Assembly (NCBI GenBank): GCA_021234155.1
Contig: JAJEKV010000129.1
Span: 1,281,963 to 1,345,962 of the forward strand
From: Isoetes taiwanensis
Lineage: Eukaryota > Streptophyta > Lycopodiopsida > Isoetales > Isoetaceae
Direction: 5' to 3'
DNA: 64,000 nucleotides
In this document: one piece after another, positions 1 to 64,000 of the stretch
How the letters are laid out: every line of letters starts with the position of its first letter
How positions within the stretch are numbered: position 1 is the first letter of the stretch
The notes under the pieces: generated by a model
The model's database searches: none
Told to the model about the DNA's origin: nothing
The model's input: only the letters and a program-made list of their open reading frames with translations
Translations under genes and position numbers: made by a program

Positions 1-812
1 TTCAAGAAAGATGTTTTCCTTGGAGGCTTCTCCTCTCTATAGTGTAAGAGTATACTATTTGTGGCGAGATGTGGTAGTGCATAGTATACTATTTGTGGCG
101 AGATATCATGTTAGCACTAGCTTGGCTCATCGATCATTGTACACCCATCCAAAACAAGTTCAAAAAAAACTTCTAGGGAATGTGCCATATTATTATTTGT
201 GTAAAAATCAATGCAACTTTTTGTGCTACATGAGAATGCCCCTGAACAATCCATGATGAAAATACCATTGCTTGCACTTCAAGTAATATAGACCCATGGG
301 CCAACGTGTATCCTCACTAGAAAAACACGTAGAAATTGACTATGATGTTAACAATTATTTTTACACTTCAGTCATTAAAAGGCAGTCCCAGAACCATTCA
401 AACTTTCAAATTCACACATGTACATCCACAACAATATCTACATGGCACCAAGCCTCAACTTAGAATTTACAGTTCGATAATAGCTAATATCATCTTCATG
501 TGATATATTCTAACTTGAACATTATACCTTTCAATATCTAATTTGTTCATTCTATCTGACATCACCTATTCTATCTAACCAAATGTCCCGCATTAACTTA
601 TATTTGTATTTATGCCCAGCAATGCTGAATCCTTTTCAGATTGATATGCAACACAATTCACTGAAAATCAATGTCCTTTGCTATCTCCTTGGCTTCACAT
701 ATTGTTGTTAAATTTGTGCACGATCTCTAAAATCACCATTCCATCCAACCAAATGCTTCGTATTAACTTATATTTGTATCTATGCCCGGCAACGCCGGGC
801 ACCCGTTACTAG
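1..812 (+). mobile_element. Helitron, 3' portion
   Basis: The right end carries a GC-rich hairpin at 784-800 (GCCCGGC, loop AAC, GCCGGGC), then 8 bases, then CTAG at 809-812 followed by T. This is the hallmark of a canonical Helitron 3' end (hairpin, CTRR, insertion before T). A degenerate copy of the same end lies at about 563-632 (GCCCAGCAATGCTGAAT), with similar flanking sequence before both, so two 3' ends lie in tandem. The left end is outside the window or unrecognised. No coding sequence was recognised inside. Assignment rests on the terminus only. Confidence 0.6.
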
Positions 813-1375
813 TTTTATTATAAAACCATTTAAGATGGCTCTCAACTCTTATATCATGCAACCTTTATCACACAATACCTAATGTCAAAGTAAACAACCA
901 ATTTTTTTTTAAGGTAAACAACTCGTAAGTAAACAACAGCAGAGCTTCTTACAGAGCTTTCTACAGAACTTCTTGCAGAGCTTCTGGATCTTCTTGCAGA
1001 GATACACACCTAGCAAACCGTCGTCGCCAATATACACACTTAGCAAAACTTCATGTTGCAAAGCTTCTTGTTGCCACAAATATTTTTGAGCAAAGCTTCT
1101 TGTTGCCGCATATGTTTTTTAGCAGAGCTTCAACTTACAAAGCATATAAGGTGGATTTTTGTGCCAAAACTTGCAAAACTTCCAATTTTTGAGCCGGACC
1201 AATTGCAAGGAGGTAACACTTGTGTTTAACATTAGTTTTGTTGAGATCAATGAAGTTAAACAATCATGAACTTATTCTTAGTTCGGAGCACTATGTATCA
1301 AAGACTATGCGCACATCCCTTCAGGACACCGGAGGGCAACCCTTCGTGCGCAGCACCTTGTTTCATTCAGTTTCT
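813..1375. other. Intergenic, no gene seen
   Basis: AT-rich sequence with short repeats of CAGAGCTTCTTG type at about 940-1130. No coding exon, RNA gene or terminus was recognised. Confidence 0.5.
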
Positions 1376-1480
1376 TTTCTTTTTCTTTTTTCTTTTTTTT
1401 TTTTCAGTTCTTTTTCTTTTTCTTTTTCTTTTTCTTTTTCTTTTTCTTTTTCTTTTTTTCTTTTTCTTTTTCTTTTTCAC
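1376..1480. repeat. (TTTTTC)n polypyrimidine tract
   Basis: About 100 bases are almost purely pyrimidine on the + strand, mostly six-base TTTTTC units. Long homopurine-homopyrimidine mirror repeats of this kind can form triplex DNA. It lies about 0.9 kb upstream of the UXS start. Reading frames through it give only poly-Lys or poly-Phe products and are not genes. Confidence 0.9.
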
Positions 1481-2378
1481 ATTGGTCACGAGGGCAAGGG
1501 TGAGGTGTAACATCATAACATTTGAGATATACAAATAACCTAAAATTTGGCAAAGAGTCAAGTAATAAGGATCAAGCATGAAGTGAAACGAAGGCGACCG
1601 ACTACAGCTCAGGTTAAAATTACCCTGAATGTGGCGCATAATTTGTGATTTCGATCGAAATCACGCTCGAAAGTATCACCACATTAAGGGTAAACGTGTT
1701 TTTGGCCACCGACTACAAGGATGATATGAAAGACTTTGTGGAGAGGCAAGAAGTTGGGAAAGCTCACGTCACGTTTGAAGGCGTAGATGGGCTTCTATGG
1801 TGGGGTGCAATAGGAGGGCAACACGTGGAGGGCTAGATCTTGTCCCAGGTCTAGGGGGCAAGAAAGGTGGACAAAGTCAAGTTTTATAGCGGTGGCACGA
1901 AAATACGCAAAAAAAAAAATTTATACGCAAATTTTTTTATACGGCCTAGCGGAAAAAAATAAATAGCGAAAACCCTTTTTCTACATTTGGAGTCCCTTTT
2001 TCAACGGCCTCGCTAACTTAACCGCGGTTTAGCCCTTAACCACACCGCGCTCTCGCACACATGGTTAAAGCTTCGGCCTTGGCTTGGCCTCTGCAGCAGC
2101 AACAGCGCATCAGGTCGCCGTTTTGATCGGATCTACACAGCATCTCTGCACCGCCGGACTGCAATTCTGCCTCCCCGTTTTTTTTCCTCCCAGGTTTTTC
2201 TCCTGCAAAAATCTTCACCCCTCGCTTTGGATCGAAATACTACCCCCCTCGGTCTGATCTTTGAGGTTTTTGGTTTTTCTCCTCTCTTTTTTATCGCTAT
2301 TTTGTTTAAGGAATGTGATCCAAACGCTTCTGGGTCTCTGTCTATATAAGACGATTGTGTTAAAGTTCCAAAAGTACG
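1481..2378 (+). other. Upstream region of UXS
   Basis: No confident gene. The last ~340 bases are CT-rich, as in many plant 5' leaders. A TATATAA at about 2343-2349 lies only ~30 bases before the chosen start codon, too close for a normal leader, so it is not claimed as the promoter. A small frame at 1645-1836 has no recognisable domain. Confidence 0.4.
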
Positions 2379-4414
2379 ATGAAGCAGATGAGTTTGAATC
2401 ACAGGAGGCACGAGGATGGGGAGGAGGTAAATCCCAGCAAAGGGCAGGATTACTCTCCCAAGCCGGAAAAGCCTTGGGGTTTGTTTAGACCCATTGATTA
2501 TTTGCTTAAGGAGCAGAGGTTAGCCTTCATTGTGATTGGCATGGTGCTGGCTACAGCATTTTTTGTCATGCAACCGGAGTTTTTGCAGTCAGATCACAGG
2601 GGTTCTTTGATTTCAAGAGGAGGGGAAGTACAACGGTCTAGGAGTGCTATTGAAAATCCGTTGTCTTCAAATTATGAGACTTCTTTTTCCACACAGATAG
2701 ATGTGCACCAAACTGGGGGCAAGATCCCGCAGGGTTTGAGAAGAAAAGTTCTGAGAGTTTTGGTTACAGGAGGTGCCGGATTTGTGGGCAGTCACCTTGT
2801 GGACAAGTTAATGGCCAGAGGGGACAATGTTATTGTGGTTGATAATTTCTTTACAGGAAGAAAAGAGAACGTGATGCATCATTTTGGCAATCCGAGGTTT
2901 GAACTGATCAGGCATGATGTAGTTGAGCCTCTTCTGGTGGAGGTTGATCAGATCTATCATCTGGCCTGCCCAGCTTCTCCTGTTCACTACAAGCATAACC
3001 CAGTCAAAACTATCATATCCTTCTGCTGGTTAGATGCTATTTGCATGTGCTCTTAATTTTTATTAGATGCAGTGCTTATGTGCAGGCTTTTATATGTTCA
3101 TTATTTTAGTTTTTTATTTTACTTCTTTTGCCCTCTCTCTTTTTAATTTTAAATCTGTTCTTCTCTGCCATATATAGTTTATTAACAACATTAACTTCTT
3201 AGAAGTAGTATGTATAATTCTAATTGGCTGTTTTAGAAGTTATGCGTTTTAGATTTACCGTGGCATCCTTAATTCTCTTTTTCACAAGACAAATGTTGTG
3301 GGGACCTTGAACATGCTGGGGCTTGCTAAGCGTGTAGGCGCTCGTTTTCTCTTGACCAGCACAAGTGAGGTATATGGAGATCCACTGGAGCATCCTCAAA
3401 AAGAAGAGTACTGGGGCAATGTCAACCCGATAGGTTTGTTATCTTTTCTAGTATCGTATCCATGGTAGAAAAATTATTATCAGCCATGCAACTATCAGAA
3501 AGAAAATGCTGTAAATATTTCTCATCTGTCTTGCAAATTGCAGGTGTGCGCAGCTGTTATGATGAAGGGAAGAGAACTGCAGAGACACTTACCATGGATT
3601 ATCATAGAGGAGCCAATGTGGAGGTCAAATTCTTTTTAAGATACAATGGCAGTTATTCCATATATCAAATGGATGAATTTGAGATTATTTCCCTTTGGTG
3701 CATGCAGGTCCGAATAGCCCGCATTTTTAATACCTATGGTCCAAGAATGTGCATTGATGATGGGCGGGTTGTGAGCAATTTTGTCGCACAGGTATGTTTA
3801 CGATAGTCTGAAGTGCATTGATGGATGTTGATATGGGCTGCTAACATCTGATTCAATTCATCCAGGCATTACGAAAAGAGCCATTGACAGTTTATGGCGA
3901 TGGCAAACAAACAAGAAGCTTTCAGTACGTTTCAGATCTGGTAACTGTCCCAGCTCCTTGTGACCTAATTATGCAGTCTGTGCGTGTATACTTGATTTAG
4001 ACCAAAGATTAACTTATTTGTGCAAATTTTTAGGTGGAAGGACTTATGAGACTGATGGAAAATGAGCACATAGGACCTTTCAACCTTGGGAACCCTGGGG
4101 AATTTACAATGCTGGAGCTTGCAGAGGTAATATTTGGAATCTGGATTTGCTAAAACTCTTTGCGAATTATGAATGATACAACGTGGGAAACTTTGTGGTG
4201 GGTGCAGGTGGTGAAACAAACGATAGATCCTAAAGCAACAATAGAGTTCCGAGAGAACACTGCTGATGATCCACACATGAGGAAGCCAGATATTACAAAG
4301 GCGAAAAAGCTTCTTGGATGGGAACCCAAAGTAGCGCTTCGCGATGGGCTGCCCCTCATGGTTGGTGATTTCAGGAAACGAATCTTTGGAGATGGTGATG
4401 AGACCAGCAAATGA
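2379..4414 (+). CDS. UXS: UDP-glucuronate decarboxylase / UDP-xylose synthase, membrane-anchored type
   Basis: Converts UDP-glucuronate to UDP-xylose (NAD+-dependent, SDR family) for xylan, xyloglucan and glycoprotein synthesis. Seven exons give 440 residues, usual for Golgi-type plant UXS: 2379-3014, 3286-3433, 3544-3623, 3708-3791, 3866-3940, 4034-4126, 4208-4414; all phases fit. A basic cytosolic tail is followed by one membrane segment (about residues 46-64, [17 protein letters not shown]), as in a type II Golgi protein. Then comes the Rossmann motif [16 protein letters not shown]. Exon 2 has the TSTSEVYG segment and exon 3 the catalytic pair in [11 protein letters not shown] (Tyr, Lys three residues later). 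Later landmarks are [10 protein letters not shown] and [15 protein letters not shown]. The start ATG opens the frame; a second ATG three codons on is possible. Intron 1 is U12-type, introns 2-6 are GT-AG. No break is seen, so it is probably functional. Confidence 0.95.
3015..3285 (+). other. U12-type AT-AC intron in UXS
   Basis: No GT-AG pair restores the protein here. Removing 3015-3285 joins AAA ACT ATC to AAG ACA AAT and gives the family sequence [13 protein letters not shown]. The intron starts ATATCCTT (3015-3022), the U12 5' splice site, has TCCTTAAT at 3266-3273, matching the U12 branch-point consensus, and ends in AC 12-14 bases after the branch adenine. Length is 271 bases. It should need the minor spliceosome. 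Confidence 0.93.
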
Positions 4415-5309
4415 GCCACCGGAGACCACATAGAGGTTGCAAGTATTTAAAACCAAACAAAATTTTGCAACTAGTGCTGCTTTGTGGCATCATCAACAGT
4501 GTTGCTGCATCTGCAAGCTGGCTGCTTATTCATTAATTTCCTTGCATGCTGTTGTGAGGAAAATATTTATTTATGTGGTTAATACATGTGACTCGAGCTG
4601 TTTGAATTGGTGTAAATACTTGTCATTTGAAAAGCAACCAAGAAGGAATGACATATGTGCACTACCAGCAGCATATATTAAATTTAAAAGCTTAATATTA
4701 GACTACCTGTAGTTGTGGTGCACCCATACTCATTTGACTTTTTGGCTATTCAAAGAGCACTAATCGTGTGGAGTAATTTTAATAATAGATATAATGTGAC
4801 ATTGGAACGGGCTTAAAGATTAGTCAGCACAGACATGCACTTGTTGGACATGTTCCAAGTGCGACTGTGACATTAATGGACACGTGCCTCTGTGTTGCTG
4901 ACCAATTCTGAAATGGCTTTTCCAAGTATGGGTGGCCATATGGGTGCATGGAAACGTCTGGAAGATGCCATTTTATGGGCAAGCCTCTTTAATTTGTGGG
5001 CTATAGCTGATCCCCTATAACTCATAAATGACCCACTCCAAATGCACAAAAACATTTTGTTTCCAAGAAGGCCAAATTGTAGGGCCACACGAAACATTTT
5101 GTTTCCAAGAAGGCGGCCAAACTGTAGGCCCAATAATTGCTGGAATGTTGCATAAAAACACAGAATATGCTCAATGATTGGTTCACTCTCAGAAGTAGCA
5201 TAACTAGTGTTCCAACAACACTTCCAATACGATAAGTGGATGTTCCAAATGGCGTGCATGGGCTATTGACATCCATGCACAATTGGACCTCATGCAAAGG
5301 GTCATTATA
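4415..5309. other. UXS 3' flank and intergenic DNA
   Basis: AT-rich sequence probably holding the UXS 3' UTR in its first few hundred bases. A short direct repeat (CATTTTGTTTCCAAGAAGG) occurs at about 5053 and 5095. No gene recognised. Confidence 0.4.
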
Positions 5310-7722
5310 TATAGGGATGTTCAAGGATAGAGACTATTTTGCATCAATGCCAGTCATAGGCTATCATATCTAGTTGACTATCATATCTAGTTCGTAATAA
5401 ACGTGAGGCTCAAATTATGGCATTATTATGCGCGAATTACAAAGCATACTTGTTTGGATGCTTCGCCTGTTTGTTTCTGTTGCACCACTTACTTCCCTGT
5501 TTGTTTCTCTTGCACTGCTTCAACACCCACATCAAATAGATCTATTTCGAGCTTTCTAGCTTGTTCTTGTATTCCTGCTTATGTACATATTCTTAACTAA
5601 AAGGAGAGGTGCATATTCTTTTCCACTTATACCATATTGATTTCAAGTTCTATTTAATTCCTCTTGTTTTATTCTTGTATCTTGCTACAGAATTCGTTAT
5701 CTAGTTCTAGTCTAGTTCGGGTCTTGGTTTCAATTTTTTCATTTTCAAATTTATGAGGAGCAAGGGGTTATTAGAAGATATGTTGCAAGGGATAGAGCAG
5801 CTCAAAGTGTTATGCTATCAACTTTGCCCGAATTGAAGAGGAATTACAAGCAGCTTGATGTCAGACATAGAGATATACAGTTGGATGATCAAATATAAGC
5901 TTCACATCCAGTTCGTGATTCTAGTTTAGGTTTTTGATCCAGTTACAACCCCAGATCCATCGTTCTTGATCTAATTCTAGTTCTTGATCTCGTTTCCTAT
6001 GCAAAGGTATAGTAGCCTCTACTTCATCTCCTGACATAGACCATACTCCTATTAGACCCTCCAGTTCTGGCTCTAAAGACAACTTCAGGAGATCTTTCTT
6101 TAGCTGTCATTATCTCCTCTCTTAGATCTAGCTCTAATACAAGGCTTTGAACAAGTTGTTCCTTCAACCTTATCTTCAACTTTCATCTTCCATTGCACTT
6201 TATTATCATAGCATTGTTCTTACTCATGTTCTAAATATTGATTCAACACTAGAATCTTTAGTGCCAGATCTTGATAATAATTCTAATTCAAGTTCCAGAT
6301 CATTGGATTATTACCTCAAGTGACTATCTATGCTCTCCAACTATGATAAGGATATTTTGATGTTTGATCCTGGAGGTTTTGTTACAAGGATGATATAGCC
6401 TTTGATTCTAGTGAGGCAAAGTACATTACCACACGAGAGAGATGGTGCAACAACCATGCAATATATAATTACATACATGGTCGCCATGAATGTGCAAGAA
6501 ACCACTAATCTAAGCACAATCAAATCTTCATATATATGCATGCTAAGTGATATTCATGCATGTCTACCAACTGTCACATAGCCAAGTGGCAATCATGCAT
6601 AATTATACTTCATCCAAAGAGGCACTATGTTATAGGGATGTTTAAAGATTGCAAAGTCCATTTCGCTTCAATGCCAGTCATAGGTTCTCATGTCTAGTTC
6701 ATGTTCTTCCTCTCCTGTGCTCCAATCTTTTCTTTTCTAACTCCCGTCGTGTTCCTGCTCGTGTACCTATATTCGTATAATGTTTGAGAGTAGTGATGCA
6801 ATGGACTCTTTGGTATCAAGAAGGATTAATCCACTTGGTGAAGAATATATAATATACTAGTATTACTCTCCTAGTTTTACACCAGATATGGTATTTGCAT
6901 TAAAGATGCCTTGCTAGTTCTCGTTACCTAATCTTCCTCCTAATCTAATAGCTCAAAAAATGGACTTGGGGTTAATATCTCACACTCCATCATAAATGGT
7001 CCGAGGATTTATGCCAGTGGACTCGCCTTTATCAGGTTGTATAGTGGTGAAGAGCGGGTGTTGGTATAAGAAGTTGGATCTTAAACTTTTAAATGGTCCA
7101 GAATTAGTCCGTTTATTTCCTTATAAGAAAACTTTTGCTAGCTTTCGTCGAGGTACTCGTGCGTCTCAGGCATATATTCAACCTCCTTTTCGGGTTCAAT
7201 CTCCCAGTGTTATTTCTTCATTTATTCATGCCTTTGCCAGTAACTTTCCATATCTCGGCTGTGGAAGATGCTCTACATCCAGTTCTGATGGTGTCGTCCT
7301 TAAAACCACCAGGTGCAGCTGTAATTCCTACTACTCATCCTGTTGATGCTTCTTCTTCTTATTCTTCTAAGGTTATTATAGCCGATGGTCCTAATCTTCA
7401 GTGCACTAAAGAGTCATGGCGACAGGTCAATTGGAAGAAGGCAGTGAGAAAGAAGTATGCTATGCCATCTATGAGGCTATCCCGCCTCGTACTATTCAAT
7501 GGCATGATAATTTGATGTCTGTTGATGATCATCTAGATGTGGCAGAACATGTTGATTGTGATGAGGCCATAAAATGCCTCAAGATGGCACAAGGAGTTAT
7601 TATACACTATGTATGGGTGGTTTTGCTTAGTGGACTATTTCATCATCTAGGTTTTGAGTCCTATGTCACAGGTCCCTTGTATGTATCTTGAATTTTCTTC
7701 ATAATAGATTGTTGTCCTTCAA
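5310..7722 (+). mobile_element. Decayed retroposon-like element
   Basis: Segments at about 5312-5395 and 6635-6700 are similar (shared words AATGCCAGTCATAGG and CATATCTAGTT/CATGTCTAGTT), giving an internal direct duplication ~1.32 kb apart. The last ~220 bases (about 7500-7722) recur inverted at 63575-63800, and both copies end in CCTTCAA plus an A-rich tail, as expected of a retroposed 3' end. The frame just before the tail is shared in part: both copies keep a DxxEHxDCDEAIKxLKMxQ segment. Parts of 6996-7691 look coding but match no domain I recognise. Could be a LINE, a SINE-like or another retroelement remnant. Confidence 0.45.
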
Positions 7723-8313
7723 AAAAAATATATATATAACAAGAAATTTAATGCGTCCTACGGCGCATTGTTCCAGTTTTAGCATGTTCTTACGGTGCAA
7801 GGCCCTGTCGTGCTCTAGATAACCAACGATTCTACTGAGATTCTCTTGTGATTCCTCTATATTCTTCAACATTCTATGTACTATATTTAGCGTTCATTAA
7901 GATTCCCCTAGATTCTCTTAGAATTTTCTATTTTGATTGAGGTGCTTACCCATGAGCATTTAGAACCTTCTAAAATAATCTATTTTGGATCTGCGCAACA
8001 ATTCTAAAACACTTTTTATTTTCAGACTGAGGCGCTTGCCCTGAGCATCTAGAACATTTTTTTTTCAAGATTTATATTGTACACCTTTATTATCAAACAT
8101 TTTAGAACATTCTATTGTGGCTCTTTGCAAAATCTTAAAAAAACTCTAAGATTTCATCAAAATTTTCTTAGATTCCCTTAGATACTATGAAGATTCCCTT
8201 AGATTCAACTAGATTTTAAGAGATTCCATTAGACTTGTAAATATTTTCCTAGATTCTCTTACAATTTATGAGATTTCCTTATATTCCCTTTAATTCTCCT
8301 AGATTCCCTTACA

Positions 8314-8351
8314 TTCTAGAAATTTCTAGAACATTCTAGAACTTTCTGGAA
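8314..8351. promoter_or_regulatory. Heat-shock-element-like run, 8 units
   Basis: Alternating TTC and GAA triplets at exact 5-base spacing: TTC 8314, GAA 8319, TTC 8324, GAA 8329, TTC 8334, GAA 8339, TTC 8344, GAA 8349. Three units already fit the canonical HSF site nGAAnnTTCnnGAAn. A six-unit run follows at 8524-8551. The pattern is direct; heat response is inference, and a 10-bp repeat expansion could create it by chance. Confidence 0.6.
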
Positions 8352-8678
8352 CATTTTGAAACTTTCAAAACATCCTAGAACTTTCTGGAAGTATTTCCCT
8401 ATTCCCTTACGTTCCCGAAGATTCCCCTACATTCTAAAACTTATTAGAACAATATTTGGGACTTTCTGGAAGGATTCTCTTAGATTCTCCCTAGATTCTC
8501 TTGATTCCAAACATTCTAGGATATTCTGGAACTTTCTAGAACATTCTAGAAGATTTTAGAACTTTCTAGAGCCTCTAGAACATTCTAGAACTTTCCTGAA
8601 CTATCTAGAATGTATATTCTATTTTATTTTAATTAGAATGTTACCCTTAAAACATAAACTATTTATAGAATTAATGCT

Positions 8679-8733
8679 TGGTCTAGTGGTTAGAGTGGGG
8701 GGTTTGGGGAGTTGAGGACCAGGGTTCGAATCC
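8679..8733 (+). repeat. tRNA-like pol III promoter pair in W1
   Basis: TGGTCTAGTGG at 8679-8689 matches the tRNA A box of Gly/Glu type, and GGTTCGAATCC at 8723-8733 is a perfect B box. The sequence between is G-rich and does not fold into a normal anticodon arm, so this is not a tRNA gene. Equivalent pairs occur in every W copy. Confidence 0.7.
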
Positions 8734-9080
8734 TCCCAATAACATAAAAATTTTTAAAAGCCTTTCCTTAAGATTTGTTGAAAATACCAAGGCCCGAGCA
8801 TGCAATGTGAGCCGTAGGATCTTGGACCAAGGATTATGATCAATCTGGACCGTAGGATCATGTAGGATATATCTAAAGCAACGTGAGCCGTAGGATCTCA
8901 GACCGACGGTCAGGATCAGATCAACCTGGACCGTAGGATCGCGTCTATGTGGATCTATATAGAAACTCCCAAGCCATCTAGGCCGTAGGATACGTCCCAA
9001 AGCCACGTGAGCCGTAGGATCTCGAATCAACGGTCGGATTCAATGGGACAAAGATAAGAACATATATAGATCAGATATAT

Positions 9081-10495
9081 ACAAGAAATTTAATACGTCC
9101 TATGGTGCATGTCTGAATTTTAGCATGTTCCTAAGCTGCAAGTTCTTGTCGTGCCCTACATTCTAAAAGAATCTTTTAAGAATACTCTAAATTCATAGAT
9201 TCTTTAAGATTCTACCAAGGTTCTCTTGGAGGTTTCGTGGAGATTCCTCTAAATTTTATAAGATTCCCTCTAAATTCCATTAGATTTCCGTAGATTCTCC
9301 AAGCTTCTATGAAGATCCCCCTAGATCCCTTTAGATTCCCTTAGATCCCTTTAGACTTTATGAGATTGCCCTAGGTTCCCTTACATTATATGAGATTCAA
9401 AGAGATTCTATAAAGATTCCCCTAGATACTCTAAGATTTCATCAACATTTTTTTAGATTCCCTTAGATTTTATGAAGATTCCCTTAGATCCCCCAGATTT
9501 TAAGAGATTCCCCTAGGCTTGTAAATATTTTCCTAGATTCTCTTACATTTTATAAGATTTTCTTAGATTCTATTAGATTCTTCTAGATTCCTTTACATTC
9601 TAGAACTTTTTAGAACATTCTAAGACTTTCTGGAACATTCTAGGACTTTCAATATATTCTAGAATTTTCTGGAAGTATTTCCCTAGATTTCCTTACACTC
9701 CCGTAGATTCCCCTACATTCTAGAACATTCTAAAACTTATTAGAACAATTTGGAACTTTCTAGAAGAATTTTCTTAGATCCCCCCAGATTCTCTTATGTT
9801 CTAGAACTAGAAGATTCTAGAACTTTCTAGAGCCTTCCAGAACATTCTAGAACTTTCTTGAACTAACTAGGATGTTATAGTCTATTTTATCTTAATGGGT
9901 CTATTACCCTTAAGTATATTTGAAACATAAATTGTTCATAGAATTAATGCTTGGTCTAGTGGTTAGAATGGGGGGCTGGGGGGTCAATGGCTAGGGTTTG
10001 AATCCCTCACACAACATAAAAAAATTTAAAAGCCTTTTCCTAAGGAATGAGCATTCAACTTGGGCCGTAGGATCTTGAACCCGATCAAGGGTCGAGATCT
10101 CACCACGTGACAATAATTAAAGCAACATGAGCCATAGGATCTATTACATATAATTCCCAAAGTCATGTGCCTTTGTAAGATATGTGCCAAGCCCGTGTGA
10201 AGTAAGATCTCGGATCGATGATCGGGATCGAATCAACCTAGGCAAGTAGGATCGATTACATATAATTCCCAAAGCCATGTGCTTTGTGGGATGTGTCCCA
10301 AAGCAAGCGTGGAGTAGGATCTCGAGCAAAGCGATCGGGGATCGAGATCAACTTTGGATCGTAGGATCGCTTACATATGTCGGACACAAACTCCCAAGCC
10401 ATCTGGGCCGTAGGATACGTCCCAAAGCCACGTGAGCCGTAGGATCTCGGATCAACGACCGGATTTAGGAGGACAAACATAAGAACATATATATG
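9081..10495 (-). mobile_element. W element copy 2
   Basis: Same order as copy 1: ACAAGAAATTTAAT terminus, degenerate 10-bp repeats (about 9170-9880), A box TGGTCTAGTGG at 9952-9962, B box GGTTTGAATCC at 9995-10005, CCGTAGGAT-type repeats, and the CATAAGAACATATATA end. The B box has one change. The repeats near 10130-10350 are shuffled relative to copy 1. It lies between copy 1 and the Y-type terminus at 10510, each junction being TA-rich. Confidence 0.65.
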
Positions 10496-10699
10496 TTATG
10501 ATATGATATACAAGTTTTTGTACTATCACTGGGTCTATGAACTATGGTTTATGAACATCTGGGTGCAAAATCCAAGACTAAGAATAGCACAAAGGACAAT
10601 ATGCATCTATCCCAAAGTCATGAAGTTTTAAGCTAAACTCTTTGCCCAATAGCCATTCAATGAAGCTCAGTATTATTTATGGGTGTATTATTTTGGTTA

Positions 10700-13200
10700 A
10701 GAAATAAATGAAAAAGCAAAAAAATATCATAAACAACCACAGCAATGAAATCTAAAATTTCCTTTCCAATCATCGATGAACGACACATCTCCAATTACAA
10801 TTTCGCTGGGTTAAATTTCGTGCTTGAAAAAATGCCCTGCCCAAGGGCAATTGATTTTGCTGTTGCTTATCCAGATATGGTAGGCCTCATCCCATGTACT
10901 ATTGACATAAGTATCTAGCTTCCATTATAGATAGCTTTCTACATGAATGTCAAATAAGTCTGGAAAGTGTGAGTCCCTAAACGTGAAAATTGGTTAAGCA
11001 TCGAAAAGAAACTGGAATTTAGAAGATTGACCGGAAACAACATAAGAGCAAAAAAAGTAGAACGAATTTTACCTGGTTGGAATCAAGATTTAGGGTATCA
11101 TAAGATACTTTCCAACTCCCATCAAACTAAACAATATACGTCAATGACTATGGAAAATGAGGTTGGCCAAAACATGCTAATTTCATACTGTGTTTAAGCA
11201 CAAAGCATAAAATGTTTTGTAAACTTGGATATTTTATGTTGGGCCATGTGTTAGCCATTGAATTTATTATTCCTTTCATTTCTTGATATACAAAGTCTAT
11301 TATAGTCAGTTGTATTTAGGGATGAAGTGAAGTTGTTGATATGTCTTGCATGGGCATTATAGATAATCAACATAGTCAATTGTATTTAGAGACTTTACTT
11401 AGGGACGATGTCAAATTGTTGATACATCTATCAAGCGCATTATACATGATCATCTGTATGCGCTAATATTTTGTATTCCAAAATTGCCTGTGGTTCACCA
11501 AATGGATTATTATTTCCTCCAGTCAAATGTCATGATAAACTGACATGGACGTGTTTAAAACTAAGAAGGCAAACAAAGGAAATAAATTGAAACGCAACAA
11601 AAGAAAGGGTGCCTTATGACACCAAACAGCTCATCTGTCATCACTAGAAAAGCAGAATTGGAATGTAGATCTTTAACAGAATCCTAACATCTAGCACTTC
11701 TCACAATCTAGTCCTTTTCGTCTTAACTTTAGCGTTGTTTAGATTGGATAGAAGACATTTTGCTCAGAAATAAGGAGGTATCGAGGAGGAAACGAACGAA
11801 TTTGCTTCTATTGCAGTAAGCAATTGCTAAGACATACTTCCTCAGGAAAAATTTCACGAACCTCAGGTTCATTTTCTTAGACGGCAAGACATTTAGTAAC
11901 AGCATTAAGAAATATTACCCATTTCTATGGGATCTTGCTGGAGTAAGATAGTGCACAATTTGTCAAGTCGGTTATATGTCCCTCTTAACTCAACATTACT
12001 GGACAACATGCGAAGGGTTAACCGACATGGCAGAGTTTGAAAGACATATTAGTGTCAAATCCAATTTCCTCTGCATAATTTTGCCAAAACGTGCATCCCT
12101 TCACAGTCAACCAACTTTGCAGCGTCCATCTCTTCTTCACATACATGGCATGCGTGTAATTCACGTTCAAATGGTACACATCTAGTCCACATTCAAATAA
12201 AACAATTTGAAACTCATTCAATGCTTTGGGCCTTGACTGGAGTATCGACGCTCATTTCTTGTTAAAAAGGATGGTCTAGCCTGGACCAATGATGTGGAAG
12301 CAGCTAGAGGTAAGAAATACATCCATTCCCATTTTATATGTATTGGGTCTTTTCCAGGCAGTTCAATAAATCATCTTCGTCTTCTGTTTGTAACATGGTA
12401 TCATGGCAGTGATGGCATAACCCGATCAGAAACAAAAAACACAAAACACAAGCAGTGGCTAGAAGATGGAGGTCTTTATATGAAGAGGGGCCACACCAGA
12501 AAACCTGCAAGAACCCCATTCGGTATGCTTTTCACAGAAAAAAGAACAAAACGAAATAGCAAATGCACATTGACACCTAGCCTTGACCTCTCTTCCGATC
12601 GTTTGAGACTGCAAGTGCAATCTGAATGAAATTTGTCAAATTTGTCAAATTCTTCCAAATCATCAATGAAAGGAGGAGGACAAACTCACATAGAACGATT
12701 TAATCCCATCCCTTCAAGTTCTAAGACCTGCATAACAACTTGCCTAATTAGCCTCTAGAACGGAGAAAAAAAACGCACCAACGCACAAGAGGAAAAAATG
12801 TAGAAGAAGAATGAGGGTGAATGCTAAGTGCATGTCGGTGGCCAAGCAACCAGCAGGTAATTGCACTGTCTGTTGGCGAATTTTTCCCACAACCCCCAAC
12901 AAGTGGCCTCAAAGGCAGAAATCAGGATCACATTGGGTGCTGCAATATAAAATCAGAAGCTGCAATATGAAATCAGTGTAGAATAAGAGATTTGAAGAAA
13001 AACTTGGAATGGAATAACTTTGGGCCCAAAAGAAAATTCATATAAGCAATAAAACTTCAAATACAATAGGGTCCCTCCATGTCTCTGAACCATGGAGGGG
13101 CCTTTGATCCAGTTCAAGGAGGAGCTGCCACCATCCCAAGAACTTGGAGCAAGGCAAGAGGAGGAGCTCGTGCTCCTCAAGAATCTTTTATAAACATTAG
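10700..13200. other. No gene recognised
   Basis: AT-rich DNA after the Y terminus. Short open frames at 11976-12221 and 12294-12658 overlap on both strands and show no domain. No RNA gene or clear repeat boundary seen. Confidence 0.4.
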
Positions 13201-13214
13201 ATTTCATCTTGACC

Positions 13215-13385
13215 TTTCATTTTTGCCTCTTAATCTCCACCTTTGATCTTGCCTCTTCATCTCAACCTTTAATTTCGACCCCTTCATCTCCACCCTTGAT
13301 CTTGCCTCTTTATCTCAACCCCCTTTTTTTTTTTTTTTTTTTTCATCTCCACCTTTGATCTTGCCTCTTCATCTTAGCCTTAGAT
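13215..13385 (+). repeat. Tandem repeat, CTTGCCTCTTCATCTC units
   Basis: About three and a half degenerate copies of a ~50-base unit built on ATCTCCACCTTTGATCTTGCC, interrupted by a T tract at about 13324-13343. Confidence 0.75.
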
Positions 13386-14457
13386 AATGTACCCCTCTTC
13401 AACCACTAAAAAATCTTAGAAGCCCTTAAATTTAAACAACTAGATCTAGGCCCTTTTTTATTTTTTGGTGCCTTAGACCTTTACAACATTTGGGCTTTAT
13501 AATCGACCCCCCTTCCAATGGTTCTCTTTCTTTTCTCTTTTTTCATGTTGACCGGGTGCCAAAAACCCGGTCAACACTGTCTACATTTTTCTACACATCA
13601 ACAAATTTATGCCGAAGAAAACCATGCGCCAAATCGAACAACAGGAATAAATGCAAACGCAAACGCAAAGCCCAATCGAATCTCTTATTCCTGCTTTGTC
13701 ATCTCCTTTAGAAACAATAACGGCAACAATGCATTTGGACCTTTTAATCACCTTAAAAATGCATGAGCGAGCTGCGAAACGTAAATAGCATTGCCCAGCA
13801 AAAGCATGAAAAGCTGAGGTATGACTACTTAATAAACAAATCCATACAATCTGCAGAAGGTCATTCAGAACATGAACAATCGAAATCAACAATCAAAATC
13901 AACAAACAAATTCCAATTCTGTTGGAAGTTATTGAGCTTTCATAAAAATAACTTAAATAGGAAAGATAGAGTTGGACAAAGACCTCCTTGATTCTATGGC
14001 TGGGACTAATCGTCGTCGTAACTACACGCCGGTACAAATAGACTGTCAAGTGCTTGCATCTTTCTCTTTACTCTTACTTAAGGCTGCCAACTCAGGCATA
14101 ATTCCTGCGGAAGCCACACATTTAAGGTTTAGAATATATTACTATCACCTTCTACTTCTAAGGAAGAGCTAAACATAAAATAAGTGGAAACTTCTAAGTT
14201 GCAAAGGCTTGCTGCAACTTCAAAAAGATATCAAAAGAAGTATCTCGTTTCTCATTCTTTCTCAAGATTTTTGCCTGCTTCTTAAAAGTTAAAACCCTGC
14301 AAACGATAGTTACAGTGAAGCAACGCAGACTGCAGAAGGGCTCAGAATTTGTGAATCTCAAATGCAATAATTATCCTCGTAGTGCAATACAGATGTTATA
14401 TGAAATTAGTTTAACCTTTGCCAATTCTTATTTTGTTGCCAGTAAACCATCAGCGAC
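13386..14457. other. No gene recognised
   Basis: Short overlapping frames on both strands without domains. GACCGGGTGCCAAAAACCCGGTC at about 13550 contains a small inverted repeat (GACCGGGT/ACCCGGTC). No RNA gene recognised. Confidence 0.35.
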
Positions 14458-14610
14458 CGATCAAATTATATACTCCCGAATGGGGTTAGGGTCCCAAGAA
14501 ATGGAAACCTCCCAAATTTTCGTTCTTGGAAACCTCCCCAGCTTTCCATGAAGCCTAGGGAGGTTTCCAATTTTACTAACTTGGGGAGGTTTCCATAAAA
14601 TCCCCAAAAT
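14458..14610. repeat. GGAAACCTCCCC repeat cluster, small
   Basis: Begins with a 25-base word (14458-14482) found again at 20579-20603, followed by four GGAAACCTCCC / GGGAGGTTTCC motifs in both orientations. The same motif is amplified at 21420-21870. Confidence 0.7.
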
Positions 14611-14626
14611 CTATTTTAGTTTATGA

Positions 14627-14656
14627 CTAGTATACGTGTGCCCGGCGTTGCCGGGC
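14627..14656 (-). mobile_element. Helitron 3' terminus, minus strand
   Basis: On the minus strand a GCCCGGCAACGCCGGGC hairpin (14640-14656) is followed by nine bases, then CTAG at 14630-14627 and T. Hairpin and end match the terminus at 784-812, so both belong to one family in opposite orientation. The element extends to the right; its 5' TC end was not identified. Confidence 0.6.
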
Positions 14657-17600
14657 TAACGTCCTGCCATATGTTTTTATTTGGCATTTAACGTCCATAT
14701 GTGTAACTTTCGACAACACCACATGTTGATGCTTACAAAAATAGACATAATTTGCTTTTGTGACTATTTTTATTGTTGAAATTGTCTAATGACCGTATCA
14801 TCAATGTATTAACTTTGCATATATAAGAATGTTTCTTTACCTGAGAAACGTATTAAGAGATGATCATGACAAACTAAGCAAAAATAAGAAAGCTCACGAA
14901 AAAATGAATCTCTAGAAAATAACGATGTTATAAAAAGAGAATAACAACCTGTTATAAACTTACACTGTCACTGCTATATAGAGAAGTACCACATCTACAT
15001 GGCATAAAGAACCTGTGGCAAACAATGGCATACGTTGGGACCACATACAATTATATTCGGCATCCATTGGACCATATATAATTACATTAATGTGTTTGAA
15101 TGTTACATGTACTTAGGGTGTGTCTACACATGATGGCAAATTAATATGAAGGCACAAATTCATAGGGTAAACCTGTGGCTAACATGGCATACATTGGACT
15201 ACATACAATTATAGCAGTGTATGAATCTTCAAGAAAGTTCCCATTGGATCTAGAGTTTGTATTGTAGACCCAAACCTTGACTTGTTTACCTCGCAACTTT
15301 AAGTCTACAATCAAGCATGCTCTCATTGGGTGGATTCAATCACCATTACAAATCCAATGGAGCTCAGCTATTTGCAACCGCATTCAACAACTTCTTTATT
15401 CTCTAGTCTGCACTTGATGACTGTTCAATGAGGATTTCACTCATGTGTAAATTATCTAACTGTTACATTAATATAAAAAGGCAACATATAAGCATAGACT
15501 TGCAGATGCCCCAAAAATGCCACCAAGTCCTAAAAGGTCGTATAAGGTCGTAAAATCTGGTGTCCACTTTACAACTCATAGCAATTTGATACTTTATGTA
15601 GCAGCAGGTCAGTTATAGGGACCTTCAACCTTCAAGCGATACAATGCTTGTAGATTTAACAAAGCGTTTCAATCGAACTGTACCTGCAGACCACAAATGC
15701 CAATGAGAAAAAAAATTGCATTGTGCTTTGAAACTGCAAGAAATGAAAATCTAAAGGGAAACAAAGGCACAGACCTACTATTTGAGTATCCATAAAAATC
15801 TGCAGATTGCTTTGTACGCTCTTTTTCAAATGCTATTAAATACCTATTCACAATTACTCACAAAATTTGAGCACTTTGCCACAATTACTTGATTCAGTTG
15901 GTCCATGCTTTAATCTGTAGGCATTTGCCATTAACTCAATCTGTAGAAAATTGCAATTAATGAAAGAGTTAACCCTTAACTCAGCTGGAGTCCACTGCAA
16001 ATGCACAACAGGAACATGACTTCAAAAGAACAACTAAGAAAAACATCTCAAACATAACATTGCTCATTCTGTTTGCTATAATAGTCTATTCAATAATTGT
16101 ATTCTTTGAATTCGCTTACCTCAATGGTATAAAGTAGACATTTATCCATTTCTCTTAGAACTGGATAAGACAACATCATGATAAATGGCAAAAGCAAACT
16201 CTGCTACAACACTGTAAGAAATATTGTGTTTGAATCTGCCATATTTCTATTTTACTTACATCTTACAAAGCAAGAGTGCCTACCACATTATAAATTCATG
16301 TATGTAGAACAATATGTAGAGGACATACCTAATTGTATTGGATCCCACTTTCTCAAACAATATATTGGTACATTGTGAGGCCTTAACAAAGAAAATATAT
16401 GCTTGACGTCTATGATTTAAGATGTCAAAGAAATAAAGCAGCCCCTAACTTAAAAACAACCATGCATACCTTGAACTCCTTGGACTGCTAGAAATAATAG
16501 AAACTCAAATAAAATATAATGGAACTGAAAGATACAATATATTGTTGCTGGGTGAGATGCACAAAATTTGAGAAGAAATCAAGCAGAATCTGGAGCAAAC
16601 CTACTTTGCAACGTCTAGATATAATGCCTTGACATTAACAGAGAGGTTTTGTCATGTGCAACACAAAAAAAGAAGGATGCAAGCAAGTTAAACCTTCTAA
16701 TTCGGGCTGAGGTGCACAGATTTTGAGAAGAAACCAAGAATAATCTGGAGCAAACCTGCTTTGCAAAGTCCAGAACGACCAAGTTTATCTGCATCTGCTG
16801 GAAAAAAACGCCCATCTGCTGGCCGTTTCATTGCCAAAAATAAGAACGTTTAGAACAGAGGTAAAAGAGAGGAAGATATTAGCTGAATACCAAATTGTTT
16901 AGAACAGGGCTTTAGAACAGCGGAAGGTATTAGCTACCAATACCAATTCAAAAAGGAAAAGGGAAATGAAATGTTATGTACCGGGAGCGATTGAGAATCT
17001 CGCCCTCAACCACGTCTCACTTTGGTAATCAGCTATTGATCCAGGCCCGAGCATTTGCTCTTGCCTTGGTTGCTTACTCCCATATCCAGACAAACAGACC
17101 GCTGGAAAGAACCCTTATTTCACCATCTTCCATCGCCTGCAATGCCGTATCAACATGAATCCAAGGAAGTACCGTATCAATATGAATCCAAGGAAGTACC
17201 CTGAGAAACCAAAAAACTTTTACATTTGCAGAAGCGCCTTAGAAACCCTGGCTCACCATGGATTGTTGTAGAAGTAACAGGCCAGGCAGATGAATCCAAG
17301 GAGCTGCAAACGGCTTCAAGAATGCAGATGAACGGCTCCAAGCCTTAAGCAGATGAACGGCTCCAATGTTCGAAGCCTCAGCAGACCGAGCCACAAATGG
17401 GAAAAAATCGATGAGAAACTTCCTGCTTCTGCAAAAAAACCATCCTCTTGAGAGATTTGCCTGCGCCTATGAAGCAAAAATGAATGAAGAATAAATGAAT
17501 GAAGAATGAACCGAAATTAAGTTATTTTACCTCTGGGCGCTAGAATCTGTGATAGCTTGGGCGCTAGAATCCGTGAAAGGTAGGGTCGCTGTGAGCTCCG

Positions 17601-18424
17601 AAGCTGCATTTTGAAGGAATGAAGAAATGAATGAAAGCGGAGGGATCCCGAAAATGGCGGGCATCTGCCAGAAGAATGATGCGTGCGTTGAATTAGCTGT
17701 GCCACACCTGCAAAAATTGTGCTAAAAGTGTGCCCTAAACCTCTGCCAACCCTAAACCGAGCCAAACCTGCCGGATTACCTATTAACTTCGAAAACTTCA
17801 CGCTCCCAAAAATAATTCCGGTGCCAAATTCACGCTTTTGGCCGGAAAATAGAGTGTTACCGGCGACCAGAAAAAGGGAGACACCCCACCCCAAAAACTT
17901 TTTAAATAAGTAGATATTTTGGGAGCTACGTTAACAGCCATTCATAATGATCAATGTCTACGGCTAGAATTAATCCTTTTCTATTTTCGTATGCAACTCT
18001 ATTTCTGTTGCATGCTTTCTGTTTTCAGGCATTCTTGAAGCCATAGCAGGAGCGCCGGATTTGGAAGAGGGGTGCAACAGTTTCGATTCCCATTTCGATT
18101 TTGAATACCAGTGCCAGGTTTTGAAGACTAGTTGCGATGCTGATTATGAAGACCAGTTGTTTGTTGAAGGAGAGCTTCGGATTTTGAAGATTGGCCAGCA
18201 AAAAGTTCAAAACAGAGTACTGAAGGTGTATAGTCCGGCCGAATGATCCTTCCTTCCTATTCTTAGCAGGGAGGCGAAGGTAGTGGTGATGTTATGTTTC
18301 ACATGTGGCTGTTACAACGCCAGCACTAGTAGGCTTCTTCTCACGCTGTTAGTTCCTTGTTGAAATAGGGGCCGCATTAATGTGAGCTCTCCAAACTAAT
18401 TCTGTTCATGGCATATTGTCTCAG
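14657..18424. other. Non-coding or unrecognised, with local duplications
   Basis: Direct repeats at about 15011-15060 and 15168-15215 (AACCTGTGG, ACATACAATTATA words) and a 27-base tandem copy around 17145-17205. A minus-strand frame at 17517-17894 (125 codons) lacks any domain I know. A 3' splice-like site at about 18027 precedes an open frame to 18243 that matches nothing recognised and does not resemble ALG9. Confidence 0.35.
16540..16775 (+). repeat. Direct duplication of ~65 bases
   Basis: Two similar segments about 165 bases apart share GAGATGCACA/GAGGTGCACA, TTTGAGAAGAAA and TCTGGAGCAAACCT words. Confidence 0.7.
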
Positions 18425-20015
18425 GTTTCTTGCCAAATACGTTTTCCATGTATTGCCTATCCCTTGCAACAGCAGCATTGCTTGCTGATAGATTTAAAAC
18501 AGCAGTGAGTGTCGCTTCAGTTGGAGTTCTTGTGGGGTGGCCATTTTCAGGCTTGGCTGTTCTTCCCCTCATCTTATATTCCTTGATTAATGGAAGATTC
18601 TACTCTGTTCTACTTTTTGGGATGATTAGTTCATTGGCTTTATCGGTAAGCATGTGTGTCCACTGCTCTTCTTTTATGTCAGTTCTTTATTTTCTAGGAG
18701 ATACATGTAAAAATTATGCCCTAATTTCACTGAAGTACTCAATATCTGAGACTCAGTCTATTACTTTTACTAGACCGCCAACTTCTAGGTTTAACCTTAC
18801 TAGGCTCTTATTTGGTATTGCACCAAATAAGCAGCGGCTTTAGTTTGCATGCATTGCACATACCTGAGTTCCAACTTCTCATGTGTCAATTCGTAACAAA
18901 CTCTTTATCCTCTCATTCTTGCAGGTTTTGACATTGCTAGCAGATCATTATTTTTATGGGCAGTGGACTTTCTCTATCTTGAACCTTGTGGTCTATAATG
19001 TGGCTGGTGGAGGGGACAGTAGCCTTTATGGTGTGGAAGGTCCCCTGTACTATCTTCACAATGGGCTAAATAATTTTAATATTGCCTTGGTGCTTGCCCT
19101 TCTGCTTCCAATTATAACAGTGATTACCTGGAAAAGCAGTGACAGGCACTTATTGATCTCTACGTTGCCATTATATGTATGGCTGGGATTTATGTCGCTA
19201 CAATCTCACAAGGAGGAAAGGTAAGTGCAATTTTGCTCTTGCGAGCATTGTTGTTTATGCAATCTGTCAAAAGATAGCAAATGCCATGTCATGGGACATG
19301 ATTATAGTTTCAAAGCAGAAAATCTCTTTTAGTTGTTTGCCTTTGAAACTAGTTTTTCTGATAAAGTTTTTCATGTGTCAAGATAGTTTTTATGGTCTAG
19401 ATTTCTCAGCAGCTTTTGATAGTTGGAGCATTGCAAAAGTTGATATTTGTATGTAATACTATGCATGTGTTTTCAGGTTCCTATATCCCATTTATCCTTT
19501 GATATGCTTAGCAGCTGCGGCTGCCATAGAAAGACTTCCTGACATGATTCCAACATCATTCGAAATGCACGATCTGTTTTATCAGGTTAAGAACATGAAA
19601 TGAGGATAAAGCTACACTTGGAAGTGTTTATGTGCAGATGTCCATACTTTACCAGGTCTTTAAAGTCTTTCGGCCTGTAACTTTGGCAGTCGTGCTTGTC
19701 CTTTCATATAGTAGACAAGAAGGATATTCTGCACCCATGAAAATTTATTCGCGTCTTCCTCAAGAGAATGATCAAATATCAACAGGTCCAATACAATTGT
19801 ACTTCAGCATAAACATGCGTGTTTAACTGCATAGCATGTAGGTTACTAACCAATATATACCACAGGCTTTATGCAGTTAAGGTCAAATATGCTCTGTGTA
19901 ACAGTAATTGTTTACTTTGCAGTTTGTGCTGGCAGAGAATGGCATCGTTTTCCATCTTCCTTTTTTCTACCATCGCCTAGCTATGATGTCAAATGTGTTG
20001 ATGATGGGTTTCGAG
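18425..20015 (+). pseudogene. ALG9: ALG9 alpha-1,2-mannosyltransferase, internal gene fragment
   Basis: ALG9 is an ER membrane enzyme that adds alpha-1,2-mannose from dolichol-P-mannose to the lipid-linked N-glycan precursor. Five consecutive exons can be read: 18425-18645, 18925-19220, 19477-19585, 19638-19785, 19923-20015, with GT-AG sites and compatible phases. Diagnostic segments are FLPNTFSMYCLSLATAALL, LADHYFYGQW, YNVAGGGDSSLYGVEGPLYY, RFLYPIYPLI, KVFRPVTLAVVL, GYSAPMKIY and REWHRFPSSFFLP ending in DDGFRG. There is no stop or frameshift in these exons. The N-terminal catalytic loop exons and the C-terminal exon were not found nearby. It may be a captured fragment, a gene broken by insertions, or a gene with very long introns. 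Confidence 0.85.
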
Positions 20016-20886
20016 GTTTCAAATTCATATAGTGACATAAATTAAAATGACCAAGACTACAATGAGTTTGAGTTTGTGGCCCGCTGCTTTCTGCGATATT
20101 TGACCACGGAAATTCATATCACATACCAATTGTATATTGGACTCCATTTTGGGCATCAAGAGTATCAAACAAATTGTTCAAGATTTCTTTTAATATGGAA
20201 AAGGATGGAGAAAATAGGAAGTATACGAACAAGTTTTTTTCATTCAAAGAGGAACCCATTTAAAGAATCCACCCCATGGCTCTATTAAACATAAATGAGA
20301 ATACATCAAGTTTTTCCTTTCAATCTGAACCTAGATCTTAAAAAGTGTCCCTCTTCTTTTCCTTTTGAAGAAGGCTGCCTAAAGCCTTTAGTGCTTCAGA
20401 ATCTTTATTGCTTCAGAATCATTTAACATGGGAACAATGGAGGTTCAATGCATACTCCTATGAATAGAATACTATTAACGTCCATGATGATGACCAAGAT
20501 GTTGTGGTTATGTAGGTGGAAATAAAATCTGTTTGTGGTTATGTAGGTGTGATAATTATTGCTGAAGCATTCTAACTGCGATCAAATTATATACTCCCGA
20601 ATGATGTACGTTTGTTGTTATAAATATTATTAGCAGTGCATCCTGTTAACAAAAAAAAGGTATACCATCACATTAACACTTGTCATCGCATATAGGGTGC
20701 CACATAGAATAGCACTACCATAGATGATGTATAGGCCGTCACAGCCCTTCGGGGCTTGGAAATTGGACACGCGTCGCTTAGATCCACCCCCTTGGCCCTC
20801 CGCGCCGGTTTGCAAAGGTGGTGGTTGTCGCAAAGGGCCCCAGGTTGCCTAGCTCGAAAAAGGGTGCACGAAAGCAAAACGCGGAT
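20016..20886. other. Downstream of ALG9 fragment, no gene
   Basis: The expected last ALG9 exon (family motif PLPFNST) was not found. The 25-base word of 14458 recurs at 20579-20603. Confidence 0.4.
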
Positions 20887-21022
20887 TGTGCATATGAGCC
20901 GAAGGGTTATTTCTCGTGCATATGACGGCATATGAGCCCCCGTGGATCGCGGCGTAGGGTTATTTATCGCGCATATGATCGTGCATATGAGCCCTCGTGG
21001 ATCGTGCATAGGGTTATTTACA
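20887..21022 (+). repeat. Tandem repeat with CATATGAGCC and AGGGTTATTT words
   Basis: About three degenerate ~50-60-base units: GTGCATATGAGCC, GTGGATCG and AGGGTTATTT recur in order. Confidence 0.75.
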
Positions 21023-21419
21023 GATCCTAATAGTCTGACATCTCGTCGGACATCTTGGATCTTCCTCATTTGCCACTGCAACCCTTGCAAGTTGTGTCAT
21101 CGTAATCCCGACCCACTTTTCAAGTTGCTTCTGAATCATATAGGGAAGAATCAGTGGAGATATCATCTTCAACTCCCTCGTACATGTTACGCTCCAAATT
21201 CATGAGATGAAATAGTCGATGGGAATCACGGCGAATGAATTCGTGGTTGAAGGAAGAACTCGTAGGGACGATTTACTTGAAGAAAAAGCTTGGATGAATT
21301 CGTTGATGAAAGAAGAACTCAAAGAGACGATTTGCTTCAAGAAATAGCTCACTTGATGAAAGAAGAACTCAAATAGACGATGCTTCAAGAAATAGCTCAC
21401 TTTGAAATTTTATAGACAT

Positions 21420-21870
21420 TTTGTGGAAACCTCCCTCCCCTAGTTTCTTTGGAAAGTTGGGGAGGTTTCCATAAAATATTTAAAAAAAGTCATTAATGTT
21501 GGCAACCACCGATGGACTGCAACGCACGAGGACCGAGATGCACGGGGGGGTCTTGATGCACGTGAGGCTTAGTCTTGGTCCTCCCACCTTTTTTCCCGGA
21601 AACCTCCCCAACTTTCCACAGAAACCTCCCCTGCTTTCTTAATTGGAAACCTCCCGGGTCATCCAAGAAAGGTGGGGAGGTTTCCCTTGAAAAAAATGGG
21701 GAGGAGCTTCATGGAAACCTCCCCCCATTTTCTAATATGGAGAAAGTTGGGGAGGTTTCCGAAAAAGGAGGAGGTTTTGAAAATGGGGAGGTTTCAAGGA
21801 AAGTTGGGGGAGGTTTCCAGGGAAAGTTGGGGAGGTTTCCAGGGAAAGTTGGGGAGGTTTCCATTGGAGC
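21420..21870. repeat. GGAAACCTCCCC array
   Basis: More than a dozen copies of GGAAACCTCCCCAACTTTCC or its complement lie in mixed orientation. Units at 21795-21860 are nearly perfect ~24-base direct repeats. Mixed orientation gives many potential hairpins. Frames through it are repeat artefacts. Confidence 0.85.
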
Positions 21871-21879
21871 CCAACCCAA

Positions 21880-24239
21880 ATCGGGCGTAGAAAAAACCAT
21901 CGATCAGCGACACCCATCACAAAAAAACAACCACAAAATTGTAGAATTACCCCGGTGAGTCAAACAGGCACTAAAATGGGAGCTTTTTCCAACTCAATCC
22001 GGGCAACGGAAAGAGCCTGCTGCAAATTGGATGGTTTTGGCCCTTATGCATTGGGCCAGAAAAACGCTTTTTCGACTGCAGCACAGAGGCGCAGAAGGGG
22101 CAGAGTAATGAGCTTTTTAGGCGGCTGCATGTCTCCAGAGCGCCAGTTCGAAAAATGGGATCCATGAGGAACACCGATTGTCAGAAGATGGCGAAGATCG
22201 GTTGGAAATTTGATCCCAAGGGCTGCCTCAATCCAGATACAAACTTAAATGGGTTTGAGATTGAGTTCAAAGGGCTCCAGATTCTTACAGGTCTAAGAGC
22301 TCCTTTTTCCAAGTTGGGGATTAGGTTGCAGAGCTCCTTTAACTTAATATGAACAAAATTCTTCCTTTCATTCAACGCCTGTTGCTGGTTCTTTTTGAGC
22401 ATTGAAGTATACTGCTGCCACAGGAAAACCCAAACAGTATTCTTGAGCAAACCATCTTGTATTGAGATTTTGGCGAGATAAAGGAGGTAGCATCATCATC
22501 ATTGGCCCCATCTGACGAATAGCACAAAAACATATCTGTGTATGCCTATTGAAGGCTTTGGTCCAACATAGGATAAAATTTCTCTCCTGGATCACATATT
22601 TTTAATCAATAAGTTATCTATGACATGATAAACTACAAAAATACATTGATTTCAGTACCTTGGCTTATACTCCACCTACTGGAATGTCTGTTACAATCCT
22701 GCATATTGCAAATAGTTTCTTTGTTGCATAAAACGAATTAGAAGTAAAACCCATAAACCCATCACGCTTAAGAAGCAAGCTCATCGTGCCTTTAAAATAG
22801 TTTAATCAACGGCTGGCGGCAGGCAGGTGAGGGACTGCGTGCAAAATCACCAAGAGGACGGATACATGCAGGCAAAAGTGTGTTTACCTTTAAAATTCAA
22901 AGCTCCGTTGCATTCCTTGCTCCAGATCAAGAAAATTAAAAGCTTGGAGCCTGCATTGAGTCACAGGGCAAACCATAATTATAGAAGCCAGGGTACCGAC
23001 CATACGCTGAGATAAAAGAAAAAATCCTAGTAAATTCAGACAAAAATTTGATACCTTGTTCTTCTGCCTTATGCCTTATCCCTGTCTCTTTCTTCTTACA
23101 CCCATGCACTCACTTCCTACTTGGCAGTTTTCGTACAGGGACAGAAGACCATTGAAAAGCAAAGGAAACGCAAAGGGTAACCATGGTGAACGGCAGAACC
23201 AGCTCTGCTACATCGTCTCAGATCATCAGTTCGACCACTTGGCAATCGAAAATGCATCAAACCAGTTCACAGCCATATGCATCGATCATAAACGACTCAG
23301 GAAATAGGTCGCAGGCAAATATAGGCCAGCAAATATGAAATCGATCTGCTCTCCAGCCAGCAGATCACAAGAAACAATTCGCAGAGAACCAGGCAAAGAA
23401 GAACTTGCTGTTTTTTCTTGCAATAAACCAGGCAAAGGTTTAGACCATATCTGGCACATCTCTGCAAGCTGCGACATAGCTAGAAAGCTCTCCACTGCGG
23501 AGAAATAGAAGCATCGACATTGCTCCCAAAGAACGATCTCGGAAGAAGAAGAAGAAAAAAAGCTGTCATGAAACCACCGCTCCAAACTATATCTGAACCA
23601 TTTCCGCAAGCGGCGCCATAGCTAGAAGGATCTCTGCAGTGGAGAAATAGAATGCTCCCAAACAAGGATCTCGGATGTGGCTATGGCGAGAGCAGAGAAG
23701 AAACCACGTTCAATAATGCAATATCGGACCTTTTGGCATAGATTATGGCCTCTTTGACACGTCATTAGAGAAGCAAAAGAAATTTCGACGAACTTTTAAC
23801 CAACGTTCTCATGATTATTAACACCTTATCTAAAAAAAAGGGAACTTCATCATCGTTAAAAGCTTTTAAAATAAATGAGAAAAAAATGGCATATGGCATG
23901 GCGCCACCTAAAAATGGCATTTAATTTCATTGTATTTTTATTCAATGGCCTAGATTAAATTCTTAAATCTGACGGCCGGAGGTGATGCCACCTCTTCAAA
24001 TGCATTAACTCAATGCTTTAAATTGTATTGACTTTTTAGCCGATGGTCCAGATCGAACCCCCAAATCCGACCGCCCAGATCAAAAGCCCCAAAATTAAGG
24101 GGGCTGCTTGGGGGATTGCGAGGTGGCTACATGTGGGCCATTGATCTCAAATTTGGACGGCCGGGATCAATATCTCTATGGACAAAAGTTGTTGCCTATA
24201 TATTATGATATGATATATTAAAATAGTTCACAAAATCTA
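21880..24239. other. No gene recognised
   Basis: Contains a ~140-base tandem duplication at about 23480-23690 (CTAGAA...GGAGAAATAGAA words) and, from about 23880, Z-type sequence with several ATCCGAC / AAAAGCCCC words. Short frames carry no domains. Confidence 0.4.
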
Positions 24240-24470
24240 TCAAATTTATGTAGACCTATACATTAAACCTATGTAAACATATGCATTAAACCTATGGAAG
24301 CTATGCATTAAACCTATGTAGACCTATGAAAGCCCATTGAACTGCATTAAACCTATGTAAACTTGTGCATTAAACCTATGAAAACTATGCACTAAACCTA
24401 TGTAAACCTGCCTATGAAAGCCCATTGAAACACATTAAATCTACGTAAACCTATGCATTAAACCTAATAC
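24240..24470 (+). repeat. Minisatellite, CATTAAACCTATG units
   Basis: About eleven degenerate copies of a 20-25-base unit built on CTATGCATTAAACCTATGTA. Confidence 0.85.
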
Positions 24471-24559
24471 AACGGTGTTGGAGCCTCGCGGGTGCGCTTA
24501 TAATTTCTGCATGGTATAATGAAACGCGATTATTGACGTAGGAAAAATTCCGAACAAAG

Positions 24560-24800
24560 TTCCTTCTTTTGAGATGGGATTGTCCAATTTGGAAGAAAAT
24601 CATTTCCATTCTTCCTCCTATAGCACAGGTAGTATTGCTAGCCTTGAAGATTTTGGTAAAGCTTCTGGGGTCCTTTTGAATAAAGAGAAATGTACTATTA
24701 TTTCAGACTCATGAAAGGATTCAATATGTAGGATAAAAGTACATAGCCACCAATCTACCACCAAGTTGCTTGGTCTCCCCCGAGGCTAAATAAGAATCTT
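24560..24800 (+). mobile_element. LINE reverse transcriptase remnant
   Basis: One frame reads SLEDFGKASGVLLNKEKCTI followed by a stop. This resembles the FGxASGLxxNxxKS segment of plant LINE reverse transcriptases, downstream of the catalytic domain core. The YVDD region and flanks are missing or disrupted. Called from this short motif only. Confidence 0.5.
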
Positions 24801-25200
24801 CATGGTTTGTGGGAGCCCATTGTTTGCAGAATCTTGTTTTTACATGACCAAGGCAAGATGCAGATCAGAGCAATAAGGCTATTGGTTGTGTGGAATTGCA
24901 GAAGAATTTCTGTAGCAAAGGGATGAACAAAATGAGATCTCTACTGTTGGTTGCTGCCAAAACAAGCATGAATACCAACAAGAATGTTGGCCCAAGTAAT
25001 CTGGCTTCCAGCAGCATACCGTCATGGAGACCACTGGTCCCAACATTCATACTCAGGTTTGGGGTATTTAATTTGGATGCATTTTGTTCTGCATGTCATA
25101 AGCAAGTAATCTAAATCCTGTGGAAGCTTTACAATTGCTAAAAATAGGATGTTAATAAAGGGTTCTAGAATGTTCTAGAAAATCTGGAATGTTCTAGAAA
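24801..25200. other. No gene recognised
   Basis: A short frame at 24890-25114 has no domain. The end shows TTCTAGAATGTTCTAGAA (about 25163-25180), a short version of the GAA/TTC pattern seen in W. Confidence 0.4.
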
Positions 25201-25231
25201 GTTCAAGGATGAGCTTTGATTGGTCAACTAG

Positions 25232-25235
25232 CATG

Positions 25236-25303
<68 letters not shown>
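25232..25303 (+). repeat. (GATA)n microsatellite
   Basis: About 18 near-perfect GATA units. It forms the tail of the adjacent SINE read on the minus strand. Confidence 0.95.
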
Positions 25304-25304
<1 letters not shown>

Positions 25305-25518
25305 TAGTTTTAACATCACGCCACTAGGCAGCATCCAACTAGACATGTGACCACACACCACACTACATTGCTTGGTTGGGCCCTGCCCCCAACTACCTTA
25401 CATTGCGTCTGTTGGGATTTGACCCCCAACAGTACTGAGTGCGATTCTGGGCAGTCTCGAACTCAAGACCACAGCGAAGGAACTAGTGTGTTACCACTAG
25501 ACCAAACGCCCAGACGCA
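25304..25518 (-). mobile_element. tRNA-derived SINE with simple-repeat tail
   Basis: On the minus strand the head starts near GGGCGTTTGG, has an A box TGGTCTAGTGG (25504-25494) and a B box GAGTTCGAGAC (25464-25454) at normal tRNA spacing, then a ~150-base body, then (CTAT)n. The A box resembles plant tRNA-Gly/Glu. Comparison with intact copies of the surrounding tandem repeat shows the SINE and its tail interrupt one of them, replacing about ten bases. Confidence 0.75.
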
Positions 25519-25900
25519 ACTTAAAATAGAGGTTGTAAGAATAGTAATTTTTAAAAAGTTTCTAGAAATAGTAACTTTTTGATGGATGTTCTAGAATGTC
25601 ATGTGAGCCGATGAGCTTTGACTGTTCAATTAGCATGAATAAACATGTAAATCCAAAGTAGAAGTTGCTAATAATAGTCAATTTGACTAGGAAGTTCAAG
25701 AATGAGCTTTGACTAGTCAATTAGCATGGATAAGCACCTCAACTTAAAATAAAAGTTGCTAAAATTAGTAAGTTCCTAAAAATAGTAACTTTATGCTGGA
25801 TGTTCTAGGTTGTCGTGGGAGTGAGGTGATGAGCTTTGATTGGTCAACTAGCATAAATAAGCACCTCAACCTAAAATAGAAGTTGCTAAGAAATTCTCTA

Positions 25901-27009
25901 TATTCATAAAGTTTTAGAAAACCTAGGGGGGATTTCCTTAGAATCTAACAAAATTCTAATATTCAAAACCTTGCTGCTCACCTGTTCCCTTTTGCACCAC
26001 CCTAATGGTGCATAGTTTGTATAATCTTATCTACTAAAAAGGGAGGGTGTTGGGTTGCGTACAGATGCACACGCGTTCCTTTCGGCCCCTTGCGGGACTA
26101 TTTTGAGTATACTGGGCGGGAGGTTTTTAGGCTCGCAATTTTCTATCCAATAAAGAGGTTCGCCATAGTCGCATTGAGAGAAAGGAAGTAGGAAGGCGGA
26201 TCATTGAGCATTATATTCAAGGTTCTTGTTTGTTTTAAAATGTGAAGAGCTTGGAGATCTAACATTTCGACTTCCCCCCTTTTTTAACGTTTTTCTGCTA
26301 TAAATGAGCCTTTCCACGGTTAAGGGAAAATTTTCCAATCAGTTTGCAATGAGTGGCCTGTTGCCAAGAAGAGCAGAAACCAACTAACGGTGGCAAGACG
26401 TCGTGGCAGCAACATCGGTCACAATGCTTCACTTTCCAATAGATATGCACAAGGTATTCACCCTAAACCCTTTTATGGAGGCATTGCATATTGTTTTGAT
26501 ATTGTGGAGAATCAGTTTACAACCATTATCTCATGTTTCCTGTTTCATAAAGACATCTTTTGGCTTCCTACAAGACATCATAGAAATGCAAATGAATAAA
26601 TTACCGCAGGGCGTTTTTGCAGGGATGGATCCACTGTTTTAGGATTTATAAAACGAACTGATCTCTTCAATGTACTCACACAACAAATTGACTAAAAGAT
26701 GGCCTGGAAAATTCTCTTGGAGATAAGCTATTGCAATTAACCGCAAATATGGACATCTATTGACAAATGTGATCTTTCAGTTTCATAAAGGTTTGCCAAA
26801 TTGTGCAGATTGAGAAGCAAGGCATGTTGGTGTCGCATTTCTTGGTGCCATTATCTCACATGCAAGCAAGGTAAGTAGTTAGTTTTGCTTCTGATCTTTC
26901 GTTCGAATAACTGTTGCAATAGGCAGTTGGATTCAGAAGCATAAGCATTTCAAGTTTTATGGTACTATTGTGTTTGACGATGTGTGAAAGTTTATATATG
27001 ATGATTGAA
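25901..27009. other. No gene recognised
   Basis: A plus-strand frame at 26390-26642 with splice-like ends could be an exon but matches no family I know. Nothing else supported. Confidence 0.35.
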
Positions 27010-28428
27010 ATATCGTAATATCTTAATATGTATATAGAAACTCATGGGGGGTGGTCGTAAAATAGCACATTACATATAAAGTTTTGATCTTGGCCCTTGG
27101 ATAAAAAGTTGGTGAGGTGGCCTAGCCTAAGCCCTTGGATTTTGATGGGGGGCATGCATGGGTCATGCATGGGGGCATACACCCCATCTGTGAACCGTTG
27201 GATCAAAGGGGAAGGCGAAATCCTAGCCCTTGATTTTTATGGGAATTTGGTGTAGCAGATCTTAACCGTTAGATCAAAAGATGAGCATAAATCCTAGCCA
27301 TTAACTTTTTAATATTAAATTAGTTTTTTTTTTAAAGGAGGTGAGGTGGCACCCTCATTAATAAGAAAAAGTAATGAGGTGGCAAAGCATTTATTAATGG
27401 ACATTCTAGGAAGCTTCCTTTCGTTTAATCGCCTTCAAAAGCACGTAGCTTGCGGTAGAGGGGTCGGATGAAGGTGGGGCCCACGCCATTGGATTCCTCT
27501 CGTCGAGAACACTATTTTGTCGCAGTTGGAGCCAACATGATCGAACATTAAGAATCTTTTTGGAACGTTCGAGTTTCAAAGAATCTATGGTAAGTTGAGG
27601 GAATCTAGGAGAATCGTTATAGGATCTTAAGGAATCCAGAGGAATATTATGAGAATCTTAGAGAATCTATGGGAATCTCAAGAGAGCATCTTTGAGAATG
27701 TAAGGGAATCTTGATAAAATCTTTAAGAACCTAGAGAAAACTTGATGGAATCTTGGGGAGTCTAGGGGAATCTTCATATAATCTATGGGAACTAGAGGAA
27801 TCTCAAGAGAATCTATAGGAATCTCAAGCGCTTCTTTGGGAATCTAGGGGAATCTTGATAAAATCTTTAAGAACATAGAAGAATCTTAATGGAATCTTAG
27901 AAAATCTAGGAGAATCTTGATAGAATCTTGGAGAATCTAGAGGAATCTTGGGGTGTTCTTTTGGAATCCAGGGGAATCTTTAAAGAATCTTAGGGAATCT
28001 CACATGAATCTTTGGAAATATAGGAGAATCTAAAGGAATCTTCATAAAATCTTTAAGAATCTATGGGAATCTTAATGGAATCTCGAAGAATCTAGGAGAA
28101 TCTTGATAGAATCTTGGAGAATCTAGAGGAATCTTGGAGTAATTTTTTGGAATCTAGGGGAATCTTTAGAGAATCTTTGGGAATCTTAATAAAATCTAGG
28201 GGAATCTCCATAAAATCTTAATAATCTAGGGGAATCTTTGTAGAACATTAAGAATCTAAGAAAATCTTTAGAAATCTAGGAGAATCTAAGAGAATCTTTG
28301 GGAATCTAGGGGAATCTTCCTAAAAGTTTTGAGAATTTAAGGATATCTTGATGGAATTTTAGAGAATCTAAGAGAATCTTCATAGAATCTGCGGGCTTTA
28401 TGCAGTCCCTCATATTACAAACACTTGT
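27010..28428 (+). mobile_element. X element copy 1
   Basis: Begins near TATATAGAAACTCATGG, carries GATCAAAGGG / GGTGAGGTGGC modules, a segment with GGGGTCGGATGAAGGTGGGG, then ~800 bases of degenerate GAATCTAGGGGAATCTT repeats (27590-28390), and ends CACTTGT at 28422-28428 directly before W3. Divergent from copies 3 and 4. Non-coding. Confidence 0.55.
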
Positions 28429-28432
28429 CTAC

Positions 28433-29254
28433 TCTATATATGTTCTTATGTTTGTCGCGCTTATCCGACCGTCCGTTCGAGATCCGACGGCTCACGTGGC
28501 TTTGGGACGTATCCTACGGCCCAGATGGCTTGGGAGTTTATATATAATTCGTATAGACGCGATCCTACGGTCTAGGTTGATTTGATCCTGATCGTCGGTC
28601 CGAGATCCTACGGCTCACGTTGCTTTGGGACACATCCTACGGTGTGGATGACTTTGGGAATTATATGTAATAGATCCTATGGCTCATGTTGCGTGAGATC
28701 TCGACCCTTGATCGAGTCCAGGATCCTACGGCCCAAGTTGAATGCTCATCCCTTAGGAAAAGGCTTTTAAAATTTTTATGTTGCGTGGGGGATTCGAACC
28801 CTGGCCATTGACCCCCCAACCCCCCATTCTAACCACTAGACCAAGCATTACTTCCATGAAGAATTTATGTTTCAAATATACTTAAGGGTAATATTCCCAT
28901 TAAGATAAAATATACTATAACATTCTAGCTAGTTCAGGAATGTTCTAGAATGTTCTGGAAGGCTCTAGAAAGTTCTAGAATTTTCTAGAAAGTTCTAGAA
29001 CATAAGAGAATCTAGGGGGGATCTAAGAAAATTCTTCCTGAAAGTTCCAAATTGTTCTAATAAGTTTTAGAATGTTATAGAATGTAGGGGAATCTACGGG
29101 AATGTAAGGAAATCTAGGGAAATACTTCCAGAAAGTTCTAGAATATATTGAAAGTCTTAGAATGTTCTAAAAAGTTATAGAATGTAAAGAAACATGCACG
29201 TAGGAACATGCTAAAACTCGAACATGCACCGTAGGACGCATTAAATTTCTTGTT
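28433..29254 (+). mobile_element. W element copy 3 (short)
   Basis: Starts TCTATATATGTTCTTATG and ends ATTAAATTTCTTGT. It is inverted relative to copies 1-2. It has the GATCCTACGG repeats, B box complement at 28790-28800, A box complement at 28833-28843, and a short but very regular GAA/TTC array. About 500 bases of the 10-bp array present in copies 1 and 2 are missing. Confidence 0.65.
28933..29000. promoter_or_regulatory. Heat-shock-element-like run, 14 units
   Basis: Fourteen alternating TTC/GAA triplets at exact 5-base spacing from TTC 28933 to GAA 28998; only the unit at 28963 (CTC) deviates. This is the longest run in the window and far exceeds the three units needed for an HSF trimer site. 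Function is inferred only. Confidence 0.6.
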
Positions 29255-29689
29255 ATATATGTTCTTATGTTTGTCGTGCTTATCCAACCGTCCGTCCGAG
29301 ATCCGACGGCTCACGCGGCTTTGGGACGTGTCCTACGGCCCAGATGGCTTGGGAGTTTATATATAGATTCTATATAGACGATCCTACGGTCCAGGTTGAT
29401 CTGATCCTGACCGTCGGTCCGAGATCCTACGGCTCAGGTTGCTTGGGGACACATCCTACGGTGCACATGGCTTTGGGAATTATATGTAATAGATCCTACG
29501 GCTCATATTGCTTTTATATGGTGAGATCTTGATCGTTGATCGAGTCTAAGATCCTAAGGCTCGTGTTAAATGCTCGTCCCTTAAGGAAAGGCTTTTAAAA
29601 TTTTTTATGTTATTGGGGGATTCGAACCTTGGCCCTCAACCCCCCAAACCCCCCACTCTAACCACTAAACCAAACATTAATCCAATCAC
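29255..29689 (+). mobile_element. W element copy 4 (truncated)
   Basis: Only the 5' ~430 bases: TATATATGTTCTTATG start, GATCCTACGG repeats, B/A-box complements at 29618-29628 and 29662-29672. It is nearly identical to the start of copy 5 and cut just after the tRNA-like segment, so copies 4 and 5 look like a recent tandem duplication. Confidence 0.65.
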
Positions 29690-31053
29690 ATATATGTTCT
29701 TATGTTTGTCGCGCTTATCCAACCGTCCGTCCGAGATCCGACGGCTCACGCGGCTTTGGGACGTGTCCTACGGCCCAGATGGCTTGGGAGTTTATATATA
29801 GATTCTATATAGACGATCCTACGGTCCAGGTTGATCTGATCCTGACCGTCGGTCCGAGATCCTACGGCTCAGGTTGCTTGGGGACACATCCTACGGTGCA
29901 CATGGCTTTGGGAATTATATGTAATAGATCCTACGGCTCATATTGCTTTTATATGGTGAGATCTTGATCGTTGATCGAGTCTAAGATCCTAAGGCTCATG
30001 TTAAATGCTCGTCCCTTAAGGAAAGGCTTTTAAAATTTTTTATGTTATTGGGGGGATTCGAACCCTGGCCCTCAACCACCCACTCTAACCACTAAACCAA
30101 ACATTAATTCCATGAATAATTTATATTTCAAATATACTTAAGGGTATGTTTTAATTAAGATAAAATAGAATATAGCATTCTAGATAGTTCAAGAAGGTTC
30201 TAGAATGTTCTGGAGGCTCTAAAAAGTTCTAAAATCTTCTAGAATGTTCTAGAAAGTTCCAAAATATTCTAGAATGTTTTGGAATATAAGAGAATCTAAA
30301 GGGAATCTAAGAGAATCCTTCCAGAAAGTCCCAAATTGTTCTAATAAGTTCTAGAATGTAGGGGAATCTTTGAAAATGTAAGGAAATAGGGAAATACTTC
30401 CAAAAACTTCTAGAATGTTTTGAAAGTTTCAGAATGTTCCAGAAAGTTCTAGAATGTTCTAGAAATTTCTAGAATGTAAGGGAATCCAGGAGAATTAAAG
30501 GGAATATAAGGAAATCTCATAAATTGTAAGGGAATGTAGGAAAATATTTACAAGTCTAACGGAATCTCTTAAAACCTAGTTGAATCTAAGGGAAACTTCA
30601 TAATATCTAAGGGAATCTAAGAAAATCTTGGTGAAATCTTAGAGTTTTTTTTAAGATTTTAGAAAGAGCCACAATAGAATGTTCTAAAATGTTTCATAAT
30701 AAAGGTGTACAATATAAATCTTGAAAAAAAAAAAATGTTCTAGATGCTCAGGGCAAACGCCTCAGCCTAAAAATAGAAAGTGTTTTAGAAATGTTGCACA
30801 GATCCAAAATAGATTATTTTGGAAGGTTCTAAATGCTTATGGGTAAGCACCTCAATCAAAATAGAAAATTCTAAGAGAATTTAGGGGAATCTTCATGAAT
30901 GCTAAATATAGTACATATAATATTGAAGAATATAGAGGAATCACAAGAGAATCTCAGTAGAATCGTTGGTTATCTAGAGCACGACAGGGCCTTGCACCGT
31001 AAGAACATGCTAAAACTGGAACAATGTGCCGTAGGACGCATTAAATTTCTTGT
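29690..31053 (+). mobile_element. W element copy 5
   Basis: Full-length copy: ATATATGTTCTTATG start, GATCCTACGG repeats, B/A-box complements at 30054-30064 and 30089-30099, degenerate 10-bp array to about 30970, and the end ATTAAATTTCTTGT at 31053 next to (TA)n. Its 3' half matches the left part of copy 1 (7739-8100) in reverse. Confidence 0.7.
30432..30474. promoter_or_regulatory. Heat-shock-element-like run, 9 units
   Basis: Nine perfect alternating GAA/TTC triplets at 5-base spacing, GAA 30432 to GAA 30472, within W copy 5. Confidence 0.6.
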
Positions 31054-31067
31054 ATATATATAATTAT

Positions 31068-32509
31068 TCTATGTGTCCATGGGAAACGATGTACCCATGG
31101 ATTGTTTACATATTCAAATCAATCTAGGCCGTCTATTTGGGGGCCAATGAGGTGGCACAGCTATGGCCTTAGGATCTACAAGGGGTCATGCATGGGGCAT
31201 GCACCATGACTCTAGACCGTCGGATCAAGGGGGGAAGGCAAAATCATAGCCCTTGATTTTTTTAAGGAAGGTGCAAGGAAGGTCCCTAAAGGTGCTTTTT
31301 GGTGTAGCCAATCTCGGCCCTTGGATCAAAAGGGGGAGGAGAAATCTTGGCCATTAAGTTTTTTATTAAGTTGCAATTTATTTATTAAAGGAGTTGAGGT
31401 GGCATCCTCATTTAATAAAAAAGTAATGAGGTGGCACCAACATTTATGGAAGGAATTTCGAGGAAGCTTTTTTTTGTAAATATCTTCAAAGGCCTGTAAC
31501 TTGCAACAAATGGGTCGGATGAAGGTGAGGCCTACGCTATTGGGTTCCTCTCATCGAGAGCTTTCTAATGAGTGGTGCTTTGATATTGTTTCGTCGTAGT
31601 TGAAGCAAATATGATCGAATACTAAGAATCTTCTTGGAATCTTGGAATTTTATGGAATCTATGGGAATTTAAGAGAATCTAGTGGAATCTTCATAGGATC
31701 TTAAAGAATGTAAATGAATCTCAATAGAATCTTGAGGAATCTATGGAAATCACAAGAGAATCTTTAAGAATCTAAGTGAATCTTTATAAAACCTTTAATC
31801 TTGAAGAACCTAGGGGAATCTTCATAGAATCTACATAGAAACTTGGGGAATCTAGAGGAATCTCAACAGAATTAGGGGATCTATAGAAATTTTAAGAGAA
31901 TCTTAAGAAATGTAGCAGAATCTAAGCACATCTTCGTAAAGTCTTTGAGAATCTACGTGATCTTTAATGGAACCTTGGAGAATCTAGGGGAATGTACTTA
32001 GATCTAATGGAATCTAGGGGAATATACATAATATCTAAAGGAATCTACATAAAATTTATTTATAATCTTAGAGAATCTAAAGGAATCTTTGTAGAATATT
32101 AAGAATCTAGAAGAATCTTTGTGGAACCTTGGGGAATCTTTCACATTGGATGTGTTTTGCAGGGGAATCTTCATAGAATCTATGGGAATTTAGGAGAATC
32201 TACATAGAATCTTGGAGAATCTAGAGAAAATTTGGGTTTAATCTTTTAGAATCTAGGGCAAACTCAAGAGAATCTTGAAGAATCTATGAGAATATCAAGA
32301 GAATGTAGGGAATCTAAGGGGATCTTCATGAATTCTTCGAGGATCTAGAGAAAAATTTTCTAAGCCTTGAAGAATCTAAGAGAATCTTTATAGAATCTTC
32401 ACTGGATGGCTCAAAATTTGTACACTCCCTCATAGTATAAGAGAATCTTTATAGAATCTTTATTAGATGGCTCAAAATTTGTACACTCCCTCATAAGACA
32501 ATCACTTGT
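31068..32509 (+). mobile_element. X element copy 2
   Basis: Starts TCTATGTGTCCATGGG, has the CCGTCGGATCAAGG and GAGGTGGCA modules, the GGGTCGGATGAAGGTGAGG segment, ~900 bases of AGAATCT repeats, two copies of CTCAAAATTTGTACACTCCCTC near the end, and finishes CACTTGT at 32503-32509 before (TA)n. Confidence 0.6.
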
Positions 32510-32559
32510 ATATATATATATACAAGTTTTTGTACTATCAATGGGTCTATGAGAAATGA

Positions 32560-34999
32560 TTTACTAAGATTGGAGAATAAAATTCAAGCTTAAAAAGTTC
32601 AGTATCTAAAGTTGAGTGTCAAAATTTAACTTAGAAGAACTTAGAAGAACTTAGTTGAGTCTTCCTCTTAACATATAGTCATAGGTAAATCCCAATTTTT
32701 TTTGCTCAAATCGAATTCAAGTATAATAATCCATTAATTTATTAGCATCATATGTTGAAGTAATAATATCTTTAATGCGCAACTTGTTTGAGATTTTTAC
32801 ATTCTCAATTGTCCCGTAAGACAAATGGAAGTATCCATCTAATCCAAAGTCATGATGTTTTAAGCTAAATCTCTTGCCTAGTAGCCATTAGATGAAGCAC
32901 ACCATTGTTTATTAGAATTTCTAGCAATCAAACGTTCACCACTATTTATTAGAACTTCTTCGTTCACAGAATAAGAATGATTCAGTGCCAGTGGAAGTGC
33001 AATGCTGAATTCACAGAATAAGAATGATTCAGTGCCAGTGGAAGTGCCATGTTGAAAGCTTGTTTTCCAATCCATAATGGTCCTCCTTTTGGAATCTTCA
33101 AATTGTTGGAATTGGTAAATTTTTTGCACTCCACATCAACATTTGAGACATTGTTGAAACTTATCATTCCACATTTAATATTTTGCTAGATTAAATCTAG
33201 CTCCAGATATTATTTTTCTCAATAGCAAATTCCATGATACATAGTCCCATCTGGCAACCACTAAATTGGACGCAATAACTCTGATACTTTTGCCCTAGCT
33301 TTCACTGATTGCGGAGATCACACTAAGAGGTCCATTGTTGTTGTCTTTCTTTCTTGAGTCTTAAGTTTAAATGGAATCAGAGAATGTTTGTGAATGGAAG
33401 GCAATCTGTTATCAAAAGTAATATCACCATTACAGAGTTCTCGGTGAAGATTTTATCAAGAAAGTTGAAACTTGAAGTTAGCTTAAGGAGCAAGGTCAAG
33501 TCGAAAAGCGAAGCTAAACTAAAACAGTCGACCTAAATGAATAAGTCAAAGTCAAACCTTTCGTCAAAGATTGATTTGTAGAAACCATTCTACCAGTCTG
33601 CAAACTCAAGTGTACAGTGTCAAGAACAATTTGACAACTTGGTGAGTGTCAAGCCACACAACTCCAATGTACATAAAAAACTCACCAACCTCTCCTTCCG
33701 TAGTAGGCCTAGGCGCCGGAAGCAAGAAAGAAGAAAAGATATCGGCCTATCCCCATCACAAGAGGGCCATTAGATTTTGCTGCCACCTACCACCGCATCA
33801 CACAACATTTAATGCGATCAATATACCTGGCTAGCCAAGAATAAATGCCCCATTTAATGCCCCAATTCTGCCACCATTAAATCACCCTCCCATGACATTC
33901 GATGGCTAAGATATCACCTGCCATATAGCTTCATATAATTTCATAATTGCCTCAGTAGAGGTGGGAAGCATGTGGATCTGAAACCTATAGAGTTCAAATC
34001 ACTATTACGTCCAACATTCAATAATGTGAGCTACTTTAGTAACAAATTTGTGTCAATTTGAACATGCAAGATTTGAATGCAGGATTCTACCTTTTAAAAG
34101 TGACAAATCCATGGTCAAACTCTGGTCAAACCCTCCTCAAAGCCATGCTGAAAATCCCAATCAAACCTAATGCAATTTTTCAAAGTTGGGCCAGTGTGAA
34201 CTGCAGTCATTTCCTCTAGTGGAATTGAGCATTCAAAAATAAAGAATAAAAGTGTCAATCTTAGTTGGTGTTTATAGATTGTGTCCTAGGTACTTAGTTA
34301 TAAGAACATGTAAGTTTTTGAAAATTGCTTGATGGTTATCTTTGAGTTTTAGAATCTAGAGTATGCATTCTAATTGAAGAGTACAAAATATCAGTAGCTA
34401 TTTATTTATGGCTAGAATTGCTCCCAGATTTTTCCGTTTCTACTGTTTCTATTCAATAATTCTAGGATACAATTTCCAGCAAAAGATTTGAGAAAGATTG
34501 AAGCAGCAAAGTCTGCATCAGAAAATCCAGGTGTGTGTTGCATGGTCCAATTTGCAAAGCAGTGAAGTTGGACCATCTCCCAAAGTCCCACTTTCCCTTC
34601 ACCTTCTCTACATTTCAATATTTGCGAATGACCGAAGACATCCAACCTTGAAATTGCCACCTAATGATCGAAATATTAAAGAGATAAGAACGAGTAACAC
34701 ACATTGCCATAACAATAGTTATTTGCCCATGACCATTGTGAAAATAGGAATGCTAATGTCAACTCTTTCCAGGAAAAAGTTTTTTGTGCCCCTTTGTCAG
34801 CCTGAGCAACTGAGTTGAAGACTTCTTTCCAGCCTCAAAGTTAAAGGAAATGCTTAAAGGGATGCCAAATCATCTCAAACGAACTTTGTTTCTGCCTTTT
34901 GAATATTTATACCATATTTACATTTGGTAGATAGCAGGTCATTCTCATAAATACCACAAAAAAACTTCATCATTTTACACACAACAAAACATTGATAAA
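32560..34999. other. No gene recognised
   Basis: A 46-base tandem duplication lies at about 32966-33055 (AATAAGAATGATTCAGTGCC words). Frames at 33354, 33646 and 34498 are short and without domains. Confidence 0.4.
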
Positions 35000-35129
35000 G
35001 CTCTCAATTTTTCTCCTGTGTGTACATAAAATGAAGCGTACCTCAGCGAGTACGAACTTATGAACAGAGAATACAAAAGCTGTGGCTGTGAATCATAAAA
35101 TTCGTCAATACAATGTGTAAAGCCAAACC

Positions 35130-35178
35130 CTATGATGTTTTTTGCGGAAGAACACCAACAAAGAGAATGCTCATGTCC
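35130..35178 (-). pseudogene. Exon-like C-terminal piece, unrecognised
   Basis: A good 3' splice site (TTTGCAG) is followed by a frame reading DMSILFVGVLPQKTS and a stop. Family unknown. Included because it lies on the same strand and in line with the exons below. Confidence 0.2.
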
Positions 35179-35360
35179 TGCAAATCACAGCAAGCAAAAC
35201 ATGATCCGTGTATGAATTCTTGCAGCAATGAAACATGGACAGAGATACCTCTTTGAAATAACTGCTGCAAGCAACAATACAATGAGACCAAACCCTATTC
35301 AATGATGATAAGATGAGCATCAAGCACAAAATGAAACAGAAAATTGTGGAAAGAGCTTAC

Positions 35361-35418
35361 AAAAGCGTGGCATCCGTGACTTTTAAGCTCAGATTGTCAA
35401 CTAAGATGTTGAAATGGC
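35361..35418 (-). pseudogene. RRM exon fragment, UBP1/RBP47-like
   Basis: Between GTGCAG and GTAAGC the exon reads GHFNILVDNLSLKVTDATL, with the first Gly codon split across the splice. It matches the start of RRM2 in oligouridylate-binding proteins, where the RNP2-like stretch is normally FxIFVGDLSxEVTDATL. Here FVGDL has become LVDNL, which weakens the RNA-contacting strand. Neighbouring UBP1 exons were not found, so it is an isolated, probably captured and decaying piece. Confidence 0.6.
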
Positions 35419-35972
35419 CTGCACAAAATCCATTCGTCCTCAGGGTCTATGCACTTTTATAAAGCAATTGTATGCAACTTGATCAAGGGCAATAATGACC
35501 AAATGCTTCAACAGAGTCTTGTTCCATAGTAAATATGGTAACTCTCTAAGAAGAGGTCGATCATAGTATTTTGGGCTGCCCAGGCCTGATTTAATGTTGT
35601 CAGAATCAGTGTTTGCCACATTTTTCTAAAGTAGAGGCAAACAGTGGAAAGAAAAAAGCAACCACAAGACGCAACATCACAAAACCAGCAAACTCAATGG
35701 CACCTGTTATTTGCTAGGATTCAAGCTTCCTGCATAAGTTCCGCTGCATGTTCCGGTGCAGAATTAACATCTTCACGTAGTTGAGTATAAATTTATGAGC
35801 ATGCTCCTTTGGAAAGTCATCTCCTTTAGAAAATGAAAGTCATCTCCTTTAGAAAATGCGGCTCAGTTCTAATTAAATCAGTCTTCATCTCCTCATACTT
35901 CTTGCACATTGCACAATAGACAATAAGTAAATAAATTGGGCAACTAACATGAAAACATGACTAGAAACAAAC

Positions 35973-36170
35973 CTTAGACATAAGATCCAAAGGCACTGCA
36001 AAATGCCCGTTATTCTTTAACATCTCCAGAGCACTGCAAAATGCCTGCAATAACAATTTTATTTCAATAAGCAATGATAAAAATTACTGCTGAGAAAGAG
36101 CATACACAGTCTACCTGCAAGAGAAAATCCAGTTTGCTAAGATGAAGATGATCGCTCGTGTTAGAGCCCA
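35973..36170 (-). pseudogene. Two adjoining exons, unrecognised protein
   Basis: Exon 35973-36044 (24 codons, phase 0, AG and GT sites intact) reads AFCSALEMLKNN then GHFAVPLDLMSK. The upstream piece, about 36115-36170, ends in HLHLSKLDFLLQ at a GT. They join in frame. A further same-strand stretch near 35830-35905 reads KKYEEMKTDLIRTEPHFLKE. I do not recognise the family. Confidence 0.35.
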
Positions 36171-36199
36171 CTGTATTTGAAAATGTTAGTTTTGCATGA

Positions 36200-39100
36200 A
36201 CAGGCACAATCTATAAGGGAATCGTAAATTATCTGGAAGTTAAAGCAGAGTGCCTACAGAGCTTTGGATTCTGCTAATAGGAGACAAAACAGCAAGTGAC
36301 TTCGACAATGAATCCGCAGCTCTGTCGGCTTAAAAACGTTCCCCTAAGTATGCAGCCGTGTAACAGAAGTAGTCCTGCTTTTTTTCCTGCAACAGATGCA
36401 ACCAAACCTGGCCGTCATCTTCAAGGGCCACAAAAAACCTCAAAAGATTGCCTCCTTGGATCAACCTAGGTCTCAGCGGCCAATACAGCTAAATCCGGCA
36501 GCATGAGAGTGTTAAGCATTCCGGAATGTCAGAACCAGAAATAAAAGAACAGTGCTCTGCTTCTGCACCTCTGTGCAACCCATCCTTTGCTACAAACACC
36601 ACCGGTTTCAAAGTGCTCCTGTGCGGTGCATGGAGTGGTCGACAGTGAGCCCGCTTCAGGGAAGCCATGACGATCAGGTATGGCGGAGTGGGGCGGGATT
36701 GAAGCTTTTGCGATGCCACCTCATCAAGTGCGTGCAAACGTGCAATGCAAGGATCTCTCCGTAGACCTTTTAATCAAACGTTTTAATCAAACGGTTGAAA
36801 TTGACCTGTGTATTAAGGGCTTTAATAATTTTTGAATATTTTTAGCAGGGTTGCCTAACCCCCCCTGCCCACTTTCCTGCAATTCTAGCTATACCACGTG
36901 TCGTGCCACGTCACCTAAAATTATTTTAAGCCGTCCGATTCACTAATTTTGAATCCTACGGTTAAGGAAATTAGAAAACCTAAGAAATTCTCTGCCGTGC
37001 CTGTGGCAAAAAAAACAGGCATTCGGATGCAGTTTCGTCGCTAACCACGTCGTAGCCCAGCGGCTTGTCTTCGTTCATAATAATCGGATCCGGCAGACCC
37101 GAGCTGGGCGTCTTGGGCGCCATCGGTGAGACCAGATCTGCTATTAATTGCGCCATTATTTTCTTCTTCATCCTCGTAAAGGTTTCCATGTCGTTCCTGT
37201 CTCCCATTCCTAATGCACACTTATTTCACTTCGAGTTTGCACACTTATCATTCAAGGAGACTTCTGCATCCTATTGCCATAAGGTGCCATAAGGTTTGTT
37301 GGATGGAGACATTGCACCACTAGAGAGCCTCGTTATGTAAGCTCCTGCTTCGCTTTCTAGGTATGTGTTTTCCAATACATTTTTTATCTCTAGTTGTTAG
37401 TAGAGCACCTACACAATACAATTTAAGCCTATCTCTGTGCAGCAAGACCAAATGCATCGTTTGACATCTAGCATATCCAGCATTCTGCATAATCTCTTCT
37501 GTTCCAACTCTCCCAGGGTTTCATTATGTTCATCATTTGAATGACATGATGGAGCTTAAAATTAGTGCTCCATTTTGGCACTGGCATCTGATTATTGGCA
37601 GTGAATTGCCTTGCCAACAGTTCGACATATTATTTTCAGCAAGAAGCTCCATTTCGGAAGAGCCATCTTGCAAAATGATAAATTCTACTCTCATAGTTGT
37701 CCGGGTTGAATCAAGCATGGATGTTGAATCATTCTTAGTTGGGCTAAGAGATGGGGCTGACCATCTTCAAACAAAGTCTTGTGAGGATATGTTCGCTTGA
37801 ACAAACTATTTTATGTACCTTGGCCGTTGCATGCATTTATTTGGGAAGTGGCACCATCGCCCATGCATTCCGAGGTCTTGGTTGTTGTAGGGGCATTCGG
37901 AGGTTTTGGTTGCTTGAGGCTTGTCGACTTGTTGCTCTTGATTTCGTTGCTAAGATGTAAGCTTCTAAATTTCTTCTTCTCATCATCTTCAGCCGCCATG
38001 TGTACTTGTATGATCATCTTCAAGTTCATCATCTGAAAGTTTTGTCTCATTCTCATCATCACTGCGCCAGCGCGGTATGCTAGTATGACAGGTTTTCAAA
38101 TTCTTGATCCACGATGCCAATAGGTACTCTAGTATGATGATTGTCAAATTCACTATCTAAAAGTTTTGTCATCATTATCACTGCAAGAATGAAGAGAAGA
38201 TGAGGGACAATTTCTACTAGTATCATCATTTAAGGCCCCCGAACTTGCTACCCGCTTAATCCACGGTCTTTTATGTTAGCTCCCAAGCTAATGTTTGTAT
38301 AGGTAGTGGTTTCTTGGAATGCTAGAGTTTTCGGTGCCTCCAAATACTTCAAGGGCGTTGTTCACTTGGCAATAATGTACGTTGCTTTTTGTGCGTAGGG
38401 TGTTCTTGCCCAAACTCCTATCCTAATAGTTATTACACAAAGAAAATTCAACAACTGCACGGGAATGACTTGTACATGTTGATAGAGAGATTCATATGCA
38501 AAGCTAATGGCCAAAGTTTTAAGCTATGGACAAAAGTTATTTTTGCCTCTTTGCATTTTAGAGCTTTCTTATCATAAATATATAATGCTGATGATGCTAT
38601 AAAGTCCAGCCTTTCAAAATAAAGTTGGATGTCCTACTTCATGTGATTGATTTCAATATTAACTCTCGTGTGATTATTGCACGATAAGCTACCAGGGCCA
38701 AGTTCCAGAAAGTTTATATATGCAGCAATCCGTGGGAAATATGGTCTTCCATAAGTTTATTACTACTCTAGGATGAAAAGTTGCTTGTATGCATCTTAAA
38801 AATATTGCATGCCTAACTGTTAGTTGGACTTCTGTGCTGTTCTTTTCCTATTTCACTATGAGCAAGAGTGTCTAACTTGGGCCCGGATTCTTTTGTTGTA
38901 GTTATGTCATCTGTGAGTGGTATTAAGGCTGCACATCCGGCTTTCTCACATGGTAACTATTCTGCTTAAAATCTAGACCTCTGCAGCTTGAGTCAAACTC
39001 TCTCATGTTCAGTAATTTCTTGATCTGCAACTTTGATAAGCTTTGGTTATGACATGACCTTTTAAAAGAGATAATAGACCATGCCTTGTACTCTGTGAAA

Positions 39101-40300
39101 AACAGCTGCATTTCAGATTCAAATGCAGCCCAAATGGCACAATATTCTAATCGTTATCTCAATCTCAAGCTCATGAAGGAAATTCTATCACAATGTCTGC
39201 AACAAATGGACCCTGGACATTGAATGGAACCATCATCAATGAACTTATTTAATGTAAACTTCCATCTTTGGGGACCTATCCTTGTCTAGCTATGTATAAC
39301 AGTGCTAAATCATGTCGAGTAAGTCAATTTATCTCTCCTTGGAGACATCAAGCTACTGCACTTCTGGAAAATATTGAGAAGAAAGTCCCTTCGTGGTCGA
39401 TGCTCCTGTATGTAAGTCTTATCACTTGAAATATGGTTGTAAGGGTGAAGGTGCTATACTAAAATGGTAGTATTTAGTGATGTGAGACCAAGTAGATATA
39501 CATTCTTTCTTTATCTTCTAGGAGCAGGAGGGTTGCATAGTCTCTAATGGTCGAAGTCTAATGCACCCATACAAATTCATTGCATCTTCCATGAAGATTG
39601 GTATGATGATGTTTGTACACCATATAGTTGGAGAGCCACAATAGGGCATTCCATTGGCATATCTGCAATAATTGTAGAAAGGGTCTACACCATGTATAAG
39701 CTTGCAAACTCCCCCTTTTTTGTAGTTTCAGAGGATTGTTATTATAGTTTCATTTTAGCCCATTACATTTAATAATATATAGACATTCCACCATTCTCGC
39801 CTTCAAATTTTGATGGTCAAAGTTTGTTAGAATAGGTAATAACTGGATGAGCCACCATGTCCGTTCTCAGTTGTAACACGATTCAGCTGATTTTATAACA
39901 CCAGCATCAAAAGGTCAATAATTTAGAGCTTTACTTCAGTCTATGTAAATAAGTTGCATGTTAATCATATCCAGATGCTATATTTCAGTTAATCAACACA
40001 TGCGAGGGTCCTCAAAGCTCTGATCAGGTTGCAAAAGAGAACCATGTTATTGGATGGTTATTCATTGATAGCAGTGGTCAAGGAAAAGATATGGAAGTTG
40101 ATCTCATTTACCTGCCTATCTTAGTACATAAGAGTTGACAGCCGCCATCCAAAATCATGCAAATACATATAGCAATTTAGAATGTGATTTTGGGCCTCAA
40201 TCATGCAAAGGTAATGAGCCTCGTTTTCTATTGCAGCTGGCTCGGAACTTCCATTCTATCTGCTAATGTCTCAATAATATTGAAAGAAAAATATATCTTA
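36200..40300. other. No confident gene; one coding-like frame
   Basis: A plus-strand frame at 37537-37800 (87 codons, ATG start, includes SELPCQQFDILFSARSSISE) looks protein-like but matches no family I know. A minus-strand frame at 36980-37207 starts with ATG and ends at a possible donor. The rest shows no domains. Confidence 0.3.
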
Positions 40301-40448
40301 CTTCTGTTATGGCCAGAAGACCTTGCAAGGAAAGAATTATTCCAAGGCATTGATCTAGATTCTTTTATGCATTACTTCTGTTATGGCTAGAAGACCTTGC
40401 AAGGAAAGAATTGTTCCAAGGCATTGATCTAGATTCTTTTATGCATTA
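40301..40448 (+). repeat. 74-base tandem duplication
   Basis: Two copies, 40301-40374 and 40375-40448, each starting CTTCTGTTATGG, with only two differences. Recent. Confidence 0.9.
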
Positions 40449-41030
40449 CATTCAAATTATTGCAGATTCAAAAAGCATGTGGAGGACTTAGGGGATCCCT
40501 TTCTTACTTTGTAAGCTCTAGTTAGACATTACATATATTGAGAAAAAGGAGAAGAATAAAAGGAGACATCAGCTAGTTATTTCATTCTGCAGAATGGTTG
40601 TCGCAAATTTTTCACATAAATCTGTAGCATTGACATCTAATGAAGTCGTTTCGAATTACCACGAAAAAAAAACCAAACCGAACCCGACTGCCTAGCCTTC
40701 TTCCCAACCCTGCAGTTCTGCTAGTTTTTTTTTTAAAAAGGGGAAACAATATGACATGGTGACACCTCTTAAGTTGGCATTTATTTCAGTGACTTTTAAC
40801 CAACGGCTAAGATTAAATCTTAAGATCCAACGGCTCAGCTCAAAAGCCCCAAATAAGGGTGGCTTTATCTGGGCCGTCGATCTTGCACATTCAACGGCTG
40901 AGATCAATCTCTACATAACAAGGGGGCTTAGATAATGACGAGGTGGTTGCATTAGGACCGTTGATTTCACATTCAATGGTTGTGATCAATCTCTACATAA
41001 CAAGGGGGGTGCTTAAGTAATTGTATATAT

Positions 41031-43135
41031 ACAAGAAATTTATCGCGGCGGCCTTGGCCGCCGCGAACATTTCTCTTTCCTAACTCCTCTACATTTGGGA
41101 AGTAATTTTTAGAAAAGCAGCACCCAAGCAAACAATTTACAATGAATGCCTGTCGGTTTAAGAAGACACAGGATTTGACATGTGAGCCATTGCCGTAACA
41201 ACCATGGAGTTGTCTATGGAGTCTATTAGATATGGAGTTTCGGTTCATAACAACCATGGTATTCCCACTATCGAGTATCTAACCAACAATGAGAAACATA
41301 ACAAAGGCCTTGTCTAAACATTTATCATTTTTACAGGTTTTGCTCGAATGGAAATGAAGTTAGTAATGTTTAAAACTAGTAATGTTTAAAGAAAGCTATG
41401 GGAAGGGCTTTAATGTGTTTGTTAATGTAATTTTCCAATCCTGGAAAGGCATTTCTCCAGGCCAATATCAAAGTTATCTAAGCAAAATGAAAAAGGGGCT
41501 AAAATAAATCAAGGGAGCGGATCATAAAGAAAAGGGGGTCGACACTAAGAAAAATACTACCGGTGTTTCATTGTAAGATAGCCAAATACTTCAATCCCGC
41601 GTTTCATTGTAAGATAACCCTTCCTTATCGGACTCTTGTATGGAAAGGGAGAGTGCTTTTTTTTTGCTTATCATTACTAGAACAATACTGATAATTAGTT
41701 ATCAGTACTGGAGGAGTACTAATAACTAATTATCAAGATTCTCTCAAAGATCATAACTAATTATCAAGTATTCTCCAAGAATTATCGATCTTCGATAACT
41801 AATTATCAATGCTCCTCCAAGATCTTGATAACTAATTATCAGTACTTAATTAGCAGCTTGATAAGGCGGTTATCGGGTCGTCGCTTCTGATGTCACCTTT
41901 GATAACCGCCTCGGCAGTTATCAAACGACGATGACTGGCCCTAACGCCTCGCCTAACGCGGTCCAAAATGCATGGTTTCGGCCGTGACGCCCCTCGCCGG
42001 TATTTTAGTCGGGCCGAGGCCTACCTTGCCAAAACACCGGCCTCGGACGCGGCCTACCGCCACGATTTTTTTAATAACAGCCTTAGCTAGACCGATAACC
42101 TTACCTTTGCCCTTTGATAGCAAAATGTCAGGTCGTCATTATGTATAACCATTCTCCTCTTTCATTTGTAGCTTTTAGGGTGCTTGCCTTGTAGGTTGTA
42201 GCGTTGTAGTGTTATGGGTATTCGGAGGTTCCGGTTCTGGGTTTGGAAACATGTTTAAGGAGGAGGACGCAGAGGCGGAGGAGCAGGAATTAGGTCAGGC
42301 CGTTGGATCGTGGAGGCAGGAGGAGCGGAGCATTTCCGAAGGGTCGAAAGGAAGCGAGGGTTTGGGCCAGGGAACGAACCAGGGAGAAATCATGCGGGAG
42401 AAGCCCGCCCAGGTCTGGTCGTGGTAATCTTGTTGAGAATACATTCTCCTTCACAAACCTTCTGCAGAGCCCCTTGAGTCAAAACGCCATGTATACTCCA
42501 GCTCCACCTCCGGCTCAGGCTCAGCATAGTCTGCACTCTCAGCAGAACTATTCCTTCCATCAGCAGAACTTAATTATTTGTATGATCTTCAGCAGAAGAC
42601 CGAATTCTGATAGTTCAGCCGTGTTGCTTTGAATATGTAGATAAAGTAGTTCCGCTTCATAAGAATCCGTTCTTTAGCGATGCATGCTCTGAAAATCTTC
42701 CAGTTACTTAAAGCATACTTCTTGGTTACTAATGCAAACTCTGTAGCTGAAGAAAACTCTATGAAAACTCTGGAGATCAAGAATAAAAGGGAGATCTTAC
42801 CTGAGAAAATGAAGAAAAGGGGTTTCCGTTTGGCTATGGCTTAAGGAAGAGAGGGATCACAGCTATCGTTTGCACAGCTATGATAGAGCTATGGAGCTTC
42901 ACCAACGCCACTGGGGTTCAAGAAATTTTCTGTGGAAACTCCCTGCCGCTGCCCCAAGCCCGTTGCTTCTAAGGCGACAGAAAAAAAAAAACAGTTGGAC
43001 CTCGAAGCTTCTGGTGATGGCGGTGCTCAGATGCACACGTGGCATGCTCCACCGTATTTAGATTGCGGCGCAGAACAAAAAGAAAGGAAAAAGAAAAATT
43101 ATAAACTGATTTATATATGTTTTGATAACAGATAT
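41031..43135 (-). mobile_element. Candidate element with strong 3' hairpin
   Basis: On the minus strand its 3' end is a perfect 10-bp hairpin (CGCGGCGGCC, 2-base loop, GGCCGCCGCG; 41044-41065) followed by ATAAATTTCTTGT and (TA)n. The last bases equal the W terminus. The right limit is the (TA)n before X3. Inside are a palindrome array (41675-41900) and frames at 42209-42632 that look partly coding (Gln/Pro-rich) but are unrecognised. Confidence 0.4.
41675..41900. repeat. TGATAACTAATTATCA palindrome array
   Basis: At least five copies of GATAACTAATTATC-type near-palindromes with ~20-40-base spacing, then a GATAACCGCC...GTTATC pair. The left flank CATTACTAGAACAATA resembles a decayed CACTA-type end (CACTACTAGAA). 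Subterminal arrays of this sort are known in CACTA elements, but the match is imperfect. Confidence 0.55.
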
Positions 43136-43145
43136 ATATATATAT

Positions 43146-45482
43146 ACAAGTTTTTGTACTATGAGCGGTTGCACTATGAGGGACTGTACAAATTCGACTA
43201 GAAGCCAAATGCAATGCCATCCAACGAAGATCCTATAAAGATTCTCCAAGATTCTCCAAAGACTCTAGAAAAATTTCCCTAGATACTATGAGATTCCATC
43301 AATGTTCGCTTATATTCCCCAAGATTCGCAGATCATTCCTCGAGGAATTGTACAAATTCGAGTAGAAGTCAAATTTAAAGTCATGCGATGAAGATTCTAT
43401 AGAGATTCTCCAAGATTCCACCAAGATTCTCTAGATACTCAAAGATTTTATGAGGATTCCCTTAGATTCCTTTAGATTCTTAAAGATTCTCTTGAGATTC
43501 CCCTATATTCCCAAAGATTATCCTAAGATTCCTCAAGATTCCATGTAGATTCTTCAAGATTTTCTTAGATTCTATGAAGATCCCCCTATAGAACACACCT
43601 AGTGTCAAAGATTCCCCTACATCCCCTTGGATTCCCCCTAAATTCCCCAAAATTCCATAAACATCCCCTAGATTCTTAAGGTTCTACAAAGATTCCCCTA
43701 GATTTTCAAAGATTATCTGAAGATTCCTTTAGATTCCCTAAGATTCTATGTAGATTCTCCTAGATTCCCTTAGATTCTATCAAGATTCCACTACATTCTC
43801 TAAGATTCCATAAAGATTCCCCCTGATTCTCAAACATTTTTTGAAGATTCTCTTAGATTCCTCTATATTCGTTTGATTTCCATAGATTCGTTAAGATTCT
43901 CTTGACATTTCCCTAATTCCAAAGGTTATCCCAAGATTCCTCTAGATTCCTTTAGATTCTTAAATATTCTCTTGAAATTCCCTTAGATTCCCAAATATTA
44001 TCCTAAGATTCCTCTAGATTCTCCAAGATTCCATGTAGATTCTTCTAGATTCCCTTAGATTCTATGAAGATTCCCCGTAGAATGCACCCTCTTGTCCAAA
44101 GATTCCCTAGATCCCTTGAAATCTCCTGGCGATTCCCTAAGATTCCACAAAGATCCCCTAGATTCTTAAGGTTCTATAAAGATTCCCTAGATTTTCAAAG
44201 ATTATTTGAAGATTCGTTTAGATTCCCCAAGATTCTATGTAGATTCTTATAGATTCCCTTAAGTTCTATGAAGATCCCCTTAGATCTCTAAGATTCCATC
44301 GAGATTTCCCTCGATTCTTAAACTTTTTTGAAGGTTTTTTTAGATTCCCCTAGATTCCTTAAGATTCCCTTGAGATTCCTTTGATTTTCAAAGATTATCC
44401 CAATATCTCTCGAATTCCCTTAGATTCTATGAATATTCCCTCTAGATTATCCAACATTGCACGGAATGATGCCAAACCACTACTCATTGGAAAGCATTTG
44501 ATGAGAGGAATCCAAAGGTGTGGGTCCCACTTTGATCCGAGACCTCCACCACAAGATAAAGTCGTTTGAAGGCGGCGCAAAAAAGGAAGCTTCCAAGAAA
44601 GCTTCATAATTAATGAGTTGCCACCTCACTATCTTTTTATTAAATAAAGGGTGCCACCTCACCTCTTTAATATAAGAAATTCTAATTTAATAAAAAAATG
44701 AATGGTTAGGATTTATCCTCCCCCCTTTGATCTAACGGTTAAGATTGCTTGCACCAAATCCACTTTTAAGGAAGCTTCCTTGCACTTTCCTTATAAAAAT
44801 TAAGGGCCATGATTTCTCCTTCCCTTTTGATCTGACGGCTTAAAGACATGGTGCATGCCCCTATGCATGCCCCCCATCATATTTCTATGCCTATGCATGA
44901 CCTCTCCCATGAGGTGGCGGCATCATGGCCTTCCATTTCCAATTGGACGGCTGGCATTAATCTCTATATAGCATGGGTACATCCTTTCCGGGGACACATA
45001 GAATAGTTTTATATAGGTGTGGGTCCCACTTTGATCCGAGACCTCCACCACAAGATAAAGTCGTTTGAAGGCGGCGCAAAAAAGGAAGCTTCCAAGAAAG
45101 CTTCATAATTAATGAGTTGCCACCTCACTATCTTTTTATTAAATAAAGGGTGCCACCTCACCTCTTTAATATAAGAAATTCTAATTTAATAAAAAAATGA
45201 ATGGTTAGGATTTATCCTCCCCCCTTTGATCTAACGGTTAAGATTGCTTGCACTAAATCCACTTTTAAGGAAGCTTCCTTGCACTTTCCTTATAAAAATT
45301 AAGGGCCATGATTTCTCCTTCCCTTTTGATCTGACGGCTTAAAGACATGGTGCATGCCCCTATGCATGCCCCCCATCATATTTCTCCCATGAGGTGGCGG
45401 CATCATGGCCTTCCATTTCCAATTGGACGGCTGGCATTAATCTCTATATAGCATGGGTACATCCTTTCCGGGGACACATAGA
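43146..45482 (-). mobile_element. X element copy 3
   Basis: Left end ACAAGTTTTTGTACTATGAG at 43146; 43220-44450 is a degenerate AGATTCC array; then a ~480-base 5' module. That module is tandemly duplicated: 44516-45014 and 45015-45482 differ by one base and one 19-base deletion. The right end CACATAGA (45475-45482) is the complement of TCTATGTG. Confidence 0.7.
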
Positions 45483-45559
45483 ATAGTTTTATATATATAA
45501 TGATATATATATACAAGTATTTGTACTATGAGGGGGTATATGAAGTTGACTGAAAGCTA

Positions 45560-47090
45560 CAACAAAGAAACCAAAGCCGGAGTTGTACTCGCAGCGAATA
45601 CCTGCTCAAACTCCGAGTCTGTTGGCTCCATTTTTGTCAAACCTCTAGGTCAAACTCTTAACTAGAATGCTGATCAAAGTACTGTCAACTCTCCCTACAG
45701 GAATTTGTCGTAGTTTCCTTCTAGATGTTATCATCAAGGATATTTTATTAACATTTATGAAACTTATGTATAATGATTTCCCGTGTACTTTATTTCATCC
45801 AAACCCTAGAAAGGCAATAATATATGGCCATTGGCTATTGACATATAAATCATATTTCAATAGATAGATAAACAAAGAAATACTATGGAACGGAACTATA
45901 CATAATGCAACTCTGGGTCATTTTGAACTCGAGACATTAGCTAGTGTGTAAGATTAGACTCTGGGACAAATGAGTCTTGGACCTAAGATCCACATGAAGA
46001 TAATAATAAGCTTTCTTTGTTGTATGGCCATTTTGGCCAACAAATTTGGGGGATAATAGCATCTGATTTCCTCTAGCATGTCCGTGTTTATTTCTTATAT
46101 TACATAAAAGTTCTCGTTAAATTGCTCAATATCGGGTTTCACTAAAATAGTCATCATCTACATTTTCAATCTACCCTTAACACTAAAGAGTCAACACTTC
46201 AGAACCTTGAAACCCTAAATATGTTAATCAATTGAACATTTCTTTACAGGAAAATGTTGTTCCTTTTTTAGGACAATGATAACCCAATTTATTCAAAAAA
46301 AAGTTCAATCCATTTGCTAAAATATTGGTGTTGACATTATTAGTGCTGGAAAATCAAAATGAAAAGTCGCATTACACAAGTCTGCTATGAGAGGCTTATA
46401 GTGACATAATCTTTATTGGACGATGCATGTAAGCCTTTCTTTCTTTCTTTCCATTTAGTATAGGTTATAGTTTTGGGCTTTTAAGTTGTGCAATAGTAAT
46501 TCGAACTATTGCCCTTCTTTTGTGTTTTGCAATTTAAAAATTGAAATCGTATTGTAATAGTTATTAAGGTGTTATTTCAAAGGAAGTGCCATTTGGCCGT
46601 GGTATTTCTTGCACGTTGGTCAAGTGATGCTTAGGCATCTAGACAACATTATTTTGCCCCGGCATTTGCTTGAATCTTGCTCTAAATTGAACAGGTGCAA
46701 TTTGCATATGTCAATAGTGTGCATCCCTAAAGTTGGCATATTATGAGTTGTATTTTCATCCCTCTAGTGGGTATGTTATGAGCTCTTTTAAAGTTGTTTG
46801 CGTGATCTATTTATGGGAATTGTGCAGTAATGGTGATTTTTTAAAAAACAAATGAGGGGTAAAACTATAAACACTTGTTCCTATGACATTCTCAGCAAAC
46901 ATTAATGCTTTTTTGAGCCTTTACCCCTATTCTTTTTGCAAACTGCCATCCCATGGGAACCACTGGAATGGATCTTAACTTTTCTGTCTATGAATAAAGA
47001 GTTTGAATGCACATGCTCACCCTTGTGCAAACGATGCTAAGCAAACGATGCGTACAGAATCTCTAGAAAAAATGAACAGTTTAAATTGCA
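45560..47090. other. No gene recognised
   Basis: AT-rich DNA with short frames on both strands, none with a domain or clear splice sites. Confidence 0.4.
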
Positions 47091-47097
47091 AGGTAAC

Positions 47098-47200
47098 CTT
47101 CAATTGTTTGGTTTGCTCCGTAGCTCTAGCAACCTTCCTTAAAGCACAGCTTTCACTCATTTCCAGCTCACTACATTTCGTCATGAGCTCCTTGTAGGTT
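47098..47200 (-). pseudogene. Coiled-coil exon, unrecognised gene
   Basis: Intact AG and GT sites frame 34 codons plus one base, TYKELMTKCSELEMSES then CALRKVARATEQTKQLK, with heptad-like spacing of L/M residues. Possibly from the same source gene as 51284-51531, from which it is separated by unrelated exons. Confidence 0.4.
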
Positions 47201-47429
47201 CTACAAAACACGACCAAAAACATATGTCTCCTTGTAAGTCCTACAGAGGTAGAATAATCAAAGAAAGATTACCATAAGTCACGTATAAGCAGAGTAAACA
47301 GTAATACTTTTAGTTCATTTCGCATGATTGTGACCTCCCAAGTTTGAGGAACTTCCACTTCAAAGCATGAACCACAGTAAAGCAACATGTCCTGAATGCT
47401 AATAACATATTGCAACTAGAAATGACCAC

Positions 47430-47587
47430 CTGGTCCAGTTGGCTCATTCAAAAATAGCAATCCCTGAGAAATCGAATAAAAGCGGAGGAAAGAAGGTGGT
47501 CCATATAGCTTCTTTTTCTCAAGATTAAAGTAATGTCTATGAAAACCAGTTGGGTCTATGACACCAATTATTATAGCATTTGTAAAG
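47430..47587 (-). pseudogene. Exon-like piece, unrecognised
   Basis: After a CCCCTAG acceptor the frame reads FTNAIIIGVIDPTGFHRHYF. Protein-like, family unknown, donor unclear. Confidence 0.25.
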
Positions 47588-47851
47588 CTAGGGGCACATT
47601 GCAATAGAGATAGAAGCAAATTGCAGCATTGACAATTAGTCTCTGTTTTCTGGCTGCTGGTTCAAAGAATGACTGATGCCATTGCCGGTCTTGTTCTCCC
47701 CTTTTAAAGCACTATTTAAGTTTCTTCTCACAGACATTTCTTAAAGTAAGAATTTATTTCTATCTTCTTGATTCCAGCAAATCAAAAAAAAAAAAGTGCA
47801 TGTTTCATAATTTCTACAAATACATTATGATGGGAAACGCAATTGACTAAC

Positions 47852-48025
47852 CAAATGTTCACTAATCTGATATGCAACAGTAGCCCATTCAGCATTAACT
47901 TTTCTGGAGTGACCTCCAATACTGATCTTTCCTGAGCTTATTGCACTCCTTGAACTTGGAGCGGGATCTTTAAAACATGAAAGCATCTCTAACAACCACG
48001 CATGATGTTCCTTCAGGTCATTATC
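47852..48025 (-). pseudogene. 58-codon exon, unrecognised gene
   Basis: Flanked by AG and GTTAGT, phase 0 at both ends, no stop. It includes LKEHHAWLLEMLSCFKDP and VNAEWATVAYQISEHL. It looks like genuine coding sequence under constraint at its source. I do not recognise the family. Confidence 0.45.
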
Positions 48026-48888
48026 CTACATACAGAAAGTCCACTTTATTTAACGAATATGGTTAAGCAAACAATAAGAATACACTTCAACAATGTTTAT
48101 GTAAGGTAAATCGTGGGCCTAGTATGAAAACGACAGCCAGGGGGCATGCCGGCCCCAGAGATGATGATGCTTGAGAGATGATACCATCTCTTCTTCCTAT
48201 TGGAACATCCCAATGAGGACCACTCCACCATAACTATGCCCCGCGGCTTATCATTGAATGTATACACAGAGACCATGATCACAGAAAGTATCACCTGCAC
48301 ATTTTTGCTAAAGGATAAGCTCCTATGCTGCAACAGTAACCTATTGTGCATCATTGGAAAATTGCAAAGTTCATGCCATCTTTACTATAACCTGCTGTAA
48401 AGAAAATTAAGCAAGATAACAATTGAGCTCTTGCTTATTTTTACAATACCATTTCTTCATGCATCAGATTGATAAATGGAAGTGTAGTCTATGATGGATC
48501 GAAATGCCATATCGCCCATTTCATTACTTTTCCTGTGCAAAGATCTAACACATCCACAGACAAGTCACAAAACTTAACACTTTAAACCATAGAGACTCTT
48601 TTTGAGTTTACATAGTAAGTTCTCTGCCCCTGTTTATCAGATCCAGGAGGCTGTTATGTGTACAGCTACTCATGAAGTTTGAATGCTTGGGGAGAGTTCT
48701 TATTTATCATTGCTCTTCTTTCAAGACAACTACCAAACAGTACAGAGCACTTTTCCATTCTTATTATAAATAGCAACTGCTATTTCTTACCATAACATCA
48801 AGTCATAATTATTGCTCATATCCTTATGGACAGAGGAACTTGTCCATATAAAAAAAAGAATCTTTTTTAACCTTTTAATCTAGTTAAC

Positions 48889-49768
48889 CATTAATAACAA
48901 CTCTGTAACCTTCACTAAGGCCTTCCTGCTTAGCAACTACAGCTGTGGTATAAAGAATATGGCCAAGGATATCTTTGTGCCTTTCCTCTGCCTGGACATT
49001 TGCCAAATGGCTCTTAGTTCATTATCATGGCAGGAAACAAAGGGCCTCTAATGGCCTCAAACAAGCGGCTTAATTTTGACACATATGTTAAACCTTAAGT
49101 TTGACATTGTAACTGTGGAAATGCAGAGAACATACAGATATCCTTGTCATCATTTTCCAAATGCTTTAATGATTATCATATGCAAATGATCTCTATTGTA
49201 AGCATGGTGCATGAGAAGTTCCTCTAGATGCTTGTACTATGTTTCCGAGGACCCAAAAACGTACCTTTGAAAGCTGTGTCAGTCCATCTCTATGTTTAGG
49301 GATCAAAATGATGTGCGTTGGAGCCTGAGGTGAAATGTCCCTGAAGGCCAAAACCTGCCAAAAAAAATTTAAGGACGGTCCCAAAGCTCAAGAAACCAGC
49401 AAGAATTGGATTGCTACCCATAAATCATCATTTAATACTGCAAGTTACATTGCACCAAAAGAAGCCAGCTTATACTTTGCAATGTCATTGAGGATCAAAC
49501 CCCCGTTTAAACTAAACTAAATCTAAATCAGTATAGTTATTTCTTAAATGGACAGCAAGATGGAACATCTGATCACGAATTGGGCGCACCTTTTCATCTT
49601 CATAGACTACTTTGGATGGAATTTCCTTGGAAATAATCTTATCAAAACTGTAGATTTTGGAGAAGGTAAAAAAAATGAGGATGCCAATGATAGAAAAGGG
49701 AAACGCAAAGGGGAGAAAACCCACATGGTAGAGGCCCCAGTGTCTTTAATAATGGCAGCGGCATGCAT
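48889..49768 (-). pseudogene. HINT-type HIT protein gene, exons 1-4 intact, last exon decayed
   Basis: HINT proteins are HIT-superfamily purine nucleoside phosphoramidases. Minus-strand exons: 49725-49768 (ATG at 49768, in-frame stop just upstream), 49590-49647, 49265-49354, 48889-48991. Phases match exactly, giving MHAAAIIKDTGAST, IFDKIISKEIPSKVVYEDEK, VLAFRDISPQAPTHIILIPK with HRDGLTQLSK, then AEERHKDILGHILYTTAVVA and EGLSEGYRVVIN. The last exon should hold the catalytic HxHxH motif. The only candidate, about 48130-48200, reads WYHLSSIIISGAGMPPG in one frame and HHHLWGR in another, so the triad appears destroyed by indels. Either a decayed copy or its true last exon was missed. Spliced structure rules out simple retroposition. 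Confidence 0.8.
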
Positions 49769-50284
49769 AAAGCCTGCTCATCAGCAGCCATCGCCAAAGA
49801 CCTGATTTGGTTCCCGATTATTCCCAGCCTCCTTCCTGCTTGCAATACCATTCTTCCTCTGTCATAAATTAAGGTCGAAAATCTTTAAAAATTCCTGTTC
49901 TCTTGTCCTAAATTATCCAGGATTGCTGCCGTGTATCTATTTGGGCATGTTGCACATAGATCCGACAGCTCCTCACAACCTGCAGATCTTTAGAGGTCTA
50001 GACAGAATGATCCTTCTTAGGTTAGCAGAAAATGAAGCAAGAAAAACCCACGACTCGGTCTGTTGGGAAATGAGCCAAATGCCGGATCGCAGAAGGAGCT
50101 GCACCATTCCCGAAAGCAATAAAAGAATGCTTGTACACAGCAGATATTTGTGTACAAAGGGGCGGAAGAAAGGGCCGAAACCTAGGTTAAAAACTAGATC
50201 TGTGTTGACACTTCACATCGACCTAAGCAGATGTGCTAGATCTTCATAGCATCAGTCGGACTTGTGGAATGCCACCACTAAAAT

Positions 50285-50790
50285 CAGACAAAACAAAGAT
50301 CAATTATGTGTTCCGTTGCTTTTTGCAATGCCGCGACATGCTTGTAAGCGCACAGGCTAGCAGTTTCATTTGTCCGCTCTAAAAGACTCGTAGCACCATC
50401 TCCATATTTGGCCCTGGATATGTAGAAGAGTCCAACAAATTGAGACCTTATGAAATGGATATTCTAAGCATTTATGATGCTTTATTATGAACATAAGAAG
50501 CAAGTCTAAACCTGGCATAAATTTGACGACCATTTTCATCTATTTCATCTATAGGTGGTCGTGTGATTAATATAATTTGAGATGAGCCTGGCAGCCTCTG
50601 TCACACAAAATTTCTAAGCTTGTTTGCCAGAATTTTCTAAAAAACATATTTCTGCTTCAAATACAATTTGAGAAAGATTGCTCTTGTATTCAGAGATTGG
50701 AACATGCTGGCGTGCATTTGACCTATCTGGAAGGGCACAATCATTTGCTCCAAAAAACACAGTCATCAAAGATATAGGTTTTGATGATGT
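50285..50790 (-). pseudogene. GDSL esterase fragment, IAH1/CPRD49-like
   Basis: Three exons read on the minus strand. 50665-50790 (42 codons) contains [20 protein letters not shown] and [11 protein letters not shown], the family's conserved GAND block (oxyanion-hole Asn). 50512-50597 contains QIILITRPPIDEIDENGRQ, where family members have LITPPPxDE. About 50285-50395 contains ERTNETASLCAYKHVAALQ and then a stop where the family continues with the DLWxK region. The N-terminal exon with the nucleophile GDS and the C-terminal DGxHL exon were not found. It is a partial, decaying copy between coiled-coil exons and HINT. Confidence 0.75.
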
Positions 50791-51283
50791 CTGACAAAAA
50801 GAACATTACCTAAATTCAGGGGCAACAATGATACGGGAAAATAACATAATAAGCAGAGGGAGATGTAGAATGTTACTATTCCCAAAAATATTGACAGTGC
50901 AAAAAGAATTCGGATCAAATTGCAGATGCAAGAACAATGCAGGATTTCAATTCAAGATTACGAGTAATAGATTAAAGTACAATTTGAAAAATGATTTAGA
51001 AGTTGATATTGAGGACACGTACCAAGGGAAAGACTTCATTCAGCAAGCAAAGTGCCCATCTCGTGTTGTATCCACTGTATCCTCGGAGAAGCACATCTGC
51101 CTGAACTTAGATAAGTTTACACTACAATTTTGCAGCCTGCATTGACTCTGAAAAATCTGGAAAAGTGTTCTGAGCGACTCACCTTACGGGCATAGGTATG
51201 AGCAAGGGCAGCTCCCAAAACTTAAAGTCGAAGCGAATGTAAACAGAGTAGAGACAAAACCCAAATCGCCCCCGACGTCATAC

Positions 51284-51531
51284 CTCTGCCATTGCATTCT
51301 TTAGTTTGCGCAGTGACTTGTCCCTATCTCCAATACATGTCGCAAGGTGCTCTTGTTCCAGTTTAAGATCTCCATTCATCGATTTCAATTGCATATCCAA
51401 TGTCACCTGAACATCAATGGGAAAAAAAGATATTATCTTTCTTTTGCACCTGATCACCGACCAGTGATGCTTATACATACTTTATCAGCAAGATATTGAT
51501 CCGAGTCAAGATTGTTGAGTTCATAATCTTC
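51284..51531 (-). pseudogene. Two coiled-coil exons, unrecognised gene
   Basis: Exons 51481-51531 (17 codons) and 51284-51406 (41 codons) have AG/GT sites, are both phase 0 and join without a stop: EDYELNNLDSDQYLADK then VTLDMQLKSMNGDLKLEQEH and LATCIGDRDKSLRKLKNAMAE. The second is a predicted coiled coil. Flagellar or cytoskeletal coiled-coil proteins are possible sources, but I cannot name one. Confidence 0.5.
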
Positions 51532-52682
51532 CTGCAATGGAAAAGATTATCAGTGCATATACATTGACAATTGCAAACGGCACCTGTTCGATAATGGAAC
51601 ACCTCAAGCCTACCTTCTTTCCCCACAATGACCAATGTTCTCTACCAAAAGCAGCACCTCCTGCTCGTTTGGAAAAGGCTTTAAGATTGGCCTCCATGCA
51701 ACACATTGTTCAAAAGAAAATAATTTAGTAACCTGGCCATCGACTAGAGAAAAATGCAAATATTCCATGTCCCAGGGTCAACAACATTCTTCCTTAGGTT
51801 ATTAAACATCTGTTAACATCTTTAGCAAAACCTACATGAAACTGAAGCAAGTTAACACGTGAACATCATATATTCATCTACACTCGCAACAATTGAATCA
51901 AACACTACAATTCTAGAACATATACACTCCTCAAATTTATCGATAGCAACCACAGTAGCAGCATATGATGGTGACAATAGCTTTAAAGTGAATGAGGCAA
52001 GACTCATCTAATGTGGAGCTATAGCAGAATGAAACATCAGTGGGCTTTCCTGTCTGTGGCATGCATTCCCCTTTAGTCTATCAGACATATCCAGACATTC
52101 CTCATGTGTGATGATGGTTAACTTACATAATATTATCAGAGACAAAGGGAACTAGATTGCATAAAGGAGGCGACTCACTTCAGTAGCCATCAAACATTAC
52201 TTGCATACAGCTTCGTGTTTGCCTGCTCTTTGCTTGACGGATAATAAACCAGTAATCGTACGACTTCAAGTTCAAGATGATTAACCACTTCACAAAGCAA
52301 CAGAAGCAAGTGCCTTGTCTGTAAGGATGAATTCCAATCATTCACACAGCATAGAAAACTAAGCAATAGTATACTTCATACATAGCAATTGACTACTTGT
52401 TAAATCAGGCTGTGCAGAAAGGTGTACCAACTGGAGTTGTACATTATAAGAAAGACAAAGGAGAACATACAAAGCTTGTCGGTTGCAGCTTTCTTCATCA
52501 ACCACTTTGTCTGCAAACAAAATGACAGGTCAAACAAACGGAAAGGAACCAGAGAAAAAAAGATGCAATTGCAAAAACTTCAGAAGAACAGACCTATAAT
52601 CATATGGAATCATCACAAGGACTCAACCAGCAAGAAAATTAAAAAACAAAAAGCCCACTCTATACTTTTGCAATGCATTGTT

Positions 52683-52950
52683 CCAGAATAGGATGGACAT
52701 TATAGAATTCAGATATGCACCTCTGTGTGTATACACAACACCTTTTGGATTAGTTGTTGTACCAGAGGTGTAGTTCAGAGAAATAGGCTGCAGCTCATTG
52801 CTGTAGCAACTAGAAAATGTTGGATCTCCTACCTCTAAGAGCTTCTCATAATCAATTATAGTGTCTGCTTCCGTAAAGTCAACATGGGCATTTCCTAAAT
52901 CAGCGATAACAACCAGAGCAGGCTTCCTCCTGCTCCATGTATATGATCTC
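52683..52950 (-). pseudogene. Acyl-activating enzyme (AMP-binding) exon fragment
   Basis: The minus strand reads RRKPALVVIADLGNAHVD, DYEKLLEVGDPTF, then LNYTSGTTTNPKGVVYTHRG and AYLNS. The SGTTTNPKG block is the ATP/AMP-binding P-loop-like motif of the acyl-CoA synthetase superfamily, and HRGAY after it points to the plant acyl-activating enzyme (AAE1/AAE7-like) clade. The YEKLLEVGDPTF segment before it is also typical. After AYLNS similarity fades within about nine residues and no PMFHCNGW exon follows. No other AAE exon was found, so it is an isolated fragment. Confidence 0.85.
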
Positions 52951-52999
52951 TACAACAAATGATGCCAAAAACCCTGAGTTCTTTCAGCATGCCAACATA

Positions 53000-54480
53000 C
53001 ATAAAATAAAAAAAGAAGCTTACCACAATGGTTTACAAATCATGGCTGTATGTGGTGCAGATACAAAAATTTAGAAGACAAACTCTTTGTTCTTCAAATG
53101 AACCAGAATGGAAAAACTGCGAGAACTCTAGTGATATTCTACTATATGAGCTTCATCTTTATTATCGACTGTCTGTATACTGCAACCTGTCAATTGTTCA
53201 CAGTTATTGCTTGTCTACCCACTTATTCCCAGAGAATAGATAATATCGGCGCCGCAGTGGTCTGGCTTAAATTCTGCTAGCATAACATGTGTAGTGTGCA
53301 GATTTTGTTGCCTTTGCACAGGAAACTTGCTTTTATGGGGTTGCTTGCTTTTAAGGAACATTCAGTGGGGCGCATGGCAATATGCATGTTGCTTATACCG
53401 CAATATTTATGCATGCCACAGCTTCAACATTTGACCTTGCTATAATAAAGTTGAGACCGCATATCCTGCTGCAAAAAATCAAACAGGAACATCTGCAAGC
53501 CATTCACCTATTTCTCTAAATTTGGAGCACCGTCTCCATGGATTTGATCTAATGGGATTTGTATTTCCAGATTCGATTTCAGAAGTATTGCATGCCAAAC
53601 TAACAGGGAAACTCGAGTTCCAAGGGCATGTCATAGAACCATTGACAGATCAATAAAGGATATGGAATCTACACACAATGTAACTAATGACTATGAAATA
53701 TGGACACACACAATATCTGGGGAAGTGCAACTTTCTGGAATAAACCTGAACCAGCCTTTTAAACACATCAATTCACGGGATTATTGTAGCTATTGAATCG
53801 ATAAATAAGAAAAAGAAGCTTACCAATTGGGGTCGCTGTGAATGACATCCGGCTTCTACAGATTCAAAGCTCCAAAAGCTTAACCGGCAACTCAAAATCG
53901 TAGCTCGTTCCTGCAAGCGCAAATCTACAGATTCTTCTGCCCTAGTGGCGGTAGAAGATAATATTCTTATCAGAAAGGCCGGACCGACCAAGTTGAGTTT
54001 CCCATACCATCATTTCCATTGTCAACTGGCGACGTTATGAGCAACATCGACAATCACAGTGGCGGCAGGAGCAGAGGATGGGGCTTTTTTTTATCACATT
54101 CCTACGGTAATCACCGATGATCTTTTATCCGAGTGTAGATCTTTAATACTTCAGTTATTAACCCTCTTGGCTCCTCTCTGGAGTTATTACTTGAGCCTCG
54201 AGTCTAACAAGGCAAGCACAAACATACAGAGCTCAACAAAGGACTCGAAGCTTGTCTTTAGGATCAACTGGCAATGTTTGTGCCCAAGATCTCCACAAAA
54301 TCCTGCCTTTGCGGGGTTCAGATTGAAACCTAGGCCATGCCCACAATCCCATCGCCATTCCAAAACTCCGAGGAGAGTACCCCCGAATGCACAGAAAAGT
54401 GAAGAGCAAAATTCGAGCGCGCCATTCTGCCGGAGTTCCGCCGTTGTCGTCAATAGGGAGAAACATAAAAGTGAAGAGCA
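53000..54480. other. No confident gene
   Basis: A minus-strand frame ending at a GTAAGC donor near 53815 could be a first exon but lacks an ATG. Overlapping frames at 54059-54727 (+) and 54187-54481 (-) have no domain and run into Z-type repeats. Confidence 0.35.
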
Positions 54481-54489
54481 AAATTCGAC

Positions 54490-55066
54490 GGTCTATATTA
54501 AAAGCCCCAATTTAATTCCTCAAATCCGACGTCACATATCAAAAGCCCCAAATAAAGGGGGGTGCTGGGGTGATTCGAGGTGTCACCGTCCGCACCGTCC
54601 ATCTCTGATGGACGGCCGTGATCAATCTCTACCAAATGTTAATTGTATATATATCCTTTGGATGATTTTTAATTTAATGTGCATTGCCACCTCACGAAGG
54701 TGGACATTAAATTTCTTTGCCCATTAAATTTCCTTGACTTTTAAATCAAGGGAAGAGATTAGAAGCCCCAATTCCAATGATCTGGATTAAAAGCCCCAAT
54801 TCTATCACCTTCCCTGCAACTTCCTATCCAAAATTGACGGCCAAGATTTGACCTTCCCTTTTAATCCGACGGCCCATATGAAAAGCCCCAAATAATTTTA
54901 ATCGACGGTCTGGATAAAATGCCCCAATTTCGAGGGCCGAGATTAAAAGCCCCAAATAAGGGGGGATGCTTGGGGTGTTACGAGGTGGCACCGTCTCGGC
55001 CGTCCATCTCAGAGATGGACGGCCGAGATCAATCTCTACACCATCATCCAGACCTCCATATAATTG
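54490..55066 (-). repeat. Z-type terminal repeat module, duplicated
   Basis: Two Z ends: one finishing AATTG(TA)n at 54645, the second at 55066. Many AATCCGACGG and AAAAGCCCCAA words. TCTCGGCCGTCCATCT (54994-55009) and its perfect complement (55013-55028) make a 16-bp hairpin with a 3-base loop. Confidence 0.7.
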
Positions 55067-55088
55067 TATATATATAAGGATATATAAC

Positions 55089-56107
55089 GATTCCCAAATA
55101 TTATCCTAAGATTCCTCTAGATTCTCCAAGATTCCATGTAGATTCTTCTAGATTCCCTTAGATTCTATGAAGATTCCCCTGTAGAATGCACCTACTGTCA
55201 AAGATTCCCCTAGATCCCTTGAAATCTCCTGCGATTCCCTAAGATTCCACAAAGATCCCCCTAGATTCTTAAGGTTCTATAAAGATTCCCCTAGATTTTC
55301 AAAGATTATTTGAAGATTCGTTTAGATTCCCCAAGATTCTATGTAGATTCTTATAGATTCCCTTAAGTTCTATGAAGATCCCCTTAGATCTCTAAGATTC
55401 CATCGAGATTTCCCTCGATTCTTAAACTTTTTTGAAGGTTTTTTTTAGATTCCCCTAGATTCCTTAAGATTCCCTTGAGATTCCTTTGATTTTCAAAGAT
55501 TATCCCAATATCTCTCGAATTCCCTTAGATTCTATGAATATTTCCTCTAGATTATCCAACATTGCACGGAATGATGCCAAACCACTACTCATTGGAAAGC
55601 ATTTGATGAGAGGAATCCAAAGGTGTGGGTCCCACTTTGATTCGAGACCTCCACCACAAGATAAAGTCGTTTGAAGGCGGCGCAAAAAAGGAAGCTTCCA
55701 AGAAAGCTTCATAATTAATGAGTTGCCACCTCACTATCTTTTTATTAAATAAAGGGTGCCACCTCACCTCTTTAATATAAGAAATTCTAATTTAATAAAA
55801 AAATGAATGGTTAGGATTTATCCTCCCCCCTTTGATCTAACGGTTAAGATTGCTTGCACCAAATCCACTTTTAAGGAAGCTTCCTTGCACTTTCCTTATA
55901 AAAATTAAGGGCCATGATTTCTCCTTCCCTTTTGATCTGACGGCTTAAAGACATGGTGCATGCCCCTATGCATGCCCCCCATCATATTTCTATGCCTATG
56001 CATGACCTCTCCCATGAGGTGGCGGCATCATGGCCTTCCATTTCCAATTGGACGGCTGGCATTAATCTCTATATAGCATGGGTACATCCTTTCCGGGGAC
56101 ACATAGA
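55089..56107 (-). mobile_element. X element copy 4 (truncated)
   Basis: Nearly identical to 43989-45002 (part of copy 3, first module) with only scattered changes, e.g. GATTCGAG for GATCCGAG. It lacks the left end and most of the AGATTCC array. Ends ACATAGA at 56107, then TA-rich DNA and the next Y terminus. Confidence 0.75.
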
Positions 56108-56995
56108 ATAGTTTTATATATACAAGTCTTTGTACTATAAATGGGTCTATGAACCATGGTTTACGAAATCTGGGAACAAAATCCAAGATTAAGAGTGACA
56201 GAATGATAGCATGCATCCGGTCAAAGTCATGAAGTTTTTAAGCTAAACCCTTTTGCTTGATGGCCATTCAATCGAGCTCATCGTTGTTTATTAGATGGAG
56301 ACTTGCAATTAGATTTCATCTGATCACTCTACTATAACGAAGCAAACTTTGTCTATAATCCTATTGGGTACAGCTTTATTCGAGGTGTCTTTGGCTAAGC
56401 GAAATTAAATTGCATCTCCTCTAACAATGAGCATAGATATTTGGTAAACAGTCTACATGCATCCACACACGCCATTGATAAGCAAACTCGATAAATATTT
56501 TGTTCCCCGCTATGAACTTCATTTATTGTCTTATTCTTGATGCGTATCCAATTTTATTCGAGAGGCAAATTCAACAATCGTACCAAATGTACAAACAAAA
56601 AGCTTGTCCTTGACTCTGGGTGAATTAGTTTTGGCTTTCTCAGAACACTCGATGATAGACATTTCTGTATAGTTATACACTATTCGTAGTTGGAAGGTGC
56701 ATTTTGTACTATAAATGTGTCCATGAACTATACGAACATCTGGGAATAAAATCCTCTACCTATATTAACATGCGTTGTAAGGCCCCAGAATATCATGCCT
56801 TACAATTTTGACAATGCTCTAATCCTTGCTTTATGATTACTCTACCATTGGGTCTTCTCAACCAATTCCCTTCGCCATTATGCTTTTGATACCTCAAGCT
56901 CTTCCATATACCGACAATTCAATCCTCCCATCATCTACCATGTCATGTTCATCTTAAGATGGCGGTCCCATTATACATGCTCTTAATACACTCTT

Positions 56996-57117
56996 AGCCC
57001 CAATGAACTGTGGCCGTAACTATAACGGTCCTAAGGTAAATAAATTTTTCTTTGTCCGCGCACAAAAGGCGTTATAACTGGCACTATCTGGAGAGAGTCT
57101 CGATGAAATACACATGC
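56996..57117 (+). pseudogene. Chloroplast 23S rDNA insertion (NUPT), degraded
   Basis: CCGTAACTATAACGGTCCTAAGGTA, starting near 57013, is the universally conserved 23S rRNA helix 69 region. It is followed, after a decayed and shortened stretch, by AAAGGCGTTATAACTGGCAC, TGGAGAGAGTCTCGATGAAA and TACACATG, which follow the chloroplast 23S order with many changes. The sequence before it (AGCCCCAATGAACTGTGG) also fits. Plastid origin fits better than mitochondrial, but divergence limits certainty. Confidence 0.8.
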
Positions 57118-59500
57118 CAAAAGACACAATCCACGTATGTACATAATGTGCTAGAATCATAGAACATGAATACAAAAAATTGATATGTTCGGCCCAGTTT
57201 GAGCATTTGACCCTGTACATTTTGAATCTCCTGCCAATATTCGTTAGGAGACTTTGAGAATGGTATCAGGGAGTTGTCTATCAAGAATATACTTTGCAGA
57301 CAAGTACACAGCTGCATACAACTTCTCTTGGTTATGATGGTCCTACAATTCTACTATAATTTGCTCTTGCTATTTTTGCAAATGTATGGACATTAAAATT
57401 ATCACTAGATGCACAATGATTTGGTTAAAGTAAAAGAATTTAGTTGGTATTCCACAAGCTCCTTGCACTGCATATTCTAAAGGTAATATGTTATTGAAAT
57501 GCATACTAATCTAGTTGGGGATGTCAATAAAGTTTTTGATCGTCACTCTATTCAAAACTACTCCTAAAAAAATAGGCATCCAAATATAGAGTGACTTGAA
57601 AATTGCAAAGGGTTGAACCTTGCACAATCCATCTCTTCTACAAAATGCTTGAGTTATTATTCAAAAAAAAGAGATGTTACACATGCAATGATATGCAATT
57701 TGTACATGCTTGACAAATTTGCAGAAGACTTAAAATCATTACCAGATCAAATGTTTCACATCCAAAGGTTCCTTAGATCTATCTATCTATCTTAGATCAA
57801 ATGTTTTGCATTCAGAGCTAAGGACCTGAATAGCTTTAATACTTGCTCCTGACACAATTCTCAATGTGTGCAACCTTTTGTTCAAAACTTTAGTATAGAT
57901 AACTACCGTCACCACAAAGAATGGCACCTACGTATACAACATCCAAAGTTCAAAAAAATGTCAAAATCTTGCCTTTGCAAAAGATAAACTCATGCCTCAA
58001 CTTTAAAAATAAAGGTGCAAGCAATAGTTCTTTAAACACTTTGCCTTCACAACTTGAAGATATGCCATGAAACACTTTGGCACTTGAGGATGAGCTTGCA
58101 TTCACATAGTTCCCTGCAACTAGTGAATGTGGCATTGGGGCCAACAGCAAGAAAGAACATCGGCTTCATCGTATTACCCTATGGCCAATAAGCTAAATTA
58201 TATTTCGCATTCTCAAACACCTTTGAAAATTGCACCAACGTAACAAAGTTTTGAAGTAAAACTGGTTGTCATAAATAATCATTGTCCTGATAGTGTTCAG
58301 TTCAGAGACAATGTTCCCATATTCTGATATTTATCTCACTGTGCCAATATGAGGAGTTAACGGTGCTCAATAATGAGAAGCAAAACGATTTGCCAAATTA
58401 AGTAGCATGGAACGAAGCGAGTTAACTAGGTATATTTACCTCATGCTCGCTTTTTCCAAAGGCTCGATTCACCTAGGCAATAGTTGCAAATGTACAACAT
58501 TGAAATGCCCAATGAGAAGGAGGCTTCCCAGTAAAGTAAAAATAAGGATCCACAAATAAATCTGCAAAACTATGGCAAAAGCCCAACGAGCCAGGATTTA
58601 AAAACGACCTGCGCATGTCTATATGTGTATCAAGTACAAAGATCCACATTCAGAACAAAGACATTTATGCATCACGCCATGGCGTACCATTTGCGATCAT
58701 ACTTAAGAGGAAGGCCCTGGAATTACCAGGGCTTCACATTCTGACATCTAATCTGGGCATAAGAGAAGGATAAACCCAAATGTAGATGCTCAAGAACTTC
58801 CCATTTACACGTGGATCATCACTGCCTGCAATAAAAAGCATGCCTGCCAATTTACTAAATAGATGCGCCAACACGAAGTAACATAATTTTATGCGCATCT
58901 AATTTTATGCGCATAATTAGATGCAAAGCATCATATGAGAACATAAATACTTGCAGAGCACAACATTTCACTGCAAATATGGGATTTGAGGAAGGCAGAT
59001 CTATAAACACTCTCATTAATACTATGGAACTGGTCGGTCTTGTAGCAATTTGGACCAAAACTTGCTTGCAATAATAATGAGCCAACATGTAGCATTTGGA
59101 GCTATTCTAAGAGATGTTTCATAATTTACCTCTTTAATTAAACCAAAATCTCCAGCATATGTGAGCTTATTCAACTGACCTAAATAAAACAATGTAACTT
59201 TTATAAATTAGAGAAAGTAAATTAGATAAAGTAAATTAGATAATAGGCATTAATGATGCATGGGAGGCAAGCATCCGCTTCATTGCTTTGTCTACAATCA
59301 CATCATGGCTCATGCCATGAAGCAATTTATCATAGCATTGCAAAATTAAGGCAAACAAAACCACTAAATGAAGGTACTTTTAGTTAGAGATGTGCGAGCT
59401 CACCGTAACAAGCATGCAAAGGACAAATTTAACTCCTGAACCCATTTTTCCTATCTATTGATTTATTAATTACTTTTCTCATCTCTAGACAGTTGGAAAA
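57118..59500. other. No gene recognised
   Basis: AT-rich DNA. Short frames only; a minus-strand frame at 57950-58150 has no known domain. Confidence 0.4.
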
Positions 59501-59520
59501 TATATGCAATGTGCACTCAA

Positions 59521-59585
59521 AAGCTGGTAGCTCAGTGGCAGGGCACTTGACTTGGTAACAGAAGGTCCTAGGTTTGCTAGCCATC
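59521..59585 (+). repeat. tRNA-Thr-like SINE head or tRNA pseudogene
   Basis: TAGCTCAGTGG at 59528-59538 is a perfect A box with a pairing D stem (GCTC/GGGC). TTGGTAA sits where tRNA-Thr has its GGT anticodon. GGTTTGCTAGCC at about 59571 is a degraded B box. The acceptor and anticodon stems do not pair well, so it is not a working tRNA. Confidence 0.5.
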
Positions 59586-62500
59586 AATTCTTCCCATTTC
59601 CAATATGATGGTTCCGGGGAAGGTGTTCGGTGCATACATGAGGATCGAGTGTATACATGAGGATCGAAAAGGCTCCAGTCATTTGCAGCACGTGATGGTC
59701 ACACAAAATTGTTCACCATCATGTTGGAAAGGGCTCTAGTGGTCTTCCCATTAAAAAGCAGTATTGCAAAAGGCTCTAGTGTGTCTGTAAGGAGCAGTAA
59801 TGCAGAATAAGGAGCTCAAACCCATCCATCCTCAGTTTCCAACATCCTTCTTTTCCTAGCAACCTAATAAATTATTCTTTTAATCATCTAATATATGAAT
59901 ATTAAAGATCTCGCCAGATCTCTCAGAATAGCTGCTCTTCCAGATCCAAAACCCGATCAGCAATAGAAAGATCAAAAATCTTTCTGAAGTATCTTCCTAA
60001 CCTAGCACCCTCAAATCTGACTAAAGAAGCTCACACCATAATGCAGAGCATATAGAATGTGCACAGCAAGTAAATCAATCACGAATATTCCACCAGCAGT
60101 TGTTATTGCTTCTTACATGAGTGAAATTGAAATCTTAAGAGCCTGTTTAATTCATTTTCATGGATTGCCTACTTGTTCAATTAAGGGACCAAACTAATAT
60201 TCTTGGGCTAGTACTGCAATGCATTTCATGTTTCCAATAATGGATCAATGTCCAGACGACTAACATGAGTGTCCAGATCATCTGAAACGTTTGGACCATA
60301 CATGACTAATGGCATTGACTGGTTTGTGACATCGAAAACATTTACAATGATAGCCTGACTTTCAGCAAGTTATCTCAAAGCGGGTTTTAGACCACGCATT
60401 CAAAATCAAAACCTACATATCTGTTTGCACAAATATATGCCATTAATCGACAAAGAAAATCTCTATGAAAGGTAATGACCCGACACAACATAATCGCCGG
60501 ACATTGGGCTCAAAATGCAAAACCTCACCTTTTCCCGGTTCGTCTTTTGCTAACTTGACTACATCTTTTGCATGCTATGATGCGATACTCAAACTGTCCA
60601 AGTTCCCTTTTCATTCTCGCACCGTCAATCCATGTGGCTTCAAAGTGCTTCACACCGAAGATACAAATCATCTAGGGTTAATCAAGCTTCTAAATTTCAA
60701 AACTTGGAACTACATAATGCAAACTGGAACGTTTTGAGTGAATCAAAACAAATTTGCATTTGATTCACCAAGATGATATTTTGTTAAGAATACAAATAGA
60801 AGGTTACATTACATTGTCCTCTCAGCTAGACTCTATTCCGCTTATGATTTACATATATGTGGCACACAAATAACCCGCATGAAAAGATAGTATTAATCAA
60901 ACAACCGGGGAGAAAAACATGGCTCAAAGCTAAATATAATGCCGGAAGATCTTACCTGCTATAGCCGCCCAGTTCACAAGCTCTCCGCCACATATCCAAA
61001 ATGGTTCACCAAAGAGCCGGGCAAAACGATTTTCAAGATGTTTTAGAGCAAAAGATAAAAGGCGATAAGATGCTTACTATGATCTTCGCCTAACTCGCAT
61101 CCAATGGCATAACGTTGTGGGTGCTTAATACTCCTACAAATAGCTTGCATTCCATGTGTACTCTGGAGAAGGATTGATCAAAATGCTTGACAACCCGACC
61201 GTTCTTACTCTCTTGGTCCATTGATCATCCACCATGTCCAGCCTCCCGATTTAAATAAGCCTCAAGTCCGCAAAAAGAAAAGGCATAAAGGCATAAGAGG
61301 ATAAAATCCTGAAACAGGCTCCTCAAGTTTGGTCAACAACTCGAGATACCAAACATGTTTGAAACTAGCAAATATGCAAGATTTAGTTGAAGATTCCAAG
61401 TTGGATTGCACAATTTTCCGGATTTCTGGATAGCATAATTTTTCAACTACATGGCACAAGAAACAATAAAACTTTATTGTATTGTGGAAGGTGCATCAGA
61501 AGCCATTTGAAACACCTTGGTTAGACGGTGAAGGCAAGAGCAAAACTAGGTTCATATATATGGTACAGTTTGGCCACTTCGGTTCGTAGAATATCAATTT
61601 ACATATGCAGCTGGGTAAAGACAGCGATTCTGTAAGACGTTTTAACCCTAGGATGAACGTTGCAAGAATTTGCACACTAACACTTCATTCCTAAAACGGA
61701 TTGAAATCGTAGTCATATCCAATGTTTCCATTTTCCAAAGCACATTTCTCTTTAAAAGCACAAGCATGGACTTCAAAAAAGCGAGGAGTGTGAACATAAA
61801 TTCTAAACTTTTGATGGTGTCTAAATTACAGGGAGGCTACCATGAATAAATGTCAAAATACCTTAGGAACGAAAACTAAAGAAGACCAAGTCATATAATG
61901 AAGCACGATTAATCGGGCCGAACTGTACTTCTTCTAATGTGAGCCATGTGCCCCCAGATCCATAGGCTCCTCGAGACATGCGATCTTGAATTCACAAAGG
62001 CACGTCACCAGCGGTTAATCTCATAAAGTGCATAAAGTTGAAGTGGTGAACAAAATGAAATGTTATTTTGGCACTTACATACATGATGCGATATCGAGGA
62101 GCGGGTGATATACGGTTCAGTTGCGCTTGCCCATTCCCGGCTTCCATCATATTTTCTACCAAGTGCATGAGCGAAGATAGGGGCTACACACAAGTTTCAA
62201 GGTTCAAAATCACCAATTAAGCCACATATTTGCATATATACAGCAATGTGAAAAGAAAAGATTATAATGCATAAACCCAATACTCGTGGAAATATTTGTC
62301 AAGAAAGATTGAAGACATTATCGGACACGTGTATGTTACCAAAGTCCATTTTTTGTTAAAAGATGACCCAACTCCATTCCATTTACGAAAATATGAAAGC
62401 TCAATAACTTGATGATCAGCGGCTTTTAGATCACCTTAGGAAGGAATAATAAGAGCCTCAAAACAAAAGCATGGCGTAACTAGCTTGCAAGGTCATCTAC

Positions 62501-63220
62501 TATAGAAGCGAGTAGATATACGACCAAGCTTGCAACAAGAAAAATGTTGCATCATATCACTAACCTCTGTTTGTAAGATAAAATGCATGGTCCATATCGT
62601 TAAAAGCATGTTCTCGCATGAATGAGCAATGAAACCACTAAGTGCGGTTCAATATCAGATTACCCAATCTGCTTTCGAGGCGATAGCTTTATACCGAATA
62701 ATTACGAAATTCATGTAGGTAGAATAATTATACCCGAAAAAAGATCATTGGCTCTAGCATGGCAAAAGCAACCGTCATCTATTAACCTCCACTCGAAAAC
62801 ATCATTGCAAGCATCAAAGGTGCACAATATGTGCTCTAAATCCAGCACAATAATGTGTCTTGCCATAAAAATTTGGCCAAGACAGATTCGCCATGCCGGA
62901 TTAAGCGGGACGGCGAAAAATTTCAGCTTAAGCAAAAGGCAAAAACCTTCTTGTCGGGAACAAAGCCGACCAATCCCGGGCGGATCTTTCCTCCACAACA
63001 CTACTCCATTCAAAAAACACCTCTAAAAGCAAGACGGTTATATGAAATCAAATCAAAATAGGGCAGATCGTCATTTTTAGCAAGGTTTTGTGGCCGACCT
63101 GCTGGTACTTAGGAGGAGGCGAGAGCATCTTGAGAAGCCGGGCTGGAGGGGCGCCATTTACCGTGCTACATACCCGATGCTAGATACGTTGAGATTGATG
63201 AGGAGATTTCGCTGCGCCAT
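59586..63220. other. No confident gene
   Basis: At about 62070-62185 (minus) an open stretch between a GTGTAG and a strong GTATGTAAGT donor could be an exon; neither frame is recognised. A minus-strand frame at 62711-63013 (100 codons) and a plus frame overlapping it have no domain. Confidence 0.35.
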
Positions 63221-63574
63221 AAGCTAGGACCGAAAGCAATTGACTAGGGCAAGCCACATGTCGTCCATCGAGATAAGATTCGATGGAGAAATCGAATTGG
63301 GGCTTTTAACGTGGGCCGTCCAGATCTGAGATGGACGGCCAGGATTAAAAATGTCTACACACTCTACACACAATATCCGAGATGGACGGTCGAGATGAAA
63401 TGCCCCAATGTCAAGGGCCGAGATTAAAAGCCCCAAATCAGGGGGCTGCTTGGGGTGATACGAGGTGTCACCGTCTGGACCGTCCATCTCAGAGATGGAC
63501 GGCCGAGATCAATCTCTACCAACATGTTGGTAGAGCCAATATAATTGTATATATATGAGTGATGAGTGATAATG

Positions 63575-63800
63575 ATATTTTTTTTTTGTTGAAGGACGGC
63601 AGTCTATTATTCATGAAAAAATCAAGAAACATACAAGAGGTCTGTGAAATGGGACTCAAAACCTAGAGGACTATGAAGTCCCCTAAGCAAAACCACCCAT
63701 ACACAGTACATAATCAAATATCTTGTACCATCTTGAGGCGTTTAATAGCCTCATCACAATCAGCATGTTCTACCACATCAATACAATCATTACTAGACAT
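63575..63800 (-). mobile_element. 3' end copy of the retroposon of 5310-7722
   Basis: Minus-strand sequence matches 7500-7722, ending CCGTCCTTCAAC plus an A-rich tail. It keeps the frame GADxVEHADCDEAIKRLKMVQ-like up to a stop. Sequence to the right edge of the window is probably more of the same copy. Confidence 0.65.
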
Positions 63801-64000
63801 CGTATTGAAATATTATTTTGAATGATGTGTTTCATGGTATTACTGCTTGCTAATTTTCATGAGCATATTCAAGTTCTTCGGTGATGGAAAAACAATATAA
63901 GAGAGATGTGTCATTACCATTGCAGGTTGATATCTTATTGGGGCAAAGAAGATATGACTATATAAGAATGCAAAGGTTTTTACATAAGGTAAGGGTAATC

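Follow-up and report, generated by a model that had tools for sequence, protein, structure and literature searches.

A stretch of 64,000 nucleotides from Isoetes taiwanensis, here called the window, raises the question of how exons of several unrelated genes came to lie together on one strand. The initial annotation had placed exons of at least four such genes within one candidate element at 45513-55066. The results showed that this region is a repeat unit of 9.6 kb, which is present at nine further places in the same 1.66-Gb genome. On the minus strand, the unit extends from 55080 to 45514, and these limits, defined from its other copies, differ by at most 14 bases from those proposed before. 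They are common to the copies in C911, C1037, and C1048 and to the 5' part of the copy in C1044, and enclose a long form of 9,567 bp (45514-55080). The 5' end at 55080 is TCCTTATATATATACAATTATATGG, and the 3' end at 45514 is CATAGTACAAATACTTG, followed by a TA run. Because both ends sit in TA runs, the borders cannot be placed with single-base precision, and the exact terminal bases are uncertain. We believe that the unit is probably a mobile element with unusual ends, which carries parts of at least six unrelated plant genes with their introns.

Within the unit, sharp-edged blocks match separate loci elsewhere in the genome, and all of them are described here on the minus strand, where the exons listed earlier were indeed found. 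The block at 53252-53932 contains no recognised gene and has donor-like loci in C1100, C907, and C80 (95.6% identity over 687 positions to C1100). It is followed by an exon fragment of an AMP-binding (acyl-activating) enzyme at 52679-52934, with 98.4% identity over 256 bp to C1076, where the donor has an open frame of 500 aa with PF00501 and PF13193. A fragment of a first coiled-coil gene with intron sequence (51293-51576) matches C949 with 90.9% identity over 287 positions, and in the protein comparison with 88% of amino acids in a frame of 109 aa. A bridge sequence (51217-51292) is attached to a GDSL esterase fragment with introns (50294-51216), which shows 92.3% identity over 949 positions to C1032 at 12.661 Mb. 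The GDSL fragment starts inside donor exon 1, at the end of that exon, and stops inside exon 5 of six; the donor exons give PF13472 and PF00657. The GDSL exons recognised in the initial annotation are therefore present, and their number is not three, since parts of five exons lie in the window.

The HINT gene (48353-49844) begins near the start codon and runs roughly 0.5 kb beyond the stop codon, and its donor is located in C1032 at 10.595 Mb. The part at 49844-48889 is 97.4% identical to it over 961 positions including introns, and PF01230 was found both in the donor and in window exons 1-4. The window copy has lost 141 bp near 48889, a deletion that covers exon 5, intron 4, and the last part of exon 4. 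The exon-5 stretch of approximately 140 bp is kept in the other nine copies (eight were read, and that in C1048 was deduced from the match gap). The description of HINT as exons 1-4 fits the window and not the other copies; at its capture HINT was essentially whole, with all five exons, and exon 5 was lost in the window copy only. The HINT-like sequences in C941 and C955 were set aside as parents, with a DNA identity of 63-82%. Next to HINT lie a short repeated fragment (48221-48353) that matches C1038 and others with 92% identity over 132 bp, and a peroxidase exon fragment (48162-48223) that is 96.8% identical over 62 bp to C1054, a locus with PF00141 matches in its frames. The block at 47580-47985 has 93.4% identity over 407 positions to a place in C1018 that does not have the appearance of an intact gene; its one exon-like frame has no Pfam match at E<=1. 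The last block (47048-47230) is an exon of a second coiled-coil gene with intron edges, 95.1% identical over 183 bp to C1018 at 36.512 Mb.

With the peroxidase added, six gene fragments are recognised, and all six are in sense with the element, as the claim of a shared orientation had stated. The parents of HINT, GDSL, and AMP-binding fragments are apparently intact, and the other donor-type loci, among them those on C949, C1018, and C1054, are partial. Ordinary neighbouring genes were ruled out, as the donors are spread over other scaffolds or separated by 2 Mb and are not contiguous with one another. The two refuting conditions set out in the initial annotation, a lack of parental copies or a contiguous set of the missing exons, were thus not borne out. 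A single coiled-coil gene surrounding GDSL and HINT was also ruled out, because the coiled-coil exons come from two donors (C949 and C1018); the earlier argument from their position was wrong in this detail. Introns are present in the GDSL and HINT donor matches, so capture occurred at the DNA level, as had been proposed. Two donors abut exactly at 51293/51292, between the first coiled coil and the bridge-GDSL block. The same join of bridge and GDSL exists in C1045, C1049, and C140, where the match starts at 51292 or 51291, and the apparently intact GDSL gene of C1032 matches only from 51216.

The ten copies with the cassette are those in the window, C911, C1037, C1044, C1048, C1075, C171, C934, C952, and C1078. 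They are mostly 90-98% identical to the window copy (81-91% for C1078). An assembly mosaic, or a non-mobile tandem or segmental duplication that holds fragments of several genes by chance, is highly improbable. The genome is a nanopore assembly with gap filling according to the part of PMC8566536 consulted, and copies other than that of the window contain many 1-2 bp indels, which would suit an artefact. Against it, the joins recur at ten places that have common ends, the 5' flanks differ (a weak 60-bp match in only 1 of 45 flank pairs), and the end motif exists in hundreds more copies in the genome. The copies also share fixed differences from the donors, namely 30 of 1599 columns in HINT (10 copies), 18 of 920 in GDSL (9 copies), 4 of 256 in AMP-binding (7 copies), and 5 of 234 in the first coiled coil (9 copies). 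Such common differences are consistent with each block having been captured once, prior to amplification.

Besides the long form, the copies in C1075, C171, C934, C952, and C1078 represent a short form. Their true 5' end corresponds to an older internal 5' end of the long form, a pseudo-terminus at 54485-54654 on the minus strand, which is 75.5% identical to 55039-54902. On the other side, the match of the short forms ends at 48225 in C1075, C171, and C934, and at 48221 in C1078; the start of the peroxidase fragment is the point where the two forms diverge. The sequence tree is star-like, does not separate long and short forms, and gives no order of the two. The segment 53812-52621 is absent in C171, C934, and C1078, which are not grouped in the tree. 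This absence is probably a loss, because the captured block 53932-53252 spans 53812. The non-window copies have 0.20-0.36 indels per substitution, mostly of 1-2 bp, compared with 0-0.15 for most donor loci and 0.22 for the HINT donor in C1032. This excess may reflect unpolished long-read sequence, and dating of the copies was given up for this reason; the aged look of C1078 (17% substitutions) may have the same origin.

The captured exons could also be read as a young chimeric gene, spliced into one transcript under selection. The exons have one orientation, and the window copy, in which GDSL exons 2-4 and the AMP-binding fragment retain open frames, is not riddled with stops. Against this, the donor boundaries run through exons, HINT exon 5 is lost in the window, and in-frame stops occur in 5 of the 6 other copies with an AMP-binding match, of which some may be sequence errors. 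Stops from joined-exon queries were left out of this evidence because even the hits in the window contain such stops where the exons had been joined. We consider a young gene very unlikely; the captured exons are probably passengers without gene function.

The termini bear on the type of transposon. The 5' terminal block (54640-55080, minus strand) is high-copy in the genome at 93-98% identity, and 22 further places match most of query positions 1-420. The 5' end shows TC after a TA run in the window, C1075, C934, C171, and C952, as well as in L016, L017, and Y in C1037, which belong to the same family; the long-form copies in C911, C1037, C1044, and C1048 lack the TC part and begin within the TA run. 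Two stacked hairpins (-12.4 kcal/mol) form at the short-form 5' end, and they were obtained for three of five folded sequences (present in C1075, C952, and L016, absent in the window and the C934 neighbour). The 3' end is CTTG, instead of the CTRR of canonical Helitrons, wherever the end was read (window, C911, C1037, C1048, C1075, C171, C934, and C1078). Only a 5-bp TACAA/TTGTA stem stands there, or a 6-bp TTGTAC-type stem in C1075 and C171, and these stems of 5-6 bp are weak and AT-rich (-1.9 to -3.1 kcal/mol). Canonical Helitrons begin with TC and insert between A and T without a target duplication. The flanks here are TA-rich, with no target duplication beyond TA seen by eye. An empty site was sought for C1037 only and none was found; both of its flanks consist of the termini of other elements.

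A Pack-type TIR transposon, for example one with a TA target and very short asymmetric inverted ends, would have moved the fragments by cut-and-paste. By eye, the ends form a broken inverted repeat, 5' TATATACAA-TTA-TATGAG against 3' CTCATA-10 bp-TTGTATATA; a TA target duplication is indistinguishable from a TA-rich target, and neighbours in tail-to-tail order also occur (55 pattern matches, a number that includes some palindromes counted once per strand). Against it, a systematic search found no inverted repeat of at least 120 bp within the element, and the 5' and 3' ends are unlike beyond the terminal bases. No 9-11 bp duplication was seen by eye beside the window, C911, C1037, and C1048 copies, of which both flanks were read. 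Pack-MULEs have long terminal inverted repeats and a 9-11 bp target duplication, and they capture fragments of multiple genes with introns. The Isoetes element shares with them the captured fragments of several genes with introns and differs in that neither of these terminal features was seen. Between the two types first suggested, the Helitron-like one is favoured and Pack-MULE is not; a TIR transposon of any such kind is unlikely.

The neighbourhood of the element points to how the ends may have changed. The family 3' end CATAGTACAAANACTTGTATATA occurs 665 times in the genome, with 0 for the reversed-pattern control, in counts whose patterns require CTTG and are no test of CTTG versus CTRR. 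For 65 of the 665, a family 5' end follows in head-to-tail order within 30 bp (0 in the control). The window itself has a head-to-tail neighbour on the minus strand (43147-45500), whose X-type 5' ends lie close to 45500 and 45015 and whose 3' CTTG is near 43147. On the other side lies repeat X with a 31-bp minisatellite (55089-56125, minus strand), 98.8% identical to 43986-45015. An LTR reading of these direct repeats at 44-45 kb and 55-56 kb was rejected, as they are 5' parts of the neighbouring repeat X.

Overall, the region is likely a copy of a non-autonomous Helitron-like transposon of the rolling-circle type, in which DNA-level capture of at least six gene pieces in steps was followed by amplification. 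The 5' TC in some copies, the 5' hairpins, TA-rich targets, lack of duplication beyond TA or long inverted repeats, and head-to-tail arrays support this assignment. It is not classed as a canonical Helitron because of the CTTG end, the missing canonical 3' hairpin, and the absence of its ends at the nine Rep/Hel loci examined. Helitron_like_N is abundant in the genome (150 of 150 scored places over the cut-off, from 1,813 candidates). Downstream sequence was read at nine Rep/Hel loci (L045, L046+L063, L047, L048, and L058-L062), and none of it contained the family's ends; at L058, L059, and L062 the match is confined to the terminal TTGTATATA, lies on the other strand, and does not extend into the remainder of the end. 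Movement would depend on Rep/Hel-driven rolling-circle transfer with the machinery of another element, and capture could occur while DNA is transferred or a gap is repaired, through template switching or read-through. The gene pieces would have been acquired in several steps before the whole unit multiplied. The head-to-tail arrays hint at a way for ends to be exchanged, in which an element inserted beside a relative could adopt the end of that relative and take up new DNA in the process. This may be how the long form originated, because the short form's 5' end is kept inside it. More tentatively, and with a probability well below even, the family could be a separate rolling-circle lineage with TC...CTTG/TA-run ends, whose main capture route is array-based end-swapping and not read-through. 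Its members would insert beside each other's ends, and arrays would let a copy adopt the end of its neighbour.

Known systems offer several comparisons, here as far as the cited excerpts go. Canonical Helitrons have a G/C-rich hairpin of 15-20 bp about 10-12 bp before the 3' end (PMC4683698). Maize gene-capturing non-autonomous Helitrons end in CTAG, in contrast to the CTTG before a TA run here; they likewise combine several gene fragments from unlinked loci by stepwise gain and show internal sequence loss between copies and internal pseudo-termini, whereas the Isoetes element took HINT essentially complete with five exons (PMC3288121). Helitron2/Helentron elements similarly have short asymmetric inverted repeats (a likeness assigned by eye in Isoetes), hairpins near the 5' end, and non-CTRR ends, and tandem insertions are reported for Helitrons (PMC5148889). 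Hairpins at both termini mark that type, and in Isoetes the stems at the 3' end are weak; no Rep/Hel, endonuclease, or other coding partner with the Isoetes ends was found. The excerpt of PMC2575219 on maize and rice Helitrons holds nothing on fragment orientation. The word Helitron is absent from the main text of the I. taiwanensis genome paper (PMC8566536), and a full-text literature search for Helitron and Isoetes gave two papers, on bromeliads and on land-plant chromatin, judged by title and the start of the abstract.

Gene shuffling of this kind is already known from Helitron transposons, and it is the ends of the Isoetes element that are unusual. The locus provides a readable case of stepwise capture, with donors, intermediates (C1045, C1049, and C140, which already have the GDSL junction), and two element forms in one genome. 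It would extend heavy Helitron-like gene capture to an apparent lycophyte. For annotation, HINT-, GDSL-, and AMP-binding-like exons in the Isoetes genome should be treated with caution, as they may be transposon passengers.

The 9.6-kb stretch on the minus strand was identified as a repeat by DNA searches of the genome with the HINT part and the whole 9.6 kb as queries. The genome searched comprised 1,658,258,908 bases in 1,110 contigs, with the window at C940:1281963-1345962; an excerpt of the assembly paper gives 1658.30 Mb in 204 scaffolds and 909 contigs for Isoetes taiwanensis (PMC8566536). The cassette of captured blocks was present at nine further places (contigs C911, C1037, C1044, C1048, C1075, C171, C934, C952 and C1078), and the copy number is at least ten, as such searches score the best candidates only. 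The ten copies had differing 5' flanks: across 45 pairs, a single weak match of 60 bp was seen. The single candidate element proposed by the initial annotation was borne out as a repeat unit. Five of the ten copies were of a long form (window 55080-45514): those of the window, C911, C1037, C1044 and C1048. The C1044 match to the window ended at 46392, and the C911 copy was interrupted by approximately 14 kb of other DNA. The other five (C1075, C171, C934, C952 and C1078) were of a short form, which starts at the equivalent of window 54640 and is common to the window as far as about 48225, followed by a different 3' part; the C952 copy was common as far as 48542 and carried an internal deletion.

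The 3' ends of the element consist of CATAGTACAAANACTTG followed by a TA run. The exact pattern CATAGTACAAANACTTG plus TATATA occurred 665 times in the genome (control 0), and the family 5' end ACAATTATAT lay within 30 bp beyond 65 of these 3' ends (control 0), a lower bound because the pattern misses variants. The inverted end ATACAAGT was within 30 bp of 55 matches of the 3' pattern shortened by one base (control 0), a number that includes palindromic matches counted on both strands. Four of the five long copies (C911, C1037, C1044 and C1048) began right after another element's 3' end, the window copy began beside repeat X, and the four short copies followed to their ends (C1075, C171, C934 and C1078) ran into another 5' end. 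Folding predicted two hairpins at the short-form 5' end. Four copies of a neighbouring family that shares this end differed in the DNA past CTTGTATA, which was mostly TA-rich. In the window, one pattern located 3' ends at 56135, 45526, 43159, 32535 and 10523, all five on the minus strand. Directly upstream of the element, window 63555-56123 (minus strand) has the same end types (5' TCACTCATATATATACAATTATATTGG, 3' TTTATAGTACAAAGACTTG) and could represent a second such element. Repeat X, which contains a 31-bp minisatellite, flanks the element at 55089-56120 and 43986-45015 in direct orientation with 98.8% identity, and an extra copy of its 5' part lies at 45015-45500.

Each block was compared, as genomic sequence, with donor loci that protein or DNA searches had retrieved. 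At the HINT donor (C1032:10.595 Mb), open frames run through five exons, which, joined by eye, matched PF01230 with 97 bits; identity to the window was 97.4% over 961 positions, introns included, and the 3' part gave 87.7% over 554 positions. The GDSL donor (C1032:12.661 Mb; 92.3%) reads by eye as a gene of six exons whose frames are open; two stretches of it are missing from the window, namely the start of exon 1 (FVLFGDSITQ) and the final exon. The AMP-binding enzyme donor on C1076 was 98.4% identical; because its 500-aa open frame spans PF00501 profile positions 49-384, a first exon probably lies upstream. Apparently intact parental-type copies, whose exon and intron identity the initial annotation had proposed to check, were found for these three blocks. 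Coiled coils 1 and 2 were 90.9% and 95.1% identical to C949 and C1018, respectively; a Pfam search gave no significant family at either locus, so their label follows the initial annotation and our own reading of the sequence. The block of unknown identity was 95.6% identical to C1100, and the peroxidase fragment 96.8% over 62 bp to C1054, which matches PF00141. The last block (47985-47580) was 93.4% identical to C1018:5.89 Mb, which may itself be mosaic, since the adjoining frame resembles, by eye, a retrotransposon protein.

All element copies having a base at a column agreed against the donor at 30 of 1,599 columns in HINT (10 copies), 18 of 920 in GDSL (9 copies), 4 of 256 in AMP-binding (7 copies), 5 of 234 in coiled coil 1 (9 copies), 7 of 183 in coiled coil 2 (5 copies), 18 of 648 in the unknown block (10 copies, three holding at most about 120 bp of it) and 21 of 395 in the last block (5 copies). 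This agreement is consistent with each block having been captured once, before amplification. No AMP-binding match was obtained for C171, C934 and C1078, and none of the five short forms matched the last block or coiled coil 2; short-form matches to the window ended before the peroxidase fragment. In most blocks the window copy was the one nearest the donors, the remaining copies appearing more decayed; a 141-bp HINT deletion flanked by two TGGT words was found in the window copy alone (1/10). Many 1-2 bp indels were present in three extracted element copies (L010, L007 and L008), which may contain long-read sequence that was left unpolished when gaps were filled; this calls for caution in dating repeats in this assembly.

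The GDSL block probably came from an already chimeric source. The coiled coil 1 match stops at 51293, and matches to C1045, C1049 and C140 start at 51292 or 51291. These three share a bridge of 76 bp 5' of GDSL that is missing from the C1032 gene. Of the 18 GDSL sites separating all element copies from C1032, 8 have the element base in both C1045 and C1049. C140 lies in an element of a different family, Y, whose 5' end is of the same type and which carries a GDSL piece. The 3' 260 bp of family Y were 99-100% identical at eight places (the extracted locus L044, C140:152300-157900, and C1053, C1025, C356, C264, C579, C120 and C1037), several of these contigs also bear a matching GDSL exon, and the family looks recently active.

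The exons had been said to share the orientation of the element, and all six recognised gene fragments indeed did (two-sided sign test, 0.03). This orientation, the fragments with introns from several loci, the lack of long inverted repeats, the absence of any visible target duplication beyond TA and the tandem arrays suggest a Helitron-like element. Maize Helitrons likewise capture fragments step by step, lose internal sequence and contain internal pseudo-termini (PMC3288121). Rep/Hel sequence is abundant in the genome; in one example (locus L045:782-9673, C224:468781-477672), a 2,964-aa open frame has Helitron_like_N and PIF1 helicase domains, with no Pfam match at E ≤ 0.001 past residue ~1235. 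Because the element lacks CTRR and the G/C-rich 3' hairpin, and none of nine Rep/Hel loci read downstream carries its ends, we describe it as working like a gene-capturing Helitron and do not assign it to the class. Ends other than CTRR, with asymmetric inverted repeats, have been described in Helitron2 elements (PMC5148889), a type to which the ends of this element bear a resemblance that is no proof of membership.

Judged from sequence, the captured exons are most likely passengers, because donor boundaries cut through exons, the window HINT copy holds exons 1-4, as initially annotated, and has lost exon 5, and, of the six other copies that match the AMP-binding block, five contain in-frame stops. 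The frames of GDSL exons 2-4 and of the AMP-binding fragment are still open in the window, which counts against the passenger reading, yet is as expected of a copy near the ancestor.
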